Source: Thermoanaerobaculum sp. (GTDB lineage Bacteria > Acidobacteriota > Thermoanaerobaculia > Thermoanaerobaculales > Thermoanaerobaculaceae). From it: a DNA stretch of 55,433 nt. The stretch is taken from contig JANXCP010000003.1 of assembly GCA_025060245.1 (NCBI GenBank), forward strand, positions 1 to 55,433, read 5' to 3'. The notes under the pieces are model-generated. The model was not told where the DNA came from and did no database searches. It saw only the letters and a list, made by a program, of their open reading frames with translations. The position numbers and the translations under genes are program-made. Shown here in pieces: positions 1-55,433 of this stretch (within the stretch, counting starts at the first letter, position 1; each line of letters opens with the position of its first letter).

Positions 1-785
1 GAAGGGGGCAGTTCCCACCTGCGCGGCACCACCGGCCGCCGCTGTTGGAAACGTCGCAGAATCCCCTTCGCCACCAAGGCATCGGCCACCGACCGCGAAC
101 AACCAACCGCTTGGAGGACCTCCCCTTCCACCGCCGACCCTCCCCGCCGCTGCACTTCTTCCCAAAGGTCCCGTTGGCGCGGCGGCAGCTTCGGCAAACT
201 CGGACCGCCGGCAGCGATCACCAGCACGTTTACCCAGGCCCCCACCTCCCTTGGCGGTGAGGGCTGAACCAAACGCAACACGCCGCGGGTTTGCAGGGGC
301 GGCACCAGCTCCTTTAGCTCCTGCAGGGAAAAACCAAGATGGGAGAGGGCGGCCACCGTCAAGCGCCGCCGCTCCAGCAGGGCTTGCACCAGGTCCCTAG
401 CTCGGGGAGCTAGCTCGTGCAGCACCTCCAGGGCCCTGGGTCCCAGTTCCAGGCGCGCCGGGGGCAAGCGCAGGAGCTTGGCGGGCAAGGCGCTCTTGGC
501 CACCAGGCCCGGGGGGCAAAAATAGTAGTCGCTAACAAAACGCACGAGCTCCAGCAGGTGGGGGGGAATTAGGGGCTCAGGGTCTAACACCTCCAACACC
601 TCCACCACTCGTTCCGGGGGAAGTGCCGGCTCATCCTCCCAAGCCAACACCAAGCCCACCCGAGGCTTCCCACGAAGGGGGGCCACAACCCTTACTCCTG
701 GCCTCAAGCTGGAGGCCCAAGGGGCAGGAACGCGGTAGGTCAATGCCTCAGGCACACCTAGGGGAAAAACGACGCGGACAAACAC
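1..785 (-). CDS. priA: Primosomal protein N' (PriA helicase), N-terminal part; runs off the window start
   Basis: Reverse-strand translation from a GTG near 785 reads MFVRVVFPLGVPEALTYRVPAPW...GVRVVAPLRGKPRVGLVL..., a PriA 3'-DNA-binding-domain-like N-terminus. Absent from the ORF track, probably because it is partial. Confidence 0.75.
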   Translation of the reverse strand, partial: MFVRVVFPLGVPEALTYRVPAPWASSLRPGVRVVAPLRGKPRVGLVLAWEDEPALPPERVVEVLEVLDPEPLIPPHLLELVRFVSDYYFCPPGLVAKSALPAKLLRLPPARLELGPRALEVLHELAPRARDLVQALLERRRLTVAALSHLGFSLQELKELVPPLQTRGVLRLVQPSPPREVGAWVNVLVIAAGGPSLPKLPPRQRDLWEEVQRRGGSAVEGEVLQAVGCSRSVADALVAKGILRRFQQRRPVVPRRWELPP

Positions 786-810
786 CGCGGGATGATACAC
801 TCGGGCGCGA

Positions 811-1089
811 ATGGCAGACGCCCTCGAGCGGTACCGCGACACCGTCGCCCGGCTGCGCCAGGGACCACACCCCCAAGGGGAGGCTTTTGACCTGTGCCGG
901 GAGGTGCTGGCCGTGGCGCCCCACACTCCCGAGGCCCAACAAGCCCTGCGCTACCTCCTGGAAGGTGCCATGGCCGATGCCCACACCTCCATTGCCGATG
1001 CCCAAGTGATCATGGCGCTGCTCAAGGCCCTGGACCGGGAGCAAGTGCGGTGGGAACAATTGCTGCCGGCGAGGGAAGGGAGGAAGTGA
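811..1089 (+). CDS. Small hypothetical protein (92 aa)
   Basis: ORF ends 1 nt before pepT and is divergent from priA; helical composition; no recognised family. Confidence 0.55.
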   Translation: MADALERYRDTVARLRQGPHPQGEAFDLCREVLAVAPHTPEAQQALRYLLEGAMADAHTSIADAQVIMALLKALDREQVRWEQLLPAREGRK

Positions 1090-1090
1090 T

Positions 1091-2374
1091 ATGGTGCTAG
1101 AGCTGGATGCCCAAGACCGCCACGACCTGTTGCAACGCTTCTTGCGTTACGTGCAGGTGGACACGCAATCGGATGAAAACAGCTCCTCCTTCCCCTCCAC
1201 GGAAAAACAAAAGGAGCTGTCGCGCCTGCTGGTGGAAGAACTCAAGGAGTTGGGGCTGCCCGATGTGGTCATGGACCAGTGGGGCTACGTCTACGCCACC
1301 CTGCCCGGCAACATCCCCGAAGGCCACCCCGCGGCCGGAAAGGTTCCCACCATCGGGCTCATCGCCCACTTGGACACCTACTTCGCCACCCCCGGGACAG
1401 GGGTCAAGCCGCAGGTCATCCACAACTACCCCGGCGGGGACATTTCCCTCCCCGGTGACCCCAGCCAGGTAATTCGCTTCGCCGAGAACCCTAACCTCGC
1501 GCGCTGTGTGGGGCATACCATCATCACCTCCGACGGCACCACCCTCTTGGGGGCTGACGACAAGGCGGGCATCGCCGAGATCATGACCGCCCTGGCGTGG
1601 ATGCAACGGCACCCCGAGTTCCTCCACGGACCGGTGCGGGTGGCCTTTACCCCCGATGAGGAAGTGGGCCGTGGTACGGAACACTTTGACGTAGAGGGGT
1701 TTGGTGCCCGATACGCGTACACCTTGGACGGCTCCGACCTGGGGGAAATTGAGGACGAGACCTTCTGCGCTGATTCGGCGCTGGTGACCGTGGAAGGCTA
1801 CGACGTGCACCCGGGCTACGCCAAGGGAAAGATGACCAACGCCGTGCGCGTGGCTGCCTTCATCGTGCAGAACCTACCTCAGGAGTTTTTGCCCGAAACC
1901 ACCGAGGGGCGCCAACCCTACCTTCACCCCTACGACCTGCGGGGGGATGTGAGCAAGGTGGAGCTGAAGTTCTTGGTCCGTGCCTTCACCGAGGAAGAAC
2001 TGCACCAGCAGGAAGCCACGCTGCAGCGGCTTTTGGAGCAAGCACGTCAGCAGTTCCCTGGGGCCAAGATCACCGTGACGGTCAAGGAGTCCTACCGCAA
2101 CATGGCTTACGCCATTCGCCAGGACCCGCAGGTCCTGGACGTGGCTTTAGAGGCGGTGCGCCGCATGGGCTTGGAGCCGGTGCGTAAGGCCATTCGCGGT
2201 GGAACTGACGGCGCTCGCCTTTCCTTCATGGGGATCCTCACCCCCAACGTGTGGGCCGGCGGGCAAAACTTCCACTCGGTTCAGGAATGGGTCTCCCTGG
2301 AGTGGATGGTCAAGGCCACCGAGTGCACCCTGCATATCTTGAGCCTGTGGGTGGAGCGCGCCACCGGCGCCTAA
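1091..2374 (+). CDS. pepT: Peptidase T (tripeptide aminopeptidase, M20 family)
   Basis: RFLRYVQVDTQSDE..., GLIAHLDTY, LLGADDKAGIAEIM, FTPDEEVGRGTEHFD, GGTDGARLSFMG motifs. Confidence 0.93.
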   Translation: MVLELDAQDRHDLLQRFLRYVQVDTQSDENSSSFPSTEKQKELSRLLVEELKELGLPDVVMDQWGYVYATLPGNIPEGHPAAGKVPTIGLIAHLDTYFATPGTGVKPQVIHNYPGGDISLPGDPSQVIRFAENPNLARCVGHTIITSDGTTLLGADDKAGIAEIMTALAWMQRHPEFLHGPVRVAFTPDEEVGRGTEHFDVEGFGARYAYTLDGSDLGEIEDETFCADSALVTVEGYDVHPGYAKGKMTNAVRVAAFIVQNLPQEFLPETTEGRQPYLHPYDLRGDVSKVELKFLVRAFTEEELHQQEATLQRLLEQARQQFPGAKITVTVKESYRNMAYAIRQDPQVLDVALEAVRRMGLEPVRKAIRGGTDGARLSFMGILTPNVWAGGQNFHSVQEWVSLEWMVKATECTLHILSLWVERATGA

Positions 2375-2557
2375 GGCCTTTCCCGGCAGTGCGTTGGAGT
2401 TGTCTGGGAAAGGGCAGCGCGCAGGGGCGGAGCTGACAACGCCCTCCCGGCCCCATGGGAACTCCCCTCTCCTACGCCGGCGGCCCAAAGGCTCAGGGCT
2501 CGTCAGCGTGGCCTGGCGTTGACCACCACGCCGGGATCGGCAACCGGCACGGGCCAT

Positions 2558-4561
2558 TTAGGCTTTATAGACTTGCAGTTGGCGCAGCTGGCGAATACGA
2601 TCCCGCAGCCGCGCCGCCTCTTCAAACTCCAGCCGCTTCGCTGCGGCCTTCATCTGCTTTTCCAACTCCCCGATCATTTGGTTCAGGGACTTTTCATCCA
2701 AGAACGCTTCTTCGCCAAGTCGCGGGGGCTCGGTGAGGGCGTCGTGGTAATCCAGGTTGGCCATTTGCACCAGGGGGTTGGCAATGTCCTTGATGATGCT
2801 CCTGGGCTCAATGCCGTGGGCACGGTTGTAGGCCTCCTGCACGGAGCGCCGGCGCTGGGTCTCTTCCACCGCCTTGCGGATGGACTGGGTGATCACATCG
2901 GCGTAGAGGATGGCCGTGCCGTTCACGTTTCGCGCTGCTCGACCGATGGTCTGGATCAGGGCGGTATGGGAGCGGAGGTAACCCTCCTTGTCCGCGTCCA
3001 GGATGGCCACCAGCGAGACCTCTGGCAAGTCTAGGCCTTCCCGCAGCAGGTTGATGCCCACCAGCACGTCAAAGACCCCGCGGCGCAAGTCGGCCAAGAT
3101 GGCGGTGCGCTCGAGGGTGTCAATCTCACTGTGCAGGTAACGGGCGCGGATCCCCAACTCCCCCAGGTACTGGGTCAGGTCCTCCGCTAACCGCTTGGTA
3201 AGCGTGGTCACCAGCACCCGTTCCCCTGCCCCCACCCGCTCGCGAATACGCGCGATCACATCGTCCACTTGCCCTTGCGCCGGGCGCACTTCCACCTTGG
3301 GATCCAAAAGACCGGTGGGACGGATGAGCTGTTCCACCACCACCCCGTTGGATACCTCCACTTCCCACTCCCCCGGGGTGGCGGACACGAACAGCACCTG
3401 GTGCAAACGGGCCATGAACTCGTCAAAGGTCAACGGCCGGTTATCCAGTGCCGAAGGCAGCCGGAAGCCAAACTCCACTAAGGTCTCCTTCCGCGAGCGG
3501 TCACCGTGGTACATCCCCCGCACCTGTGGAATGGTGACGTGGGATTCGTCGACGATGAGCAGCCATTCCTTGGGGAAATAGTCCAAAAGCGTCGGTGGGG
3601 GCTCTCCGGGTCGGCGGCGGGTGAGGTGGCGAGAGTAGTTCTCAATCCCTGGACAGTACCCCAGCTCCGCCAGCATGTCCAAGTCAAACAATGTCCGCTG
3701 GGTCAGCCGTTGCGCCTCCAAGAGCTTGCCCGCCGCCTTCAGCTGGGCCACGCGCTCATCCAGTTCCCTCTTGATGTCGGCCACGGCCAGCTGGAGGATC
3801 TCCCGCGTGGTGACGTAGTGGGAGGCAGGGTAAATGGGGAGGCGGTCTTCCACTGTCTCCAACACCACCCCGCGAAGGGGGTCCACGCGGGAAAGGCGTT
3901 CCACCTCTTGCCCCCAAAACTCCACGCGGATGGCGTGGTCCTCGTAAGGAGGGTAAATCTCCAGGACATCGCCCCGAACCCGAAAGGCTCCTGGCACCAG
4001 GTCCAGCTGCGTGCGCTCGTACTGCATCGCCACCAGTTGTCGGAGCACTGCCTCCAAGCCTGGCGTGGTTCCCGGCTCCAGGAGCAGGAGCATTCCGTAG
4101 TAGGCCGCTGGGTCACCCAGGCCGTAGATGCACGAAACCGAGGCCACGATGAGGACATCCCGCCGCTCAAACAGGGACCGGGTGGCCGCCAGCCGCAGGC
4201 GGTCAATCTCTTCGTTGATGGAGGTTTCCTTCTCAATGTAGGTATCCGTCTGCGGAACATACGCTTCGGGCTGATAGTAGTCGTAGTAGGAGACGAAGTA
4301 CTCCACCGCGTTGTCGGGGAAGAAGCTCTTAAACTCCTGGTAGAGTTGCGCCGCCAAGGTCTTGTTGTGCGACAGGACCAGGGTGGGACGCCCCAGCGCC
4401 TCAATCACCTTGGCCATGGTGAAGGTTTTCCCCGAGCCGGTCACGCCCAGCAGCGTCTGGGCAAACAGCCCCTGGCGAAACCCCTCCACGAGTTTGGCAA
4501 TGGCCTGGGCCTGGTCGCCGGCTGGGGAAAAGGGGGCTTTTAAGTGAAAGGTGCGGCTCAT
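2558..4561 (-). CDS. uvrB: Excinuclease ABC subunit B
   Basis: [67 protein letters not shown]-terminal UVR motif. Confidence 0.98.
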
Positions 4562-4926
4562 GGCCCAGGATGTGGGCAGACCTGCTGCCCCACCACCATC
4601 AGACGGTTCAACTCATCCTCCGTCAGCCGCCCGTCGGCCAAGATCAAGCGCGCTTCCCGCAACCATAGACCGCGCGTTTGGGTGCTCAACAGTCCCGCCT
4701 CGTGCCGCAGCTCCGCACAGCGAAGGGCCGCCTCCATTCGTGCCAACGCGGGAGGTCCCAAGGCGCGAGCCTGGGCTCGCAGCTGTTCCATGGTCCGCTC
4801 CCAGGCCCTTGCCTCCAGCTCGCGACCGCGACCTGCCAGCCAAAACAGGCTTGACAGCAGGACCAAAAGCAAGCCCAGCCCGAGCAACCGCCAGGCCCAT
4901 AAGGTTCCGCCGCCCCCGCGCCTCAC
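4558..4926 (-). CDS. Small hypothetical protein with one N-terminal TM helix
   Basis: GTG start at 4926 proposed ([32 protein letters not shown]...); the longer ORF-track start would overlap the PBP1A gene. Stop overlaps the uvrB start (ATGA). Confidence 0.55.
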
Positions 4927-4978
4927 GTTCTCCCCACCATCTTGACAGTCTAGCGAGTTTAGGGGGAAGCTCCCCGGG

Positions 4979-7372
4979 ATGGGTGGGAAGCTCCTGCGGT
5001 GGTTCGCCGTTGGCCTTTTGGCAGGCATCATCCTGGGTAGCTTGGCCGCGGTGGTTCTCGCCAGTTTCATTGACCTCCCGGCGGTGGAGGCCTTGACCAC
5101 CTACCAACCACCGGCGGCCACCGTGGTGAAAGCCCGGGATGGCTCGGTGATTGGCAGTTTTGCGGCAGAAAAAAGGCTTCCCGTGTCGTTTGAGCAAATC
5201 CCCAAAGTGTTTCGCGATGCCGTGCTCGCGGTGGAAGACGCCAACTTTTACCGCCACCCGGGAGTGGACCCTTCGGGGGTAGCCCGTGCGTTCCTGCGCA
5301 ACGTCCTTTCCTTAAGCAAGGCCCAAGGGGGATCAACCATTACGCAACAGCTGGCGCGAAACGTGGGGATTGTGAGCAGGGAAAAAAAGCTGATCCGGAA
5401 GCTGAAGGAAATCCTCCTGGCCATTGAAATTGAGCAAAAGTTCTCCAAGGATCAAATCTTCACCCTTTACGCCAACCAAGTGAACTTTGGTCACGGGGTT
5501 TACGGTGTCGAGGCGGCAGCACGGTTTTACTTCGGCAAGTCCGCCTCGGCCTTAACCCTTGCCGAAGCGGCCCTTTTGGCTGGGTTGCCACAACGCCCGG
5601 CTGATCTCTCTCCCCTGGACCACCCCCAGCGCGCCCTGCGGCGGCGCAACCACGTCCTGCAGCGCATGCTGGAGGAGGGGATGATTGATCGCCCCACCTA
5701 CGAGAAAGCCATTGCCGAACCCCTGGGCGCGAGCCCTCATTTTGATCGGGAAACCTCGGCGGCCTACTTCCTGGAGGAGGTCCGCCGCCTCCTGGAAAGT
5801 AGCTTGGGTACGGAATTGCTCTTGGAAGGCGGGCTCACCGCCGAGACCACCCTGGATCCCGCCCTGCAGCAGCTGGCCGAAGAGTCCTTGCGGGAGGGGT
5901 TGGTGGAACTGCAAAAACGCCTTGGTTGGCCAGGGGCGCTGCGCAATGTAAAAGAGGAGGGAATCGTCAACCTGGCCACGTTCCGCCACCCCAGCTGGCC
6001 GTACCTCCGTTGGCGGACGGGGGAGCTGGCCTATGCCCTGGTGCTGGAGGTCTCAAGCGAGCACGCGAAGCTGCTCATTGGCAACCGCCAGGCGCGTTTG
6101 GAGCTGGCGGAAGCACGCTGGACCAAGCGCTCCAGTTTGTTTTCCCTGGTCAAGCCGGGCGACCTGGTCCTGGTGCGGCTCAAGGAGGTTCCGGCGCCGC
6201 CAGGGACCGTCACCGTCTCGCTGGAAGCTGAACCGAAAGTGGAGGGCGCCCTGGTGGTTTTGGACAACCGCACCGGGGCCATTTTGGCCTTGGTTGGCGG
6301 GTTTGATTTCAACCGATCGCAGTTTGATCGGGCCATACAAGCCAAGCGACAGGTGGGTTCCGCCTTCAAGCCTATGGTCTACGCCGCCGCGTATGAGGCC
6401 GGCTACTCGCCTGCGGATACCATCTTTGACGCCCCTGTCTTGCTACCAGACGAGCAGGGGCTCCCCACCTACTGCCCTCTCAACTATTACCGCAAGTACT
6501 ACGGCATGGTGACGCTGCGCTTCGCCGTGGAACACTCCCTCAACGCCTCGGCCGTCAAACTGCAGCAAATGGTCAGCGGGGAGCGGGTCATTGACTTGGC
6601 CCGTCGCTTGGGGGTGCGCGAGGAGCTTCGCCCCTACCCCTCCATGGCCCTAGGCTCTTTTGAGCTTCCTGTGGTAACCACGGCGGCGGCCTATGCCGCC
6701 TTCGCCAATGGCGGGATGGCCGTGGAACCCTATTTTTTGCTCCGCGTCCGTGATAGCCAGGGCAAAACGCTCCTGGAGCAGCGTCCCCAGGTGCGGCAAG
6801 CCCTCAGTCAGCAGGTGGCGTACATGATGACCCATACCCTCACCGGCGTGGTGCAACGGGGCACCGCCGCCAAGGCAGCCTCCCTGCCGGGACACCTGGC
6901 GGGGAAAACCGGCACCACCGATGCCTATACCGATGCCTGGTTCATCGGCTATTCGCCGCGCATCACCTGTGCCGTGTGGGTGGGGAGGGATAAAAAAGAG
7001 CCCATTGGTCGGCGGATGACCGGTGCTGAGGCGGCGTTGCCCACCTGGATCCGCTTCATGCAGGCCTACCTGCAGCGACTGCCGGAAGCCATTCGCAGCG
7101 AGGACTTTCCCCTCCCCCCCTCGGGGGTAACCCTCATCCCCGTGGACCCACGGACCGGCCTGCGGGCTACCCCCGATTGCGGAGATAACGTCATCCTAGA
7201 GGCGGTTCCCGAGGACAAGCTGCCACCGGCGTGCTCGGCCCAAGCCCATCGGATCGCCGAGCTTCCCTGGGAACAGCAGTTGCGGTATTACACCTTCAAG
7301 CCCGGTGAGCCACTGACCACGCCGGAGGCCATCGCCGTTGCTGCCGCCAAGGCAAGCGAAAAGGATCAATGA
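4979..7372 (+). CDS. Penicillin-binding protein 1A (bifunctional transglycosylase/transpeptidase)
   Basis: GT51 EDANFYRHPGVDPSGVARA, GGSTITQQLARN; transpeptidase SAFKPMVY, SLN, KTGTTDAYTDAWFIGY. Confidence 0.96.
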   Translation: MGGKLLRWFAVGLLAGIILGSLAAVVLASFIDLPAVEALTTYQPPAATVVKARDGSVIGSFAAEKRLPVSFEQIPKVFRDAVLAVEDANFYRHPGVDPSGVARAFLRNVLSLSKAQGGSTITQQLARNVGIVSREKKLIRKLKEILLAIEIEQKFSKDQIFTLYANQVNFGHGVYGVEAAARFYFGKSASALTLAEAALLAGLPQRPADLSPLDHPQRALRRRNHVLQRMLEEGMIDRPTYEKAIAEPLGASPHFDRETSAAYFLEEVRRLLESSLGTELLLEGGLTAETTLDPALQQLAEESLREGLVELQKRLGWPGALRNVKEEGIVNLATFRHPSWPYLRWRTGELAYALVLEVSSEHAKLLIGNRQARLELAEARWTKRSSLFSLVKPGDLVLVRLKEVPAPPGTVTVSLEAEPKVEGALVVLDNRTGAILALVGGFDFNRSQFDRAIQAKRQVGSAFKPMVYAAAYEAGYSPADTIFDAPVLLPDEQGLPTYCPLNYYRKYYGMVTLRFAVEHSLNASAVKLQQMVSGERVIDLARRLGVREELRPYPSMALGSFELPVVTTAAAYAAFANGGMAVEPYFLLRVRDSQGKTLLEQRPQVRQALSQQVAYMMTHTLTGVVQRGTAAKAASLPGHLAGKTGTTDAYTDAWFIGYSPRITCAVWVGRDKKEPIGRRMTGAEAALPTWIRFMQAYLQRLPEAIRSEDFPLPPSGVTLIPVDPRTGLRATPDCGDNVILEAVPEDKLPPACSAQAHRIAELPWEQQLRYYTFKPGEPLTTPEAIAVAAAKASEKDQ

Positions 7373-7375
7373 GCT

Positions 7376-8005
7376 ATGACGCAGGATCAAGGAACCCGGG
7401 AGCGACTTCTTGGGGCGGCATGGCGCCTGGAGCTGTTTACCCTGGGCTGGAACATTGCCGAGGGGGTCGTTGCCGTCCTCGCCGCCATCGCCGCCAAGAG
7501 CCCTGTGCTTCTCGGCTTTGGCGTGGATAGCTTCGTGGAGAGCACCTCCGCCCTGGTTCTGCTCTGGCGCCTCGGCCGGGAGCGGCGAGGGCTTGGGGTG
7601 GAGCCAGTGGAAGCGGTGGACCGAAAGGCAGAGAAGTTGGTGGCTTTGAGCCTGCTCCTGTTGGCTGGGTACGTGGCCTGGGAAGCGGTGCGGGCACTGC
7701 GGGGTGGGGAAATCCCTCAGCCCAGCGTGGTGGGCATTGCCCTCACCTCCCTGTCCCTGGTGGTGATGGTGCTCTTGGCTCGGGCCAAGCGGCGGCTGGC
7801 AAAGCAGTTGGGAAGTGGGGCTCTGGCCGCCGATGCGGTGCAGACCACCGCTTGCTGGTGGCTTTCTTCCATCACCTTGGCAGGTTTGGCACTGAACGCC
7901 ACTTTTGGGTGGTGGTGGGCCGACCCTTTGGCAGCCCTAGGAGTGTGCGTGTACCTGGTTCGGGAAGCCTGGGAACACGCCCGGGGCGAGCAGGAGAAGG
8001 ATTGA
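7376..8005 (+). CDS. Cation-diffusion-facilitator-like membrane protein
   Basis: Multiple TM helices; GFGVDSFVESTSALVLLWR and ALAADAVQTTACWWLSS resemble CDF TM2/TM5 motifs. Confidence 0.65.
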   Translation: MTQDQGTRERLLGAAWRLELFTLGWNIAEGVVAVLAAIAAKSPVLLGFGVDSFVESTSALVLLWRLGRERRGLGVEPVEAVDRKAEKLVALSLLLLAGYVAWEAVRALRGGEIPQPSVVGIALTSLSLVVMVLLARAKRRLAKQLGSGALAADAVQTTACWWLSSITLAGLALNATFGWWWADPLAALGVCVYLVREAWEHARGEQEKD

Positions 8006-8023
8006 ACCAGGGGGGATTTTTGG

Positions 8024-8056
8024 GTGAGCCTGGCAACCTCACGGAAAGCTTTTTCC
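8024..8056 (+). terminator. Candidate terminator/hairpin cluster in a convergent intergenic region
   Basis: GTGAG-N9-CTCAC followed by GGAAAGCTTTTTCC and a T-rich stretch, between convergent CDSs. Confidence 0.3.
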
Positions 8057-8243
8057 CTTTTCACCGTTGCCTGATGAATGGCTTGCCCAGGGCAGAATCT
8101 TCCCAGGTCTGGGAGGGCAAGGTGAGGGAACAGGGCAGAGGAGCAAATCCGCCCTGGTAACCGGCACAGAGCCAAGAAATGGTCCTCAAGGATGCAAAGA
8201 TAAGGGGCCCAGTCAACGAGAAAGGTTGGGAAGCGGGCTACGT

Positions 8244-8684
8244 TTAGTTGGGAATGGAGCGCAGCTCGCGGAGAAACTCGTCCGCCTCCAAGAAACCGGC
8301 GATGCGGTGGACTTCCCGCCCTTGGCCGTCCAAAAACACCAAGGTTGGATAGGTGGTAATGGCAAAAGCATCAGCGGTGCTTTTCCCCTCCGCCTCGGCG
8401 TTAAGGCGCACCGCCACGAACCGCTCTCGCAAGGTGGTAGACACCGATGGGTCAGCCAGGGTGGTGGACTCTAGGCGCTGGCACCAACGACACCAATCGG
8501 TATAAAAGTCCACCATCACCAATTTGCGCTCCTTTTGCGCCTTGTCCATGGCGGAAGCCAAATCCGCCTCCCAGGGAATGGCCGCCGCGGGCCGTGCTCC
8601 CCCCCGGGGGCCCATGATCAAGCTCAAACCCACCACCACGCCGAACACCATAGCCAACAAAGCTCCCGTACGCACCTTCATCAC
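8244..8684 (-). CDS. Exported thioredoxin-family protein (WCRWC active site)
   Basis: N-terminal hydrophobic segment; LVMVDFYTDWCRWCQRLE, TTYPTLVFLDGQG. Confidence 0.85.
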   Translation of the reverse strand: MMKVRTGALLAMVFGVVVGLSLIMGPRGGARPAAAIPWEADLASAMDKAQKERKLVMVDFYTDWCRWCQRLESTTLADPSVSTTLRERFVAVRLNAEAEGKSTADAFAITTYPTLVFLDGQGREVHRIAGFLEADEFLRELRSIPN

Positions 8685-8794
8685 AACCCCCGCGCCCTTC
8701 TATGCCTGTACCCTCCCCTTGGTAACAGCGTGAAGCGGTAGCCCTCCGCTTCGCCGGCCTTCTTGGCGCTCCCGAGGTGGTCTCAGACGGACCT

Positions 8795-9256
8795 CTAGTC
8801 CACTTTAATCACGGGCCCGTGGCGCTCTAAAGGGGAGGTGAGGCATACCTCGGTGGCCGAGCGCACAAAACCCGGGACCTTGTGCAGTCGCGAAAGCAAG
8901 AGCTCTTGCAGGTGCACCGTGTCGCGAGCACGAACCTTCACCACCAAGTCGTACTCGCCCGTAATGAGGTGGACCTCCTCCACCTCCGGGATCCCTGCCA
9001 ACTCGCGCACGATCTTGTCCAACCCGGCCGCCAAGTCCACCCGGACATGGACCAACGCCGTCACCGTATAACCCAAAGCCTGCGGGTCCACCCGCACTTC
9101 AAAGCCCTTCACCACCCCCGCCGCCCGCATCTTGCCCAGGCGCTCGTGCACCGTTGCCGGTGCCACTCCGTACCGCTCGGCAATGGCGGACAGCGGCATG
9201 CGGCCGTTTTCCTGTAAGGCCGCTAAGATCTTTCGGTCAAGGGCGTCCAATTTCAT
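8795..9256 (-). CDS. Lrp/AsnC family transcriptional regulator
   Basis: LDALDRKILAALQENGRMPLSAIAERYGVAPATVHERLGKM plus RAM domain (ITGEYDLVVKVRARD). Confidence 0.93.
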   Translation of the reverse strand: MKLDALDRKILAALQENGRMPLSAIAERYGVAPATVHERLGKMRAAGVVKGFEVRVDPQALGYTVTALVHVRVDLAAGLDKIVRELAGIPEVEEVHLITGEYDLVVKVRARDTVHLQELLLSRLHKVPGFVRSATEVCLTSPLERHGPVIKVD

Positions 9257-9279
9257 AGGGCCATTCTAGCGGATGGTAA

Positions 9280-9295
9280 TGTGTCTTTTTTCACA
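9280..9295. promoter_or_regulatory. Candidate Lrp/AsnC-type operator
   Basis: TGTG-TCTTTTTT-CACA inverted repeat in the 71-bp divergent region between the Lrp/AsnC gene and hom. Confidence 0.3.
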
Positions 9296-9327
9296 AGGTA
9301 TGGCATAATGGCGGCGGAGGACCGTTT

Positions 9328-10374
9328 ATGCAGCTCAAACTAGCGTTAATTGGATTTGGCGTCGTCGGGCAAGGAGTGGCCAAGATCTTGGGCGATCGGG
9401 GCGAGTTTTTCCGCTCCCGTTACGGCGCAGACTTGGTGATTACCGCCGTCACCGATGTGAAAAAAGGCGCCGTGGCCGACCCTAAAGGCCTCAACCCCAA
9501 GGCGCTCCTGGATCACCTTGAGCAGCATGGTGACCTCACCACCTTTCCCGCCCCTGAGCGGGGTTGGGACGCCCTCACCACCATTCAGAGGGCGGAAGCC
9601 GACGTGGTGGTGGAGGTTTCCTGGACCGATGTGAAAACCGGGGGAGCCGCGTTGGGCCACTTGAGAGAGGCCTTTGCCTGCGGCAAACATGTGGTCACCA
9701 CCAACAAGGGGCCCATGGTGGTGGCACCCTGGGAGATGCTTGAGGCGGCAGGGCGGGCCGGCGTGGAGTTTCGCTTTGAGGGGACCGTCATGTCCGGTAC
9801 GCCGGTCATCTCCACCGCGTGGAGGGGGCTGCGCGGCTGTGAGATCACCGGGTTTTCGGGAGTCCTCAACGGAACCACCAACTTCATGTTGACCCGCATG
9901 GAGGAAGGCCTCACCTATGAGCAAGCCCTGGCCGAAGCCCAACGTTTGGGCTACGCCGAAGCAGACCCCTCGGGAGACGTTCTGGGTTGGGATGCCGCGG
10001 GGAAAGTGGTGATTTTGACCAACACGGTTTTGCGCTGTCCCCTCAAGCTGGAAGAGGTGCAGCTGGCTACGGGCATCACGGAAATCACCCCCGCGCAGGT
10101 GGAGGAGGCCAAACGTGCAGGCCAGCGGTGGAAACTGGTGGCCCAGGCTGCGGTGGAGGACGGCCAAGTACGGGCCAGCGTTTTGGCCAAGCGCATTCCC
10201 CTGGCCGATCCCTTGGCCGGCGTGATGGGCCCCACCAACGCGGTCACCTTTCACACGGACCTCTTGGGTCCAGTGACCATTGTGGGTGCCGGTGCGGGGC
10301 AAAAGGAAACTGCCTTTGCGGTGATTTCCGATCTGTTGGACATTCACTCGGCGCTGGTGGCGCGCCAACGCTAA
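9328..10374 (+). CDS. hom: Homoserine dehydrogenase (no ACT domain)
   Basis: ALIGFGVVGQGVAKIL, GKHVVTTNKGPMV, FEGTVMSGTPVI, GVLNGTTNFMLTRMEEG, YAEADPSGDVLGWDAAGKVVILTN. Confidence 0.9.
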   Translation: MQLKLALIGFGVVGQGVAKILGDRGEFFRSRYGADLVITAVTDVKKGAVADPKGLNPKALLDHLEQHGDLTTFPAPERGWDALTTIQRAEADVVVEVSWTDVKTGGAALGHLREAFACGKHVVTTNKGPMVVAPWEMLEAAGRAGVEFRFEGTVMSGTPVISTAWRGLRGCEITGFSGVLNGTTNFMLTRMEEGLTYEQALAEAQRLGYAEADPSGDVLGWDAAGKVVILTNTVLRCPLKLEEVQLATGITEITPAQVEEAKRAGQRWKLVAQAAVEDGQVRASVLAKRIPLADPLAGVMGPTNAVTFHTDLLGPVTIVGAGAGQKETAFAVISDLLDIHSALVARQR

Positions 10375-10384
10375 GGAGGCCTTT

Positions 10385-11806
10385 ATGGACATGCTCATCA
10401 ATGGCCGCTGGGTTAGAACTCCCCAAACCATTCCCGTGACCGATCCTTGGGACGGGTCACTCGTGGACACGATCCCCCACGGGACTGCCAGCCACGTGGA
10501 CGAAGCCATTACCGCGGCTGTGGCCGCGTTCCGCACCTGGCGGTTCTCCACGGTGGCGCAACGGATGGAGATCTTGCGCCAGGTCACCGAGACCGTGCGC
10601 GCCAACCTAGAGGAGTTTGCCAGGATCATTGCCCGAGAGGGCTCCAAGACCATCCGCGAGGCGCGGAAAGAGGCGCGACGCTGCGTGAACACCTTGAGCC
10701 TCTCGGCGGAGGAGGCCCGCCGCCTGTACGGGCAAACCATCCCCTTCGACTCCTTCCCCGGCGGCGAACACCGCCACGGTTACTGGTACCGCGAGCCCAT
10801 CGGGGTGATTGCCGCGATTACCCCGTTCAACGATCCCCTCAACCTGGTGGCCCACAAGCTGGGTCCGGCCATCGCTGGGGGGAACACGGTGGTGCTGAAG
10901 CCGGCCACCGTCACCCCCCTTTCGGCGCTCAAGTTGGCGGAAGCCTTCCAGGAGGCTGGGCTGCCACCGGGGGTGCTGAACGTGGTCACCGGTCCAGGAG
11001 GCGAGGTGGGCGATCCCCTGGTCTCCGACCCACGGGTGCGGATGATCTCCTTCACCGGCGGGGTGGAAGCAGGGTTGCACATCACCCGCCTGGCCGGGCT
11101 GAAAAAGATCGGCATGGAACTGGGTTCCAACTCGCCGGTGATCGTGATGGCCGATTGCGACTTTGACCGGGCGGTGGCCGACACCGTCTCCGGCGCCTTT
11201 TGGGCCGCCGGCCAAAACTGCATCGGCGTGCAAAGGGTCTACGTGCAAAGGCCGATTTTTGATCGCTACCTCGAGGCCTTTGTGGCCAAGACCAAGACCT
11301 ACAAGGTTGGTCCCAAACTGGAAGAGGATTGCGACATGGGGCCGGTGATCACCGAGGGCGAGGCGATCCGCATTGAGCAGTGGATTCGCGAGGCGGAGGC
11401 CGGTGGTGCCACCGTTCACTGCGGCGGCCGGCGCGGTGGCCCCGTGGGAACGGTCATTGAGCCCACCGTCATGACTGGGGTCACCTTTGAGATGAAACTG
11501 GGTTGTCAAGAAGTGTTTGGCCCCGTGGTGGCTCTGGCTCCCTTTGACGAGCTGGAGGAGGCGGTCAGGCTGGCCAACAGTGTGGACTACGGCTTACACG
11601 CCGCCATCTTCACCCGTTCCTTAGCCGCCGCGCATTACGCCATCAAGCACTTGGAATGCGGTGGGGTGATCGTCAACGACTCCACGGACTACCGCCTAGA
11701 TCAGATGCCCTTTGGCGGCATCAAGAATTCCGGCCTCGGCCGCGAGGGGGTTGCCTTTGCCCTGTTGGAGATGACCGAGCCCAAGGTGGTGTGCTTTACT
11801 GAGTAG
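10385..11806 (+). CDS. NAD(P)-dependent aldehyde/semialdehyde dehydrogenase
   Basis: ALDH motifs ITPFNDPLNLVAHKLGPAIAGGNTVVLKP, ISFTGGVEAG, MELGSNSPVIV, catalytic Cys in AAGQNCIGVQR. Confidence 0.93.
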   Translation: MDMLINGRWVRTPQTIPVTDPWDGSLVDTIPHGTASHVDEAITAAVAAFRTWRFSTVAQRMEILRQVTETVRANLEEFARIIAREGSKTIREARKEARRCVNTLSLSAEEARRLYGQTIPFDSFPGGEHRHGYWYREPIGVIAAITPFNDPLNLVAHKLGPAIAGGNTVVLKPATVTPLSALKLAEAFQEAGLPPGVLNVVTGPGGEVGDPLVSDPRVRMISFTGGVEAGLHITRLAGLKKIGMELGSNSPVIVMADCDFDRAVADTVSGAFWAAGQNCIGVQRVYVQRPIFDRYLEAFVAKTKTYKVGPKLEEDCDMGPVITEGEAIRIEQWIREAEAGGATVHCGGRRGGPVGTVIEPTVMTGVTFEMKLGCQEVFGPVVALAPFDELEEAVRLANSVDYGLHAAIFTRSLAAAHYAIKHLECGGVIVNDSTDYRLDQMPFGGIKNSGLGREGVAFALLEMTEPKVVCFTE

Positions 11807-14030
11807 TTTCTTCAACCGGCAGGCTTTGAGCCAGCGGTAGACCGGGATAAAAGGCCAGGCGATGGACCACCACCCCCAAGGAGCGGGGGTCGTTGGGGGC
11901 TTGGTACGGTCGCGTGGACAGGGTGAGCAGAACGCGCTGGGCAAAGCGTACCTCCGGGGGGGTGGGGACCTCGGCGTAGGTCACCTCCGGAGGCACCTGG
12001 AGGAGCATTTGGTTCGTCCCTAAGGAGACGATCACTTGCGCCCCCCCAGGCCGGGGAGCGGAGAGCCACAGGCCCACCCGGCCCGAGCTCACGGGCAACT
12101 CCCATGTGCAGTTCGGCTCGCACCAAGCCCCCTCCCCCTCGCCCAGCCGTTCCGGAGCGAAGACGCGGGCCGCCCGCACGGCCTTCCGGTGCAGCTCCCG
12201 CGGCTCCGGGTTCACCGTGTAGGGCTTCGCGCTCCACGGGGGAAACTCCAGGGAAACAAAAAAGACCTTCAGCGCCAAAGGCCGGTAATCGCCGGCCAAC
12301 TTGCGAAACTGATCCGCCTGGAGCCTCAGCGGTACCACCTGGCCATGGCCGGCCCGCTCGGGGAGCAGCGGCACGCTCCAACCCACCAAAGCTCGCTCCC
12401 CCGCCGCCTCCTCCACGCCCAAATCCACGTCTCCCGCCCAGGCCCGCACGGTGGCGCGGCCAACCCCCGGAGGTAACTCCACCGCCATCGTTAGGCGACC
12501 CGCGGCGGAGAGGGCAGGAAGGAGCACAGTGGCCTGGGGGTAAAGCCAGACAAAGGGATGCCCTTGTTCGTGCTCCAGCACCGAGCCACCGGCGTAGACG
12601 ATCACCGGATTCTCCACCGCCGCGGCCTGCAGGAACCGCCCCTGGGAGAGAGCCACCGCACGAGGTTCGTTGACCGCGAAAGAGCTCACCCGGGACACAG
12701 AGGAGGACAAAAACGAGGGGTAAGACTCCTCCACCAGGAACAGTCGCTCGCCGGCAAGGCGGAAGGCGGGGGACTTAAGCTCTGAGTACCGCAAGCTGGC
12801 GCAGGGAAAAGCGCCGGTGCGGGCCAAGAAGTTGCGAAAGGAGAACAGCTCATCCTGAAAGACCACGGTGCATGGGGGCGTTGCTGATGCCTTGAGGAAA
12901 GCCTCTACCACCGGCAAAGGATGGTCCCGCATATGCCGCAGGGCGGGATAGGTCCAAGTGGAAAAAAAGAGCGTCCCCGCTCCAACCGTTGCCAGCACCC
13001 AAACCCGCCGCCGCAACACCCACACAAGCCCTTGTACCACCAGAACCGCTGCCACCTGCAGCGCCAACACCCAGTAACGCGGGTAGGTGCGATTGTGGAC
13101 CAAAAGCAAGAGGTACACCAGCCAAAGCCCAGCCAGGCTGGCAAGCCAAAAGCTGTGGGAGGAGAGGCGCTGGCGGAGGGAGAGCCACCCCACCAGGCCT
13201 ACCCCAGAAAAAACCAGCGCTGGTAAGGGACCGCCCAGTCCTTTTACCCAGCCAATTTGTTCCAGCGTGGCTTCCTCCGTGCCCAAAAGGAAGCTGTGCT
13301 CCCAGGCATGGGTGATTAGGCTTTCCCAGTAGTATTGCCAGCCACCGGCCTCCAACACCAGGGGTCCCAAGGTGACGAGCAGAAGGGCCAAGGAGGCGAG
13401 GGCAGCGGCGAGCAGGCTTTTTCCATTTTGCCGCACCTGCCAGGCCCAAAGGAGCCCCACCAGGAAAAACCACGGTGCCAACGGGGGTCGGATGAGGGCC
13501 GCAGCGGTGAGAAAAAACAGACACAGGGGAAAGCTCGCCGGCCCCCGGTGGAGCCAAAGGGCAAGCGCCACGAAGAACACCGCCGCAGCTGGCGTTTCCG
13601 AGAAACCGCGGGCAGCATGGACCCAAACCCCCGGGAGGAAAGCTGCCAACGTGGCCGCCGCCAAAGCCCATGATTGGCCCACAAGGGACCGAGCCACAAA
13701 GAACATCGCTGCCACCCCCAGCAAAGACAGGAGAGCACTGGCCATTTGCAGTGCCTCCAGGGGACCGGGGGCACCCAAAGCCCAAACCACTCGGCCCAAC
13801 AAGACCCACAGGGGAAAACCAGGTGGGTGGGGCATGTGGTCCAACGGGTCAAAGTCCACCACGCCAGCTGCCAAGAGGGCCTCATCCTGTTCCCAAGGGC
13901 CCCGAGGCAAAAACCCAAAGCGCGAGGCCGCCACCACAAGGAGCAGGAGCAAGAGACCCCGGTGCCCTGCAGTTGCCTGGAAAACCCGCTGCAAAAAAAG
14001 GCGAGAGACCCTCACGCCCAACCTGCTCAC
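11796..14030 (-). CDS. GT-C fold-like polytopic membrane protein (PMT/ArnT-like) with a large soluble C-terminal region
   Basis: About 10 TM segments, WEQDEALLAAGV near the N-terminus, long C-terminal soluble part. Confidence 0.6.
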   Translation of the reverse strand: MSRLGVRVSRLFLQRVFQATAGHRGLLLLLLVVAASRFGFLPRGPWEQDEALLAAGVVDFDPLDHMPHPPGFPLWVLLGRVVWALGAPGPLEALQMASALLSLLGVAAMFFVARSLVGQSWALAAATLAAFLPGVWVHAARGFSETPAAAVFFVALALWLHRGPASFPLCLFFLTAAALIRPPLAPWFFLVGLLWAWQVRQNGKSLLAAALASLALLLVTLGPLVLEAGGWQYYWESLITHAWEHSFLLGTEEATLEQIGWVKGLGGPLPALVFSGVGLVGWLSLRQRLSSHSFWLASLAGLWLVYLLLLVHNRTYPRYWVLALQVAAVLVVQGLVWVLRRRVWVLATVGAGTLFFSTWTYPALRHMRDHPLPVVEAFLKASATPPCTVVFQDELFSFRNFLARTGAFPCASLRYSELKSPAFRLAGERLFLVEESYPSFLSSSVSRVSSFAVNEPRAVALSQGRFLQAAAVENPVIVYAGGSVLEHEQGHPFVWLYPQATVLLPALSAAGRLTMAVELPPGVGRATVRAWAGDVDLGVEEAAGERALVGWSVPLLPERAGHGQVVPLRLQADQFRKLAGDYRPLALKVFFVSLEFPPWSAKPYTVNPEPRELHRKAVRAARVFAPERLGEGEGAWCEPNCTWELPVSSGRVGLWLSAPRPGGAQVIVSLGTNQMLLQVPPEVTYAEVPTPPEVRFAQRVLLTLSTRPYQAPNDPRSLGVVVHRLAFYPGLPLAQSLPVEETTQ

Positions 14031-14147
14031 GCCATCAATGTAGCAAAGGCCCTCTTCGCAGCGTTCCCGTTACCCAGGCTTTTGGTGCAGCTCCCCCTTC
14101 TCTTGGCCTTGCCAACGTCAGCCGGGTCGGCGTGGTAAGCTTTCCCC

Positions 14148-14774
14148 GTGGGTGGGATACGGGTGGAATTTCACAAGATCACCAAGCGCTTCGGAGGTCG
14201 CCCTGTGCTGCGGGGCATCTCAGGACAAGTTTCCCCGGGTCGGGTGCTGGTGGTAACAGGCCCCAACGGTTCTGGCAAATCCACGTTGATCAATGTCCTC
14301 GCCGGTTTGCTTCGACCCAGTGAAGGCACTGTACGCTACCTGGAAGGCCAGCAGCCACTGCCTCAGCAGGTGTGGCACCGGATCCTCGGGGTCTGCGCGC
14401 CGGACATGGCGGTGTATCAGGAGTTCTCGGCGTTGGAGAACCTTTCATTCTTTTGTCAGCTGCGCGGTCTGTCCCGGTCCCAATCAGAGTTGGCCGAGCT
14501 TCTCCAGGGTTTGGGCCTCGCGGCAGGCGACTTGCGGCGGCCGGTGGGTCAGTTTTCTTCCGGGATGCTGCAGCGGGTGAAGCTGGCGCAGGCCTTGGTT
14601 CACGACCCGCAGGTGCTGCTGTTGGACGAGCCTTCCTCCAACCTGGACGCGGCGGGGCACCAACTCCTTGCCGCGTTGGTGGGACGCTTCCGCACCCGGG
14701 CAGCGGTGGTGGTGGCCACCAACGATCCTCGGGAAGTGACTTGGGGGGACGAGATTCTTGAGCTTGCCGCGTGA
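14148..14774 (+). CDS. ccmA: Heme exporter ATP-binding protein CcmA
   Basis: GPNGSGKSTLINVLAGLLRP, QFSSGMLQRVKLAQALVHDPQVLLLDEPSSNLD; followed by ccmB-F. Confidence 0.88.
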   Translation: MGGIRVEFHKITKRFGGRPVLRGISGQVSPGRVLVVTGPNGSGKSTLINVLAGLLRPSEGTVRYLEGQQPLPQQVWHRILGVCAPDMAVYQEFSALENLSFFCQLRGLSRSQSELAELLQGLGLAAGDLRRPVGQFSSGMLQRVKLAQALVHDPQVLLLDEPSSNLDAAGHQLLAALVGRFRTRAAVVVATNDPREVTWGDEILELAA

Positions 14775-15438
14775 AGCCTGGGCTGTGTTCCGCAAGGAGG
14801 TGGTGTCGGAACTCCGGAGTCGGGTGGCCATCTCCTCGGTAGGTCTTTTTGCCCTGACCACCCTGGTGGCAGTGGCCTATCAAATCGGGCCGTACCGCAT
14901 CCACGAACAGGACCGCCCGCACCTCCAGGCGGCTCTGTTGTGGATCATCCTGTTCTTTGGCGCTAGTTCCGGACTGCCGCGGGTATTTGTGAAAGAAGAG
15001 GACGCGCACACAGCCAAGACGTTACGTCTGGCAGCTCGCCCGGGGGCAGTTCTGGTGGGCAAGTTCCTGTTCAATTTGCTGTTGCTGTTGGGCCTTGAAG
15101 GTTTCTTGGTGCCGCTGTTTGGTGTATTCATGGGTTTTGCCCCGAGAAATCTCCTGGCCCTCTTGCTGGTGCTGGTAGCCGGAGCGGTGGGGCTGGCCGC
15201 CTGCGCCACCATGGTGGCCGCCATCATTTCCCGCGCCACGGGCTCTTCCACCCTCTTTGTGGTGTTGGCAGTGCCCTTGGTTCTACCCCTGCTGGTGTTC
15301 CTCATTCAAGGGACGCGCATGGCCGCCACAACCCCAGATCTGACCGCCATAGGGCCGGCCTTGCAGGCGGTAAGCTCCCTCACGGGAGTCACCTTGGTGA
15401 CCTCAGGATTCCTCTTTCCGGTGGTGTGGCATGACTAA
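14758..15438 (+). CDS. ccmB: Heme exporter protein CcmB
   Basis: FRKEVVSELRSRVAISSVGLFALTTL..., six TM helices; overlaps ccmA and precedes ccmC. Confidence 0.88.
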   Translation: MSLPREAWAVFRKEVVSELRSRVAISSVGLFALTTLVAVAYQIGPYRIHEQDRPHLQAALLWIILFFGASSGLPRVFVKEEDAHTAKTLRLAARPGAVLVGKFLFNLLLLLGLEGFLVPLFGVFMGFAPRNLLALLLVLVAGAVGLAACATMVAAIISRATGSSTLFVVLAVPLVLPLLVFLIQGTRMAATTPDLTAIGPALQAVSSLTGVTLVTSGFLFPVVWHD

Positions 15439-16108
15439 CGGGAAAAAAGTCGCGTTGGCATTGCTCTTTTTTTGGTTTTGCCTGGTGATTTGGGCTGCGT
15501 TCTTCTATGCCCCCCGCGCGGTGGGGTTTAAAGGGGAGTCGGCCCGTATTGTCTTTTTTCACGTGCCCCAGGCATGGGTGGCAGTGCTAGCCTTTTGTGT
15601 CAATTTGGTAGCCTCCCTTCGCTTTCTCCGGCACCGCCGCCTCCTGGACGACGCCCGTGCGGCAGCGGCTGCCCGCCTTGGCCTGCTGTTTGCCGTGTTG
15701 GCCACCGTGAGCGGTTCTCTTTTTGCCAAGGTGATGTGGGGTAGTTTCTGGAACTGGGATCCGCGGGAGATTTCCATCGCCATCCTGCTCCTGGTGTACG
15801 CCGCCTACTTCGCCTTGCGGCAAGCGGTCAACGATCCGGAACGCCGGGGTTCTTTAGCTGCTGCTTACGCCATTCTTGCCTTTGTAACCATGCCTTTCCT
15901 CGTCTTCGTGGTCCCCCGGATCTACTGGTCCCTGCACCCGGATACGATCATCAGCGCGCAGGGAACCGTTAACGTCCAAATGGAGCCCCGCATGTTCCAA
16001 GTGCTCCTGGGATCCGTCCTGGGATTTAGTGGGCTTTTTTGGTGGTTATACTCATTAGAGGTGCGTCTAGCCCGCCTGAACCTTTGGCGGGAGCACGGGG
16101 GGGAGTGA
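15431..16108 (+). CDS. ccmC: Heme exporter protein CcmC
   Basis: ARIVFFHVPQAWVA, VMWGSFWNWDPREISIAILLLVYAAYFALR tryptophan-rich motif. Confidence 0.93.
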   Translation: MTNGKKVALALLFFWFCLVIWAAFFYAPRAVGFKGESARIVFFHVPQAWVAVLAFCVNLVASLRFLRHRRLLDDARAAAAARLGLLFAVLATVSGSLFAKVMWGSFWNWDPREISIAILLLVYAAYFALRQAVNDPERRGSLAAAYAILAFVTMPFLVFVVPRIYWSLHPDTIISAQGTVNVQMEPRMFQVLLGSVLGFSGLFWWLYSLEVRLARLNLWREHGGE

Positions 16109-16110
16109 TC

Positions 16111-16236
16111 ATGCCAGCACCAGAGAGCCTTTTTTGGGTCGCAGCGGTTACCATTGGCATTTGGATTGGTATCTTCCTCTACTGCCTTGGCTTAGAACGG
16201 CGCTTGGCGCGTTTGGAAGAGGAAGGACGGTCATGA
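16111..16236 (+). CDS. ccmD: CcmD-like small membrane protein (41 aa)
   Basis: MPAPESLFWVAAVTIGIWIGIFLYCLGLERRLARLEEEGRS; single TM plus basic/acidic tail, between ccmC and ccmE, ATGA overlap with ccmE. ORF track gives a longer start (16039). Confidence 0.75.
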   Translation: MPAPESLFWVAAVTIGIWIGIFLYCLGLERRLARLEEEGRS

Positions 16237-16631
16237 ACCGCCGTACCATGTGGACTGTGGTTGGCCTGGCCCTCATTGTGGGCTTCATCGCCTTTGGCGC
16301 TGGGGCGTTCAAGGCAAGCCTCACCCCGTACGTGAGCTTCGCTCAGGCGCGGGCCTCCGCCGACGCCGTTCAGGTAGCAGGTAAGTTGGTTCACGGATCG
16401 GCGAACTACGATGAGAGCTCAGGCAAGCTCTTTTTCCTCCTGGAAGACGGCCAAGGTGATCGTATGCGCGTGGAGTTTGCCGGAACGAAACCGGGCAACT
16501 TTGAGGAAGCCACGCAAATTGTAGCAATTGGTCGTTTCGCCGGCGGCGTCTTTGTGGCGGAAAAGCTACTGGTGAAGTGTCCCTCCAAGTATCAGGGGAC
16601 CGAGGAGAAGCAGTACGGCGCCCAGACCTAG
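16233..16631 (+). CDS. ccmE: Cytochrome c maturation heme chaperone CcmE
   Basis: MNRRTMWTVVGLALIVGFIAFGAGAFKASLTPYVSF...VQVAGKLVHGSANYD...VAEKLLVKCPSKYQ; start refined from 16134. Confidence 0.88.
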   Translation: MNRRTMWTVVGLALIVGFIAFGAGAFKASLTPYVSFAQARASADAVQVAGKLVHGSANYDESSGKLFFLLEDGQGDRMRVEFAGTKPGNFEEATQIVAIGRFAGGVFVAEKLLVKCPSKYQGTEEKQYGAQT

Positions 16632-16666
16632 CTGGGCTTTAGGCTGTTGGAAAAAGGGGGAGAGCC

Positions 16667-19165
16667 ATGTATTGGCCAGGAGTTTTCGCACTTTGGGCGG
16701 CGTTTATTGCCTTTGCCGCCTCCACGTTTCTCTACTGGCGGGTTGACCGCGGCCGGGAAGAGCTCAGGCCCTACGCTCGCCAGGCCTATTATTATGGGGC
16801 TTTTTCCATTTTTCTCGCCTCCGCGATCCTGCTCTACCTCATCCTCAGCCATGATTTCCGCCTGCACTACGTTTTCTCCTACTCGGACCGTTCGCTACCC
16901 TGGCATTACCTAGTTTCCACCTTCTGGGCTGGGCAGGAAGGCAGTTTTCTCCTGTGGATCATCGGAGTGTTTTTCATCCGATTTGCCAAGCACTACGAAG
17001 CACGCGGACTGTTGGTCTACAACCTCACCCTTCTCTCGCTCATCGCCATCCTCCTTCGCCAGTCCCCGTTCCGCTTCCTGCAAGGTTTACTTCCAGGGCA
17101 AGTGCCGGTGGATGGCCAGGGCCTCAACCCTCTCCTGCAAAACTTTTGGATGACCATCCATCCACCCGCCATGTTCCTCGGTTACGCGGCCACCGCCGTG
17201 CCCTTTGCCCTGGCGGTGGCAGCTCTATGGGGTCGCCGGTACGATGAGTGGGTCAAGGCCGCCCTCCCGTGGGCCCTAACCGCCGTGGTCACCTTGGGCG
17301 CGGCCATTCTCCTGGGAGGGTATTGGGCCTACATTACCCTCGGCTGGGGCGGTTACTGGGGCTGGGATCCGGTAGAAAACTCCTCTTTGGTGCCCTGGCT
17401 CACCTCCTCCGCCCTAGTTCACGGGTTGCTACTGCAAAAAGCGCGCAACCGTTTTCGCAAGCTGAACTTCTTCCTAGCGGTGGTGTCGTTTGTCTTGGTG
17501 GTTTACGCCACCTTCCTCACCCGATCAGGGGTTCTGGCCGATTTTTCGGTGCACTCCTTTGTGGACCTGGGGATTACCGGTTGGTTGGTCTTCAACCTCT
17601 TGTTCTTCTTGTTCCTTGGGCTCGGATTTTTGCTGTGGCGGTGCCGAGAAATCCCCTCTGAGGTCGGGGAAGAACCGTTTTTTTCCCGTACCGTGTTCTT
17701 CGTGATAGCCATTGGGGCCTTGCTGGCCACCGCCACTGTGGTCCTAGTGGGAACGTCCTCCCCGCTGATCACCCGCCTGTTCACCAAACCTTCCCAGGTG
17801 GCTCCCAGCTTTTACAACCGCGTGACCTTACCCGTGGGGATCCTGCTGGCCACCCTGTTGGGAGTGGTCCCTTACTTGCACTGGAAGGGCAGCTCCAAGA
17901 AATTGCTTCGCCGGCTCCTAGTAGCTGGCTCGGTGGCGGTCTTGGGCACAGGTTTCGCGATCTTGCTGGGCGCTCGCGGGGCGCTGTTTCTGGTATTTCT
18001 GGCGGTCTCCACTCTCGCGTTCGCCTCCAATCTCCTCAAGAGCATTGACGAGGTGCGCCAGCGCCGCTTCCGCGCCATGGGAGGCTACCTGGCCCACGTG
18101 GGTTTAGGCTTGATGCTGGTGGGGATCATTACGTCGTCGGCGTACAACAAGACGCAAAAGGTGACGTTGGCGCAAGGTCAGCCTGCTGACCTCTTCGGCT
18201 ACACCCTGACGTTTCAGGGAGTGCGAAACGATAACCCAATAGAGCGGGACGTGATGCTGGTGGAGGTGCGCGATCGGCGAGGCCGGATCCATGAGGCGCG
18301 ACCGCGCATGTTCATCAACGAAAAAACCAAGCAGCTGGTGGCTCATCCCGACGTGCTGGTGCGGCTTACCCACGACCTGTACATTTCACCGGTGGAGTAC
18401 GACCCTGGGCGGCCGCCGCAAGAGGCCGACATGGTGGAGTTGGGGAAGGGAGAGAGCATCCCGGTGGGGCCCCTGACTGTGGCCTTTAAGGCCTTTGACA
18501 TGGGCAGCGGCCACTCCAGTGGTGAGGAGCTTTCCATCGGTGCCATCCTGGAGGTGGTTTCAGGAGGAACCACACACACCGTAACCCCCCGCCTGATCTC
18601 CAGCCCCGCCGGGCTCTCCAGTCAGCCGGTGGAAGTTCCTGGACAGCCAGGGGTCCAGCTCCAGCTGGTCGGGGTGAACGCGAGCGTTGGGCGCATTCGC
18701 TTGCACGTGCACGGGATTCCTTCCAGCGTGGCCAAGCGGGCTGTGCTCAAACCCGGGCAGTCTTTGGACTACCGGGGTTTGTCCCTCACCTTCGACGGTT
18801 TTGACCTTTCCGATTTTGATCCCGAGGCAGGCAAGATCAACATCGGCGCCGTGGTGAAGGTAAGGGACCAGAGTGGGCGGGAGTTTGAGGTTACCCCGGT
18901 GGTACGCAATGGCGGGCAACGAACGGACGCTGCCTTACCTCCCCTTCCCGGGGTGTTCCTGCGCATGGGACAAATGAACGCCGAGGAGAAGCTCGTGGAG
19001 TTGCTCGTCATTGATCCCAGCGCTCCTCCTGACCCAGGGGAACCCGCTAGGTTCTCGGCTGACGTCAGCGTCAAGCCCATGATCGGTTTGCTCTGGACTG
19101 GGCTTGTGGTGCTCCTGGCTGGAGGAGTCCTGGCTGCCTGGCGACGGCGAGAGGAGTTCGCATAG
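16667..19165 (+). CDS. ccmF: Heme lyase CcmF
   Basis: WAGQEGSFLLW, IHPPAMFLGYA, GWGGYWGWDPVENSSLVPWL, FLTRSGVL; 832 aa with an enlarged C-terminal periplasmic region. Confidence 0.95.
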   Translation: MYWPGVFALWAAFIAFAASTFLYWRVDRGREELRPYARQAYYYGAFSIFLASAILLYLILSHDFRLHYVFSYSDRSLPWHYLVSTFWAGQEGSFLLWIIGVFFIRFAKHYEARGLLVYNLTLLSLIAILLRQSPFRFLQGLLPGQVPVDGQGLNPLLQNFWMTIHPPAMFLGYAATAVPFALAVAALWGRRYDEWVKAALPWALTAVVTLGAAILLGGYWAYITLGWGGYWGWDPVENSSLVPWLTSSALVHGLLLQKARNRFRKLNFFLAVVSFVLVVYATFLTRSGVLADFSVHSFVDLGITGWLVFNLLFFLFLGLGFLLWRCREIPSEVGEEPFFSRTVFFVIAIGALLATATVVLVGTSSPLITRLFTKPSQVAPSFYNRVTLPVGILLATLLGVVPYLHWKGSSKKLLRRLLVAGSVAVLGTGFAILLGARGALFLVFLAVSTLAFASNLLKSIDEVRQRRFRAMGGYLAHVGLGLMLVGIITSSAYNKTQKVTLAQGQPADLFGYTLTFQGVRNDNPIERDVMLVEVRDRRGRIHEARPRMFINEKTKQLVAHPDVLVRLTHDLYISPVEYDPGRPPQEADMVELGKGESIPVGPLTVAFKAFDMGSGHSSGEELSIGAILEVVSGGTTHTVTPRLISSPAGLSSQPVEVPGQPGVQLQLVGVNASVGRIRLHVHGIPSSVAKRAVLKPGQSLDYRGLSLTFDGFDLSDFDPEAGKINIGAVVKVRDQSGREFEVTPVVRNGGQRTDAALPPLPGVFLRMGQMNAEEKLVELLVIDPSAPPDPGEPARFSADVSVKPMIGLLWTGLVVLLAGGVLAAWRRREEFA

Positions 19166-19213
19166 CCGGTTTCGCGTTGGAGAGCCTTTTGCGGCGTTGT
19201 ATACTTCAAGTGC

Positions 19214-19825
19214 GTGCAGTCCCATTTCCTGTTGCCCCTGTACCCGTTGGACGGGTTGGTGCTGTTGCCCACCCTGAAGGTGGAGGTGTGTCCGGTGGGT
19301 ACAGTGGCCACCAAGGTCTTCCAGCGCGCCGTCGAGCACCAGCATCAGCTCGTGGCTTCCTGCTACGAAGACGAGTCGGTTCACGAGGTTGGCGTGCTGG
19401 CACGGGTCTTCCTCCCCGACGACGAAAAGCCTAGGGCCGTTCTCCAGGCCGTCAGCCGCTGTCGCCTGCGGAAGCTGGTGGCAGAGGACGTGCCCATGGT
19501 GCTGGCGGAGGAGTTCCCTGACACCCCCCGTCCTTTCCAACGAACAGAGCCTCTTCGTCGCCTGCTCCTCACCCGTTATGCCCGTCTCTGCCTCCACCTC
19601 AATCTTCCCCTGCCCCGGGAACTGCGGAACCTACCCCTTTGGCAGCTCACCTGGAAACTCACCTCTCAGCTCAACTTGGATTTTCGCCAACAGCAGGGCC
19701 TGCTCAACCTCCCGGATCCCGTCACTCGGGGGCAGATCCTGCTTTTGGCTGTCAAAGATCTGGAGCGCAAGGAGAGGTTCCTTCGCCCCTTTGCCAAGTT
19801 GCGGAAAGGAGGTCAGTGGAACTAG
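19214..19825 (+). CDS. Stand-alone LON substrate-binding (N-terminal) domain protein
   Basis: LLPLYPLDGLVLLPTLKVEV...GVLARVFLPDDEKPRAVLQAVSRCRLR; no AAA or protease domain. Confidence 0.75.
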   Translation: MQSHFLLPLYPLDGLVLLPTLKVEVCPVGTVATKVFQRAVEHQHQLVASCYEDESVHEVGVLARVFLPDDEKPRAVLQAVSRCRLRKLVAEDVPMVLAEEFPDTPRPFQRTEPLRRLLLTRYARLCLHLNLPLPRELRNLPLWQLTWKLTSQLNLDFRQQQGLLNLPDPVTRGQILLLAVKDLERKERFLRPFAKLRKGGQWN

Positions 19826-19826
19826 G

Positions 19827-20783
19827 GTGGGAAAACCGGACCTCAACTTGGACGCCTACCGCCTCGTAGCTGACCTGCTGCACCGCCTCCGCCAGGTTTT
19901 GCGTTACCACCTGCGGGAAAGTGCCGGTGACCACTGGGAGGAACGTATCCCCGACGACTTGCGGCTTTTCCTCTCCCAACGGCGAATGAGGGAACAGGGG
20001 GTTAGCTGGTTTCGCACCGCAGACCTGGACCTTTTAGATTACGCCAGCTTTTCCGACCTCGCAGAAATCTTCGCCGCCAACCCGGCGTTGTTGGAGGGGG
20101 TGGACTGGCTGCCCCCTACGGGGCGAGAGGCGGTGCTGAAGGTTCGTTTCCTGGAGCTGGATACCATTCTCCAAAGGGTTGCCTATGCCCGTCCCGTCTC
20201 AGAGCTGGAAATCGAGCTTCTCGCCAGCTTTGGTGAGCGCATCCGGCGCAGCTTCGACAGTTCCCTCCGGGCCCCTGCTCGCACCCCCCGCGAGGCAGGA
20301 ACGCCGGCGCCAACCCCATCACCCGCGCCGCCGGTCCCTGCACCGCCGCCAGCTCCTGCGCCAAAACCAGCACCCAACCCTACTCCTGACTCGCCCGTGG
20401 CAAGCCCGAGCCCCCTACCTGGGGGCTCTGGGGTTTCTAGGGAGGCAATTGCTGCGGCACTGCGGCGAGGGGATACTAAGGTGGTCATGTCGGCCCTTTA
20501 TCGGGAAGTGGTGACCACGGCGGATGTCATTTTTAAGGCAGGAAAACCGCCCGCCTGCCCAGTCTGGGAAGAAGTGCGGGAGTCCTCCTGGTACCAGGAG
20601 AACTTCCGCCGTCTCTCGTTAGCCCCCCTCTCGCATTTTTTTGACATCGTAGAGGATTGCAAAGAGTTGGCCCGGCAAGGCACGAGGGAGGAAATCCTTG
20701 AGGCCCTGCGCAACCGCGGTTTCGCCCAAACCTTGCTCTTACTCAAGGAGCTTTTTCAACCCTATCTAGCGCCGGCTTCCTAG
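19827..20783 (+). CDS. Hypothetical protein, possible HEPN-like (SWT1-type) N-terminal region, proline-rich linker, helical C-terminal region
   Basis: Start GTG 19827 with upstream AGGAGG; LLHRLRQVLRYHLRESAGDHWEERIPDDL...LDYASFSDLAEIF; frame overlapped by a spurious upstream extension in the ORF track. Confidence 0.6.
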   Translation: MGKPDLNLDAYRLVADLLHRLRQVLRYHLRESAGDHWEERIPDDLRLFLSQRRMREQGVSWFRTADLDLLDYASFSDLAEIFAANPALLEGVDWLPPTGREAVLKVRFLELDTILQRVAYARPVSELEIELLASFGERIRRSFDSSLRAPARTPREAGTPAPTPSPAPPVPAPPPAPAPKPAPNPTPDSPVASPSPLPGGSGVSREAIAAALRRGDTKVVMSALYREVVTTADVIFKAGKPPACPVWEEVRESSWYQENFRRLSLAPLSHFFDIVEDCKELARQGTREEILEALRNRGFAQTLLLLKELFQPYLAPAS

Positions 20784-20797
20784 CAGCAAGGTTGAAG

Positions 20798-22372
20798 TTA
20801 TCGCTGCCCCACCTCATCGCCCTCGCCGGGCAAGGGTTTACGGGCGACCAGGAGGAAATCGCGCGGCCCGGAAAGCCAGTGGTCCAGTGGCGCTAAAGCC
20901 CTCCTCAGCTGCGGGTCCTCAATCTTGGCGGTGAGGGACTGTTCAACGGGGAAGGGCCGTAGACGGCGCACTTCCACCACTTGGAGGCCCACCGCCTCGG
21001 CGACAAAGCGCACGGCGTCAGGGTGCACCGGATGGAGGTGGGTAGGGTCCTGCCAAAACAAACCACAAACCCGAAGCGTTTCCGGGTTCGGACTTTCTAC
21101 CGCCAGCACTCCACCCGGCCGGAGCACGCGCCGCGCCTCCTCCACGAGTTTCATCCACTTGGCCGCCGGCAAGTGTTCAACGAGGTGGAGACATGCCACC
21201 CCTCCCAGGGTCCCATCTCCTTGGGCAGCCAGGGCTTGCAGGGCATCAGCCTGTTCCACCGCCAAACCTCGCTGCCGGCACACTTCCACCGCCGCCGGAT
21301 CACAGTCCACGCCAACGGCGCGAATGCCTGCCTCGGCAAGGGCTTGCAATAGCTCCCCCCGTCCGCAGCCCAGGTCCAGGACCGGAGAAGCTTCGCGGAA
21401 CAGCTCCACGTACTCCCGCGCCCGCTGCAAGATCTCCTCACTGCTGCCACGGTAAAGCGCCAGAAAACGCATCCAGGCGCGGGCTATGGCCGCGGGAATC
21501 TGCTCTTCTACTCCGGCCTCCAACGGCGGAACGCCCAACGGCTTTTCCGACAAAATACGGTGCAAGAGGCCTTCGGCCACCTGGAAATCTTCGTATAGCT
21601 TCCCGAGGACGGCCTCAAGACGCCCCACGGCCGCGGGAAGCCGCTCATCTCGCACCTCTTCAGCCAGACCCTGAACCCGCTGCAGAGCGGCGTGCAGCTT
21701 TTCAAGCTCCGAGGCTAACGCGGGCAAGCCCTGGTCGCGCAGCCGCTCCAGCTCCTCTTGCAACTCATCATGGGCCGTCTGGAGCCTTCCTTGGGCCCCT
21801 TCCAAGTTGGGCAAGCGCACGTCGCGCACAAGCTCCAGCTCCCTAGCCAAACGCTCGCGCGCCTGCGCTTCAGCCAGTAGAGCCTCATCTCGCAGCCGCT
21901 CCACTTCCCTCTGTAAGGCGGAAAAACCTTCTTGAAAGCCGCAAAAGTCGGCCGCAAGACGCGGCAACCTCCTATCCCGCACCTCCTCAAATTCCAACCG
22001 TGTCGCAAGGTAGGCTTGCTGCAATTGGGAAAAAGCCTGCTCCCGCGCCGCCACTTCAGCCGCCAACTCCGCGGCAAGACGCGGCAACCGCGTATCCCGC
22101 ACCTCCTCAAACTCCGATCGTGTCGCAAGGTAAGCTTGCTGCAATTCGGAAAAAGCCTGCTCCCGCGCCGCCACTTCCGACGCCAGCGCCGCTTTTTCCT
22201 CCTGCAAGCCTTGCCGCAAATCTTCCAGTTCGACGGAAGTTTTTTCCGCTCCTCGTTCCAAAATGGCAATGCGGTGTAGCTCGTCCCGCAAAAGAAAACG
22301 AAAAGGCGCCGCCACGAGGCGGCGCAGCGTTCCCTTCCATGAACGGCGCTGGGAGTCCCAGCTTTCCGCCAT
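20798..22372 (-). CDS. Coiled-coil protein with C-terminal class I SAM-dependent methyltransferase domain
   Basis: Start refined to MAESWDSQRRSWK (22372); long coiled coil then VLDLGCGRGELLQALAEAGIRAVGVDCDP...ACLHLVEHLP...VLRPGGVLAVESPNP. Confidence 0.85.
   Translation of the reverse strand: MAESWDSQRRSWKGTLRRLVAAPFRFLLRDELHRIAILERGAEKTSVELEDLRQGLQEEKAALASEVAAREQAFSELQQAYLATRSEFEEVRDTRLPRLAAELAAEVAAREQAFSQLQQAYLATRLEFEEVRDRRLPRLAADFCGFQEGFSALQREVERLRDEALLAEAQARERLARELELVRDVRLPNLEGAQGRLQTAHDELQEELERLRDQGLPALASELEKLHAALQRVQGLAEEVRDERLPAAVGRLEAVLGKLYEDFQVAEGLLHRILSEKPLGVPPLEAGVEEQIPAAIARAWMRFLALYRGSSEEILQRAREYVELFREASPVLDLGCGRGELLQALAEAGIRAVGVDCDPAAVEVCRQRGLAVEQADALQALAAQGDGTLGGVACLHLVEHLPAAKWMKLVEEARRVLRPGGVLAVESPNPETLRVCGLFWQDPTHLHPVHPDAVRFVAEAVGLQVVEVRRLRPFPVEQSLTAKIEDPQLRRALAPLDHWLSGPRDFLLVARKPLPGEGDEVGQR
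21951..22190. repeat. Two tandem copies of a 120-bp (40-aa) unit
   Basis: Copies 21951-22070 and 22071-22190 are nearly identical; encode [S/A]EVAAREQAFSxLQQAYLATRxEFEEVRDxRLPRLAA. Confidence 0.95.
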
Positions 22373-22376
22373 GGTC

Positions 22377-22832
22377 CTATCCCTGCGGCTCCATCGGTTC
22401 CACGTGGACCAGGATTGGCACCGTGACGTCCCGGTGGAGGTGCAGCTCAACGGTGTAGGTGCCCAAACGCTTGATGTGCTGGGGCAACACCACCTTCCGC
22501 CGGTCCACTGGCAGACCCTTTGCCGCCAAGGCCTCGGCGATATCGGTGGCAGTAACCGACCCGTACAAGGCATCAGCCTCGCCGGCACGCCGCTTAAAGG
22601 TCAACTCCACCCCCGTTAGGCGCGACGCCAGCTCGGCCGCCGAAGTCCTCTCCCTTGCTTGCCGTGCTTCCCAGCGCTTTTGTTCCGCTTGAAAACGGGC
22701 CACGTTGGCCGCGGTAGCTTCATAGGCCAGGCCCTTGGGAATGAGGTAATTCCTGGCAAAACCAGGTTTTACTTCCAAAATTTGCCCACGCTCACCCAGA
22801 TTTGGCACATGCTCGTTCAAGATCACCTTCAT
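22377..22832 (-). CDS. rplI: 50S ribosomal protein L9
   Basis: MKVILNEHVPNLGERGQILEVKPGFARNYLIPKGLA. Confidence 0.98.
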   Translation of the reverse strand: MKVILNEHVPNLGERGQILEVKPGFARNYLIPKGLAYEATAANVARFQAEQKRWEARQARERTSAAELASRLTGVELTFKRRAGEADALYGSVTATDIAEALAAKGLPVDRRKVVLPQHIKRLGTYTVELHLHRDVTVPILVHVEPMEPQG

Positions 22833-23773
22833 GGTGCGCCCCCCTCATGATCTTCCTTTGGTCGTAGCTTCACAAAACTGTCCAAGAGCCCAAGCCCGGC
22901 GTAGACGAAGGCCAAGGGCACCTGAATCCCCAACACCACCACAGCCATTCTCACCCAGCGGCTCGTGCCCCATCGGGGACCCAAAAAAGCCAAGATCACG
23001 GCGGTGCCATGAACAAAGTACAGGGCGAGAACGGTGGCAAAAAGGTTCGCCGCCAACCAGCCCCACACCCCAGGGGCAAAAACCCAACCCAACCCCCCCA
23101 AAATGAAGCCCACCGGTAACCACTCCTCGGAGGTAAAGCGAAGGAAGGGCTCCGGTTTTGGGGAAAATCCTAACTGGGAAAGCTGGGCACGAAGCCACAG
23201 CCCGGCGGTCATGACGTAAACTGCCACGAGGAACGGGGTGAGGTACCCTGCGAGGCTTGCCGCCAACTGCAACACTTCTGGGCGCCCCAAGGTCCAGAGA
23301 AAAGCCGCTTGACCATGCTCTTGGGCCCAGCTTACGGCAAGGGCAGGCAGCTGCTCTTGCACCCGAGAAAAACCCACCAGACCGGCCACCACCACACTTG
23401 CAAAACCCCAGGCTCCGAGGGTAAGACAAGCCAGCCAACGACCCGGAGCCCACGGTCGCCGTTGTCCCTGCTCCGCAAGGAAAGTTGGCCAAGCCGCCAG
23501 GAGCAGATACCCCGCAGCCAGCAACACAGTTTCCCCACGGGGGAAAACCACGGCCGCTCCTACCAGAACCACCAGTACCCACCCCCAGGCCAGCAAGCCC
23601 GGCCGACCCAGGCCCACTTCGCGAACTAACGGAACCGGTGCCAGTAGGCCGATAAAGCCACCCAGGAGAGGAACCAGAAACAGGGCAGCGAAAAAGAGTA
23701 GGGATAGGGCGCCCGCCACGAAAGGACCGGACCATCGTGTTCCGCTCAACCTGGCACCCGCATCCTGGCCCAT
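22829..23773 (-). CDS. Membrane protein, DUF2232-like
   Basis: Polytopic protein between rpsR and rplI, the usual position of DUF2232 proteins; overlaps the rplI start by 4 nt. Confidence 0.7.
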   Translation of the reverse strand: MGQDAGARLSGTRWSGPFVAGALSLLFFAALFLVPLLGGFIGLLAPVPLVREVGLGRPGLLAWGWVLVVLVGAAVVFPRGETVLLAAGYLLLAAWPTFLAEQGQRRPWAPGRWLACLTLGAWGFASVVVAGLVGFSRVQEQLPALAVSWAQEHGQAAFLWTLGRPEVLQLAASLAGYLTPFLVAVYVMTAGLWLRAQLSQLGFSPKPEPFLRFTSEEWLPVGFILGGLGWVFAPGVWGWLAANLFATVLALYFVHGTAVILAFLGPRWGTSRWVRMAVVVLGIQVPLAFVYAGLGLLDSFVKLRPKEDHEGGAP

Positions 23774-23794
23774 GGAGCAAGTTTCAGCCCCGCC

Positions 23795-24025
23795 TCAGTC
23801 CCCCACGAACGGTAAGAGCGCTAAGATTCGTGCGCGCTTAATGGCGCGGGTGAGCTTTCGCTGGTAGATGGGGCTGGTACCCGAAACTCGGCGCGGGAGA
23901 ATTTTCCCCGATACCGGGGTAAACTGCTTGAGGAGATCCACATCCTTATAGTCAATGTAATCAATCCCCTCGGCGGTAAACTTGCAAACCTTCTTACGCT
24001 TGCTGAGGAACTTCTTCTTTGACAT
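23795..24025 (-). CDS. rpsR: 30S ribosomal protein S18
   Basis: [54 protein letters not shown]. Confidence 0.98.
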
Positions 24026-24447
24026 TAGGCCTCCTCCCCCGCCATCGTAACGGCATCACCCCCGGCGTGGGGTCCTGGTTCTGCTTCGGCAAGCTCTCCA
24101 CCGCCTTTCGCCGCCTGCTGCGCCGCGCGAACAGCGGTCATCTTCCGCGCTCGACGCAGCTCCCGGTCCAGATTGAGGGTAAGGTACCGGAGCACCTCAT
24201 CGGACAGCCGCAACTTGTACTCCAACGGTGCGACGACGGTTCCTGGGGCTTCAAACTGCCAGAAAAAGTAAAACCCCTCCCGCTTGTGACGAATGGGGTA
24301 GGCCAAGGTCCTTTTGCCCCACACGTCCTCTTTGACCATGGTGGCACCGTGCTGATCCAAGAGCTTCTTAAGCTCGTCCATGAAGGATTCCCTGGCCTGA
24401 TCGTCCAGGTCAGGGGTCAAGACCACACCCAGCTCATAAAGTGGCAT
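24025..24447 (-). CDS. rpsF: 30S ribosomal protein S6
   Basis: [35 protein letters not shown]...; start refined from 24504 (SD GGAGG upstream of 24447); TAATG overlap with rpsR. Confidence 0.95.
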
Positions 24448-24469
24448 GCTGCCTCCTTTCGGCCCTTTG

Positions 24470-24491
24470 GCCCCCTCATCCATGAGGGAGC
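24470..24491 (-). promoter_or_regulatory. Stem-loop in the rpsF mRNA leader (candidate r-protein autoregulatory element)
   Basis: Minus strand GCUCCCUCA-UGGA-UGAGGGGGC (9-bp stem, one G-U) upstream of the rpsF SD, downstream of a -10-like TACAAT. Confidence 0.4.
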
Positions 24492-24552
24492 AAGGAGATG
24501 GCATTGTATCACGCTCCCGCGGCTGGCCCTGGCCGGGACGTGGGTGGGTGCA

Positions 24553-25125
24553 CTAAGCAGAGGTACGCACGTTGAACCGGTTAGCGGCCTGGTCAAACGA
24601 AGAAAAAATGGCTTCCTCCACGCATGCCACCGCCCGCTCAATCATCTCGCGAACTGCCACCTCTTCCTCGGGGGCAAAGGGGGCTAAAACGTATTCCGCC
24701 AGGTCTTCCCAGGGAGTGGCTCCCCGCACCCCTAGGCGCAACCGGGGAAAGGACTCCCCCACCGCCTCGACCACGGAGCGAAGCCCGTTGTGTGTCCCAG
24801 CCCCCCCCCGCCGGCGCAACCGGAGCTGCCCTAGGGGCAAGTCCACATCGTCTACCACCACCAGCACCTGTTGAGAGCGCAAACCCGCGTCGCGACAGAG
24901 TGCCGCCACGGCGGTCCCAGACAGGTTCATGTAGGTGCAGGGCTTCATGAGCCACAAGGGTCGGGGCCGGGTTCGCTGGCCGACCCAGCCATAGGAGCGA
25001 CGCTCCAGGGGGCCACAACGCCAACGGTAAACCAGAGCGTCGACCACCATGAAGCCCACGTTGTGCCTACTGCGCTCGTATTGGGCACCTGGATTGCCCA
25101 ACCCCACCACTGCTGCCACATCCAC
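24553..25125 (-). CDS. pth: Peptidyl-tRNA hydrolase
   Basis: VGLGNPGAQYERSRHNVGFMVVD, LMKPCTYMNLSG, VVDDVDLPLGQLRLRRRGGAGTHNGLRS. Confidence 0.97.
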   Translation of the reverse strand: MDVAAVVGLGNPGAQYERSRHNVGFMVVDALVYRWRCGPLERRSYGWVGQRTRPRPLWLMKPCTYMNLSGTAVAALCRDAGLRSQQVLVVVDDVDLPLGQLRLRRRGGAGTHNGLRSVVEAVGESFPRLRLGVRGATPWEDLAEYVLAPFAPEEEVAVREMIERAVACVEEAIFSSFDQAANRFNVRTSA

Positions 25126-25128
25126 GTC

Positions 25129-25791
25129 TTAGGACTCTTGTTCCCCTTCCTCTTCCACTTTGCCGCGACGGATCACCTCAGGCTCGGCCATTTCCTCAGT
25201 AGCCGCCACCGGGACCTCCTCCTCCACCGCCACCGCACGTCCCTCAATGGTGACGAGGATCTTGTGGGGATCGTCCAACAGCTTCACACCCGAGGGCAGT
25301 TTGAGGTCGCCCGCGGCGATGTGTTGACCTACGTGCAGCCGGGAAATGTCAACGGTAATCTTGTCCGGGATGGCGTCCGCGGGGCACTCCAAGTGCAGAG
25401 AGCGCCCGGTAAAGTCCAAGAATCCCCCCGCTTTGACGCCCACCGATTCCCCCACCAACTCTACTGGCACCTCCACCTTCACCTGCTGTCCCTTAATGAC
25501 GCGGATGAAATCCAGATGAAGGTACTGTTGGGTGATGGGATCCACCTGAAAGTCCTTGAGCATGGCGTGCCGTTCCTGCTTGGTCCCCTTCATACGCAGC
25601 AAAAACAAAGTGTTCTTGCCCTTCTCCTGGTGCAACAGTTCCGTGACCGCCTTGCGATCCACCACCACCGGCACCGGTTCCTTGCCGCCGCCGTAAACCA
25701 CCGCCGGAATCAACCCTTGGGCACGCAGTTTGCGGTTCGCACCCTTGCCAAAGCGCTCGCGACGCTCCACTTCAATGACCAACTCGCTCAT
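25129..25791 (-). CDS. rplY: 50S ribosomal protein L25/CTC family
   Basis: MSELVIEVERRERFGKGANRKLRAQGLIPAVVYG...; start refined from 25830; between prs and pth. Confidence 0.93.
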   Translation of the reverse strand: MSELVIEVERRERFGKGANRKLRAQGLIPAVVYGGGKEPVPVVVDRKAVTELLHQEKGKNTLFLLRMKGTKQERHAMLKDFQVDPITQQYLHLDFIRVIKGQQVKVEVPVELVGESVGVKAGGFLDFTGRSLHLECPADAIPDKITVDISRLHVGQHIAAGDLKLPSGVKLLDDPHKILVTIEGRAVAVEEEVPVAATEEMAEPEVIRRGKVEEEGEQES

Positions 25792-25851
25792 AAGCAGTAC
25801 CTCCCACTGCTGCCTCCTCCGAGGCGGCAAAGGTTACCACGAAGTTTTTCC

Positions 25852-26799
25852 TCAGACAAAGAGGCTGGATACGGATTTGGCTTCGTGGATACGCCGAATC
25901 GCTTCCCCCAGCAGCTCTGCCACGGACAGCTGCTTGATCTTCGGACAGTTCGCCGCCTGCGGCCCCAGGGGAATGGTATCCGTCACCAGAACCTCCTCCA
26001 CCACCGAGGCTTGGATTCGCTCCACCGCCGGTCCCGAGAGCACCGGATGCACCCCTGCCGCCAGGATCCGCGCCGCCCCGCGTTGCGCCAACACCTCCGC
26101 GGTTTTCACTAGGGTACCGGCGGTGTCGATGATGTCGTCCACGATGACGCAGGTCTTGCCCTCCACGTCACCGATGATGTGCATGACCTCTGCGTGGTTG
26201 GGGCTGGTGCGCCGCTTGTCCACGATGGCCAACCCGGCATCCAGCCGCTTGGCAAACGCTCGCGCTCGCTCCACCCCACCCGCATCGGGGGAGACCATGA
26301 CGAGCTGGGCCAAGCCGCGCCGGCGCAAGTCGTCAATCAGCACGGGCGCGGCAAAAAGGTGATCCACGGGGATGTTGAAGAAGCCTTGGATTTGCGCAGC
26401 GTGCAGGTCCATGGTCAGAACCCGGTTGGCCCCTGAAGAGGCCACTAAGTCGCTCACCAGCTTGGCCGTGATCGGGACCCTGGGTTTATCCTTGCGGTCC
26501 TGCCGGGCGTAGCCAAAGTAGGGAATCACAGCGGTGATCCGTTGGGCTGAGGATCGCCGGCAGGCGTCCAGCATGATCAGCAGCTCCATGAGGTTGTCGT
26601 TAACCGGCGGGCAGGTGGGTTGGACAACGAACACATCGCCACCACGGACGTTTTCCTCAATTTGGCAGGCGTTTTCTCCATCGGAAAAGTTGAACAGCGA
26701 CACCCTTCCCGGGGTGATTTGCAAGTAGTCACAAATGCGCTGGGTCAGGGTAGGGTGCGCCCTCCCCGAAAGGATAATCAGCGGCGATTCGCCGTCCAT
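25852..26799 (-). CDS. prs: Ribose-phosphate pyrophosphokinase
   Basis: [49 protein letters not shown]; start refined so it does not run into the tRNA. Confidence 0.97.
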
Positions 26800-26819
26800 C
26801 CCTCCCCCACAACACACCA

Positions 26820-26895
26820 TGGCTGGGGCGGCAGGACTCGAACCTGCACATGCGGGATCCAAAGTCCCGTGGCTTACCAATTTGCCGACGCCCCA
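26820..26895 (-). tRNA. tRNA-Gln (anticodon UUG), CCA encoded
   Basis: TGGGGCG...CGGGA-CTTTGGA-TCCCG...GCAGG-TTCGAGT-CCTGC-CGCCCCA-GCCA: full cloverleaf with paired acceptor, anticodon and T stems. Confidence 0.95.
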
Positions 26896-27041
26896 GTCGG
26901 CGCCTTATTTTACCCTAGGCGGCGCTGGCTGTCGAGGAGGCCGTCCAGCACCCATCGTCGGGTTGGCGCAGGTCACGGGCCGTTACCTTCTTGGTGGTTG
27001 GCGCAAACTAAGGCGGGAGCGATGGCTCTCAGGAGGGGTGC

Positions 27042-28781
27042 ATGAGGTTTTTCATCGCGTTGTGGGTGCTGTGGAGCACGTCGGCTCTGGCGCAGGAAAC
27101 CGTCTTTTCCGTGGAGACGTGCGGTTGGGAACGCCTGCCGCAGGCCGGGGGCAGTCCGGGAGTAGTGGCCCTCCGTGTGCGCGTTCAGGAGGGTTGGCAC
27201 GTGAACGCGGCCCGACCCACCGACCCTTACCTCATTCCCACTCAAGTCCGCCTTCAGCTTCCCGCAGGTTGGCAAGCGGGTGAGGCGGAGTTCCCACCCC
27301 CTAAGCGAATTAAGCTAGAGGTTTTCCAGGACGTGGCGGAAGTCCTCGAAGGGAGCTTTTGGGTGCGGATTCCCATCCGGCTTCCGGCCGGGGCCACCGG
27401 GCAAGACCTTGCCGGTGAGTTGGAGGCCCAGGCCTGCAACAACGTAAGTTGTCTCCCGCCAAAAAAGGTTACCTTCACCGTACCCTGGGCTTTTTCCGTT
27501 TCTCCCCTTCAACCCGCTTCCACCGCTGCTCCTTCCACCGCTCCTCCGCCAGTGGGAACCGGTCTGGACCAGCGCTTTGCCGGTGCCTCGCTGCTACTGC
27601 AACTCCTTTTGGCCTTCCTGGGCGGCCTTGCCCTCAACCTCACCCCCTGTGTGTACCCCATTATCCCCGTGACCATTGGTTTTTTCCTCAACCAAGCCGG
27701 CGGGACCAAGCGCACCGCAGTGCTGGCTTTCTTGTACGTGGGGGGCATGGCAGTGACGTACTCCACCCTTGGGGTGGTGGCGGCGCTGACGGGTAAGCTT
27801 TTTGGCGCTGCCCTCCAATCACCCTGGGTGACCGGGGCCATCGTGATCGTAGTCTTGGCCCTGGCCGCATCCATGTTCGGTCTGTGGGAGCTGCGCGTTC
27901 CACAGTGGGCTTCGCGGTTTTCCACCGCCCGTCAGGGCCTCTTGGGGAGCCTGATGATGGGCTTGGTAGTGGGCCTCGTGGCCGCCCCCTGCATCGGCCC
28001 CTTCGTTTTGGGATTGCTGGCCTATGTGGGGCAAAAGCAAGATGTGATGTTGGGCTTTGTACTGTTTTTCGCGTTGGCTTTGGGCCTTGGCCTGCCCTAC
28101 CTGTTCCTTGCCCTGTCCACCCGTAGCCTAGAAAAGCTCCCCCATTCCGGTGCCTGGATGGAGGGGGTCCGCCAACTCTTCGGTGTGCTCCTGGTAGCCC
28201 TCGCCTTCTACTTTGCTCGCCCGTTGTTGCCCGCAGGGGTGGGGGACCGCCTTCTTGCCTTAAGCCTCATTGCCGGAGGCTTTTACTTGGCCGTCATCGC
28301 TCGGCCGGGCAGGGAAATCAGCGTAGTGGACCGGTTCATGAGGGCCGTGACGGCAGCGCTGGTCCTGGTGGGGGCGTTTTTCTGGCCGCGTCCTCAGCCG
28401 GGGGGAGGTGCACACCTGGTGTGGGAAAAGGCTAACGCCCGGGTACTGGAACAAGCCATTGGACAAGGGGGGCCGGTCATCGTGGACTTCTACGCTGACT
28501 GGTGCTTGCCGTGTAAGGAACTAGATGAGAAAACCTTTGCTCATCCCCAGGTGCAGGCGAAACTGGCCCAATTTCGGCGCCTCAAGGTGGACCTGACCGT
28601 TGCCACACCAGAAGTGGAGCAGCTGCGCCAGGCCTTTGGGGTCGCCGGCGTCCCCACCGTGCTCTTCTTCAACCAGGGCCGGGAAGCGGTGGAGCTCCGC
28701 CTGACCGGGTTTGAAGAACCGAGGCCCTTCCTTGAGCGCCTTGAGGAAGTGCTCGGGGCGAAAAACAAAAACTCCGGTTAG
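27042..28781 (+). CDS. dsbD: Thiol:disulfide interchange protein DsbD
   Basis: Signal peptide, N-terminal beta domain with CNNVSCLPP, TM domain LALNLTPCVYPIIPVTIGFF and GLVAAPCIGPF, C-terminal thioredoxin FYADWCLPCKELD. Confidence 0.94.
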   Translation: MRFFIALWVLWSTSALAQETVFSVETCGWERLPQAGGSPGVVALRVRVQEGWHVNAARPTDPYLIPTQVRLQLPAGWQAGEAEFPPPKRIKLEVFQDVAEVLEGSFWVRIPIRLPAGATGQDLAGELEAQACNNVSCLPPKKVTFTVPWAFSVSPLQPASTAAPSTAPPPVGTGLDQRFAGASLLLQLLLAFLGGLALNLTPCVYPIIPVTIGFFLNQAGGTKRTAVLAFLYVGGMAVTYSTLGVVAALTGKLFGAALQSPWVTGAIVIVVLALAASMFGLWELRVPQWASRFSTARQGLLGSLMMGLVVGLVAAPCIGPFVLGLLAYVGQKQDVMLGFVLFFALALGLGLPYLFLALSTRSLEKLPHSGAWMEGVRQLFGVLLVALAFYFARPLLPAGVGDRLLALSLIAGGFYLAVIARPGREISVVDRFMRAVTAALVLVGAFFWPRPQPGGGAHLVWEKANARVLEQAIGQGGPVIVDFYADWCLPCKELDEKTFAHPQVQAKLAQFRRLKVDLTVATPEVEQLRQAFGVAGVPTVLFFNQGREAVELRLTGFEEPRPFLERLEEVLGAKNKNSG

Positions 28782-29644
28782 GCGGCCGGATTGCCAGAAG
28801 GTTGACTCTCCCCGGGGCTCCACTCCCACACCTTTTCGTCCTCGTCAAAGGCTGGCAGGTTGGGCATGCGCCCGCGCCCAGCATTGACCCGCCACTCCCA
28901 CAGGATGGCCCACTTGAGGTAGGTGCCAAAGGATTGCAGCAGGCAAAAAACGAGACCCGCCATACCATCCAGGAAGCCCAACTGGACGAAGTACATGCGA
29001 ATGAAGCGCCACAATGGCCGACCAAACACCTCAACAAAACCCGATCGGCGACCGGTTTTCCAACCCTGGGCGGCGCCCCAGAACCCATAGCGGACAATCC
29101 GGGGCAAGTACTGTTCAAAGGACTCAATCATGAAGTGCAACATGGGGTTTTTGAGCACCGGTGCTGGCCCCCGTGTTCGCATGTCGGCGTGAACCCGCCG
29201 GTTGGGGTACCGTCCTGCCCCTCGCTTGACCAGGCGTACCACCCGATCGTGCTGCCACCCAGAAAAACGGATGACGCGGTCCATGAAGTAAACCCGACGT
29301 TTTATGGTGTACGCCTCGTGCTTGGGCCCGGCAGCGAGAAGATTCTCAATTTCCGCTTGCAGTTCCGGCGTGCAGCGCTCGTCGGCGTCAAAGATGAGAA
29401 TCCATTCGTACTGGGTTTGATCCATAGCCCAATTCTTTTGCGACGCGGAACCGTAGTAAGGCCGTTGAAAAAAGCGAACCTTCGGGTAACTCCTGGCGAT
29501 TTCAGGGGTACGATCTGTGGAAAAGGAGTCCACCACCACGATCTCATCACACCACATGAGGGACTCAATACAGTCGCCGATGTTGCGCTCTTCGTTAAAG
29601 GTGGTGATGACTGCGGAAATCTTGGGTCGAACCGGCTGAGTCAT
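28778..29644 (-). CDS. Family 2 glycosyltransferase (WaaE/KdtX-like)
   Basis: ISAVITTFNEERNIGDCIESLMWCDEIVVVDSFSTDRT, ILIFDADERCTPEL; start refined to MTQPVRPKI. Confidence 0.88.
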   Translation of the reverse strand: MTQPVRPKISAVITTFNEERNIGDCIESLMWCDEIVVVDSFSTDRTPEIARSYPKVRFFQRPYYGSASQKNWAMDQTQYEWILIFDADERCTPELQAEIENLLAAGPKHEAYTIKRRVYFMDRVIRFSGWQHDRVVRLVKRGAGRYPNRRVHADMRTRGPAPVLKNPMLHFMIESFEQYLPRIVRYGFWGAAQGWKTGRRSGFVEVFGRPLWRFIRMYFVQLGFLDGMAGLVFCLLQSFGTYLKWAILWEWRVNAGRGRMPNLPAFDEDEKVWEWSPGESQPSGNPAA

Positions 29645-29722
29645 GGACGCCTCCGCCCACATCTTAGTGGACACCCCCGACCCATGCGAACCTCTTCCGC
29701 CAGCGCTGGCCAAAACACAAAT

Positions 29723-29743
29723 GGGGTACAGGTCTTGTACCCC
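29723..29743 (-). terminator. Candidate icd terminator
   Basis: Perfect 8-bp stem GGGGTACA-AGACC-TGTACCCC, followed on the minus strand by ATTTGTGTTTT; a second stem (CCGAAG...CTTCGG, 29756-29775) lies between it and icd. Confidence 0.5.
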
Positions 29744-29795
29744 AACCGTTTTTCACCGAAGAACCCAACCTTCGGCAGGAAAACCTGAAAGCCTC

Positions 29796-31040
29796 TTACA
29801 TCCTCGCCACGATGGCCTCGCCAAAACCCGAGCAGGAAACCAAAGTCGCCCCTTCCATTTGCCGGTGGAGGTCGTAGGTCACTTGCTTATCCGCCACTGC
29901 CCGCTCCAGACCTTTCACCACCAGGTCTGCTGCCTCCGTCCAGCCCAAGTAGCGCAACATCATCTCCCCGGACAAGATCAAGGAGCCGGGGTTCACCTTG
30001 TCCTGGCCGGCATACTTTGGCGCGGTACCATGAGTGGCCTCAAAAACTGCGTGCTCGTCCCCTTGGTTGGAGCCCGGGGCCATCCCTAGGCCCCCCACCT
30101 GCGCCGCCAGCGCATCGGAAAGATAATCGCCATTGAGGTTGGGTGTGGCGATAACCGAGTACTCCGAGGGTCGCAAAAGCACCTGCTGGAACATGGAATC
30201 GGCAATGCGGTCCTTGATGACCACCTTTTTCCCCTCAGGCAACCGACCACCGTAGTGGGCGTACAAATCCTCCTCGCTCACCACTTGGTCAGAGAACAGC
30301 TCTTTCGCCACCTGGTACCCCCAATCGCGAAAAGCCCCCTCGGTGTACTTCATGATGTTGCCTTTGTGGACGAGGGTCACCGAATCCCGGCCATTGGCCA
30401 GGGCGTAGCGAATGGCTTTGGCCACCAGGCGCTTGGAACCAAAAGGAGAGATGGGTTTGACGCCAATCCCAGATTCCGGGCGAATCTTCTTGCCCAGCTC
30501 GCGCTCAATGAACGCCCGGACCTTTTCTGCCTCCGCGGAACCCGAGGGCCACTCGATCCCCGCGTATACGTCCTCGGTGTTCTCGCGGAAAATCACCATG
30601 TTTACCTCCTCCGGGTGCTTGACCGGTGAGGGCACCCCGGGGATCCAGCGCACCGGGCGGACACAGGCATAAAGGTCCAGCACCTGGCGGAGGGTGACGT
30701 TCAGCGAACGGATACCCCCACCCACAGGGGTGGTCAGCGGTCCTTTGATGGCCACGCGAAAGTACTGGATGGCCTCCACAGTCTCATCAGGCAGCCAATT
30801 TCCTGTCAGGTTGAAGGCCTTTTCCCCGGCCAAGACCTCCACCCACGCGATGGCCCTGGCTCCTCCGTAGGCCTTTTCCACCGCCGCATCCAACACCCGC
30901 TTGGTGGCCCGCCAGATATCCGGGCCTGTCCCGTCGCCCTCAATGAACGGGATGATGGGCTTGTCGGGCACCTGAATCCTTTCCCCGTCCCAACCGATGC
31001 GTTCCCCCCACTCCGGTACTCTCAGCTTCTCCAGCGCCAT
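29796..31040 (-). CDS. icd: NADP-dependent isocitrate dehydrogenase
   Basis: [79 protein letters not shown]. Confidence 0.97.
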
Positions 31041-31155
31041 CTCATCCTCCCCGGCAAAACCTGCCAAAAAAAGCCTACCTATCAGCCTCTCTGGGGTCAA
31101 GATTTTACACTGTTCCACCCTGGACCTGGCTCTGCTGAAGCGTTATTGTGACAGT

Positions 31156-31551
31156 ATGGAACTCGCCCCGGTGGTGGCCCAGCAGCTGGTCAACGAAGCC
31201 CTCAAGGCCCAGGAACGCGCTTATGCTCCCTATTCCAAATTTCCCGTGGGGGCGGCCCTATTGGCCGAAGACGGCCGGGTGTTCCGCGGCTGCAACGTGG
31301 AGAACGCTTCTTTTGGTCTCACCACTTGCGCCGAGCGCAACGCCTTGGCGGCTGCGGTGGTGGCCGGCGCCCGACCCCTCGCTATCGCCGTGGTGGGAAA
31401 CCAGCACGACCTGCTCCCCTGCGGTGCCTGCCGTCAGGTCCTGGCTGAGTTCAACCCTGATCTGGTGGTCGTGACCCGAAGCAGCGCGGGCGTCCTCACC
31501 ACACGGGTACTGCGACAGCTCTTACCCGAGGCTTTTACCCTGGCTCCTTAG
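31156..31551 (+). CDS. cdd: Cytidine deaminase
   Basis: AYAPYSKFPVGAALL, NVENASFGLTTCAERNAL, PCGACRQVLAEF. Confidence 0.96.
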   Translation: MELAPVVAQQLVNEALKAQERAYAPYSKFPVGAALLAEDGRVFRGCNVENASFGLTTCAERNALAAAVVAGARPLAIAVVGNQHDLLPCGACRQVLAEFNPDLVVVTRSSAGVLTTRVLRQLLPEAFTLAP

Positions 31552-31558
31552 AAAGGCA

Positions 31559-33367
31559 CTACGCCGGGCGTCGCCGACGCAAGTAGCGGTAATCGGGGAT
31601 CCCGTATTCCTTCAACTTGGCGATAAGGGCCCCCCGGGAGATGCCGAGAATGCGTGCACCCTTGGACTGGTTCCCGCGAACCTTTTGCATGACCCGATCA
31701 ATGACCAGCTGCTCAACCCGCGGCACCACCTCTTTTAGGTTGTCCGAGAGCAGTATCTCCGCTCCTTCTGCGGCGCTCCTCTGATTGGTCCCCTTGACGG
31801 CTTGGGCGTCACAACGGACCATGTCCCCGTCGGCGGTGGCAGCCACCAGGCGCCGAAGTTCCCCCACGAGCTCCGCCAATTGCCCCGGGAACGTGCGAGC
31901 GAGAAGCGCGTTGAGGCACTCCAGGGTAATGCCGCGGACCGATTTACCCTGCTCCTCCGCCACCCGGTGCAGCAGGGAAGCGATGATGAGCGGAAGATCC
32001 TCTCGGCGCTCTTCCAGCCTCGGAACACGCAGCATACGCGTGGAGAAGGCCATGAACAAGGCCGACGAGAGCTTGCCCTGTTGCACTAACGCCAATGGGT
32101 CCTCTCCACAGGTAATAACCCAGCGAATGGTGGAGGAGGAGAGGGCCTGTTGCCGCTCCATGCGCACCACACCCACCAGCTCCATCTGGATGGGCTCCGG
32201 GAGACGCTCGGCGTTACGAACCACCAACATTCCTCCCCGCGCCTCGCCCACCTTTCCACCCATCGCTCCGGTAAAGGTGGGCTTGCCTGAGGGACCGAAG
32301 AGCTCCTGCCGCAAGTGCTCCAAAGGCGCATCCTTGCCCTCTAGGATGACCACGCGCCTTCCCGCCACTGGCCCCAGGGTGGCCAAGATCCGCGCCGTTT
32401 CAGTGCGCCCTGAACCCTCGGCACCGCAAATGAGCACCGGCTCGGTTCCCCGCGCCGCCTGCAGGAGCCCGTCCCGCAAAACCTGGACCGCCTGCGAGGT
32501 ACCCGGCAGGAGCATTTCCAAACGGTGCCGGGCCTCCAGTTCCCAGTTGGAAAAGCTCGCATCGGTTCGCTCCACCTGCTCCCAGAAAAGCCCCAGAAGC
32601 CGGGCTGCCTCAGCCAGCAACGCCACGCCCTCATCACCCAACGCGCCCACCGGTCGCGCCAAAAGCAGGGCCACCAAAGAGCCGGTGGGAGTCCGCACCG
32701 CCACAAACGCCGTCCCCCCATCCTTCGACCCATTCTGCACCACGTACCGGCCGGGTAAGGCCAGTTCCCGCAAAATGGCCGGCGCCACCACCGGTAACTC
32801 ACCGCTCCAGTGGGATGCCAACACCACCCCCTCCACTGCCGGCCCTCCCCCTTCCCGGGGAATGACCAAAGCAAACTCCGCCTCCCGCACCGCCTCGTGC
32901 AACGTTGCCACCAACTGGTGGGCGCGGTCTGGGCGAGTCTGGGAGAAAAGCTCAAAGAGCCGAATCCGGGCCTGGGTATACCCGCCCGGCTCGGGCCTCA
33001 CCAATAGCGACTCCGCTGAAGGAGCTGGCGCGGGGGGCGGAACGGCGGCTGGCTTTTCTTCAACCAAGCTCACCTCGCTCCCCACCACACCGCGGAACAC
33101 CAGGGTGACCGTACCGAGGCGTAGGCGATCCCCAGGGTTGAGAACCCCCCGAGAGCGCCGCTCACCGTTCAAGACCACCGTCTGCCGCTCGGCGGTGGTG
33201 AAGGTGAAGGTCTCACCGCTGCGTTGAATGACCAAGTGGCGGTCAGCCACACCCGGTCCTCCCACCACCACGTCGTTGGTAGGAGCAGAGCCCACAGCGA
33301 TGCGCGTCTTCTGCAGACGGTACGTGAGCGTAGCTCCGTTTTCGGATTCAACGGAAAGTAAGAGCAT
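31559..33367 (-). CDS. FHA domain - degenerate sigma54-activator-type AAA - Fis HTH regulator
   Basis: N-terminal FHA-like region (VGSAPTNDVVVGGPGVADRHLVIQ), AAA-like GAEGSGRTETAR...FTGAMGGKVGEARGGMLVVRNAERLP, C-terminal KVRGNQSKGARILGISRGALIAKLKEYGI. ATG 33367 preceded by GGAGGG. Confidence 0.85.
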   Translation of the reverse strand: MLLLSVESENGATLTYRLQKTRIAVGSAPTNDVVVGGPGVADRHLVIQRSGETFTFTTAERQTVVLNGERRSRGVLNPGDRLRLGTVTLVFRGVVGSEVSLVEEKPAAVPPPAPAPSAESLLVRPEPGGYTQARIRLFELFSQTRPDRAHQLVATLHEAVREAEFALVIPREGGGPAVEGVVLASHWSGELPVVAPAILRELALPGRYVVQNGSKDGGTAFVAVRTPTGSLVALLLARPVGALGDEGVALLAEAARLLGLFWEQVERTDASFSNWELEARHRLEMLLPGTSQAVQVLRDGLLQAARGTEPVLICGAEGSGRTETARILATLGPVAGRRVVILEGKDAPLEHLRQELFGPSGKPTFTGAMGGKVGEARGGMLVVRNAERLPEPIQMELVGVVRMERQQALSSSTIRWVITCGEDPLALVQQGKLSSALFMAFSTRMLRVPRLEERREDLPLIIASLLHRVAEEQGKSVRGITLECLNALLARTFPGQLAELVGELRRLVAATADGDMVRCDAQAVKGTNQRSAAEGAEILLSDNLKEVVPRVEQLVIDRVMQKVRGNQSKGARILGISRGALIAKLKEYGIPDYRYLRRRRPA

Positions 33368-33493
33368 TATTTGCCCTCCGTTCATCGTCGTGACTATCTG
33401 TATCATATTTCACCACGGTAGCGCAAGCGGCGTGCCAATCCCTTGACATGTTTGGCGACGAAAGACTCCCGGCCCGAGTTCCGCCCCTGCCAG

Positions 33494-34288
33494 CTAGACC
33501 TCCCCCGCCCCCGTGGTGCGCAAGACCCACTCGGCGACACGGGGGTAGCAGCGGTAGACGCGCACGTACAAGGCGGCCTGCCAGGGGATGACCTTACAGC
33601 CGCCGCCGGCTTCCAAAAGCCGCAGGAGGGCTTGAGCCACCTGCTCGGGCTCAAGCACCGGCACGGTCCAGCGGGCCAGGACGGGTAGCTTCCTATGGGG
33701 CACACCGTCAACAATCAGACCGGTCCTCACGGGGCCCGGACAAACCCAGCCCAGCGTGATCCGGGAGTGGACCAGCTCCAGACGCAGGCAGGCGAGCAGG
33801 GCGTTTAACGCCGCCTTGCTGGCAGCGTAGATCCCACCACCGCGGTAGGGCAGCAATCCAGAAAGGGAGCTCACCACACCCACCGCGGCCGGTGCCGCCT
33901 CCTGCAAAAACGGGGCGGCGGCCCGCAACGTGTTGAGGGTGCCCAAAAAGTTCACACTCACCACCGCCTCGCTTTGGGCAGCTGGAGTGGTGAGCACCGG
34001 ACCGTGGTACCCCACTCCGGCGTTGGCCACCACCACCTGCCACCTTCCCAACCAGGACGCCGCCTTCCCCGCCACCTCCTGCATGGCCTCCGCGTCCCGC
34101 ACATCGGCGGGGAAAGCTCGCGCTTCTCCACCAACTTGCAAGACTTCTTGAACCACCCCGTCTAACCCAGAGGGGTCGCGGGCCACGAGGGCGACCCGGC
34201 AACCCCTGCGCCCCAATTCCACAGCCAGGGCCCGGCCAATGCCACGGCTAGCCCCGGTCACCAAAGCCCCCAGGTTGCGAATCCGCAT
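33494..34288 (-). CDS. Short-chain dehydrogenase/reductase
   Basis: GALVTGASRGIGRALA, VVANAGVGYHG, YAASKAAL. Confidence 0.92.
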   Translation of the reverse strand: MRIRNLGALVTGASRGIGRALAVELGRRGCRVALVARDPSGLDGVVQEVLQVGGEARAFPADVRDAEAMQEVAGKAASWLGRWQVVVANAGVGYHGPVLTTPAAQSEAVVSVNFLGTLNTLRAAAPFLQEAAPAAVGVVSSLSGLLPYRGGGIYAASKAALNALLACLRLELVHSRITLGWVCPGPVRTGLIVDGVPHRKLPVLARWTVPVLEPEQVAQALLRLLEAGGGCKVIPWQAALYVRVYRCYPRVAEWVLRTTGAGEV

Positions 34289-34329
34289 GGGGGAATGGTG
34301 GCACATGGGCTTTGTTATATTCAACGTCG

Positions 34330-35304
34330 ATGCGCATTGGCCCACTGGTGGTGGAACCGCCTCTGATCCTTGCTCCCATGGCAGGGATTACCGACCGGGG
34401 TTTTCGCTTGGTGATACGCCGTCTGGGAGGCTGCGGCCTGGTGACCATGGAGTTTATTTCCGCCGACGGTCTGCTCCGGGCTAAACCCAGTACCCTGAGG
34501 ATGCTCCACTTTGTCGACGAAGAGCGGCCCATCGCCATTCAAATCTACGGTTCTGATCCCCAGGTGATGGCGGAAGCGGCTGCGCAGGTGGAGGCCATGG
34601 GTGCGGATGTGTGCGACATCAACATGGGGTGCCCCGCCAACAAGGTTCTAAAGGGCTGCGCTGGAGCGGCCCTGACCGGTGACCTTCCGCTGGCCCGTCG
34701 CATTGTGCAAGCGGTGCGCCGGCGCATTGGCATCCCGCTGACGGTCAAGTTCCGCCTGGGTTTACGCAGTGATCGCCTCACCTTCCTGGAGCTCGGACGC
34801 ATCCTGGAGGCCGAAGGGGTTGACGCCGTGACGCTTCACCCCAGAACCGCCAAGCAGATGTTTACCGGCCAGGCCGATTGGCACGCCATTGCCGCTCTCA
34901 AGGAGGCGCTCAGCATCCCCGTCATTGGCAATGGCGATGTAAAGAGCCCCGAAGATGCCCTGCGCATGTTCCGCCAGACCGGCTGCGACGCGGTGATGAT
35001 TGGACGCGCAGCGCTGTTAAACCCGTGGATCTTCCACCAAACGGCGAACCTTCTCCAGGGAAAGGTCCTCCACGAGCCCACCCTGGAGGAACGACTTGCT
35101 CTCGTCCGCCACCACCTCTCCCAGCTCCTGGCTGAGGAAGAGCCAAAAATTGCCCTCCACAAGCTGAAGACCTTCGTGGGCTGGTACACCCACGGCTTGC
35201 CCCAGGGCCGGCTCTTACGGGGAAAGCTCGCCCAACAGGCCACCGCAGCGGCGGCGATGGCAGAGGTGGAGGCCTTTTTTGCCCAGCTTCAGGAGGCAGC
35301 GTGA
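34330..35304 (+). CDS. dus: tRNA-dihydrouridine synthase
   Basis: PLILAPMAGITDRGFR, DINMGCPANKVLKGCAGAAL, VTLHPRTAKQMFTGQADW, VIGNGDV. Confidence 0.95.
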   Translation: MRIGPLVVEPPLILAPMAGITDRGFRLVIRRLGGCGLVTMEFISADGLLRAKPSTLRMLHFVDEERPIAIQIYGSDPQVMAEAAAQVEAMGADVCDINMGCPANKVLKGCAGAALTGDLPLARRIVQAVRRRIGIPLTVKFRLGLRSDRLTFLELGRILEAEGVDAVTLHPRTAKQMFTGQADWHAIAALKEALSIPVIGNGDVKSPEDALRMFRQTGCDAVMIGRAALLNPWIFHQTANLLQGKVLHEPTLEERLALVRHHLSQLLAEEEPKIALHKLKTFVGWYTHGLPQGRLLRGKLAQQATAAAAMAEVEAFFAQLQEAA

Positions 35305-36452
35305 GGCGTTTGCCCAAACCCATACCCCGTGAAAAGCTTCTTCCCCTGCTGCACGACGTCCCGGAAGGGGTGTTCACCCCAGTATTTACCCAGGCTTGCG
35401 AGGTGGTGGACCTATTCGTGGGGGATTGCCTGGCCCACCTGGTCCATGAGCTGGCCCTGGGTGGGTTCTCGGGCAGCCCGGAAGATTTGGCCCACCAACG
35501 CGGGTACTCGGCGCACAAAACGCCAATGCTCCACCTGCTGCTGGACTGCCTGGAGCTCTACGGGCTGGCCAGGTGCGACGACAAAACCTACGAAGTGGCC
35601 CTTCCCGCCGGCCACGAGCCCCTCCCCCAGCGTTACCATCATTGGGTCGGCGTTGCACCAACTGCCGAACCCGCGCTGGCCGTGCAGCGTTTGGGCGCTG
35701 AGGTCTTCCCGCGGGTGCTTTCCGGGGAGCTGTCCGGCGAGGAAGCCCTCTTCTCTTTAGCCCACTTGGATCTGTGGTTTTCCTATTTTTCCAACGCCAA
35801 CGTCCACTACGCCCCGACCAACTCCCTGGCCGCGTTGGCCCTGAGCCGCTCCGTGGGGAAACATGCACGGATCCTGGAGCTGGGAGGGGGTGGGGGAAGC
35901 GCCGCGGAGGCTGCCTTTGCCAGCCTTTTGGCCACCGATCAAGCGCCGGCCCTGTACGTGTTCACTGAAGTTCACCCGGCCTTCCTCCGTCGGGGTGGGC
36001 GCCTGGTGCGTCAACTGGCTCCGCCGTCCTGCCGACTGGAGATCCGCCCCTACGACATCAACCTCACCCCCGAAGAGCAAGGACTTTCTCCACAAGAGTT
36101 TGATGCGGTGTTCGCGGTGAACGTGCTGCATTTGGCGGCCCATCTGGTGGAGGCTCTAACCCAGCTTCGGCGTTTGCTGGTACCGGGGGGTGCTCTGGTG
36201 CTGGGGGAGCTCATCCGCCCTTGCTTCTCCGCCCCGGTCCACCTGGAACTACCCTTTGCGTTGCTGCAAAGCTACCAGCAGGTGCAGCTGGCGCCTCGTG
36301 TTCGGACCCGCCCTGGCTTTCTCTGCCTGCAAGGGTGGCAGAACGCTCTGCACGAGGCGGGATTTGACGAGGTGCACGTGCTCCCCGCAGCTTTGCAAGA
36401 ATGCTTTGCCCATTACCCGGGTTTTTACTGCGCGGCGCTGGTGGCCCGTTAG
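35301..36452 (+). CDS. O-methyltransferase-like (COMT/PKS-MT type) protein
   Basis: Helical N-terminal domain then ILELGGGGGSAAEAAFASLL, FDAVFAVNVLHLAAHLVEAL, LLVPGGALVLGELIRP; overlaps dus by 4 nt. Confidence 0.7.
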   Translation: MRRLPKPIPREKLLPLLHDVPEGVFTPVFTQACEVVDLFVGDCLAHLVHELALGGFSGSPEDLAHQRGYSAHKTPMLHLLLDCLELYGLARCDDKTYEVALPAGHEPLPQRYHHWVGVAPTAEPALAVQRLGAEVFPRVLSGELSGEEALFSLAHLDLWFSYFSNANVHYAPTNSLAALALSRSVGKHARILELGGGGGSAAEAAFASLLATDQAPALYVFTEVHPAFLRRGGRLVRQLAPPSCRLEIRPYDINLTPEEQGLSPQEFDAVFAVNVLHLAAHLVEALTQLRRLLVPGGALVLGELIRPCFSAPVHLELPFALLQSYQQVQLAPRVRTRPGFLCLQGWQNALHEAGFDEVHVLPAALQECFAHYPGFYCAALVAR

Positions 36453-37867
36453 GCCGGCCGACGCACACGCACCCGGTAGGTGAGGGTTGCCTGTCCTTGG
36501 GCGGGCACGGGCACAGAAAAGAGCACGGAAAACGCCGAGAGCTTGCGGTATGGAAGGGAATAGCTGAGCATCTCCCACTCGCCGGCGATGGTTTCCTCCA
36601 CCTCCACCACCACCGCTTCGTCTTTGTGGTTGCGCAAGCGGATTTCAAAGGCACTCTCCACGGTCTTATCAAACGTGCGGAAATCCGTTTGCACCCGTTC
36701 CGCCACCACGTCAAAGGCCGTCCCCACTTCCAGCTTCACCTGCTCGTCCTTGGGCGTGTGCTGGATACGGTCTTCCCCCATGAACTGCTCAGTGCCACGT
36801 CGATCCCGTTGGTACACGCGCACCACTCCCGCCGGCAGAGGCAAGCCTAGGTTATTGGCTGCCGTGTTAGCCAGCTCCAAACGCACCCGCACCGGCTCCC
36901 GCCGCAGCTCCTGGCGCCCCCAGAAGTTACCCGGAAAACCTTGGACCACCAATCGCTTCACCACCCTCACCCCATGAGCCGTCAAAAGAGAAACCTGCTT
37001 GTCCTGCCGGTCCAGGATGGTGGTGGGGCGGTCCAAGGTGTAGAGGTGGTACTCCCCCAGGGCTTCCTCTTCCATGCTCCGCGCTTCCTTGGCTGCCGCC
37101 ATCACCACGGGAACCCGTTCCGGTTGCGGGCGGACCACATGGACCTCGCCCGCCACCAACTGCAAGGTGGCCTCAGGGTAGGAAGCGCCGGAGGTGTTGG
37201 ACAGGGTGACCCATCCGGTCAGGCTTCCCTGCTCCCCCTTTTGCTCAAGACTTAACACGTAATCCGCTTGCCACTTGAGCCCCTCAGTGAGGTAGGTAGT
37301 TTGCACATTCCGCTTGCCGCCGCTCAGGCTCCTCAGCAACCAAACGAGGGTGGGACGATCGCGCAAGGTGGGTGGGACGTTGTCAAAAGCCAGCTCACGG
37401 TAGGCCGGGTTAGCCACGATACGATCGCCGATACGCCAAACCGTGCCGTTTTCCAACGAAAGCAAGGTGGCGCGAACCTCCTGCCGCACCGTCCCCGGGC
37501 CATCCAGCCGCGGCTCCTCGCGCACCAACGTCACCTCTTTACCCAAGAACTTCGCCAAAAGGGTCTGGGGCGAGAGGAGATCGTACTCGTAGTTTTGCTC
37601 CAAGACCTCCGTTTGGTCAGCCGTGAACGCCACCGTTTGTGGCATCACTTGCGCCGCAATGTCACGGTACTCCAATCGCACCAGCCCCTGGGGCAAATCC
37701 ACCCAGCGGGTGTCGCGCACCAGCGCGCGGCCCACGTGGTACACCGTCAGAGACACCTTTTGCCCACCGGCAGCGGAAGAAACCACCACCGGCGGGTTTC
37801 CCTGTGCCCAAAGGACGCCAGCCATTCCCATCATGACGGCAAACACCGTTTCCCAACCCCTGCTCAT
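36449..37867 (-). CDS. DUF4139-like exported protein
   Basis: Signal peptide MSRGWETVFAVMMGMAGVLWAQG; beta-rich body. Start refined to 37867, ATGA overlap with selD stop. Confidence 0.7.
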   Translation of the reverse strand: MSRGWETVFAVMMGMAGVLWAQGNPPVVVSSAAGGQKVSLTVYHVGRALVRDTRWVDLPQGLVRLEYRDIAAQVMPQTVAFTADQTEVLEQNYEYDLLSPQTLLAKFLGKEVTLVREEPRLDGPGTVRQEVRATLLSLENGTVWRIGDRIVANPAYRELAFDNVPPTLRDRPTLVWLLRSLSGGKRNVQTTYLTEGLKWQADYVLSLEQKGEQGSLTGWVTLSNTSGASYPEATLQLVAGEVHVVRPQPERVPVVMAAAKEARSMEEEALGEYHLYTLDRPTTILDRQDKQVSLLTAHGVRVVKRLVVQGFPGNFWGRQELRREPVRVRLELANTAANNLGLPLPAGVVRVYQRDRRGTEQFMGEDRIQHTPKDEQVKLEVGTAFDVVAERVQTDFRTFDKTVESAFEIRLRNHKDEAVVVEVEETIAGEWEMLSYSLPYRKLSAFSVLFSVPVPAQGQATLTYRVRVRRPA

Positions 37868-38916
37868 AGCTCCCTCCCTCGGCCGGGGACCAAGTGCAGG
37901 ATTCCCGGCGGTCCCTCCAGCACCCGGCCCACCACTGAAGCTTCGGCCAGCTCGGCCTGCACCCTTGACAGCTGCTCTGCCGGCACCGCCGCCAGCAAAC
38001 CTCCTGAGGTTTGCGGATCGCACAGCAGCACCACCACCTCTTCGGCTTGTTCCTTCAGTCCCTGAACGTGCTCCGCCACCCACTGGCGGTTGGCCAACAA
38101 GCCCCCGGGGATGGCCCCCGCCTTCGCAGCCGCCTGTGCCCCCGGCAAGAACGGGACCGCCTCTGCCCAAAGCTCCAGGGCCACCTGGGAGGCCACAGCC
38201 ATCTCCCGCGCGTGACCCAACAGGCCAAAACCGGTCACGTCTGTCAGGGCATGGGCTACCCGGCGCAGCACCAGGCTGGCCCGCCGGTTAGAGGTCTTCA
38301 TGCTCGCCACCAGCGGTGGGAGCAGCTCTGCCGCCAGCCCCCCCCGCTTGAGCCACGTGGCCAGTACCCCGGTTCCCAGGGGCTTGGTGAGCAGCAGCAC
38401 ATCCCCGGGTTGGGCCCCCGCCTTGGTCAGGAAACGCTGAGGGTTCACCGTGCCCGTCACGGCCAGCCCGTAGGTGAGCTCTGGGCTTTTCACCGTGTGT
38501 CCGCCCAGCAAGGCCACCCCTTCCTGGGCGAGGGCCGCCGCGGCGCCGCGGAAGATCTGGCCCAACACGCCTAGGGGCAAGACCTCTTTGGGAAAACCGC
38601 ACACCGCTAAGGCCGAAAGCGGATCTGCGCCCATGGCGTACAAATCGGACAGAGCGTTCATCGCGGCAATAAAGCCAAAATCGGCGGGCTCATCCACAAT
38701 GGGGGTGAAAAAATCCACCGTTTGCACGAGGGCCAGATCTGGCCCCACCTGGATGATCCCCGCATCGTCCAAAGCATCGGCGCCCAACAGCACCCGGCGG
38801 TCGCGGGGAAATGGCACACCCGATAACGCTGCATGCAGGTCCGCCGGACCTAGTTTGGAGGCTCAACCGGCACAGCTCACCAGCTCGGTGAGCTTGATGA
38901 TTTCCTCACGCGTCAT
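37864..38916 (-). CDS. selD: Selenide, water dikinase containing selenocysteine (in-frame UGA at 38863-38865)
   Basis: Reading through UGA gives MTREEIIKLTELVSCAG-U-ASKLGPADLHAALSGVPFPRDRRVLLGADALDDAGII..., colinear with SelD; body has TVDFFTPIVDEPADFG, LLGGHTVKSPELTYGLAVTG, DVTGFGLLGHAREM, CDPQTSGGLL. ORF track splits it at the UGA. Confidence 0.93.
38837..38851 (-). promoter_or_regulatory. Candidate bacterial SECIS element of selD
   Basis: Minus strand UGA-GCCUCCAAACU-[AGGUCC-GGC-GGACCU]: perfect 6-bp stem, 3-nt loop starting 18 nt after the UGA. Confidence 0.75.
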
Positions 38917-38982
38917 AAGGGAATGGTACCACCCGCACCAACGCCAAGGCAGCTGCTCCCGTAGCCCGAAGTGGAGGTGGTG

Positions 38983-39075
38983 ATGCGAGGAACAGCTGCT
39001 CAGCCTCAGGCCCCCACCCTCGACCTCTTGGCAGTGGCGCTGGCGCTTTTGCTGCTCCTCACCCTCGCCCTTTAA
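38983..39075 (+). CDS. Candidate 30-aa single-TM microprotein
   Basis: SD GGAGG at 38973-38977, 5-nt spacer, ATG; MRGTAAQPQAPTLDLLAVALALLLLLTLAL*. Below the ORF-track length cutoff. Confidence 0.4.
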   Translation: MRGTAAQPQAPTLDLLAVALALLLLLTLAL

Positions 39076-39117
39076 GGCCCGGCCAACGGAGTTAGGGTAG
39101 GATGCTCCGGGGGTGCT

Positions 39118-40224
39118 ATGGACCTGTCTCAACTGCGCGATGCCATTGCCGACGTGGACCGCGCCCTGTGCGAACTCCTGCGGCGGCGCATGGAGCTTGC
39201 CGCGCGAATTGGCGAGCTCAAGGCGCAACTGGGGGTACCCGTGGTGGTGCGGGATGTGGAGGATCGCGTCCTGAGCCGGGCGCGCCTCTATGCCGAAACC
39301 TGCGGCGTCTCCCCGGAGGTGATGGAGGCTATCTTTTCCGCCATCATCCGCGGCTCGGTGGAGCGGCAGCACCGCGTCGGGGTGGCTTTGCGCCGGGGCC
39401 GGGGGCAAAGAGTCTTGGTGGTGGGTGGTGCTGGGGCCATGGGAAACTGGTTCCGCAACTTCTTGGCCCTGGTAGGGCATCAGGTGGACGCCGTTGACCC
39501 CGCCTGGAGCCCGCTCCCACCCAGCGAGGGCACCTACGCCAGTTTGACTTGCGTTCCGTTACACGACTACGCCTACATTTTGGTGTCCGTGCCCTTGGCC
39601 CTCACCCCGGACGTGCTGCTCGATCTGGGGCGGCGCAAGCCTGCAGGTGTGGTGGTGGAAATTGCCTCCATTAAGACCCACCTGGAAGGGGCGCTGAAAG
39701 AGGCGGAGGCCCAAGGGGTACGGGTCCTCTCCTTGCACCCCATGTTCGGACCGGGAAAATCTCCATATCAGCCCCTCACCTTCGTACTCGCCAGCCGGCA
39801 GGACCCGGAGGCCGAGCAGCAGGCGCTGCTGCCCCTTCTTCGGCACCCGTACACCCACCTTGTCCCCGTCCCGTTCCCCCATCATGACCGCCTCATGGGT
39901 TGGTTGTTGGGCTTGGCCCACCTGACCGGCTTGCTCTTCGGCCGGGCCCTGGCGGCCTCCGGTTTGGCCCCTGCTCAGCTGCTGGCCTGTGCCTCCACCA
40001 CCTTCCTCAAACAGGCGGCCACAGCCGCTTCGGTGCTGTCGGAAGATCCCGACCTTTACTTGGACATTCAACGCCTCAACCCCCACCGCCGCCAGGTGTA
40101 CGAGGTCACCCGCCAAAGCTTGGAGCACTTGGTTCAGCTGGTGGAAGCTGGGGACCGAGAAGGTTTTCGCCAGCTCATGCAGGATGCCCGAGGGGCAGTA
40201 CCCGAGGTGGACCTTCGCCCATGA
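39118..40224 (+). CDS. tyrA: Bifunctional chorismate mutase / prephenate dehydrogenase
   Basis: N-terminal AroQ-type mutase (LRDAIADVDRALCELLRRRMELAARIGELKA) plus dehydrogenase (VLVVGGAGAMGNWFRNFL, LSLHPMFGPG). Confidence 0.9.
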   Translation: MDLSQLRDAIADVDRALCELLRRRMELAARIGELKAQLGVPVVVRDVEDRVLSRARLYAETCGVSPEVMEAIFSAIIRGSVERQHRVGVALRRGRGQRVLVVGGAGAMGNWFRNFLALVGHQVDAVDPAWSPLPPSEGTYASLTCVPLHDYAYILVSVPLALTPDVLLDLGRRKPAGVVVEIASIKTHLEGALKEAEAQGVRVLSLHPMFGPGKSPYQPLTFVLASRQDPEAEQQALLPLLRHPYTHLVPVPFPHHDRLMGWLLGLAHLTGLLFGRALAASGLAPAQLLACASTTFLKQAATAASVLSEDPDLYLDIQRLNPHRRQVYEVTRQSLEHLVQLVEAGDREGFRQLMQDARGAVPEVDLRP

Positions 40225-41135
40225 AGGCGCGCTTTCTCGCGGAATACGCGGGTCTTTTGGCCTTCGCCCAGCTTCTGCGGGCCTTGCCCCGGCCGTGGGC
40301 GCTGGGGGTGGGGGCAGCGGTGGGTCAATTGGGTTGGTGGCTCCGCATTCGCCGACAGGTGGTGATGGCCAACCTGTTGGTGGCCCTTCCCGGCGCCTCC
40401 CAGGCTCAGCGCCGGGCCGTTGCTGCCGCCGCGGCACGCAACTTTGGTCGCACGGTGGCCGAGTTCGTGCGCTTTGCCGGGCGCGACCGGCGGCGGGTGA
40501 AGGAGTTGGTGCAGGTGGAAGGCCTGGATGCCCTTCGCGTCGCGTTACAGAGGGGCCAGGGGGCTATGCTCGTCACCGGTCATCTGGGAGCCTGGGCGTT
40601 GTACGTCACCGCCTTGGCCGCCCACGGCATCCCCTGCACCTTGCTGGTGGGACGTCAGCACAACCCCTGGGTGGACCGATTCATCCTTGGGATCCCCGGG
40701 CGAGCGGTGCAGTTCGTTTCCAAAGGGCGTACCGCACCCCGGGAACTCATCAAAGCCCTGCAAGCAGGCCGCGCGGTGGTCATGGTGGCGGACCAAGATG
40801 CCGGGCCGCGAGGCACCTTTGCCCCGTTTTTTGGCCGCCTGGTTTCCACCTTGCCGCTTCCCGGTGCCCTCGTGGCTCGCTACCGCACCCCCCTCTTCCT
40901 CATGGTGGGATTTCGCCTAGCCGACGGTGGTCACCGCGTGCAGCTCACTGCCCTTCCCCAACCGGACGAAGGCGAAGAAGAACAGCTCCGAAGGGCGGTG
41001 GCCGGCCTGTGCAACGCTGCCCTGGAGGAGGCCATCCGGCAACACCCGGAGCAGTACTTTTGGTACCACCGCCGCTTCCGCCACTACCCCGAGCGCACCG
41101 CGCCTACGGGTGCCAGGCAATCCGGTGCGTCGTAG
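40221..41135 (+). CDS. LpxL/HtrB-family lipid A acyltransferase
   Basis: VVMANLLVALPGASQAQR, GAMLVTGHLGAWAL, VVMVADQDAGPRGTFAPFFGRLVSTLPLPGALVARY, YFWYHRRF; start refined to 40221. Confidence 0.9.
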   Translation: MKARFLAEYAGLLAFAQLLRALPRPWALGVGAAVGQLGWWLRIRRQVVMANLLVALPGASQAQRRAVAAAAARNFGRTVAEFVRFAGRDRRRVKELVQVEGLDALRVALQRGQGAMLVTGHLGAWALYVTALAAHGIPCTLLVGRQHNPWVDRFILGIPGRAVQFVSKGRTAPRELIKALQAGRAVVMVADQDAGPRGTFAPFFGRLVSTLPLPGALVARYRTPLFLMVGFRLADGGHRVQLTALPQPDEGEEEQLRRAVAGLCNAALEEAIRQHPEQYFWYHRRFRHYPERTAPTGARQSGAS

Positions 41136-41764
41136 GTGGGGTTGTTGACCTTTCGCGAGACCGGCACCGCTTCCAACCAATCATCCGGTGCAGGGCGGAG
41201 TAGGGGCAGCACGGTGCTCCCGTTCCGATTGGTTGGATCAAGCCACCGTTCCCAGGCTTCTTCGGGCAAAATGGCCGGCATGCGCTGGTGGAAGGACCCC
41301 ACAAAAGCGTTGGCGGCGGTGGTGATGATGGTAAAGCTTTCCACTGCCGGTGCCTGCGGTGGCTCCCAGCGCTCCCACAACCCGGCAAAGGCCATGGGGC
41401 CCCCACGGCGCAATTGAAAGAAAAAAGGGACCTTTACCCTACCCTCCTGCTTCCACTCGTAAAAACCGGTGGCGGGGACCAGACAACGGCGGAAGGACAA
41501 AGCCTGACGAAAGGCTGGCTTTTCCGCCAAGGTTTCCGCCCGGGCGTTGATGAGTCGCTGCCCAATCTGGGCTTTCCTAGCCCAAGAGGGGATGAGGCCC
41601 CACCGCAACCACACCAGCCGCCGCTGCCCCGACTCTACACGGATGACCCCCGCCTCTTGCGTGGGTGCCAAATTAAAGCGCGGGGAAAGGGCGGGAACCT
41701 CGTCCAAACCGAACACCTCGGCGATGACCTCGGCCGGGGTGGCTTGCACGAACCGACCGCACAT
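41084..41764 (-). CDS. SOS response-associated peptidase (SRAP/YedK/HMCES family)
   Basis: MCGRFVQ (catalytic Cys2), PRFNLAPTQ, WGLIPSWA, LINARAETLAEKPAFR, RRCLVPATGFYEW. Confidence 0.95.
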   Translation of the reverse strand: MCGRFVQATPAEVIAEVFGLDEVPALSPRFNLAPTQEAGVIRVESGQRRLVWLRWGLIPSWARKAQIGQRLINARAETLAEKPAFRQALSFRRCLVPATGFYEWKQEGRVKVPFFFQLRRGGPMAFAGLWERWEPPQAPAVESFTIITTAANAFVGSFHQRMPAILPEEAWERWLDPTNRNGSTVLPLLRPAPDDWLEAVPVSRKVNNPTYDAPDCLAPVGAVRSG

Positions 41765-42570
41765 TAGCCAGCTTCCAGAACGCACCTCGCCAGGGTTTCG
41801 GCGGTGACGATAGGCCTTTCCAGTGTGGGCAGGTGACCCGCTTGCGGAATCGTGACCAACCGCCCTTGGCGGGCTGCGGCCGCCGTCGCCTCAGCTAGTT
41901 CACGGCCGATGAGGGGATCCTCCTCACCCACCACCACCCAGGAAGGTACGCCCAAGGCCTGCCAGGTGTCCTGGTGGTCCGGGCGGTCCCGCATGGCGGC
42001 CAAATAGTCAACCAGCACCTGCGAGCTCACCAATTCGGCCATGGCCCGCACCTCCGCCAACAGGCGCGGGGCGTGCTGCCGACTCCAGGGTCCCAAAAGC
42101 CGTGCCAGGAAGGCCTCCAGGAATTCCTTTCGCCGCCCTTGGCGCAACAGGGCAATTCCCTCCTCCCGACGCTGGCGGGCTTCTGGAGCATCGGCCCTCG
42201 GGTGGGAGGCCAAGAGCACCAGACCTTTGAGGCGCTCCGGATGCTGCCGGGCTAAGGCCAGGGCCACGTAGCCGCCCATGGAGTGGCCCACCAGAACCAT
42301 CGGTTCCGCCGCAAGCCCCGCCACCAGGTCTGCCACCTCAGCCGCCACCTGCTCCAAGGAAAAACCCGAGGGCAGGGGGGGTGAGTGGCCAAAACCAGGC
42401 AGATCCACCGCCACCACCCTTCCTACCTCGGCCAGGGCCGGCATCACCGGCAAAAATATCTCTCGGCACAAAGGGAAACCGTGGAGGAGGACCACTAGCG
42501 TACCCTGCCCCGCCTCCTCCCAGGCCAAAGAGCTAGTTGGTTGCCGCCTCCTCTGCCCCTCCTCGGGCAT
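41764..42570 (-). CDS. Alpha/beta hydrolase
   Basis: VVLLHGFPLCREIF, LVGHSMGGYVALALA, IPQAGHLPTLERP; TAATG overlap with the SRAP gene. Confidence 0.92.
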   Translation of the reverse strand: MPEEGQRRRQPTSSLAWEEAGQGTLVVLLHGFPLCREIFLPVMPALAEVGRVVAVDLPGFGHSPPLPSGFSLEQVAAEVADLVAGLAAEPMVLVGHSMGGYVALALARQHPERLKGLVLLASHPRADAPEARQRREEGIALLRQGRRKEFLEAFLARLLGPWSRQHAPRLLAEVRAMAELVSSQVLVDYLAAMRDRPDHQDTWQALGVPSWVVVGEEDPLIGRELAEATAAAARQGRLVTIPQAGHLPTLERPIVTAETLARCVLEAG

Positions 42571-43327
42571 CTCCACCCCCGCTAACCCCTTTACGGGCCA
42601 TAAACAGCAAACCCACCCCCCGGCCACTGCCGTCCCATAGGCGGTCCAGAGAAAAGACCCAACACACCAACCGCACGAGCCATCGCCACCGACCCAGCCA
42701 TGCCACCCGCGAAAGCTTTCGGTCCTCCACCGCCGGCCCGGCAATCTCCAACCGTCTCCGGTTCACCCTACTGAGGAACAGGCTATCGTACAGGCGCAGC
42801 AAAGGGAAGCCGTAATCCCAGAGATGAGCGGCAAAACCCGCTTGCCTCAGCTTGTCCCGCAAATCCTGCTGGGTGTAGCGGCGGTGATGTCCTGCCCACT
42901 CGTCCCAGGCGGACCACTGGGCGGGGTCATAGGGCACCGAGCCCACCAGCACCCCGCCTGGGCGCAGGACCCGCTCCAGCTCCCGCAGGGCCTGCCGGTC
43001 GTCCTCCAGGTGCTCCAGGGTTTCCGAGGAGGAGGCGGAGGCAAAAATGGCAGGGCGGAAAGGCAGGCGTGTGGCGTCCGCTACCACGGAACAAAACCGC
43101 ACTTGCCGCAGGTTGCGCGCCACCAGGAGGGACTTCAACGAGGTGTCCACCGCCACCACGCGAAAGCCACGCCTCGCCAAGGCAGCCGCCAAGGACCCCA
43201 ACCCCGCGGCGCACTCCAGATGCCAGCCTGGCTGCGCCGAGGCTAAGAGCCCGACGAGGCGGTGGATCCGGTGCTCATGCCGGGGCCCGAAAAACTCCGC
43301 ATCCTCACCCCACTGCGCCTTGGGCAC
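42533..43327 (-). CDS. Class I SAM-dependent methyltransferase
   Basis: LECAAGLGSLAAALARRGFRVVAVDTS, SETLEHLEDDRQALRELERVLRPGGVLVGSVP; GTG start near 43327 proposed. Confidence 0.87.
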   Translation of the reverse strand: MPKAQWGEDAEFFGPRHEHRIHRLVGLLASAQPGWHLECAAGLGSLAAALARRGFRVVAVDTSLKSLLVARNLRQVRFCSVVADATRLPFRPAIFASASSSETLEHLEDDRQALRELERVLRPGGVLVGSVPYDPAQWSAWDEWAGHHRRYTQQDLRDKLRQAGFAAHLWDYGFPLLRLYDSLFLSRVNRRRLEIAGPAVEDRKLSRVAWLGRWRWLVRLVCWVFSLDRLWDGSGRGVGLLFMARKGVSGGGDARGGAEEAATN

Positions 43328-43332
43328 GGTCT

Positions 43333-44265
43333 TTACCGGTTGATAAGCCGGCGGGCCAAGGGCACCACCGGCAATGTGCGCTCCAACTTGCGCCCCGTGG
43401 CGATCAGGAAGTCGTAGAAGGGCGGCTTGGCCTCGGCATGCTTGTAGCACTCACCGCATCGGGGTAAGGTTTTCCAGTCCTGAGCTTTGAAGGCCGCCAT
43501 CATGCGGGGTAGCTGCACGCTGGCTAGGATTTCCTCCACCGTCTGGCGCTTCAGGTCGCCAATGCACTGCTGGCCGTGGGCGTCGTAACAGCAGTGGGTC
43601 ACACGGCCGTCGGCGAGGACGATGAACCACGCGAAGGGGTACCCTTGGAAGCAGCCGTAGAAGCTTTCGTGGAGTGGGGTTTCATCCGAGGTATCTAGGG
43701 GTTCACACGTTTTTTCAATCACCTTGGCCTGCGGATAGCGCTCCAGGTTGAAAAACTCCACAAAGTCCCGCACGCTCTCGTGGGCAGTTTGGGTGGTGAC
43801 CAGGCGCTGGATCTCCACGGTCATGGATGAACCCTTGGAAAGCTCCAGAAAGGTGCGGATGTTTTCCACCACTTCGTCAAAAATGCCGCCCCGGCGAATG
43901 AACGGGTACATACGCGGGTTGATGGTGTCAATGCACAGGCGGATCCGCTGCAGGGTCGTGGCCAAAAGCCTGCGTCCCATGGCCTCGTCCAGCAGCATGG
44001 CGTTGGTGGAAACAGCGCAGCCGGGAAAAAGGTCAATGGCCTCCGGCAGCCGCGGGTAAAGCAGCGGCTCCCCCATCTCGTGCAGCCACTTCACGCGAAT
44101 GCCCAGCCGGGCGAACTCCCCCGCCACCTTTTCCACCAGCCACCAGGGCATATCAGCGTCGGGGCGGCCCAGCTTGTTCATGGGGCACATGCCACAGCGC
44201 AAGTTGCAGCGGTTGGTGAGCTCCACCGCCACTTTGGCCCTACGGAGATCGAGAACTGGCACCAC
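43333..44265 (-). CDS. Radical SAM protein with SPASM-like C-terminal cysteines
   Basis: ELTNRCNLRCGMCPMNKLG (CX3CX2C); YGCFQGYPFAWFIVLADGRVTHCCYDAHGQQCIGDL...LPRCGECYKHAE. Confidence 0.92.
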   Translation of the reverse strand: MVPVLDLRRAKVAVELTNRCNLRCGMCPMNKLGRPDADMPWWLVEKVAGEFARLGIRVKWLHEMGEPLLYPRLPEAIDLFPGCAVSTNAMLLDEAMGRRLLATTLQRIRLCIDTINPRMYPFIRRGGIFDEVVENIRTFLELSKGSSMTVEIQRLVTTQTAHESVRDFVEFFNLERYPQAKVIEKTCEPLDTSDETPLHESFYGCFQGYPFAWFIVLADGRVTHCCYDAHGQQCIGDLKRQTVEEILASVQLPRMMAAFKAQDWKTLPRCGECYKHAEAKPPFYDFLIATGRKLERTLPVVPLARRLINR

Positions 44266-44435
44266 GGGGGGATCATACCAGCCCTACCCAAGCCTCCAAA
44301 GGCTCCTATCCGTCCATGGAGGCAAAACCGCTGGCGCCCCATCAGGGTTGAAAATTTTGCGGCGCCGTGTCCCGCACCGCGGCGGTGGGGGCAACGCGCT
44401 GCCTCCGTGCCCGGTTCTACGGGTGGCAAGGGACG

Positions 44436-45704
44436 CTAACGGCTCACCTTACCCTTTGCTCGCCGCAGCTCTTCCGCCATTTGCTTAATTTCCGCCAGGT
44501 CTCGCTTGAGCTCGCTCCAACCGTACCAGAGGGCGTAATCCGGATTGGCGTGAAAGGTACCCTGGAAAGCCCGCATACGATGCTCCAGGTGCATAACAAA
44601 TAGCCTTTGCTCAATGGGCGTTGGCGCGTCATGGAAGGTGAGGAGGTCGGGGAAGGGGAACGCGTAGTGCTCCGGTTTCTGCAACACACCCTCCTGGTAG
44701 AGTCGGGCTACCTCCCGGATAGCCTCCGCCAGGAGCCGATCGCTTTCCCGAATCATTTCATCGCCCCTCTTCAGATGGTCTTGGGCGAACGCCGGCGAGT
44801 GACACTGTTGGCAGACCCGCAGCATCTTCTCTCGCTCACGGGTAAAAGCCTCGTGACTGAGGCGCGCCACGTCGGCCTTTTTGACCAATTCCAGGCGAGG
44901 CGTGGGCTTCCCCTGCGGGTCCAACACGCCGAGAGCTTTGAGAATCGTCACCTGGTCCTCCGCCCACTGCTTGTCTTCCGGCAAGGGCAAACGCACGGCG
45001 AGAAATCCCCAGGCCGTACGGACCTCGTGATCGCCGTCGGGCATGTGGCAGGTTTGACAGGTGGGTGCAGCCACCGTTTCCGGCAACACCTTGGATTGTT
45101 TTAAGAGGTAGCGGACACCGTGCTTGGAAGTGGAATACATTTCCCACTGCGGGTGGTCAAACCCCATGTGGCAGGTTTGACAAGCTTGCGGTTGACGGGC
45201 CTCTTCCACCGAAAAGAGGTGGCGGGTGTGGCATGCGTCACAGGAAGCTAGGCCAAATCCAGCGCCGGACGCCTTCAGTTCCCGCAGATCAGCTTCACTC
45301 TTGAGGCCGATCTTGTGACACCCTCCGCAACCTTTCATGCCTTCCCGCAGGGCCACGGGCAGCGCGTGGGTAGTGGGCATGGCCTTCATGGCCGCCCAGG
45401 CGAGCGCGTGCTTGCCTTTCGTGAACTGGTTTACCTGCGTCTCGTGGCAGGGTGCACAGGTTTGGGGGGTGGGAATCTTGGCCTTGGCCACGTCGTCCGC
45501 ACCCTTGTGATCGCTCCCGTGGCAGGTGTCGCAGCCCACTCCAGAGCTTTGGTGCTTGGACAGTTGCCAATCGGCCACGATCCCGGGTGTCACCTGCCGG
45601 TGGCACCCCACGCAGGGTTCCTGGGGCGGGGAAGCCTCAGGCCGAGGGATAGCGTAGGCCACCAGGAGCAACCCCCAGATTACCTCTTTCACCGCTTGCC
45701 GCAT
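44436..45704 (-). CDS. Octaheme c-type cytochrome, hydroxylamine-oxidoreductase-like
   Basis: Eight CXXCH: CVGCH, CDTCH, CAPCH, CGGCH, CDACH, CQTCH, CQTCH, CQQCH; N-terminal signal; ATG 45704 with SD GGAGG. Confidence 0.88.
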   Translation of the reverse strand: MRQAVKEVIWGLLLVAYAIPRPEASPPQEPCVGCHRQVTPGIVADWQLSKHQSSGVGCDTCHGSDHKGADDVAKAKIPTPQTCAPCHETQVNQFTKGKHALAWAAMKAMPTTHALPVALREGMKGCGGCHKIGLKSEADLRELKASGAGFGLASCDACHTRHLFSVEEARQPQACQTCHMGFDHPQWEMYSTSKHGVRYLLKQSKVLPETVAAPTCQTCHMPDGDHEVRTAWGFLAVRLPLPEDKQWAEDQVTILKALGVLDPQGKPTPRLELVKKADVARLSHEAFTREREKMLRVCQQCHSPAFAQDHLKRGDEMIRESDRLLAEAIREVARLYQEGVLQKPEHYAFPFPDLLTFHDAPTPIEQRLFVMHLEHRMRAFQGTFHANPDYALWYGWSELKRDLAEIKQMAEELRRAKGKVSR

Positions 45705-45739
45705 CGTCCTCACCTCCTACGATAAAAATATTGCAACCA

Positions 45740-45768
45740 AATCTAATCCGCAATCACGTGATTGTCAA
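45740..45768 (-). promoter_or_regulatory. Near-consensus sigma70 promoter with internal 14-bp palindrome, upstream of the octaheme cytochrome
   Basis: Minus strand TTGACA - 17 nt - TAGATT; perfect palindrome CAATCACGTGATTG at 45751-45764 overlaps the -35 box and spacer. Confidence 0.65.
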
Positions 45769-45839
45769 GAGCTGCGCTCCACGCCACCAAGCTTCGGGCT
45801 GAGGTCAAAGCAAGCGCCGGGGTGGAAACCTCGGCCAAC

Positions 45840-47342
45840 CTAAGGTGCCCTCGCTCCAGCAACCAGCTGAAAGCGGCGAAGCTTGCCAGAGGCCGTGAGA
45901 GGCAGGTTTTCCACCCACTGGAACTCCCTCGGGACTTTAAAGGCGGCCAAGCGTTGCCTACAGAAGCGGTAGATCTCACTTTCTTTTAAGGTGGCACCAG
46001 GGCGCAAGACTATTAACGCCTTGAGGGTCACCACGCCAGCCCCTCGTTCCACCGGAACCACAGCCGCCTCGGCCACCGCTGGATGCTTCTTGAGCACCGT
46101 TTCCACCTCGCTGGGGAACACCGCAATACCACCCAACTTGAGCAACTCATCCCGCCGGCCGTAGTAAAAACAGAAACCCCCACGAAGGGCCACCAAATCC
46201 CCCGTGCGCAACCAACCACCCTGTAAAACTCGCGCGGTTTTTTCCTCCTGGCGCCAGTAGCCCTGCATCACGGATGGACCGCGAACCCACAACTCCCCCA
46301 CCTCTCCCTCACCTAACACCTCCCCACCCTCCCCCACCACTTGCAGCTGGAACCCGTCCAAGGGGCGACCTACGCTACCCGGGGCTACTTCACCCACGCG
46401 GTTGGAGGTGATGTGGTGCAAGGTCTCCGTCATCCCAAGGCCGTCCAACACCGGAATCCGGGCACGCCGGCTAAGGCTGCGCCACAGCTCCGGTGGCAAC
46501 TTTTCCCCGGCGCTCACGGCAGCGCGGAGTACCCTCCAGGGCACGGCGGGGTCCTGAAGGAGGGCGCGGTACAAACTCGGAACGGCCATGAACACGGTGG
46601 GCCGGTACTGCTGCATGATCTCCCGCACCGTTGCGGGGAGCAGGGGCCCTGGGTGGACCACGGCGGCGCAGCCACAAGCTGCAGGAATGTACACGGAGTT
46701 ACCCAGGCCGTAGGCGAAGAACATGCGGGACGCCGAAAAAACTCGGTCTTCGGGAGAAAGGTGCAAGACCTGCGGGCCCAACCCACCAGCGGCGGCCAAG
46801 ACGTTAGCATGGCTATGCATCGCTCCTTTCATTTGCCCTGTGGTACCGGAGGTGTAGAGCAGGAGGGCCGGAGTATCTCCGGGAAGGGGAAGTGGGGCCA
46901 CGCTCTCGGAAACATCCGCCCAATAAGGCCTCTCCCCCACCACCAATACCGGGAGGCGAATGCCCTCCGCCGCCACCAGCAGAGGCCGTGCCCCCGCGGT
47001 ATCGGCTAGGGCCAGGGCGGGTTTGGCATCCTGCAGTACCTGCCGCAACTCCAGGGGCGAAAAGGCGGGGGCCAGAGGTACAGCCACCAAACCCAAGGCG
47101 AGGCAAGCCCAAAAACTCACCACCAGCTCGGGCCGATCCCCCATCACCAACACCACGCGATCCCCCGGTGTAAGCCCTTGCCTTTGAAAAAAGGCCGCTG
47201 CACAGGTCACCGCCTCCCAAACCTGACCGTAGGTCCACATGCCGCCGGCGGTCACGAGGTAGGGCCGGGTTGCCCCTTCCCCCTCCACCACCTGCCGGAG
47301 CAGATGCCAGGCAGAGCCTTCAGGAGGCATAGGCAGGCCCAT
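45840..47342 (-). CDS. AMP-forming aryl/acyl-CoA ligase (benzoate-CoA-ligase-like)
   Basis: LLLYTSGTTGQMKGAMHSH, MFFAYGLGNSVYIPAACG, DGLGMTETLH, LRTGDLVAL, GRRDELLKLGGIAVFPSEVE, LPLTASGKLRRFQL. Start 47342 or 47330. Confidence 0.87.
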   Translation of the reverse strand: MGLPMPPEGSAWHLLRQVVEGEGATRPYLVTAGGMWTYGQVWEAVTCAAAFFQRQGLTPGDRVVLVMGDRPELVVSFWACLALGLVAVPLAPAFSPLELRQVLQDAKPALALADTAGARPLLVAAEGIRLPVLVVGERPYWADVSESVAPLPLPGDTPALLLYTSGTTGQMKGAMHSHANVLAAAGGLGPQVLHLSPEDRVFSASRMFFAYGLGNSVYIPAACGCAAVVHPGPLLPATVREIMQQYRPTVFMAVPSLYRALLQDPAVPWRVLRAAVSAGEKLPPELWRSLSRRARIPVLDGLGMTETLHHITSNRVGEVAPGSVGRPLDGFQLQVVGEGGEVLGEGEVGELWVRGPSVMQGYWRQEEKTARVLQGGWLRTGDLVALRGGFCFYYGRRDELLKLGGIAVFPSEVETVLKKHPAVAEAAVVPVERGAGVVTLKALIVLRPGATLKESEIYRFCRQRLAAFKVPREFQWVENLPLTASGKLRRFQLVAGARAP

Positions 47343-47889
47343 CCCCGTCGGCCCATCCAAGCCATAGGCGTAGAGGCAAGGCTTCCCAAACCCACAAGGC
47401 GGGGACGTTGCCAACCGGCACGCAAAATCGCCGAACCGCTACCGGGCCTTCCCAGGCCAGGTAACGGACCAGTGGAGAGGGCAGGTACTCTGGTTTAACG
47501 GGCAGCGAAAACCGCACGTGGCGGCGGACCCACCCTTCCCCAGCTATGACATTCCCCAAAGGAGTAGCGCTTTCCCTGAGGTTTTCCAGAGATTTCGGTT
47601 GCCAACGCAAGGGCGACCGGAGGAGATGCAACGTGACAGGAACTTGGTCTAACAGGTAACAGGAAACGCGCTGCCAAACAGCCTCCCCTGCTCGCGTCAC
47701 CATCTGTTGGCTCAGCAGCTGAAACTGGGGCAAACGTCCAAAGCGCCAGGCGATGAGACCAGCCAGCGAAGCGTCCTGACGCAAAAGCTCCAACCACGGT
47801 GGCTTTTCCCGAGCAACTGCCTGCTGCAGTTTCACCCCAAAATCTAGAACCTCCCAAGCTGGCATGGGATTCCGGTCAGATTTGGTCAC
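47320..47889 (-). CDS. Chorismate-lyase-like (UbiC/DUF98-type) protein, tentative
   Basis: WLELLRQDASLAGLI...PVTLHLLRSPL...LRESATPLGNVIAGEGWVRRHVRF...ALWVWEALPLRL: order of elements resembles UbiC-type folds. Confidence 0.5.
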   Translation of the reverse strand: MTKSDRNPMPAWEVLDFGVKLQQAVAREKPPWLELLRQDASLAGLIAWRFGRLPQFQLLSQQMVTRAGEAVWQRVSCYLLDQVPVTLHLLRSPLRWQPKSLENLRESATPLGNVIAGEGWVRRHVRFSLPVKPEYLPSPLVRYLAWEGPVAVRRFCVPVGNVPALWVWEALPLRLWLGWADGDGPAYAS

Positions 47890-48272
47890 CGTCTCATCAG
47901 GGAATCCAGAATGCGCAGAAAGGCCCGCTGTTGTTCCGGCTCATTCTTTTCAATAACGCACAGGCAGCCAGTGGCATCAAACACCTCGTGGAGGCGGTCG
48001 GCGGGGTGAGCTGAGGTGACGATGATGCGCTTTGGGTGGACCCCCCGAGCCACCGCTTCCTCCAACACCACACGACCGTCCATTTCCGGCATTTCCCAGT
48101 CGAGAAGCATCAGGTGCACGTCCGGCCCCACTGCCAGGAGGGCCGCCTTGGGATCGGTATAGGTCTCCACCACCGCTTTTTCCGGGTATCGCTGTTCCAA
48201 GAACCGCTTGAAGGCCAAGCACTGGGTAGGTGAGTCGTCCACCACCACGATGCGCTTAGGGCCCTCACCCAC
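47886..48272 (-). CDS. Stand-alone response-regulator receiver domain
   Basis: RIVVVDDSPTQCLAFKRFLE, LMLLDWEMPEMDG, IIVTSAH, conserved Lys in CVIEKNEP; no output domain. Confidence 0.9.
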   Translation of the reverse strand: MGEGPKRIVVVDDSPTQCLAFKRFLEQRYPEKAVVETYTDPKAALLAVGPDVHLMLLDWEMPEMDGRVVLEEAVARGVHPKRIIVTSAHPADRLHEVFDATGCLCVIEKNEPEQQRAFLRILDSLMRR

Positions 48273-49551
48273 GGCGAAACACCACCCGCCCGCCCACGAT
48301 GGTCATGGCTGGCCAACCCCGGAGCCGACGACCGGCAAACGGGGTATTGCGGGACTTGGAACGAAACTTTTCCGGCTTTACGGTGGCTCGCTGCTCCGGA
48401 TCAAGGAGGGTGAGGTCGGCGGGAGCTCCCACTTTAAGGCTTCCGCCGGGAAGGCGGAAGATTCGCGCCGGGTTGGTGGACCAGCAGGCCACGAAACGGG
48501 ATAGAGGCATGCGATGTTTCGCCACCAAGAGATCAAAGGTTACCGGTACCGCCGTTTCCAGGCCCACGACGCCGAAGGGTGCGTGGTCAAACTCCACGTT
48601 CTTTTCATCGGCGTGATGGGGCGCATGGTCCGTGGCCAAGCAATCCACCGTACCATCCAGGACCCCCTCCACCAGAGCCTGCACGTGCTCCGCAGAGCGC
48701 AACGGGGGGTTCATCTTGGTGTTGGTGTCGTACTGCGTCTCCGCCACCGCTTGGTCGGTGAGGGCCAAATGGTGCGGGGTGACCTCGCAGGTTACCTTGA
48801 GGCCGCGGGCTTTTGCCAGCCGCACCGCTTCCAGTGCCCCGGCAGTGGAAAGGTGGGCAATATGCACCCGCGCTCCCGTCAGCTGCGCCAGGACCACATC
48901 GCGCCAGACCATGACCTCTTCCGCCGCCGCCGGGATCCCCCGCAAACCCAACCGGGTGGCCACAGCCCCTTCGTGCATGACCCCCCGCGCCGTCAAGGTG
49001 GGCTCCTCGCAGTGATCCACCACCGGGACGTCAAACAAGAGACTGTACTCCAGCGCCCGTCGCATGAGGTACGCGGAGTGGACCGGCTTCCCATCGTCGG
49101 AAAAACCCACCGCCCCCGCGCGCACCATCTCGCCCATTTCCGCCAGCTCTTCCCCCGCCAGCCCCTTGCTTACCGCCCCGATGGGGTAGACGCGGCAGTT
49201 TCCCGCCTCACGGGCGCGGGTCAAAATGTATTCCGTCACCGCCGGGTTGTCGTTCACCGGGTTGGTGTTGGGCATGCAGCACACAGCGGTAAAGCCCCCC
49301 GCCACCGCCGCCGCGGTGCCCGATGAGATGGTCTCTTTGTACTCAAACCCCGGCTCCCGCAAGTGCACGTGCACGTCAATGAACCCCGGCGCCACCACCA
49401 AACCCGTGGCATCCACCACCTGGGCGTTGGGATCAGCTAATCGCTCGGCGAGACGGGCAATCTTACCCTCCACCACCAAGATATCCAGCCCTTCATCCAG
49501 TTTCTGGCTTGGGTCGACGACGCGGCCGTTCTTAATCAGTAACCGGCTCAC
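48265..49551 (-). CDS. pyrC: Dihydroorotase
   Basis: [51 protein letters not shown]-like region. Confidence 0.96.
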
Positions 49552-50488
49552 CGCTTCCTCCCGCCAGCAGGTACAACACCGCCATTCGCACCGCCACGCC
49601 GTTGGTCACCTGCTCCAGGATGACCGACTGCGGACCGTCAGCCACCCGGGAATCAATTTCTACCCCGCGGTTCATCGGGCCTGGGTGCATCACCAGGCAA
49701 TCCTTCTTGGCCAGCTTCAAACGTTCCGGGGTGAGGGCAAAAAGGTCGTAGTACTCCCGCACGGTGGGGAAGTTCATGCGCTCCTGCCGCTCCAGCTGGA
49801 TGCGCAGCATCATCACCACATCGGCGCCGCGGATTGCCTCCTCCATGCGGTAGAACACTTGGCAACCCAGGCTTTCCATTCCCACGGGCACCAGGCTCGG
49901 GGGACCCGCTACCCGCACCGTGGCACCCATCCGGGACAGGAGCAGCACATTGGACCGCACCACCCGCGAGTGCTGCAAATCACCCACGATGGCCACCACG
50001 AGCCCTTCTAAGGTCTTCTTGTGTAAGCGAATGGTCAGGGCATCCAAGAGCGCCTGAGTGGGGTGCTCGTGGGTACCATCCCCCGCGTTGATGATGGAAG
50101 CCTGGAGCACCTTGGCCAGCATGTGCGGGGCCCCCGGCTGTGGGTGCCGAAGGACGATGAAATCGGGCTCCATGGCCTCCAAGTTGCGTGCCGTATCCAC
50201 CAGGGTCTCGCCCTTTTCCACTGACGAGCCGCTGGCGGAAAAGTTTAACGTGTCGGCGGACAGGCGCTTTTCCGCCACTTCAAAGGAAAAACGGGTGCGA
50301 GTGGAGGGCTCTAAGAACAGGTTGACCACCGTTTTGCCTCGCAACGCCGGCACCTTCTTAATGGGCCTTTTGGCGATCTCCCGCATTTGCTCGGCGGTGT
50401 CCAAGATCAGCTGGATTTCCCCTGGCGACAGCGGATCAATACCCAAAAGGTGCCGACTCTTCAAGGACGGGGCCGCCTTGACGGTCAT
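49532..50488 (-). CDS. pyrB: Aspartate carbamoyltransferase catalytic subunit
   Basis: [66 protein letters not shown]. Confidence 0.97.
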
Positions 50489-51036
50489 CGATCCTCCTCC
50501 TTCACGATCCACACCCCCTCTTCCCCGTCGCACTCGGATAGCCGCACCTGGACATCCTCCAGGCGCGAGGTGGGAACCAATCGCCCCACCACGTCAGCGG
50601 CAATGGGTAGCTCCCGGTGGCCACGGTCCACCAGCACCGCCAATCGGATGACCTGAGGACGGCCGTAATCCATGAGCGTATCAAGGGCGGCGCGGATGGT
50701 CCGGCCTGTGTACAGCACATCGTCCACTAACACGATGACTTGGCCATCCACCGGCTTGGGCAATTGCGTGGCACGCAAAACCGGTTGACGGTGGGCTGGT
50801 CGCCAAGGCCCCACGTCATCGCGGTAGAGGGTAATGTCCAAGGCCCCCACCGGCGCGGGCGAACCGGTCTTTTGCCCGACCAGATGGGCCAGCCGGTGCG
50901 CCAGGGGAACCCCGCGCGTCTGAATCCCGACGAAATAGAGCTTTTTCTCATCCGGGACTTTTTCAAGTATTTCCGCCGCCATCCGCTCCAGGACCCGGCT
51001 CAGCTCTTTCGCTTCCAAGACCAGCACCCGCTTCAT
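50485..51036 (-). CDS. pyrR: Bifunctional pyr operon regulator / uracil phosphoribosyltransferase
   Basis: [49 protein letters not shown] overlap with pyrB. Confidence 0.94.
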
Positions 51037-51083
51037 CCGGACCCCCAACGTTCCGCCGCCTGCGGATGCTAGCACAGCCCACC

Positions 51084-51947
51084 TCACCTGCTGCCCGACA
51101 CCCCGCCGGTAGGCCAGTATTCCAGGACCAAAGCGGCCAAAACCAACACCGCGCCGGGAACCACATGGAGGGGGGGCGCTTCGCCCAAGAACACCCACAC
51201 CCACAGGGAAGCCAGAGCAGGCTCCAGCAAGACCGTCAAGTTGACTTGGTAGGTGGGCAAATGAGCCAGGGCCCAGTTGAGCAAGGTGTGTCCGATCAGC
51301 GTGGGTCCCAACGCCATGCCCAAGAGGGTGAGCCAGGAAAGGGTGTTCGCCGGTTGAGGCGAGACCTTCCCCAGGCACAGGGCCACCCACAGGAGCAGCG
51401 CACCAGCGCCGTTAACTACCCAAAGGTAGGCGGCTAAGGGCACACGCGCCCGCAACTTGGTTCCCACCAGGAGATACCCAGCCATCGCCACCGCTCCCCC
51501 TAGGGCCATGAGGTCACCCACGAGGGCGCGCAGGGAAAGCTGCAGGTCCCCCCAGGCAATGACCACGACCCCGCCAAAGGCCAAGGTGAAGGAGACGAAG
51601 TTGCGGAAGGTTACCGGTCGGCCCAATACCCGCCCTTGCAACAGGAGAACCCACAGGGGCTGGGTGGTGACCAGCACCACGGAGGCGGAAACCGAAGTCA
51701 AAAACAGCGAGGGAATCCACAGGCCGAAGTGCAACGCCAAGAAAAGGCCGGCCCACAAGCCGTGAAGAAGTGCTTTAGGAAGTGGCCAAAAACGCCACAG
51801 GACCAGTGGCGTGAGCATCATGGAGGCTAGAGTCAGCCGCCAGGCCGCCACTGCCAAGGGTGCCGCCTGCGTCATCCGCGCCAATGGGGCACCCCAGGAA
51901 ATGGCCAGCACCGCCGCCGCCAGCGCCAACATAACCCGTTGCCTCAT
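51084..51947 (-). CDS. EamA/DMT-family transporter
   Basis: About 10 TM helices; SWGAPLARMTQAAPLAVAAWRLTLAS, C-terminal LEPALASLWVWVFLGE. Confidence 0.9.
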   Translation of the reverse strand: MRQRVMLALAAAVLAISWGAPLARMTQAAPLAVAAWRLTLASMMLTPLVLWRFWPLPKALLHGLWAGLFLALHFGLWIPSLFLTSVSASVVLVTTQPLWVLLLQGRVLGRPVTFRNFVSFTLAFGGVVVIAWGDLQLSLRALVGDLMALGGAVAMAGYLLVGTKLRARVPLAAYLWVVNGAGALLLWVALCLGKVSPQPANTLSWLTLLGMALGPTLIGHTLLNWALAHLPTYQVNLTVLLEPALASLWVWVFLGEAPPLHVVPGAVLVLAALVLEYWPTGGVSGSR

Positions 51948-53782
51948 CGGGAAAACCCCTCCGCCAGCCCCGCCGCCAAGGCGTGGGCCAACTTTTCGCG
52001 AAATTGCCAGGACAGCAAAAGCTTCCGGTCCTCATCATTGTTGAGGTTCACCAGCTCCACCAGCAACGATGTGGGTGCCCCGCAGTAGCGCAGGACGGCT
52101 GGAACCCACGCCCTCCCTCCCCGAATGACGTGGGGGCGCACCGGATCAAACGGGTGGACGGGAAGGTGGAAACGACGAGCCGAACGCACCAAGCTTTCCG
52201 CCACTTGCGCCGACAACGCCTCCGAACGCGCGGCAAACTGCGAACTGAACCGCCAGCGGCCCACCTCCATGACCTCCTTCACCCGCGGCAGGTAGGAGGG
52301 GGGGCGTGCTTCACCCGGACGGAACTTCCGCCCGGGTACGTACACCATGAGGCCCCGCACCGAAGGGTGAAGCGAATCAGCGTGAATGGAGAGGAACACC
52401 ATTTGCTCCGGTGTCACCCCGCGCTTTTGCAACTTGGCCACCAAGCTATTGGCCAGCACCCACCGCAGGTGCACACCAACCGTTGAATCCTCCAGGGGGT
52501 AAGGGGGGTTGGTGAGCAGTACTTGGTCCCGGCGCTGGGGGAGGATGTTGCGGTCCGGGGGATGGTCGCCGAGGGCCTCGTCCCGCACCAAAAGCCACAC
52601 CGTGGCCTTGGTTTCTCTCTGCAACACCCGCTTCAAGCGGGTCATCACGTCGTAGGTGTAGGTGGCCTCCCAGACGCCGTTGGCGATGGCACCGGTGTCG
52701 CTGCCCCCGTGGCCAGCATCCAGGATCACGTGGATCCCCTCCAGGTTGGCGGCGCGGATGACGCGCCTAATGCTGGCCAGCTCCTGGCGCTCCCGCTCCC
52801 ACTCCCTGCGCCGTGGGTGACCCGCGGGGAGGTACTCGGGCAAGAGGAGGTCAAAGGGAATGCGGATGGGGTAACCCACCGGGATCGCGGTGACGTCGCT
52901 CACCCCAGAGAGCTCAGCCAATTTGAGGGCGGTGGCGTTCACGTCGGCGGCGTGGAGCAAACCGGTAAAACGCACCACCACCGCCGAGTAGAGGGCTTCA
53001 CCGGGGGCCAAGCGGTAAATGGCAAACCCTTCCTGGTATTCCAGAGGCGCCCCCGGCACCACTTCAACCTTCTTTTCCTGCTGCAGCGGCGGGCGCCCTG
53101 CCTCGCCGGCAACCGAGGGCGGCTTTCCCGTTGGCGAAGGGATCGGCGACGGGGTCAGGGTGGGCACCGGCGTGAGCCTGGACACCCCTGGCGTCGTGGG
53201 TGTGGCCGTAGGGGTTGGAAGCGGCCATGTTCCCACCTCAACCGCTTGCCCCCCAACCGTAAGAGCGCGAAACTCCGGTAGCAACAACGCCTCCGGGATT
53301 AGGATCCGGGCCCCCACAGGGGGGAAAAGGGGCACCTGGGGATTCGCTTGGCGCACCTCGGCGTAACGACTTCCCTCGCCGGTGAACCACTGGGCCACTT
53401 CCCACCAGCTTTCCGGCTCCCCTCCCCAGGGGGCCACCACCTGGTGCTCGTAACCCCCAGCCACCCGACGGTCGTGAGGGAAAAGCTGCTGCAAGATCTC
53501 CGCCCTTCTGTCTGGGGCGAGGAGCTGCCAAGGGATTCGCACGCGGATACCCTGCATGGGGTGCGGAATGCGTGGATTGGCCTGGGCCAGTTCCTGCGCC
53601 TTCTCCGCCCCGCCGCAGTAGCGCGCAGCGAGATGTGCAAACCCGTCTCCAGCCCGGGGCAGGACCCACACCACCGGCTGCTCACCCCGCACCCAGCTCA
53701 CCCTTACCGCCGTGGGCAGGTCACGGGTCAGGCGTGGGGGCTCGACCGCCCAAAGCAAGAAACATAAGGGTACCCACCTCAC
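51944..53782 (-). CDS. N-acetylmuramoyl-L-alanine amidase (amidase_3) with LysM-like N-terminal repeats and Pro/Thr linker
   Basis: HVILDAGHGGSDTGAIANGVWEATYTYDV, VFLSIHADSL, LLVELVNLNN; PTPTATPTTPGVSRLTPVPTLTPSPIPSPTGKP linker. Confidence 0.9.
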   Translation of the reverse strand: MRWVPLCFLLWAVEPPRLTRDLPTAVRVSWVRGEQPVVWVLPRAGDGFAHLAARYCGGAEKAQELAQANPRIPHPMQGIRVRIPWQLLAPDRRAEILQQLFPHDRRVAGGYEHQVVAPWGGEPESWWEVAQWFTGEGSRYAEVRQANPQVPLFPPVGARILIPEALLLPEFRALTVGGQAVEVGTWPLPTPTATPTTPGVSRLTPVPTLTPSPIPSPTGKPPSVAGEAGRPPLQQEKKVEVVPGAPLEYQEGFAIYRLAPGEALYSAVVVRFTGLLHAADVNATALKLAELSGVSDVTAIPVGYPIRIPFDLLLPEYLPAGHPRRREWERERQELASIRRVIRAANLEGIHVILDAGHGGSDTGAIANGVWEATYTYDVMTRLKRVLQRETKATVWLLVRDEALGDHPPDRNILPQRRDQVLLTNPPYPLEDSTVGVHLRWVLANSLVAKLQKRGVTPEQMVFLSIHADSLHPSVRGLMVYVPGRKFRPGEARPPSYLPRVKEVMEVGRWRFSSQFAARSEALSAQVAESLVRSARRFHLPVHPFDPVRPHVIRGGRAWVPAVLRYCGAPTSLLVELVNLNNDEDRKLLLSWQFREKLAHALAAGLAEGFSR

Positions 53783-53880
53783 CTAACCCCCCGAAACCTA
53801 TGGTCCACACCCCCTTGCCACTCCAGCCACGCGGTGGCCCTGCGCAACACCCGAGGATGGTAGCAGGAGCGAGAGACGTT

Positions 53881-53898
53881 GCTTTTACGGGTAAAAGC
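53881..53898. promoter_or_regulatory. 18-bp inverted repeat in the amidase/cca divergent region
   Basis: GCTTTTAC-GG-GTAAAAGC; 8-bp arms, 2-nt centre, ending 17 nt before the cca start. Confidence 0.45.
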
Positions 53899-53915
53899 TC
53901 GTACAACAGCCGGCG

Positions 53916-55130
53916 GTGAACGGAGCAAGCGCCCCTCAGACCCTGCAGCGCCTCCCCCAACTCCGCCCACTAGGCCACCTTTTTCCTCCAGGCACTGCCT
54001 TTCTGACCGGTGGGTCTGTGCGCGACGCGCTCCTCGGTTTGCCGGTGAAAGAGCTGGACATTGCGGTATTTGGGGATGCGGCCCGACTGGGCGAGCAGTT
54101 GGCACAAAAATTCAGTGGGAAATGCTTTCCCTTAGGACGGGAGCCTCGGGTCACCTACCGCGTGGTGGCTCCGGTGGGGCGGGTGGACCTTTGGCCCCTC
54201 GCCGGCTCAGTGGAACAAGACATCCTCCGTCGGGATTATTCGGTCAACGCCTTGTTCTACCAGATCCCCGACGGGCCTCTGATAGATCTGGTGGGCGGAC
54301 TGGCCGACCTGGCGGCGGGACGGTTGCGGGTTCTTCACCGGGAAAACCTCCTCCAGGATCCCCTGCGGGTGCTGCGGGGACTGCGGCTCGAGCTGACCCG
54401 CCCCCTCTGTTTGACCACCGAATCGGAACGAGTGCTCGCCCAATACGCCGCTCACCTGCCTAAGGTGGCGGCGGAGCGGATCCGGGAAGAGCTGGAAAAG
54501 ATGCTGCTGCACGCTTCCCTCGTCAGGCTTTGGAAACGGGGCATGGAGCTAGGGATCTGGCCTGCCCTTGGCCTGGCGCGGGCGGAAGACCGGTTGCCGG
54601 ATGCTGACTCCTTAGCCCGTTGGGAGCAGCTCCGCCTGCGGCGCGGCCTGTGGGGTGAGGCGACACGACGCGCCCTGTGGCTGAGCTTGGCCTTGGGCAG
54701 GCTTGAGCCAACCGGCGACCCACACACCACCCTGGCTGACCTGTTCCCTGCCCTGGGGGTGCGAGGGCGGGAGCTTCAGCGCCTGGCCCGTTTCCTTCAT
54801 TTGGGCGAAAGCTTGCTGCGAGCAGAGGAGATCAAAGGCTTCCTAGCCTCGCACCCTCCGCAGCGGGAGGTCCTGATCTGGTGGTTTACCCGAAACCCCC
54901 ACGCCACCTGGACGCAAGTGCAGCGCCTTTGGCGTTGGTGGACCCGCTTCCACCGCCGACCTCCACTCCTTTCCTCCAGCGAAGTGGTGGCGCTGCTGCG
55001 GCTGCCCCCGGGGCCGCCAAGGGCAGAGGTCATCCACCGCCTGCGCCAGCTGCAAGCCACTGGAAGGCTCCGCACCGCCGGGGCTGCCCGCCGCTACCTC
55101 TTGCGCTGGCCAACCCACCAGGCGCGCTAG
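53916..55130 (+). CDS. cca: CCA tRNA nucleotidyltransferase / poly(A) polymerase family
   Basis: FLTGGSVRDALLGLPVKELDIAVFG, RRDYSVNALFY, DLVGGLADLAAGRLRVL, DPLRVLRGLRL. Confidence 0.93.
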   Translation: MNGASAPQTLQRLPQLRPLGHLFPPGTAFLTGGSVRDALLGLPVKELDIAVFGDAARLGEQLAQKFSGKCFPLGREPRVTYRVVAPVGRVDLWPLAGSVEQDILRRDYSVNALFYQIPDGPLIDLVGGLADLAAGRLRVLHRENLLQDPLRVLRGLRLELTRPLCLTTESERVLAQYAAHLPKVAAERIREELEKMLLHASLVRLWKRGMELGIWPALGLARAEDRLPDADSLARWEQLRLRRGLWGEATRRALWLSLALGRLEPTGDPHTTLADLFPALGVRGRELQRLARFLHLGESLLRAEEIKGFLASHPPQREVLIWWFTRNPHATWTQVQRLWRWWTRFHRRPPLLSSSEVVALLRLPPGPPRAEVIHRLRQLQATGRLRTAGAARRYLLRWPTHQAR

Positions 55131-55433
55131 GGGCTTGATTCCCCAGCCTTGGCGAGCCAAAGGGCGTTGTAGATGAGGGGGAACAGGTGCGCCGTCTGGC
55201 CGCGAAAGTGCGGGGCAAAACTGTAGAGCATGACCCGCCCCTTTCCCACCCGGAACGCCACCGCCGCCAACTTTCGGCTTAAACGGTCCTCGCCGCGGAG
55301 GAACCCAGATCGCAGACGAACCGTTTCGGGAAAGCGGGCCACCACCTCCCGAACCCCCTCCACCGTCGGGCGAGAGGCAAAGGCCACAGCCCCTTCCACC
55401 AGCGCCGTGCTCTCCCGCGGTAAGCCCCAACCT
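55127..55433 (-). CDS. C-terminal part of a larger protein, possibly M14-type zinc carboxypeptidase; runs off the window end
   Basis: Open through the window edge (GWGLPRESTALVEGAVAFASRP...); tail GKGRVMLYSFAPHFRGQTAHLFPLIYNALWLA. Confidence 0.45.
   Translation of the reverse strand, partial: GWGLPRESTALVEGAVAFASRPTVEGVREVVARFPETVRLRSGFLRGEDRLSRKLAAVAFRVGKGRVMLYSFAPHFRGQTAHLFPLIYNALWLAKAGESSP

Follow-up and report, generated by a model that had tools for sequence, protein, structure and literature searches.

The gene at positions 31559-33367 of the window (the whole stretch of 55,433 nucleotides of Thermoanaerobaculum sp. DNA analysed here) encodes a regulator that, judging by its sequence, lacks the residues needed to hydrolyse ATP and to contact sigma54 while its AAA+ fold and its helix-turn-helix (HTH) remain. 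This protein is one stage of a graded loss of a motor, not an isolated odd protein: within one orthologous family, whose hosts keep rpoN where sampled, some members have lost the contact loop and kept the ATPase, others have a dead ATPase in a retained fold, and in others the AAA+ domain is gone. The window protein is probably a sigma54-independent DNA-binding regulator descended from a sigma54 enhancer-binding protein (EBP), its AAA+ domain serving as a scaffold and its action being exerted at sigma70-type promoters.

The open reading frame lies on the minus strand, as do all the features given below, and runs from the ATG at 33367 to the stop codon at 31559-31561, encoding 602 amino acids (the coordinates of the gene include the stop codon). 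The position of the start Met is common to the orthologs, which supports the annotated start. An earlier sequence-only reading had proposed an FHA - AAA - Fis layout with an intact HTH, and this was borne out by Pfam, where all matches are above cut-off: FHA at residues 24-85 (31.9 bits), Sigma54_activat/Sigma54_activ_2 at 289-451, AAA_lid_14 at 453-520 and HTH_8 at 549-588 (36.7 bits). A GAF domain missed by Pfam can be added between the FHA and AAA+ domains, at about residues 130-260 (32588-32980). The AlphaFold model of the middle domain alone (residues 128-288) has a pLDDT of 88.1, and its best Foldseek matches in the PDB, Aquifex NLH1 and CodY among them, are GAF domains. The Pfam domains and these GAF matches together thus give an FHA-GAF-AAA-Fis layout. 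The full-length AlphaFold model, built with 38 orthologs (mean pLDDT 84.5), shows an FHA beta domain, an alpha/beta domain, an AAA+ core with pLDDT mostly >88 and a Fis-like end, and a fold search with it matched ZraR, NtrX, NtrC1, FleQ and VpsR (7v2b).

The AAA+ large subdomain (residues 286-451; 32015-32512) retains its fold and is catalytically degenerate. Its match to Sigma54_activat (PF00158) scores 45.6 bits against a cut-off of 20.2, and PF14532 and PF25601 also pass their cut-offs, yet the residues on which the activity of this family depends are missing; a protein may match Sigma54_activat without being a sigma54 activator. In the alignment to canonical EBPs, R321 stands at the Walker A Lys (GAEGSGRTE, 32399-32425), R384-N385 at the Walker B Asp-Glu (GGMLVVRNAERLP, 32198-32236) and G421 at the sensor I Asn. 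Both arginine fingers are lost (S434 and A440), the segment at 32021-32074 reading KLSSALFMAFSTRMLRVP where FREDLYYRL is expected, and A498 replaces the sensor II Arg in the AAA+ lid (residues 452-520; 31808-32014). In the L1 loop (32264-32305), ELFGPSGKPTFTGA replaces ELFGHEKGAFTGA, with GAFTGA reading PTFTGA plus one inserted residue. When the protein was aligned to 11 EBPs of the same genome, no canonical Walker residues could be placed elsewhere in it. The dead Walker motifs and arginine-finger segment described in the sequence-only reading are therefore confirmed by alignment, the losses of both sensors being new, and its conclusion also stands: the protein appears to be a pseudo-ATPase, for which the usual action on sigma54 is not expected. 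Its reading of PTFTGA holds as regards the loss of GAFTGA, which is absent from 47/47 orthologs examined, but the partial FTGA is peculiar to the window copy: it occurs in 0/46 other orthologs, genus mates included, and two sister species read FTGT and FTGS.

A model built on the 60 C-terminal residues was used to search for orthologs and detected a single-copy gene in 52 of the 148 genomes of the class (Thermoanaerobaculum lineage, Acidobacteriota). In a sample of the phylum, the same model matched 16 of 396 genomes, every one within this class. A scan of contigs with the single window protein returned only one close relative (L045, from an uncultured Thermoanaerobaculum) and two distant EBPs. 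The dead ATPase is common to all 29 tallied members of the groups f1 (which includes the window protein), f2 and f16: 29/29 lack the Walker B Asp, the two arginine fingers and the sensor II Arg, and 28/29 lack the Walker A Lys, with Arg in its place. The lone exception, L010, keeps the Lys and lacks the remaining catalytic residues. Since orthologs in many genera carry the same changes, chance or sequencing error can be ruled out as the cause of the degeneration. The members of f5 and f10 keep GK[TSD], FRxDLYxRL-like segments and NxRE, with EE or NE at Walker B and no GAFTGA; Asp is found at the first Walker B position in no ortholog of the family. Finally, the f11 members (L121, L122 and L124, from three genera) combine FHA, GAF and HTH in a single open reading frame of 359-403 aa from which the AAA domain is absent. 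Pfam finds only FHA and HTH_8 in L122, plus one sub-threshold FHA-like match.

The phylogeny splits the family into two clades, f5+f10+f11 and f1+f2+f16, each fully supported; they are joined by a long branch, and the position of the root is uncertain. It follows from this topology that f1/f2/f16 lost the catalytic residues and f11 the entire AAA domain in two events on separate branches. The motor would have been lost in stages, beginning with the sigma54-contact loop; one clade would later have lost its catalytic residues and another its entire AAA domain. That the contact loop was lost ahead of both other losses is the simplest reading, although it is not proven. The AAA parts of the f1/f2 and f5/f10/f11 clades are as different from each other as those of unrelated EBPs, and the kinship of these clades rests on the HTH, the layout, the single copy and common neighbours.

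The best conserved part of the protein is the Fis-type HTH (residues 546-590; 31598-31732), in which 18 positions are invariant across 30 orthologs. Identity between the two clades reaches 60-64% in the HTH, against 31-33% in the FHA domain and 25-26% in the AAA domain. As a control, the window protein was compared with unrelated EBPs, giving 20-31% (about 25%) in the AAA domain and mostly 20-38% in the HTH. The AAA identity between clades is thus at the level of unrelated EBPs, so that the DNA-binding end is the part that has been held constant. In close pairs, dN/dS is 0.07-0.13 over the AAA domain and <=0.19 in the HTH. Values of about 0.1 imply that the protein is under purifying selection and that the pseudo-ATPase is constrained, not decaying. 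One could argue for a gene heading for loss from the f1 genomes that have no ortholog (G003, G007, G010, G013 and G016), several of which are incomplete assemblies. Nevertheless, intact single-copy open reading frames in 52 genomes, the low dN/dS and the near-invariance of the HTH make this scenario highly improbable, and plain decay was rejected on the dN/dS values.

The FHA domain (residues 1-92; 33092-33367) is recognized by Pfam and its strands are present in the AlphaFold model. Its pThr-binding Arg is nevertheless absent at both possible positions in 41/41 tallied orthologs, the window protein likewise lacking it, and is replaced by Ala or Ser; the Ser of the SxxH motif is replaced in 39/41 and is missing from the window protein too, while the His is retained in all. 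The FHA domain of this family is therefore not expected to read phosphopeptides, so that the phospho-reading role proposed in the sequence-only reading is not supported. The loss is specific to this family, as the paralog L069, from the same order, carries a canonical FHA motif and intact AAA motifs. L069 is one of three EBP paralogs of the order (with L073 and L075) that have the same FHA-GAF-AAA-Fis domain order as the window protein. Unlike it, they have intact Walker A/B motifs, arginine fingers and sensors, with GxATG for GAFTGA, and their identity to the window protein is about 25% in the AAA domain and 31-38% in the HTH. The replacement of GAFTGA by GxATG in a protein with otherwise intact ATPase motifs was seen in L069, L071, L072, L073, L075, L076 and L039, a set that includes these FHA-GAF-AAA-Fis paralogs. 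A mildly degenerate EBP was also noticed in the window genome (L041, G000:C131:28532-29005), with LVLDRV at Walker B, GAFTDA in L1, ALVG at sensor I, and intact Walker A and arginine fingers.

The host is a 2.35 Mb draft genome that encodes one rpoN, about ten Ser/Thr kinases above cut-off and about 11 other EBP-like genes. As the host keeps rpoN, and so do nine sampled relatives (f11 among them), sigma54 itself has not been lost, and rpoN loss can be ruled out as the cause of the loss of the motor. The 350 bases upstream of 45 orthologs contain no strict -24/-12 site, and sigma70-like TTGAC-N-TA sites precede several f2 members. The search for operator dyads in the same regions yielded no convincing shared palindrome; the few enriched dyads (CTCGA-N11-TCGAG in f5) stem from close relatives.

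Several precedents bear on the way in which such a protein could act, since EBPs that lack GAFTGA and act at sigma70 promoters are already known (PMC10274813, PMC12421884). The NtrC proteins of Caulobacter crescentus and Rhodobacter capsulatus resemble the family described here in combining an EBP layout with a missing L1/GAFTGA loop, and they act at sigma70 promoters. They differ from it in having a receiver domain and functional ATP sites, in place of the FHA-GAF input, the missing catalytic residues and the branch without AAA domain found here. A missing GAFTGA does not by itself prove independence from sigma54, because the GAFTGA-less Caulobacter NtrC needs its residues for ATP binding and hydrolysis, and some of its mutants influence sigma54 genes (PMC10274813, PMC12421884). 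The Vibrio cholerae VpsR also lacks GAFTGA, acts at sigma70 promoters and does not need ATP (PMC10274813). Its structure is among the fold matches of the window model; VpsR has an N-terminal receiver-like domain and c-di-GMP as its ligand, where the window protein has FHA-GAF. An LFRS motif, which we take to mark c-di-GMP binding of the FleQ type, is not apparent before the AAA domain of the window protein; we mention it as a lead only. GAFTGA-less EBPs that act with sigma70 are thus known as single cases, but a family with intermediates up to the loss of the whole AAA domain was not found in the open-access literature searched. Such a family offers a natural series in which to follow what remains of AAA+ function after the motor is lost and how control may shift from sigma54 to sigma70.

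In the mechanism that we favor for the window protein, the Fis HTH would bind a fixed operator in dimeric or higher oligomeric form, as its near-invariance suggests. The folded AAA+ domain would neither hydrolyse ATP nor contact sigma54 and would serve in the window lineage as a scaffold for oligomerisation or packing. Signals would enter by way of the GAF domain, with a possible contribution from a non-phospho FHA surface. The output would probably be exerted at sigma70 promoters, by analogy with VpsR and the Caulobacter and Rhodobacter NtrC, as repression or activation through occupancy or contact with RNA polymerase.

There are two rival scenarios. One possibility is that dead AAA+ subunits join mixed rings, or that the HTH occupies the enhancers of an active EBP, so that the protein dampens sigma54 transcription as a dominant-negative partner. 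The retained AAA+ fold, its purifying selection and the presence of rpoN with about 11 other EBPs in the genome would all be congruent with it, but mixed rings cannot be a function shared with f11, which has no AAA domain, and the HTH is distinct from those of other EBPs, making this scenario quite improbable. Alternatively, the degenerate pocket could switch DNA binding by taking up ATP, GTP or a cyclic dinucleotide that it does not hydrolyse. The P-loop glycines G315 and G320 are invariant in the f1/f2/f16 tally, the Arg replacing Lys is a similar residue, and in the R. capsulatus NtrC, ATP must be bound but need not be hydrolysed (PMC10274813). Yet f1/f2/f16 have lost Walker B, the sensors and the arginine fingers, and the absence of the pocket from f11 makes nucleotide sensing unlikely as an essential role; as an explanation for the window protein we regard it as unlikely too.

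In the f1 locus, cytidine deaminase / isocitrate dehydrogenase genes stand on one side of the regulator gene and SDR / DusB genes on the other, none of them an obvious partner. The f2, f5 and f11 copies are convergent to the adjoining genes for exosortase H (XrtH, TIGR04177) and an XrtH-associated membrane protein (NF041730), both above cut-off. XrtH is present in 47/52 genomes with the regulator gene and in 54/96 without it (Fisher p 1.4e-5, kinship ignored), and both genes are within a few kb of each other in 25/47 genomes. These observations do no more than suggest a link between the regulator and exosortase H. A regulator dedicated to XrtH surface-protein sorting is a tentative idea that concerns the targets and is compatible with the sigma54-independent regulator favored above. 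Against it, XrtH is frequent in genomes without the regulator, it occupies a separate locus in f1, the window genome included, and no shared upstream motif was found. Moreover, the wider class has XrtH next to smc and pyr genes with no copy of this regulator (gene names by sequence reading). This XrtH-SMC arrangement is old in the class, so the adjacency may be an inherited position, which is a full alternative. It is more doubtful still that the family is a class-specific regulator of XrtH sorting made from a former sigma54 activator, whose motor was dismantled stepwise, from the contact loop through the catalytic residues to the entire domain, with operator recognition unchanged and the FHA domain turned into a non-phospho interaction surface.

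Other genes recur near the regulator. The XrtH cluster of f2 includes a Ser/Thr kinase (family F3) that was assigned by sequence reading alone, and a DUF4388 (PF14332) gene lies directly upstream of the regulator on the same strand in most f2 genomes (e.g. L057 6510-7949). A histidine kinase gene follows the regulator in most f5 and f10 loci and less clearly in f11. In f5, the regulator gene is divergent to one for a PAS-LuxR type regulator, which also lies nearby in two f1 genomes (L068 and L112-L128 loci).

Elsewhere in the window, a selenophosphate synthetase (SelD)-like gene (37864-38910, minus strand), recognized by eye from its N-terminal active-site motif SCAG-U-ASKLGP, contains an in-frame TGA at 38863-38865. 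Because this TGA falls within the motif, the SelD of this genome is probably a selenoprotein itself. A tRNA-Gln (ttg) gene at 26820-26895 (minus strand) adjoins a ribose-phosphate pyrophosphokinase-like gene.
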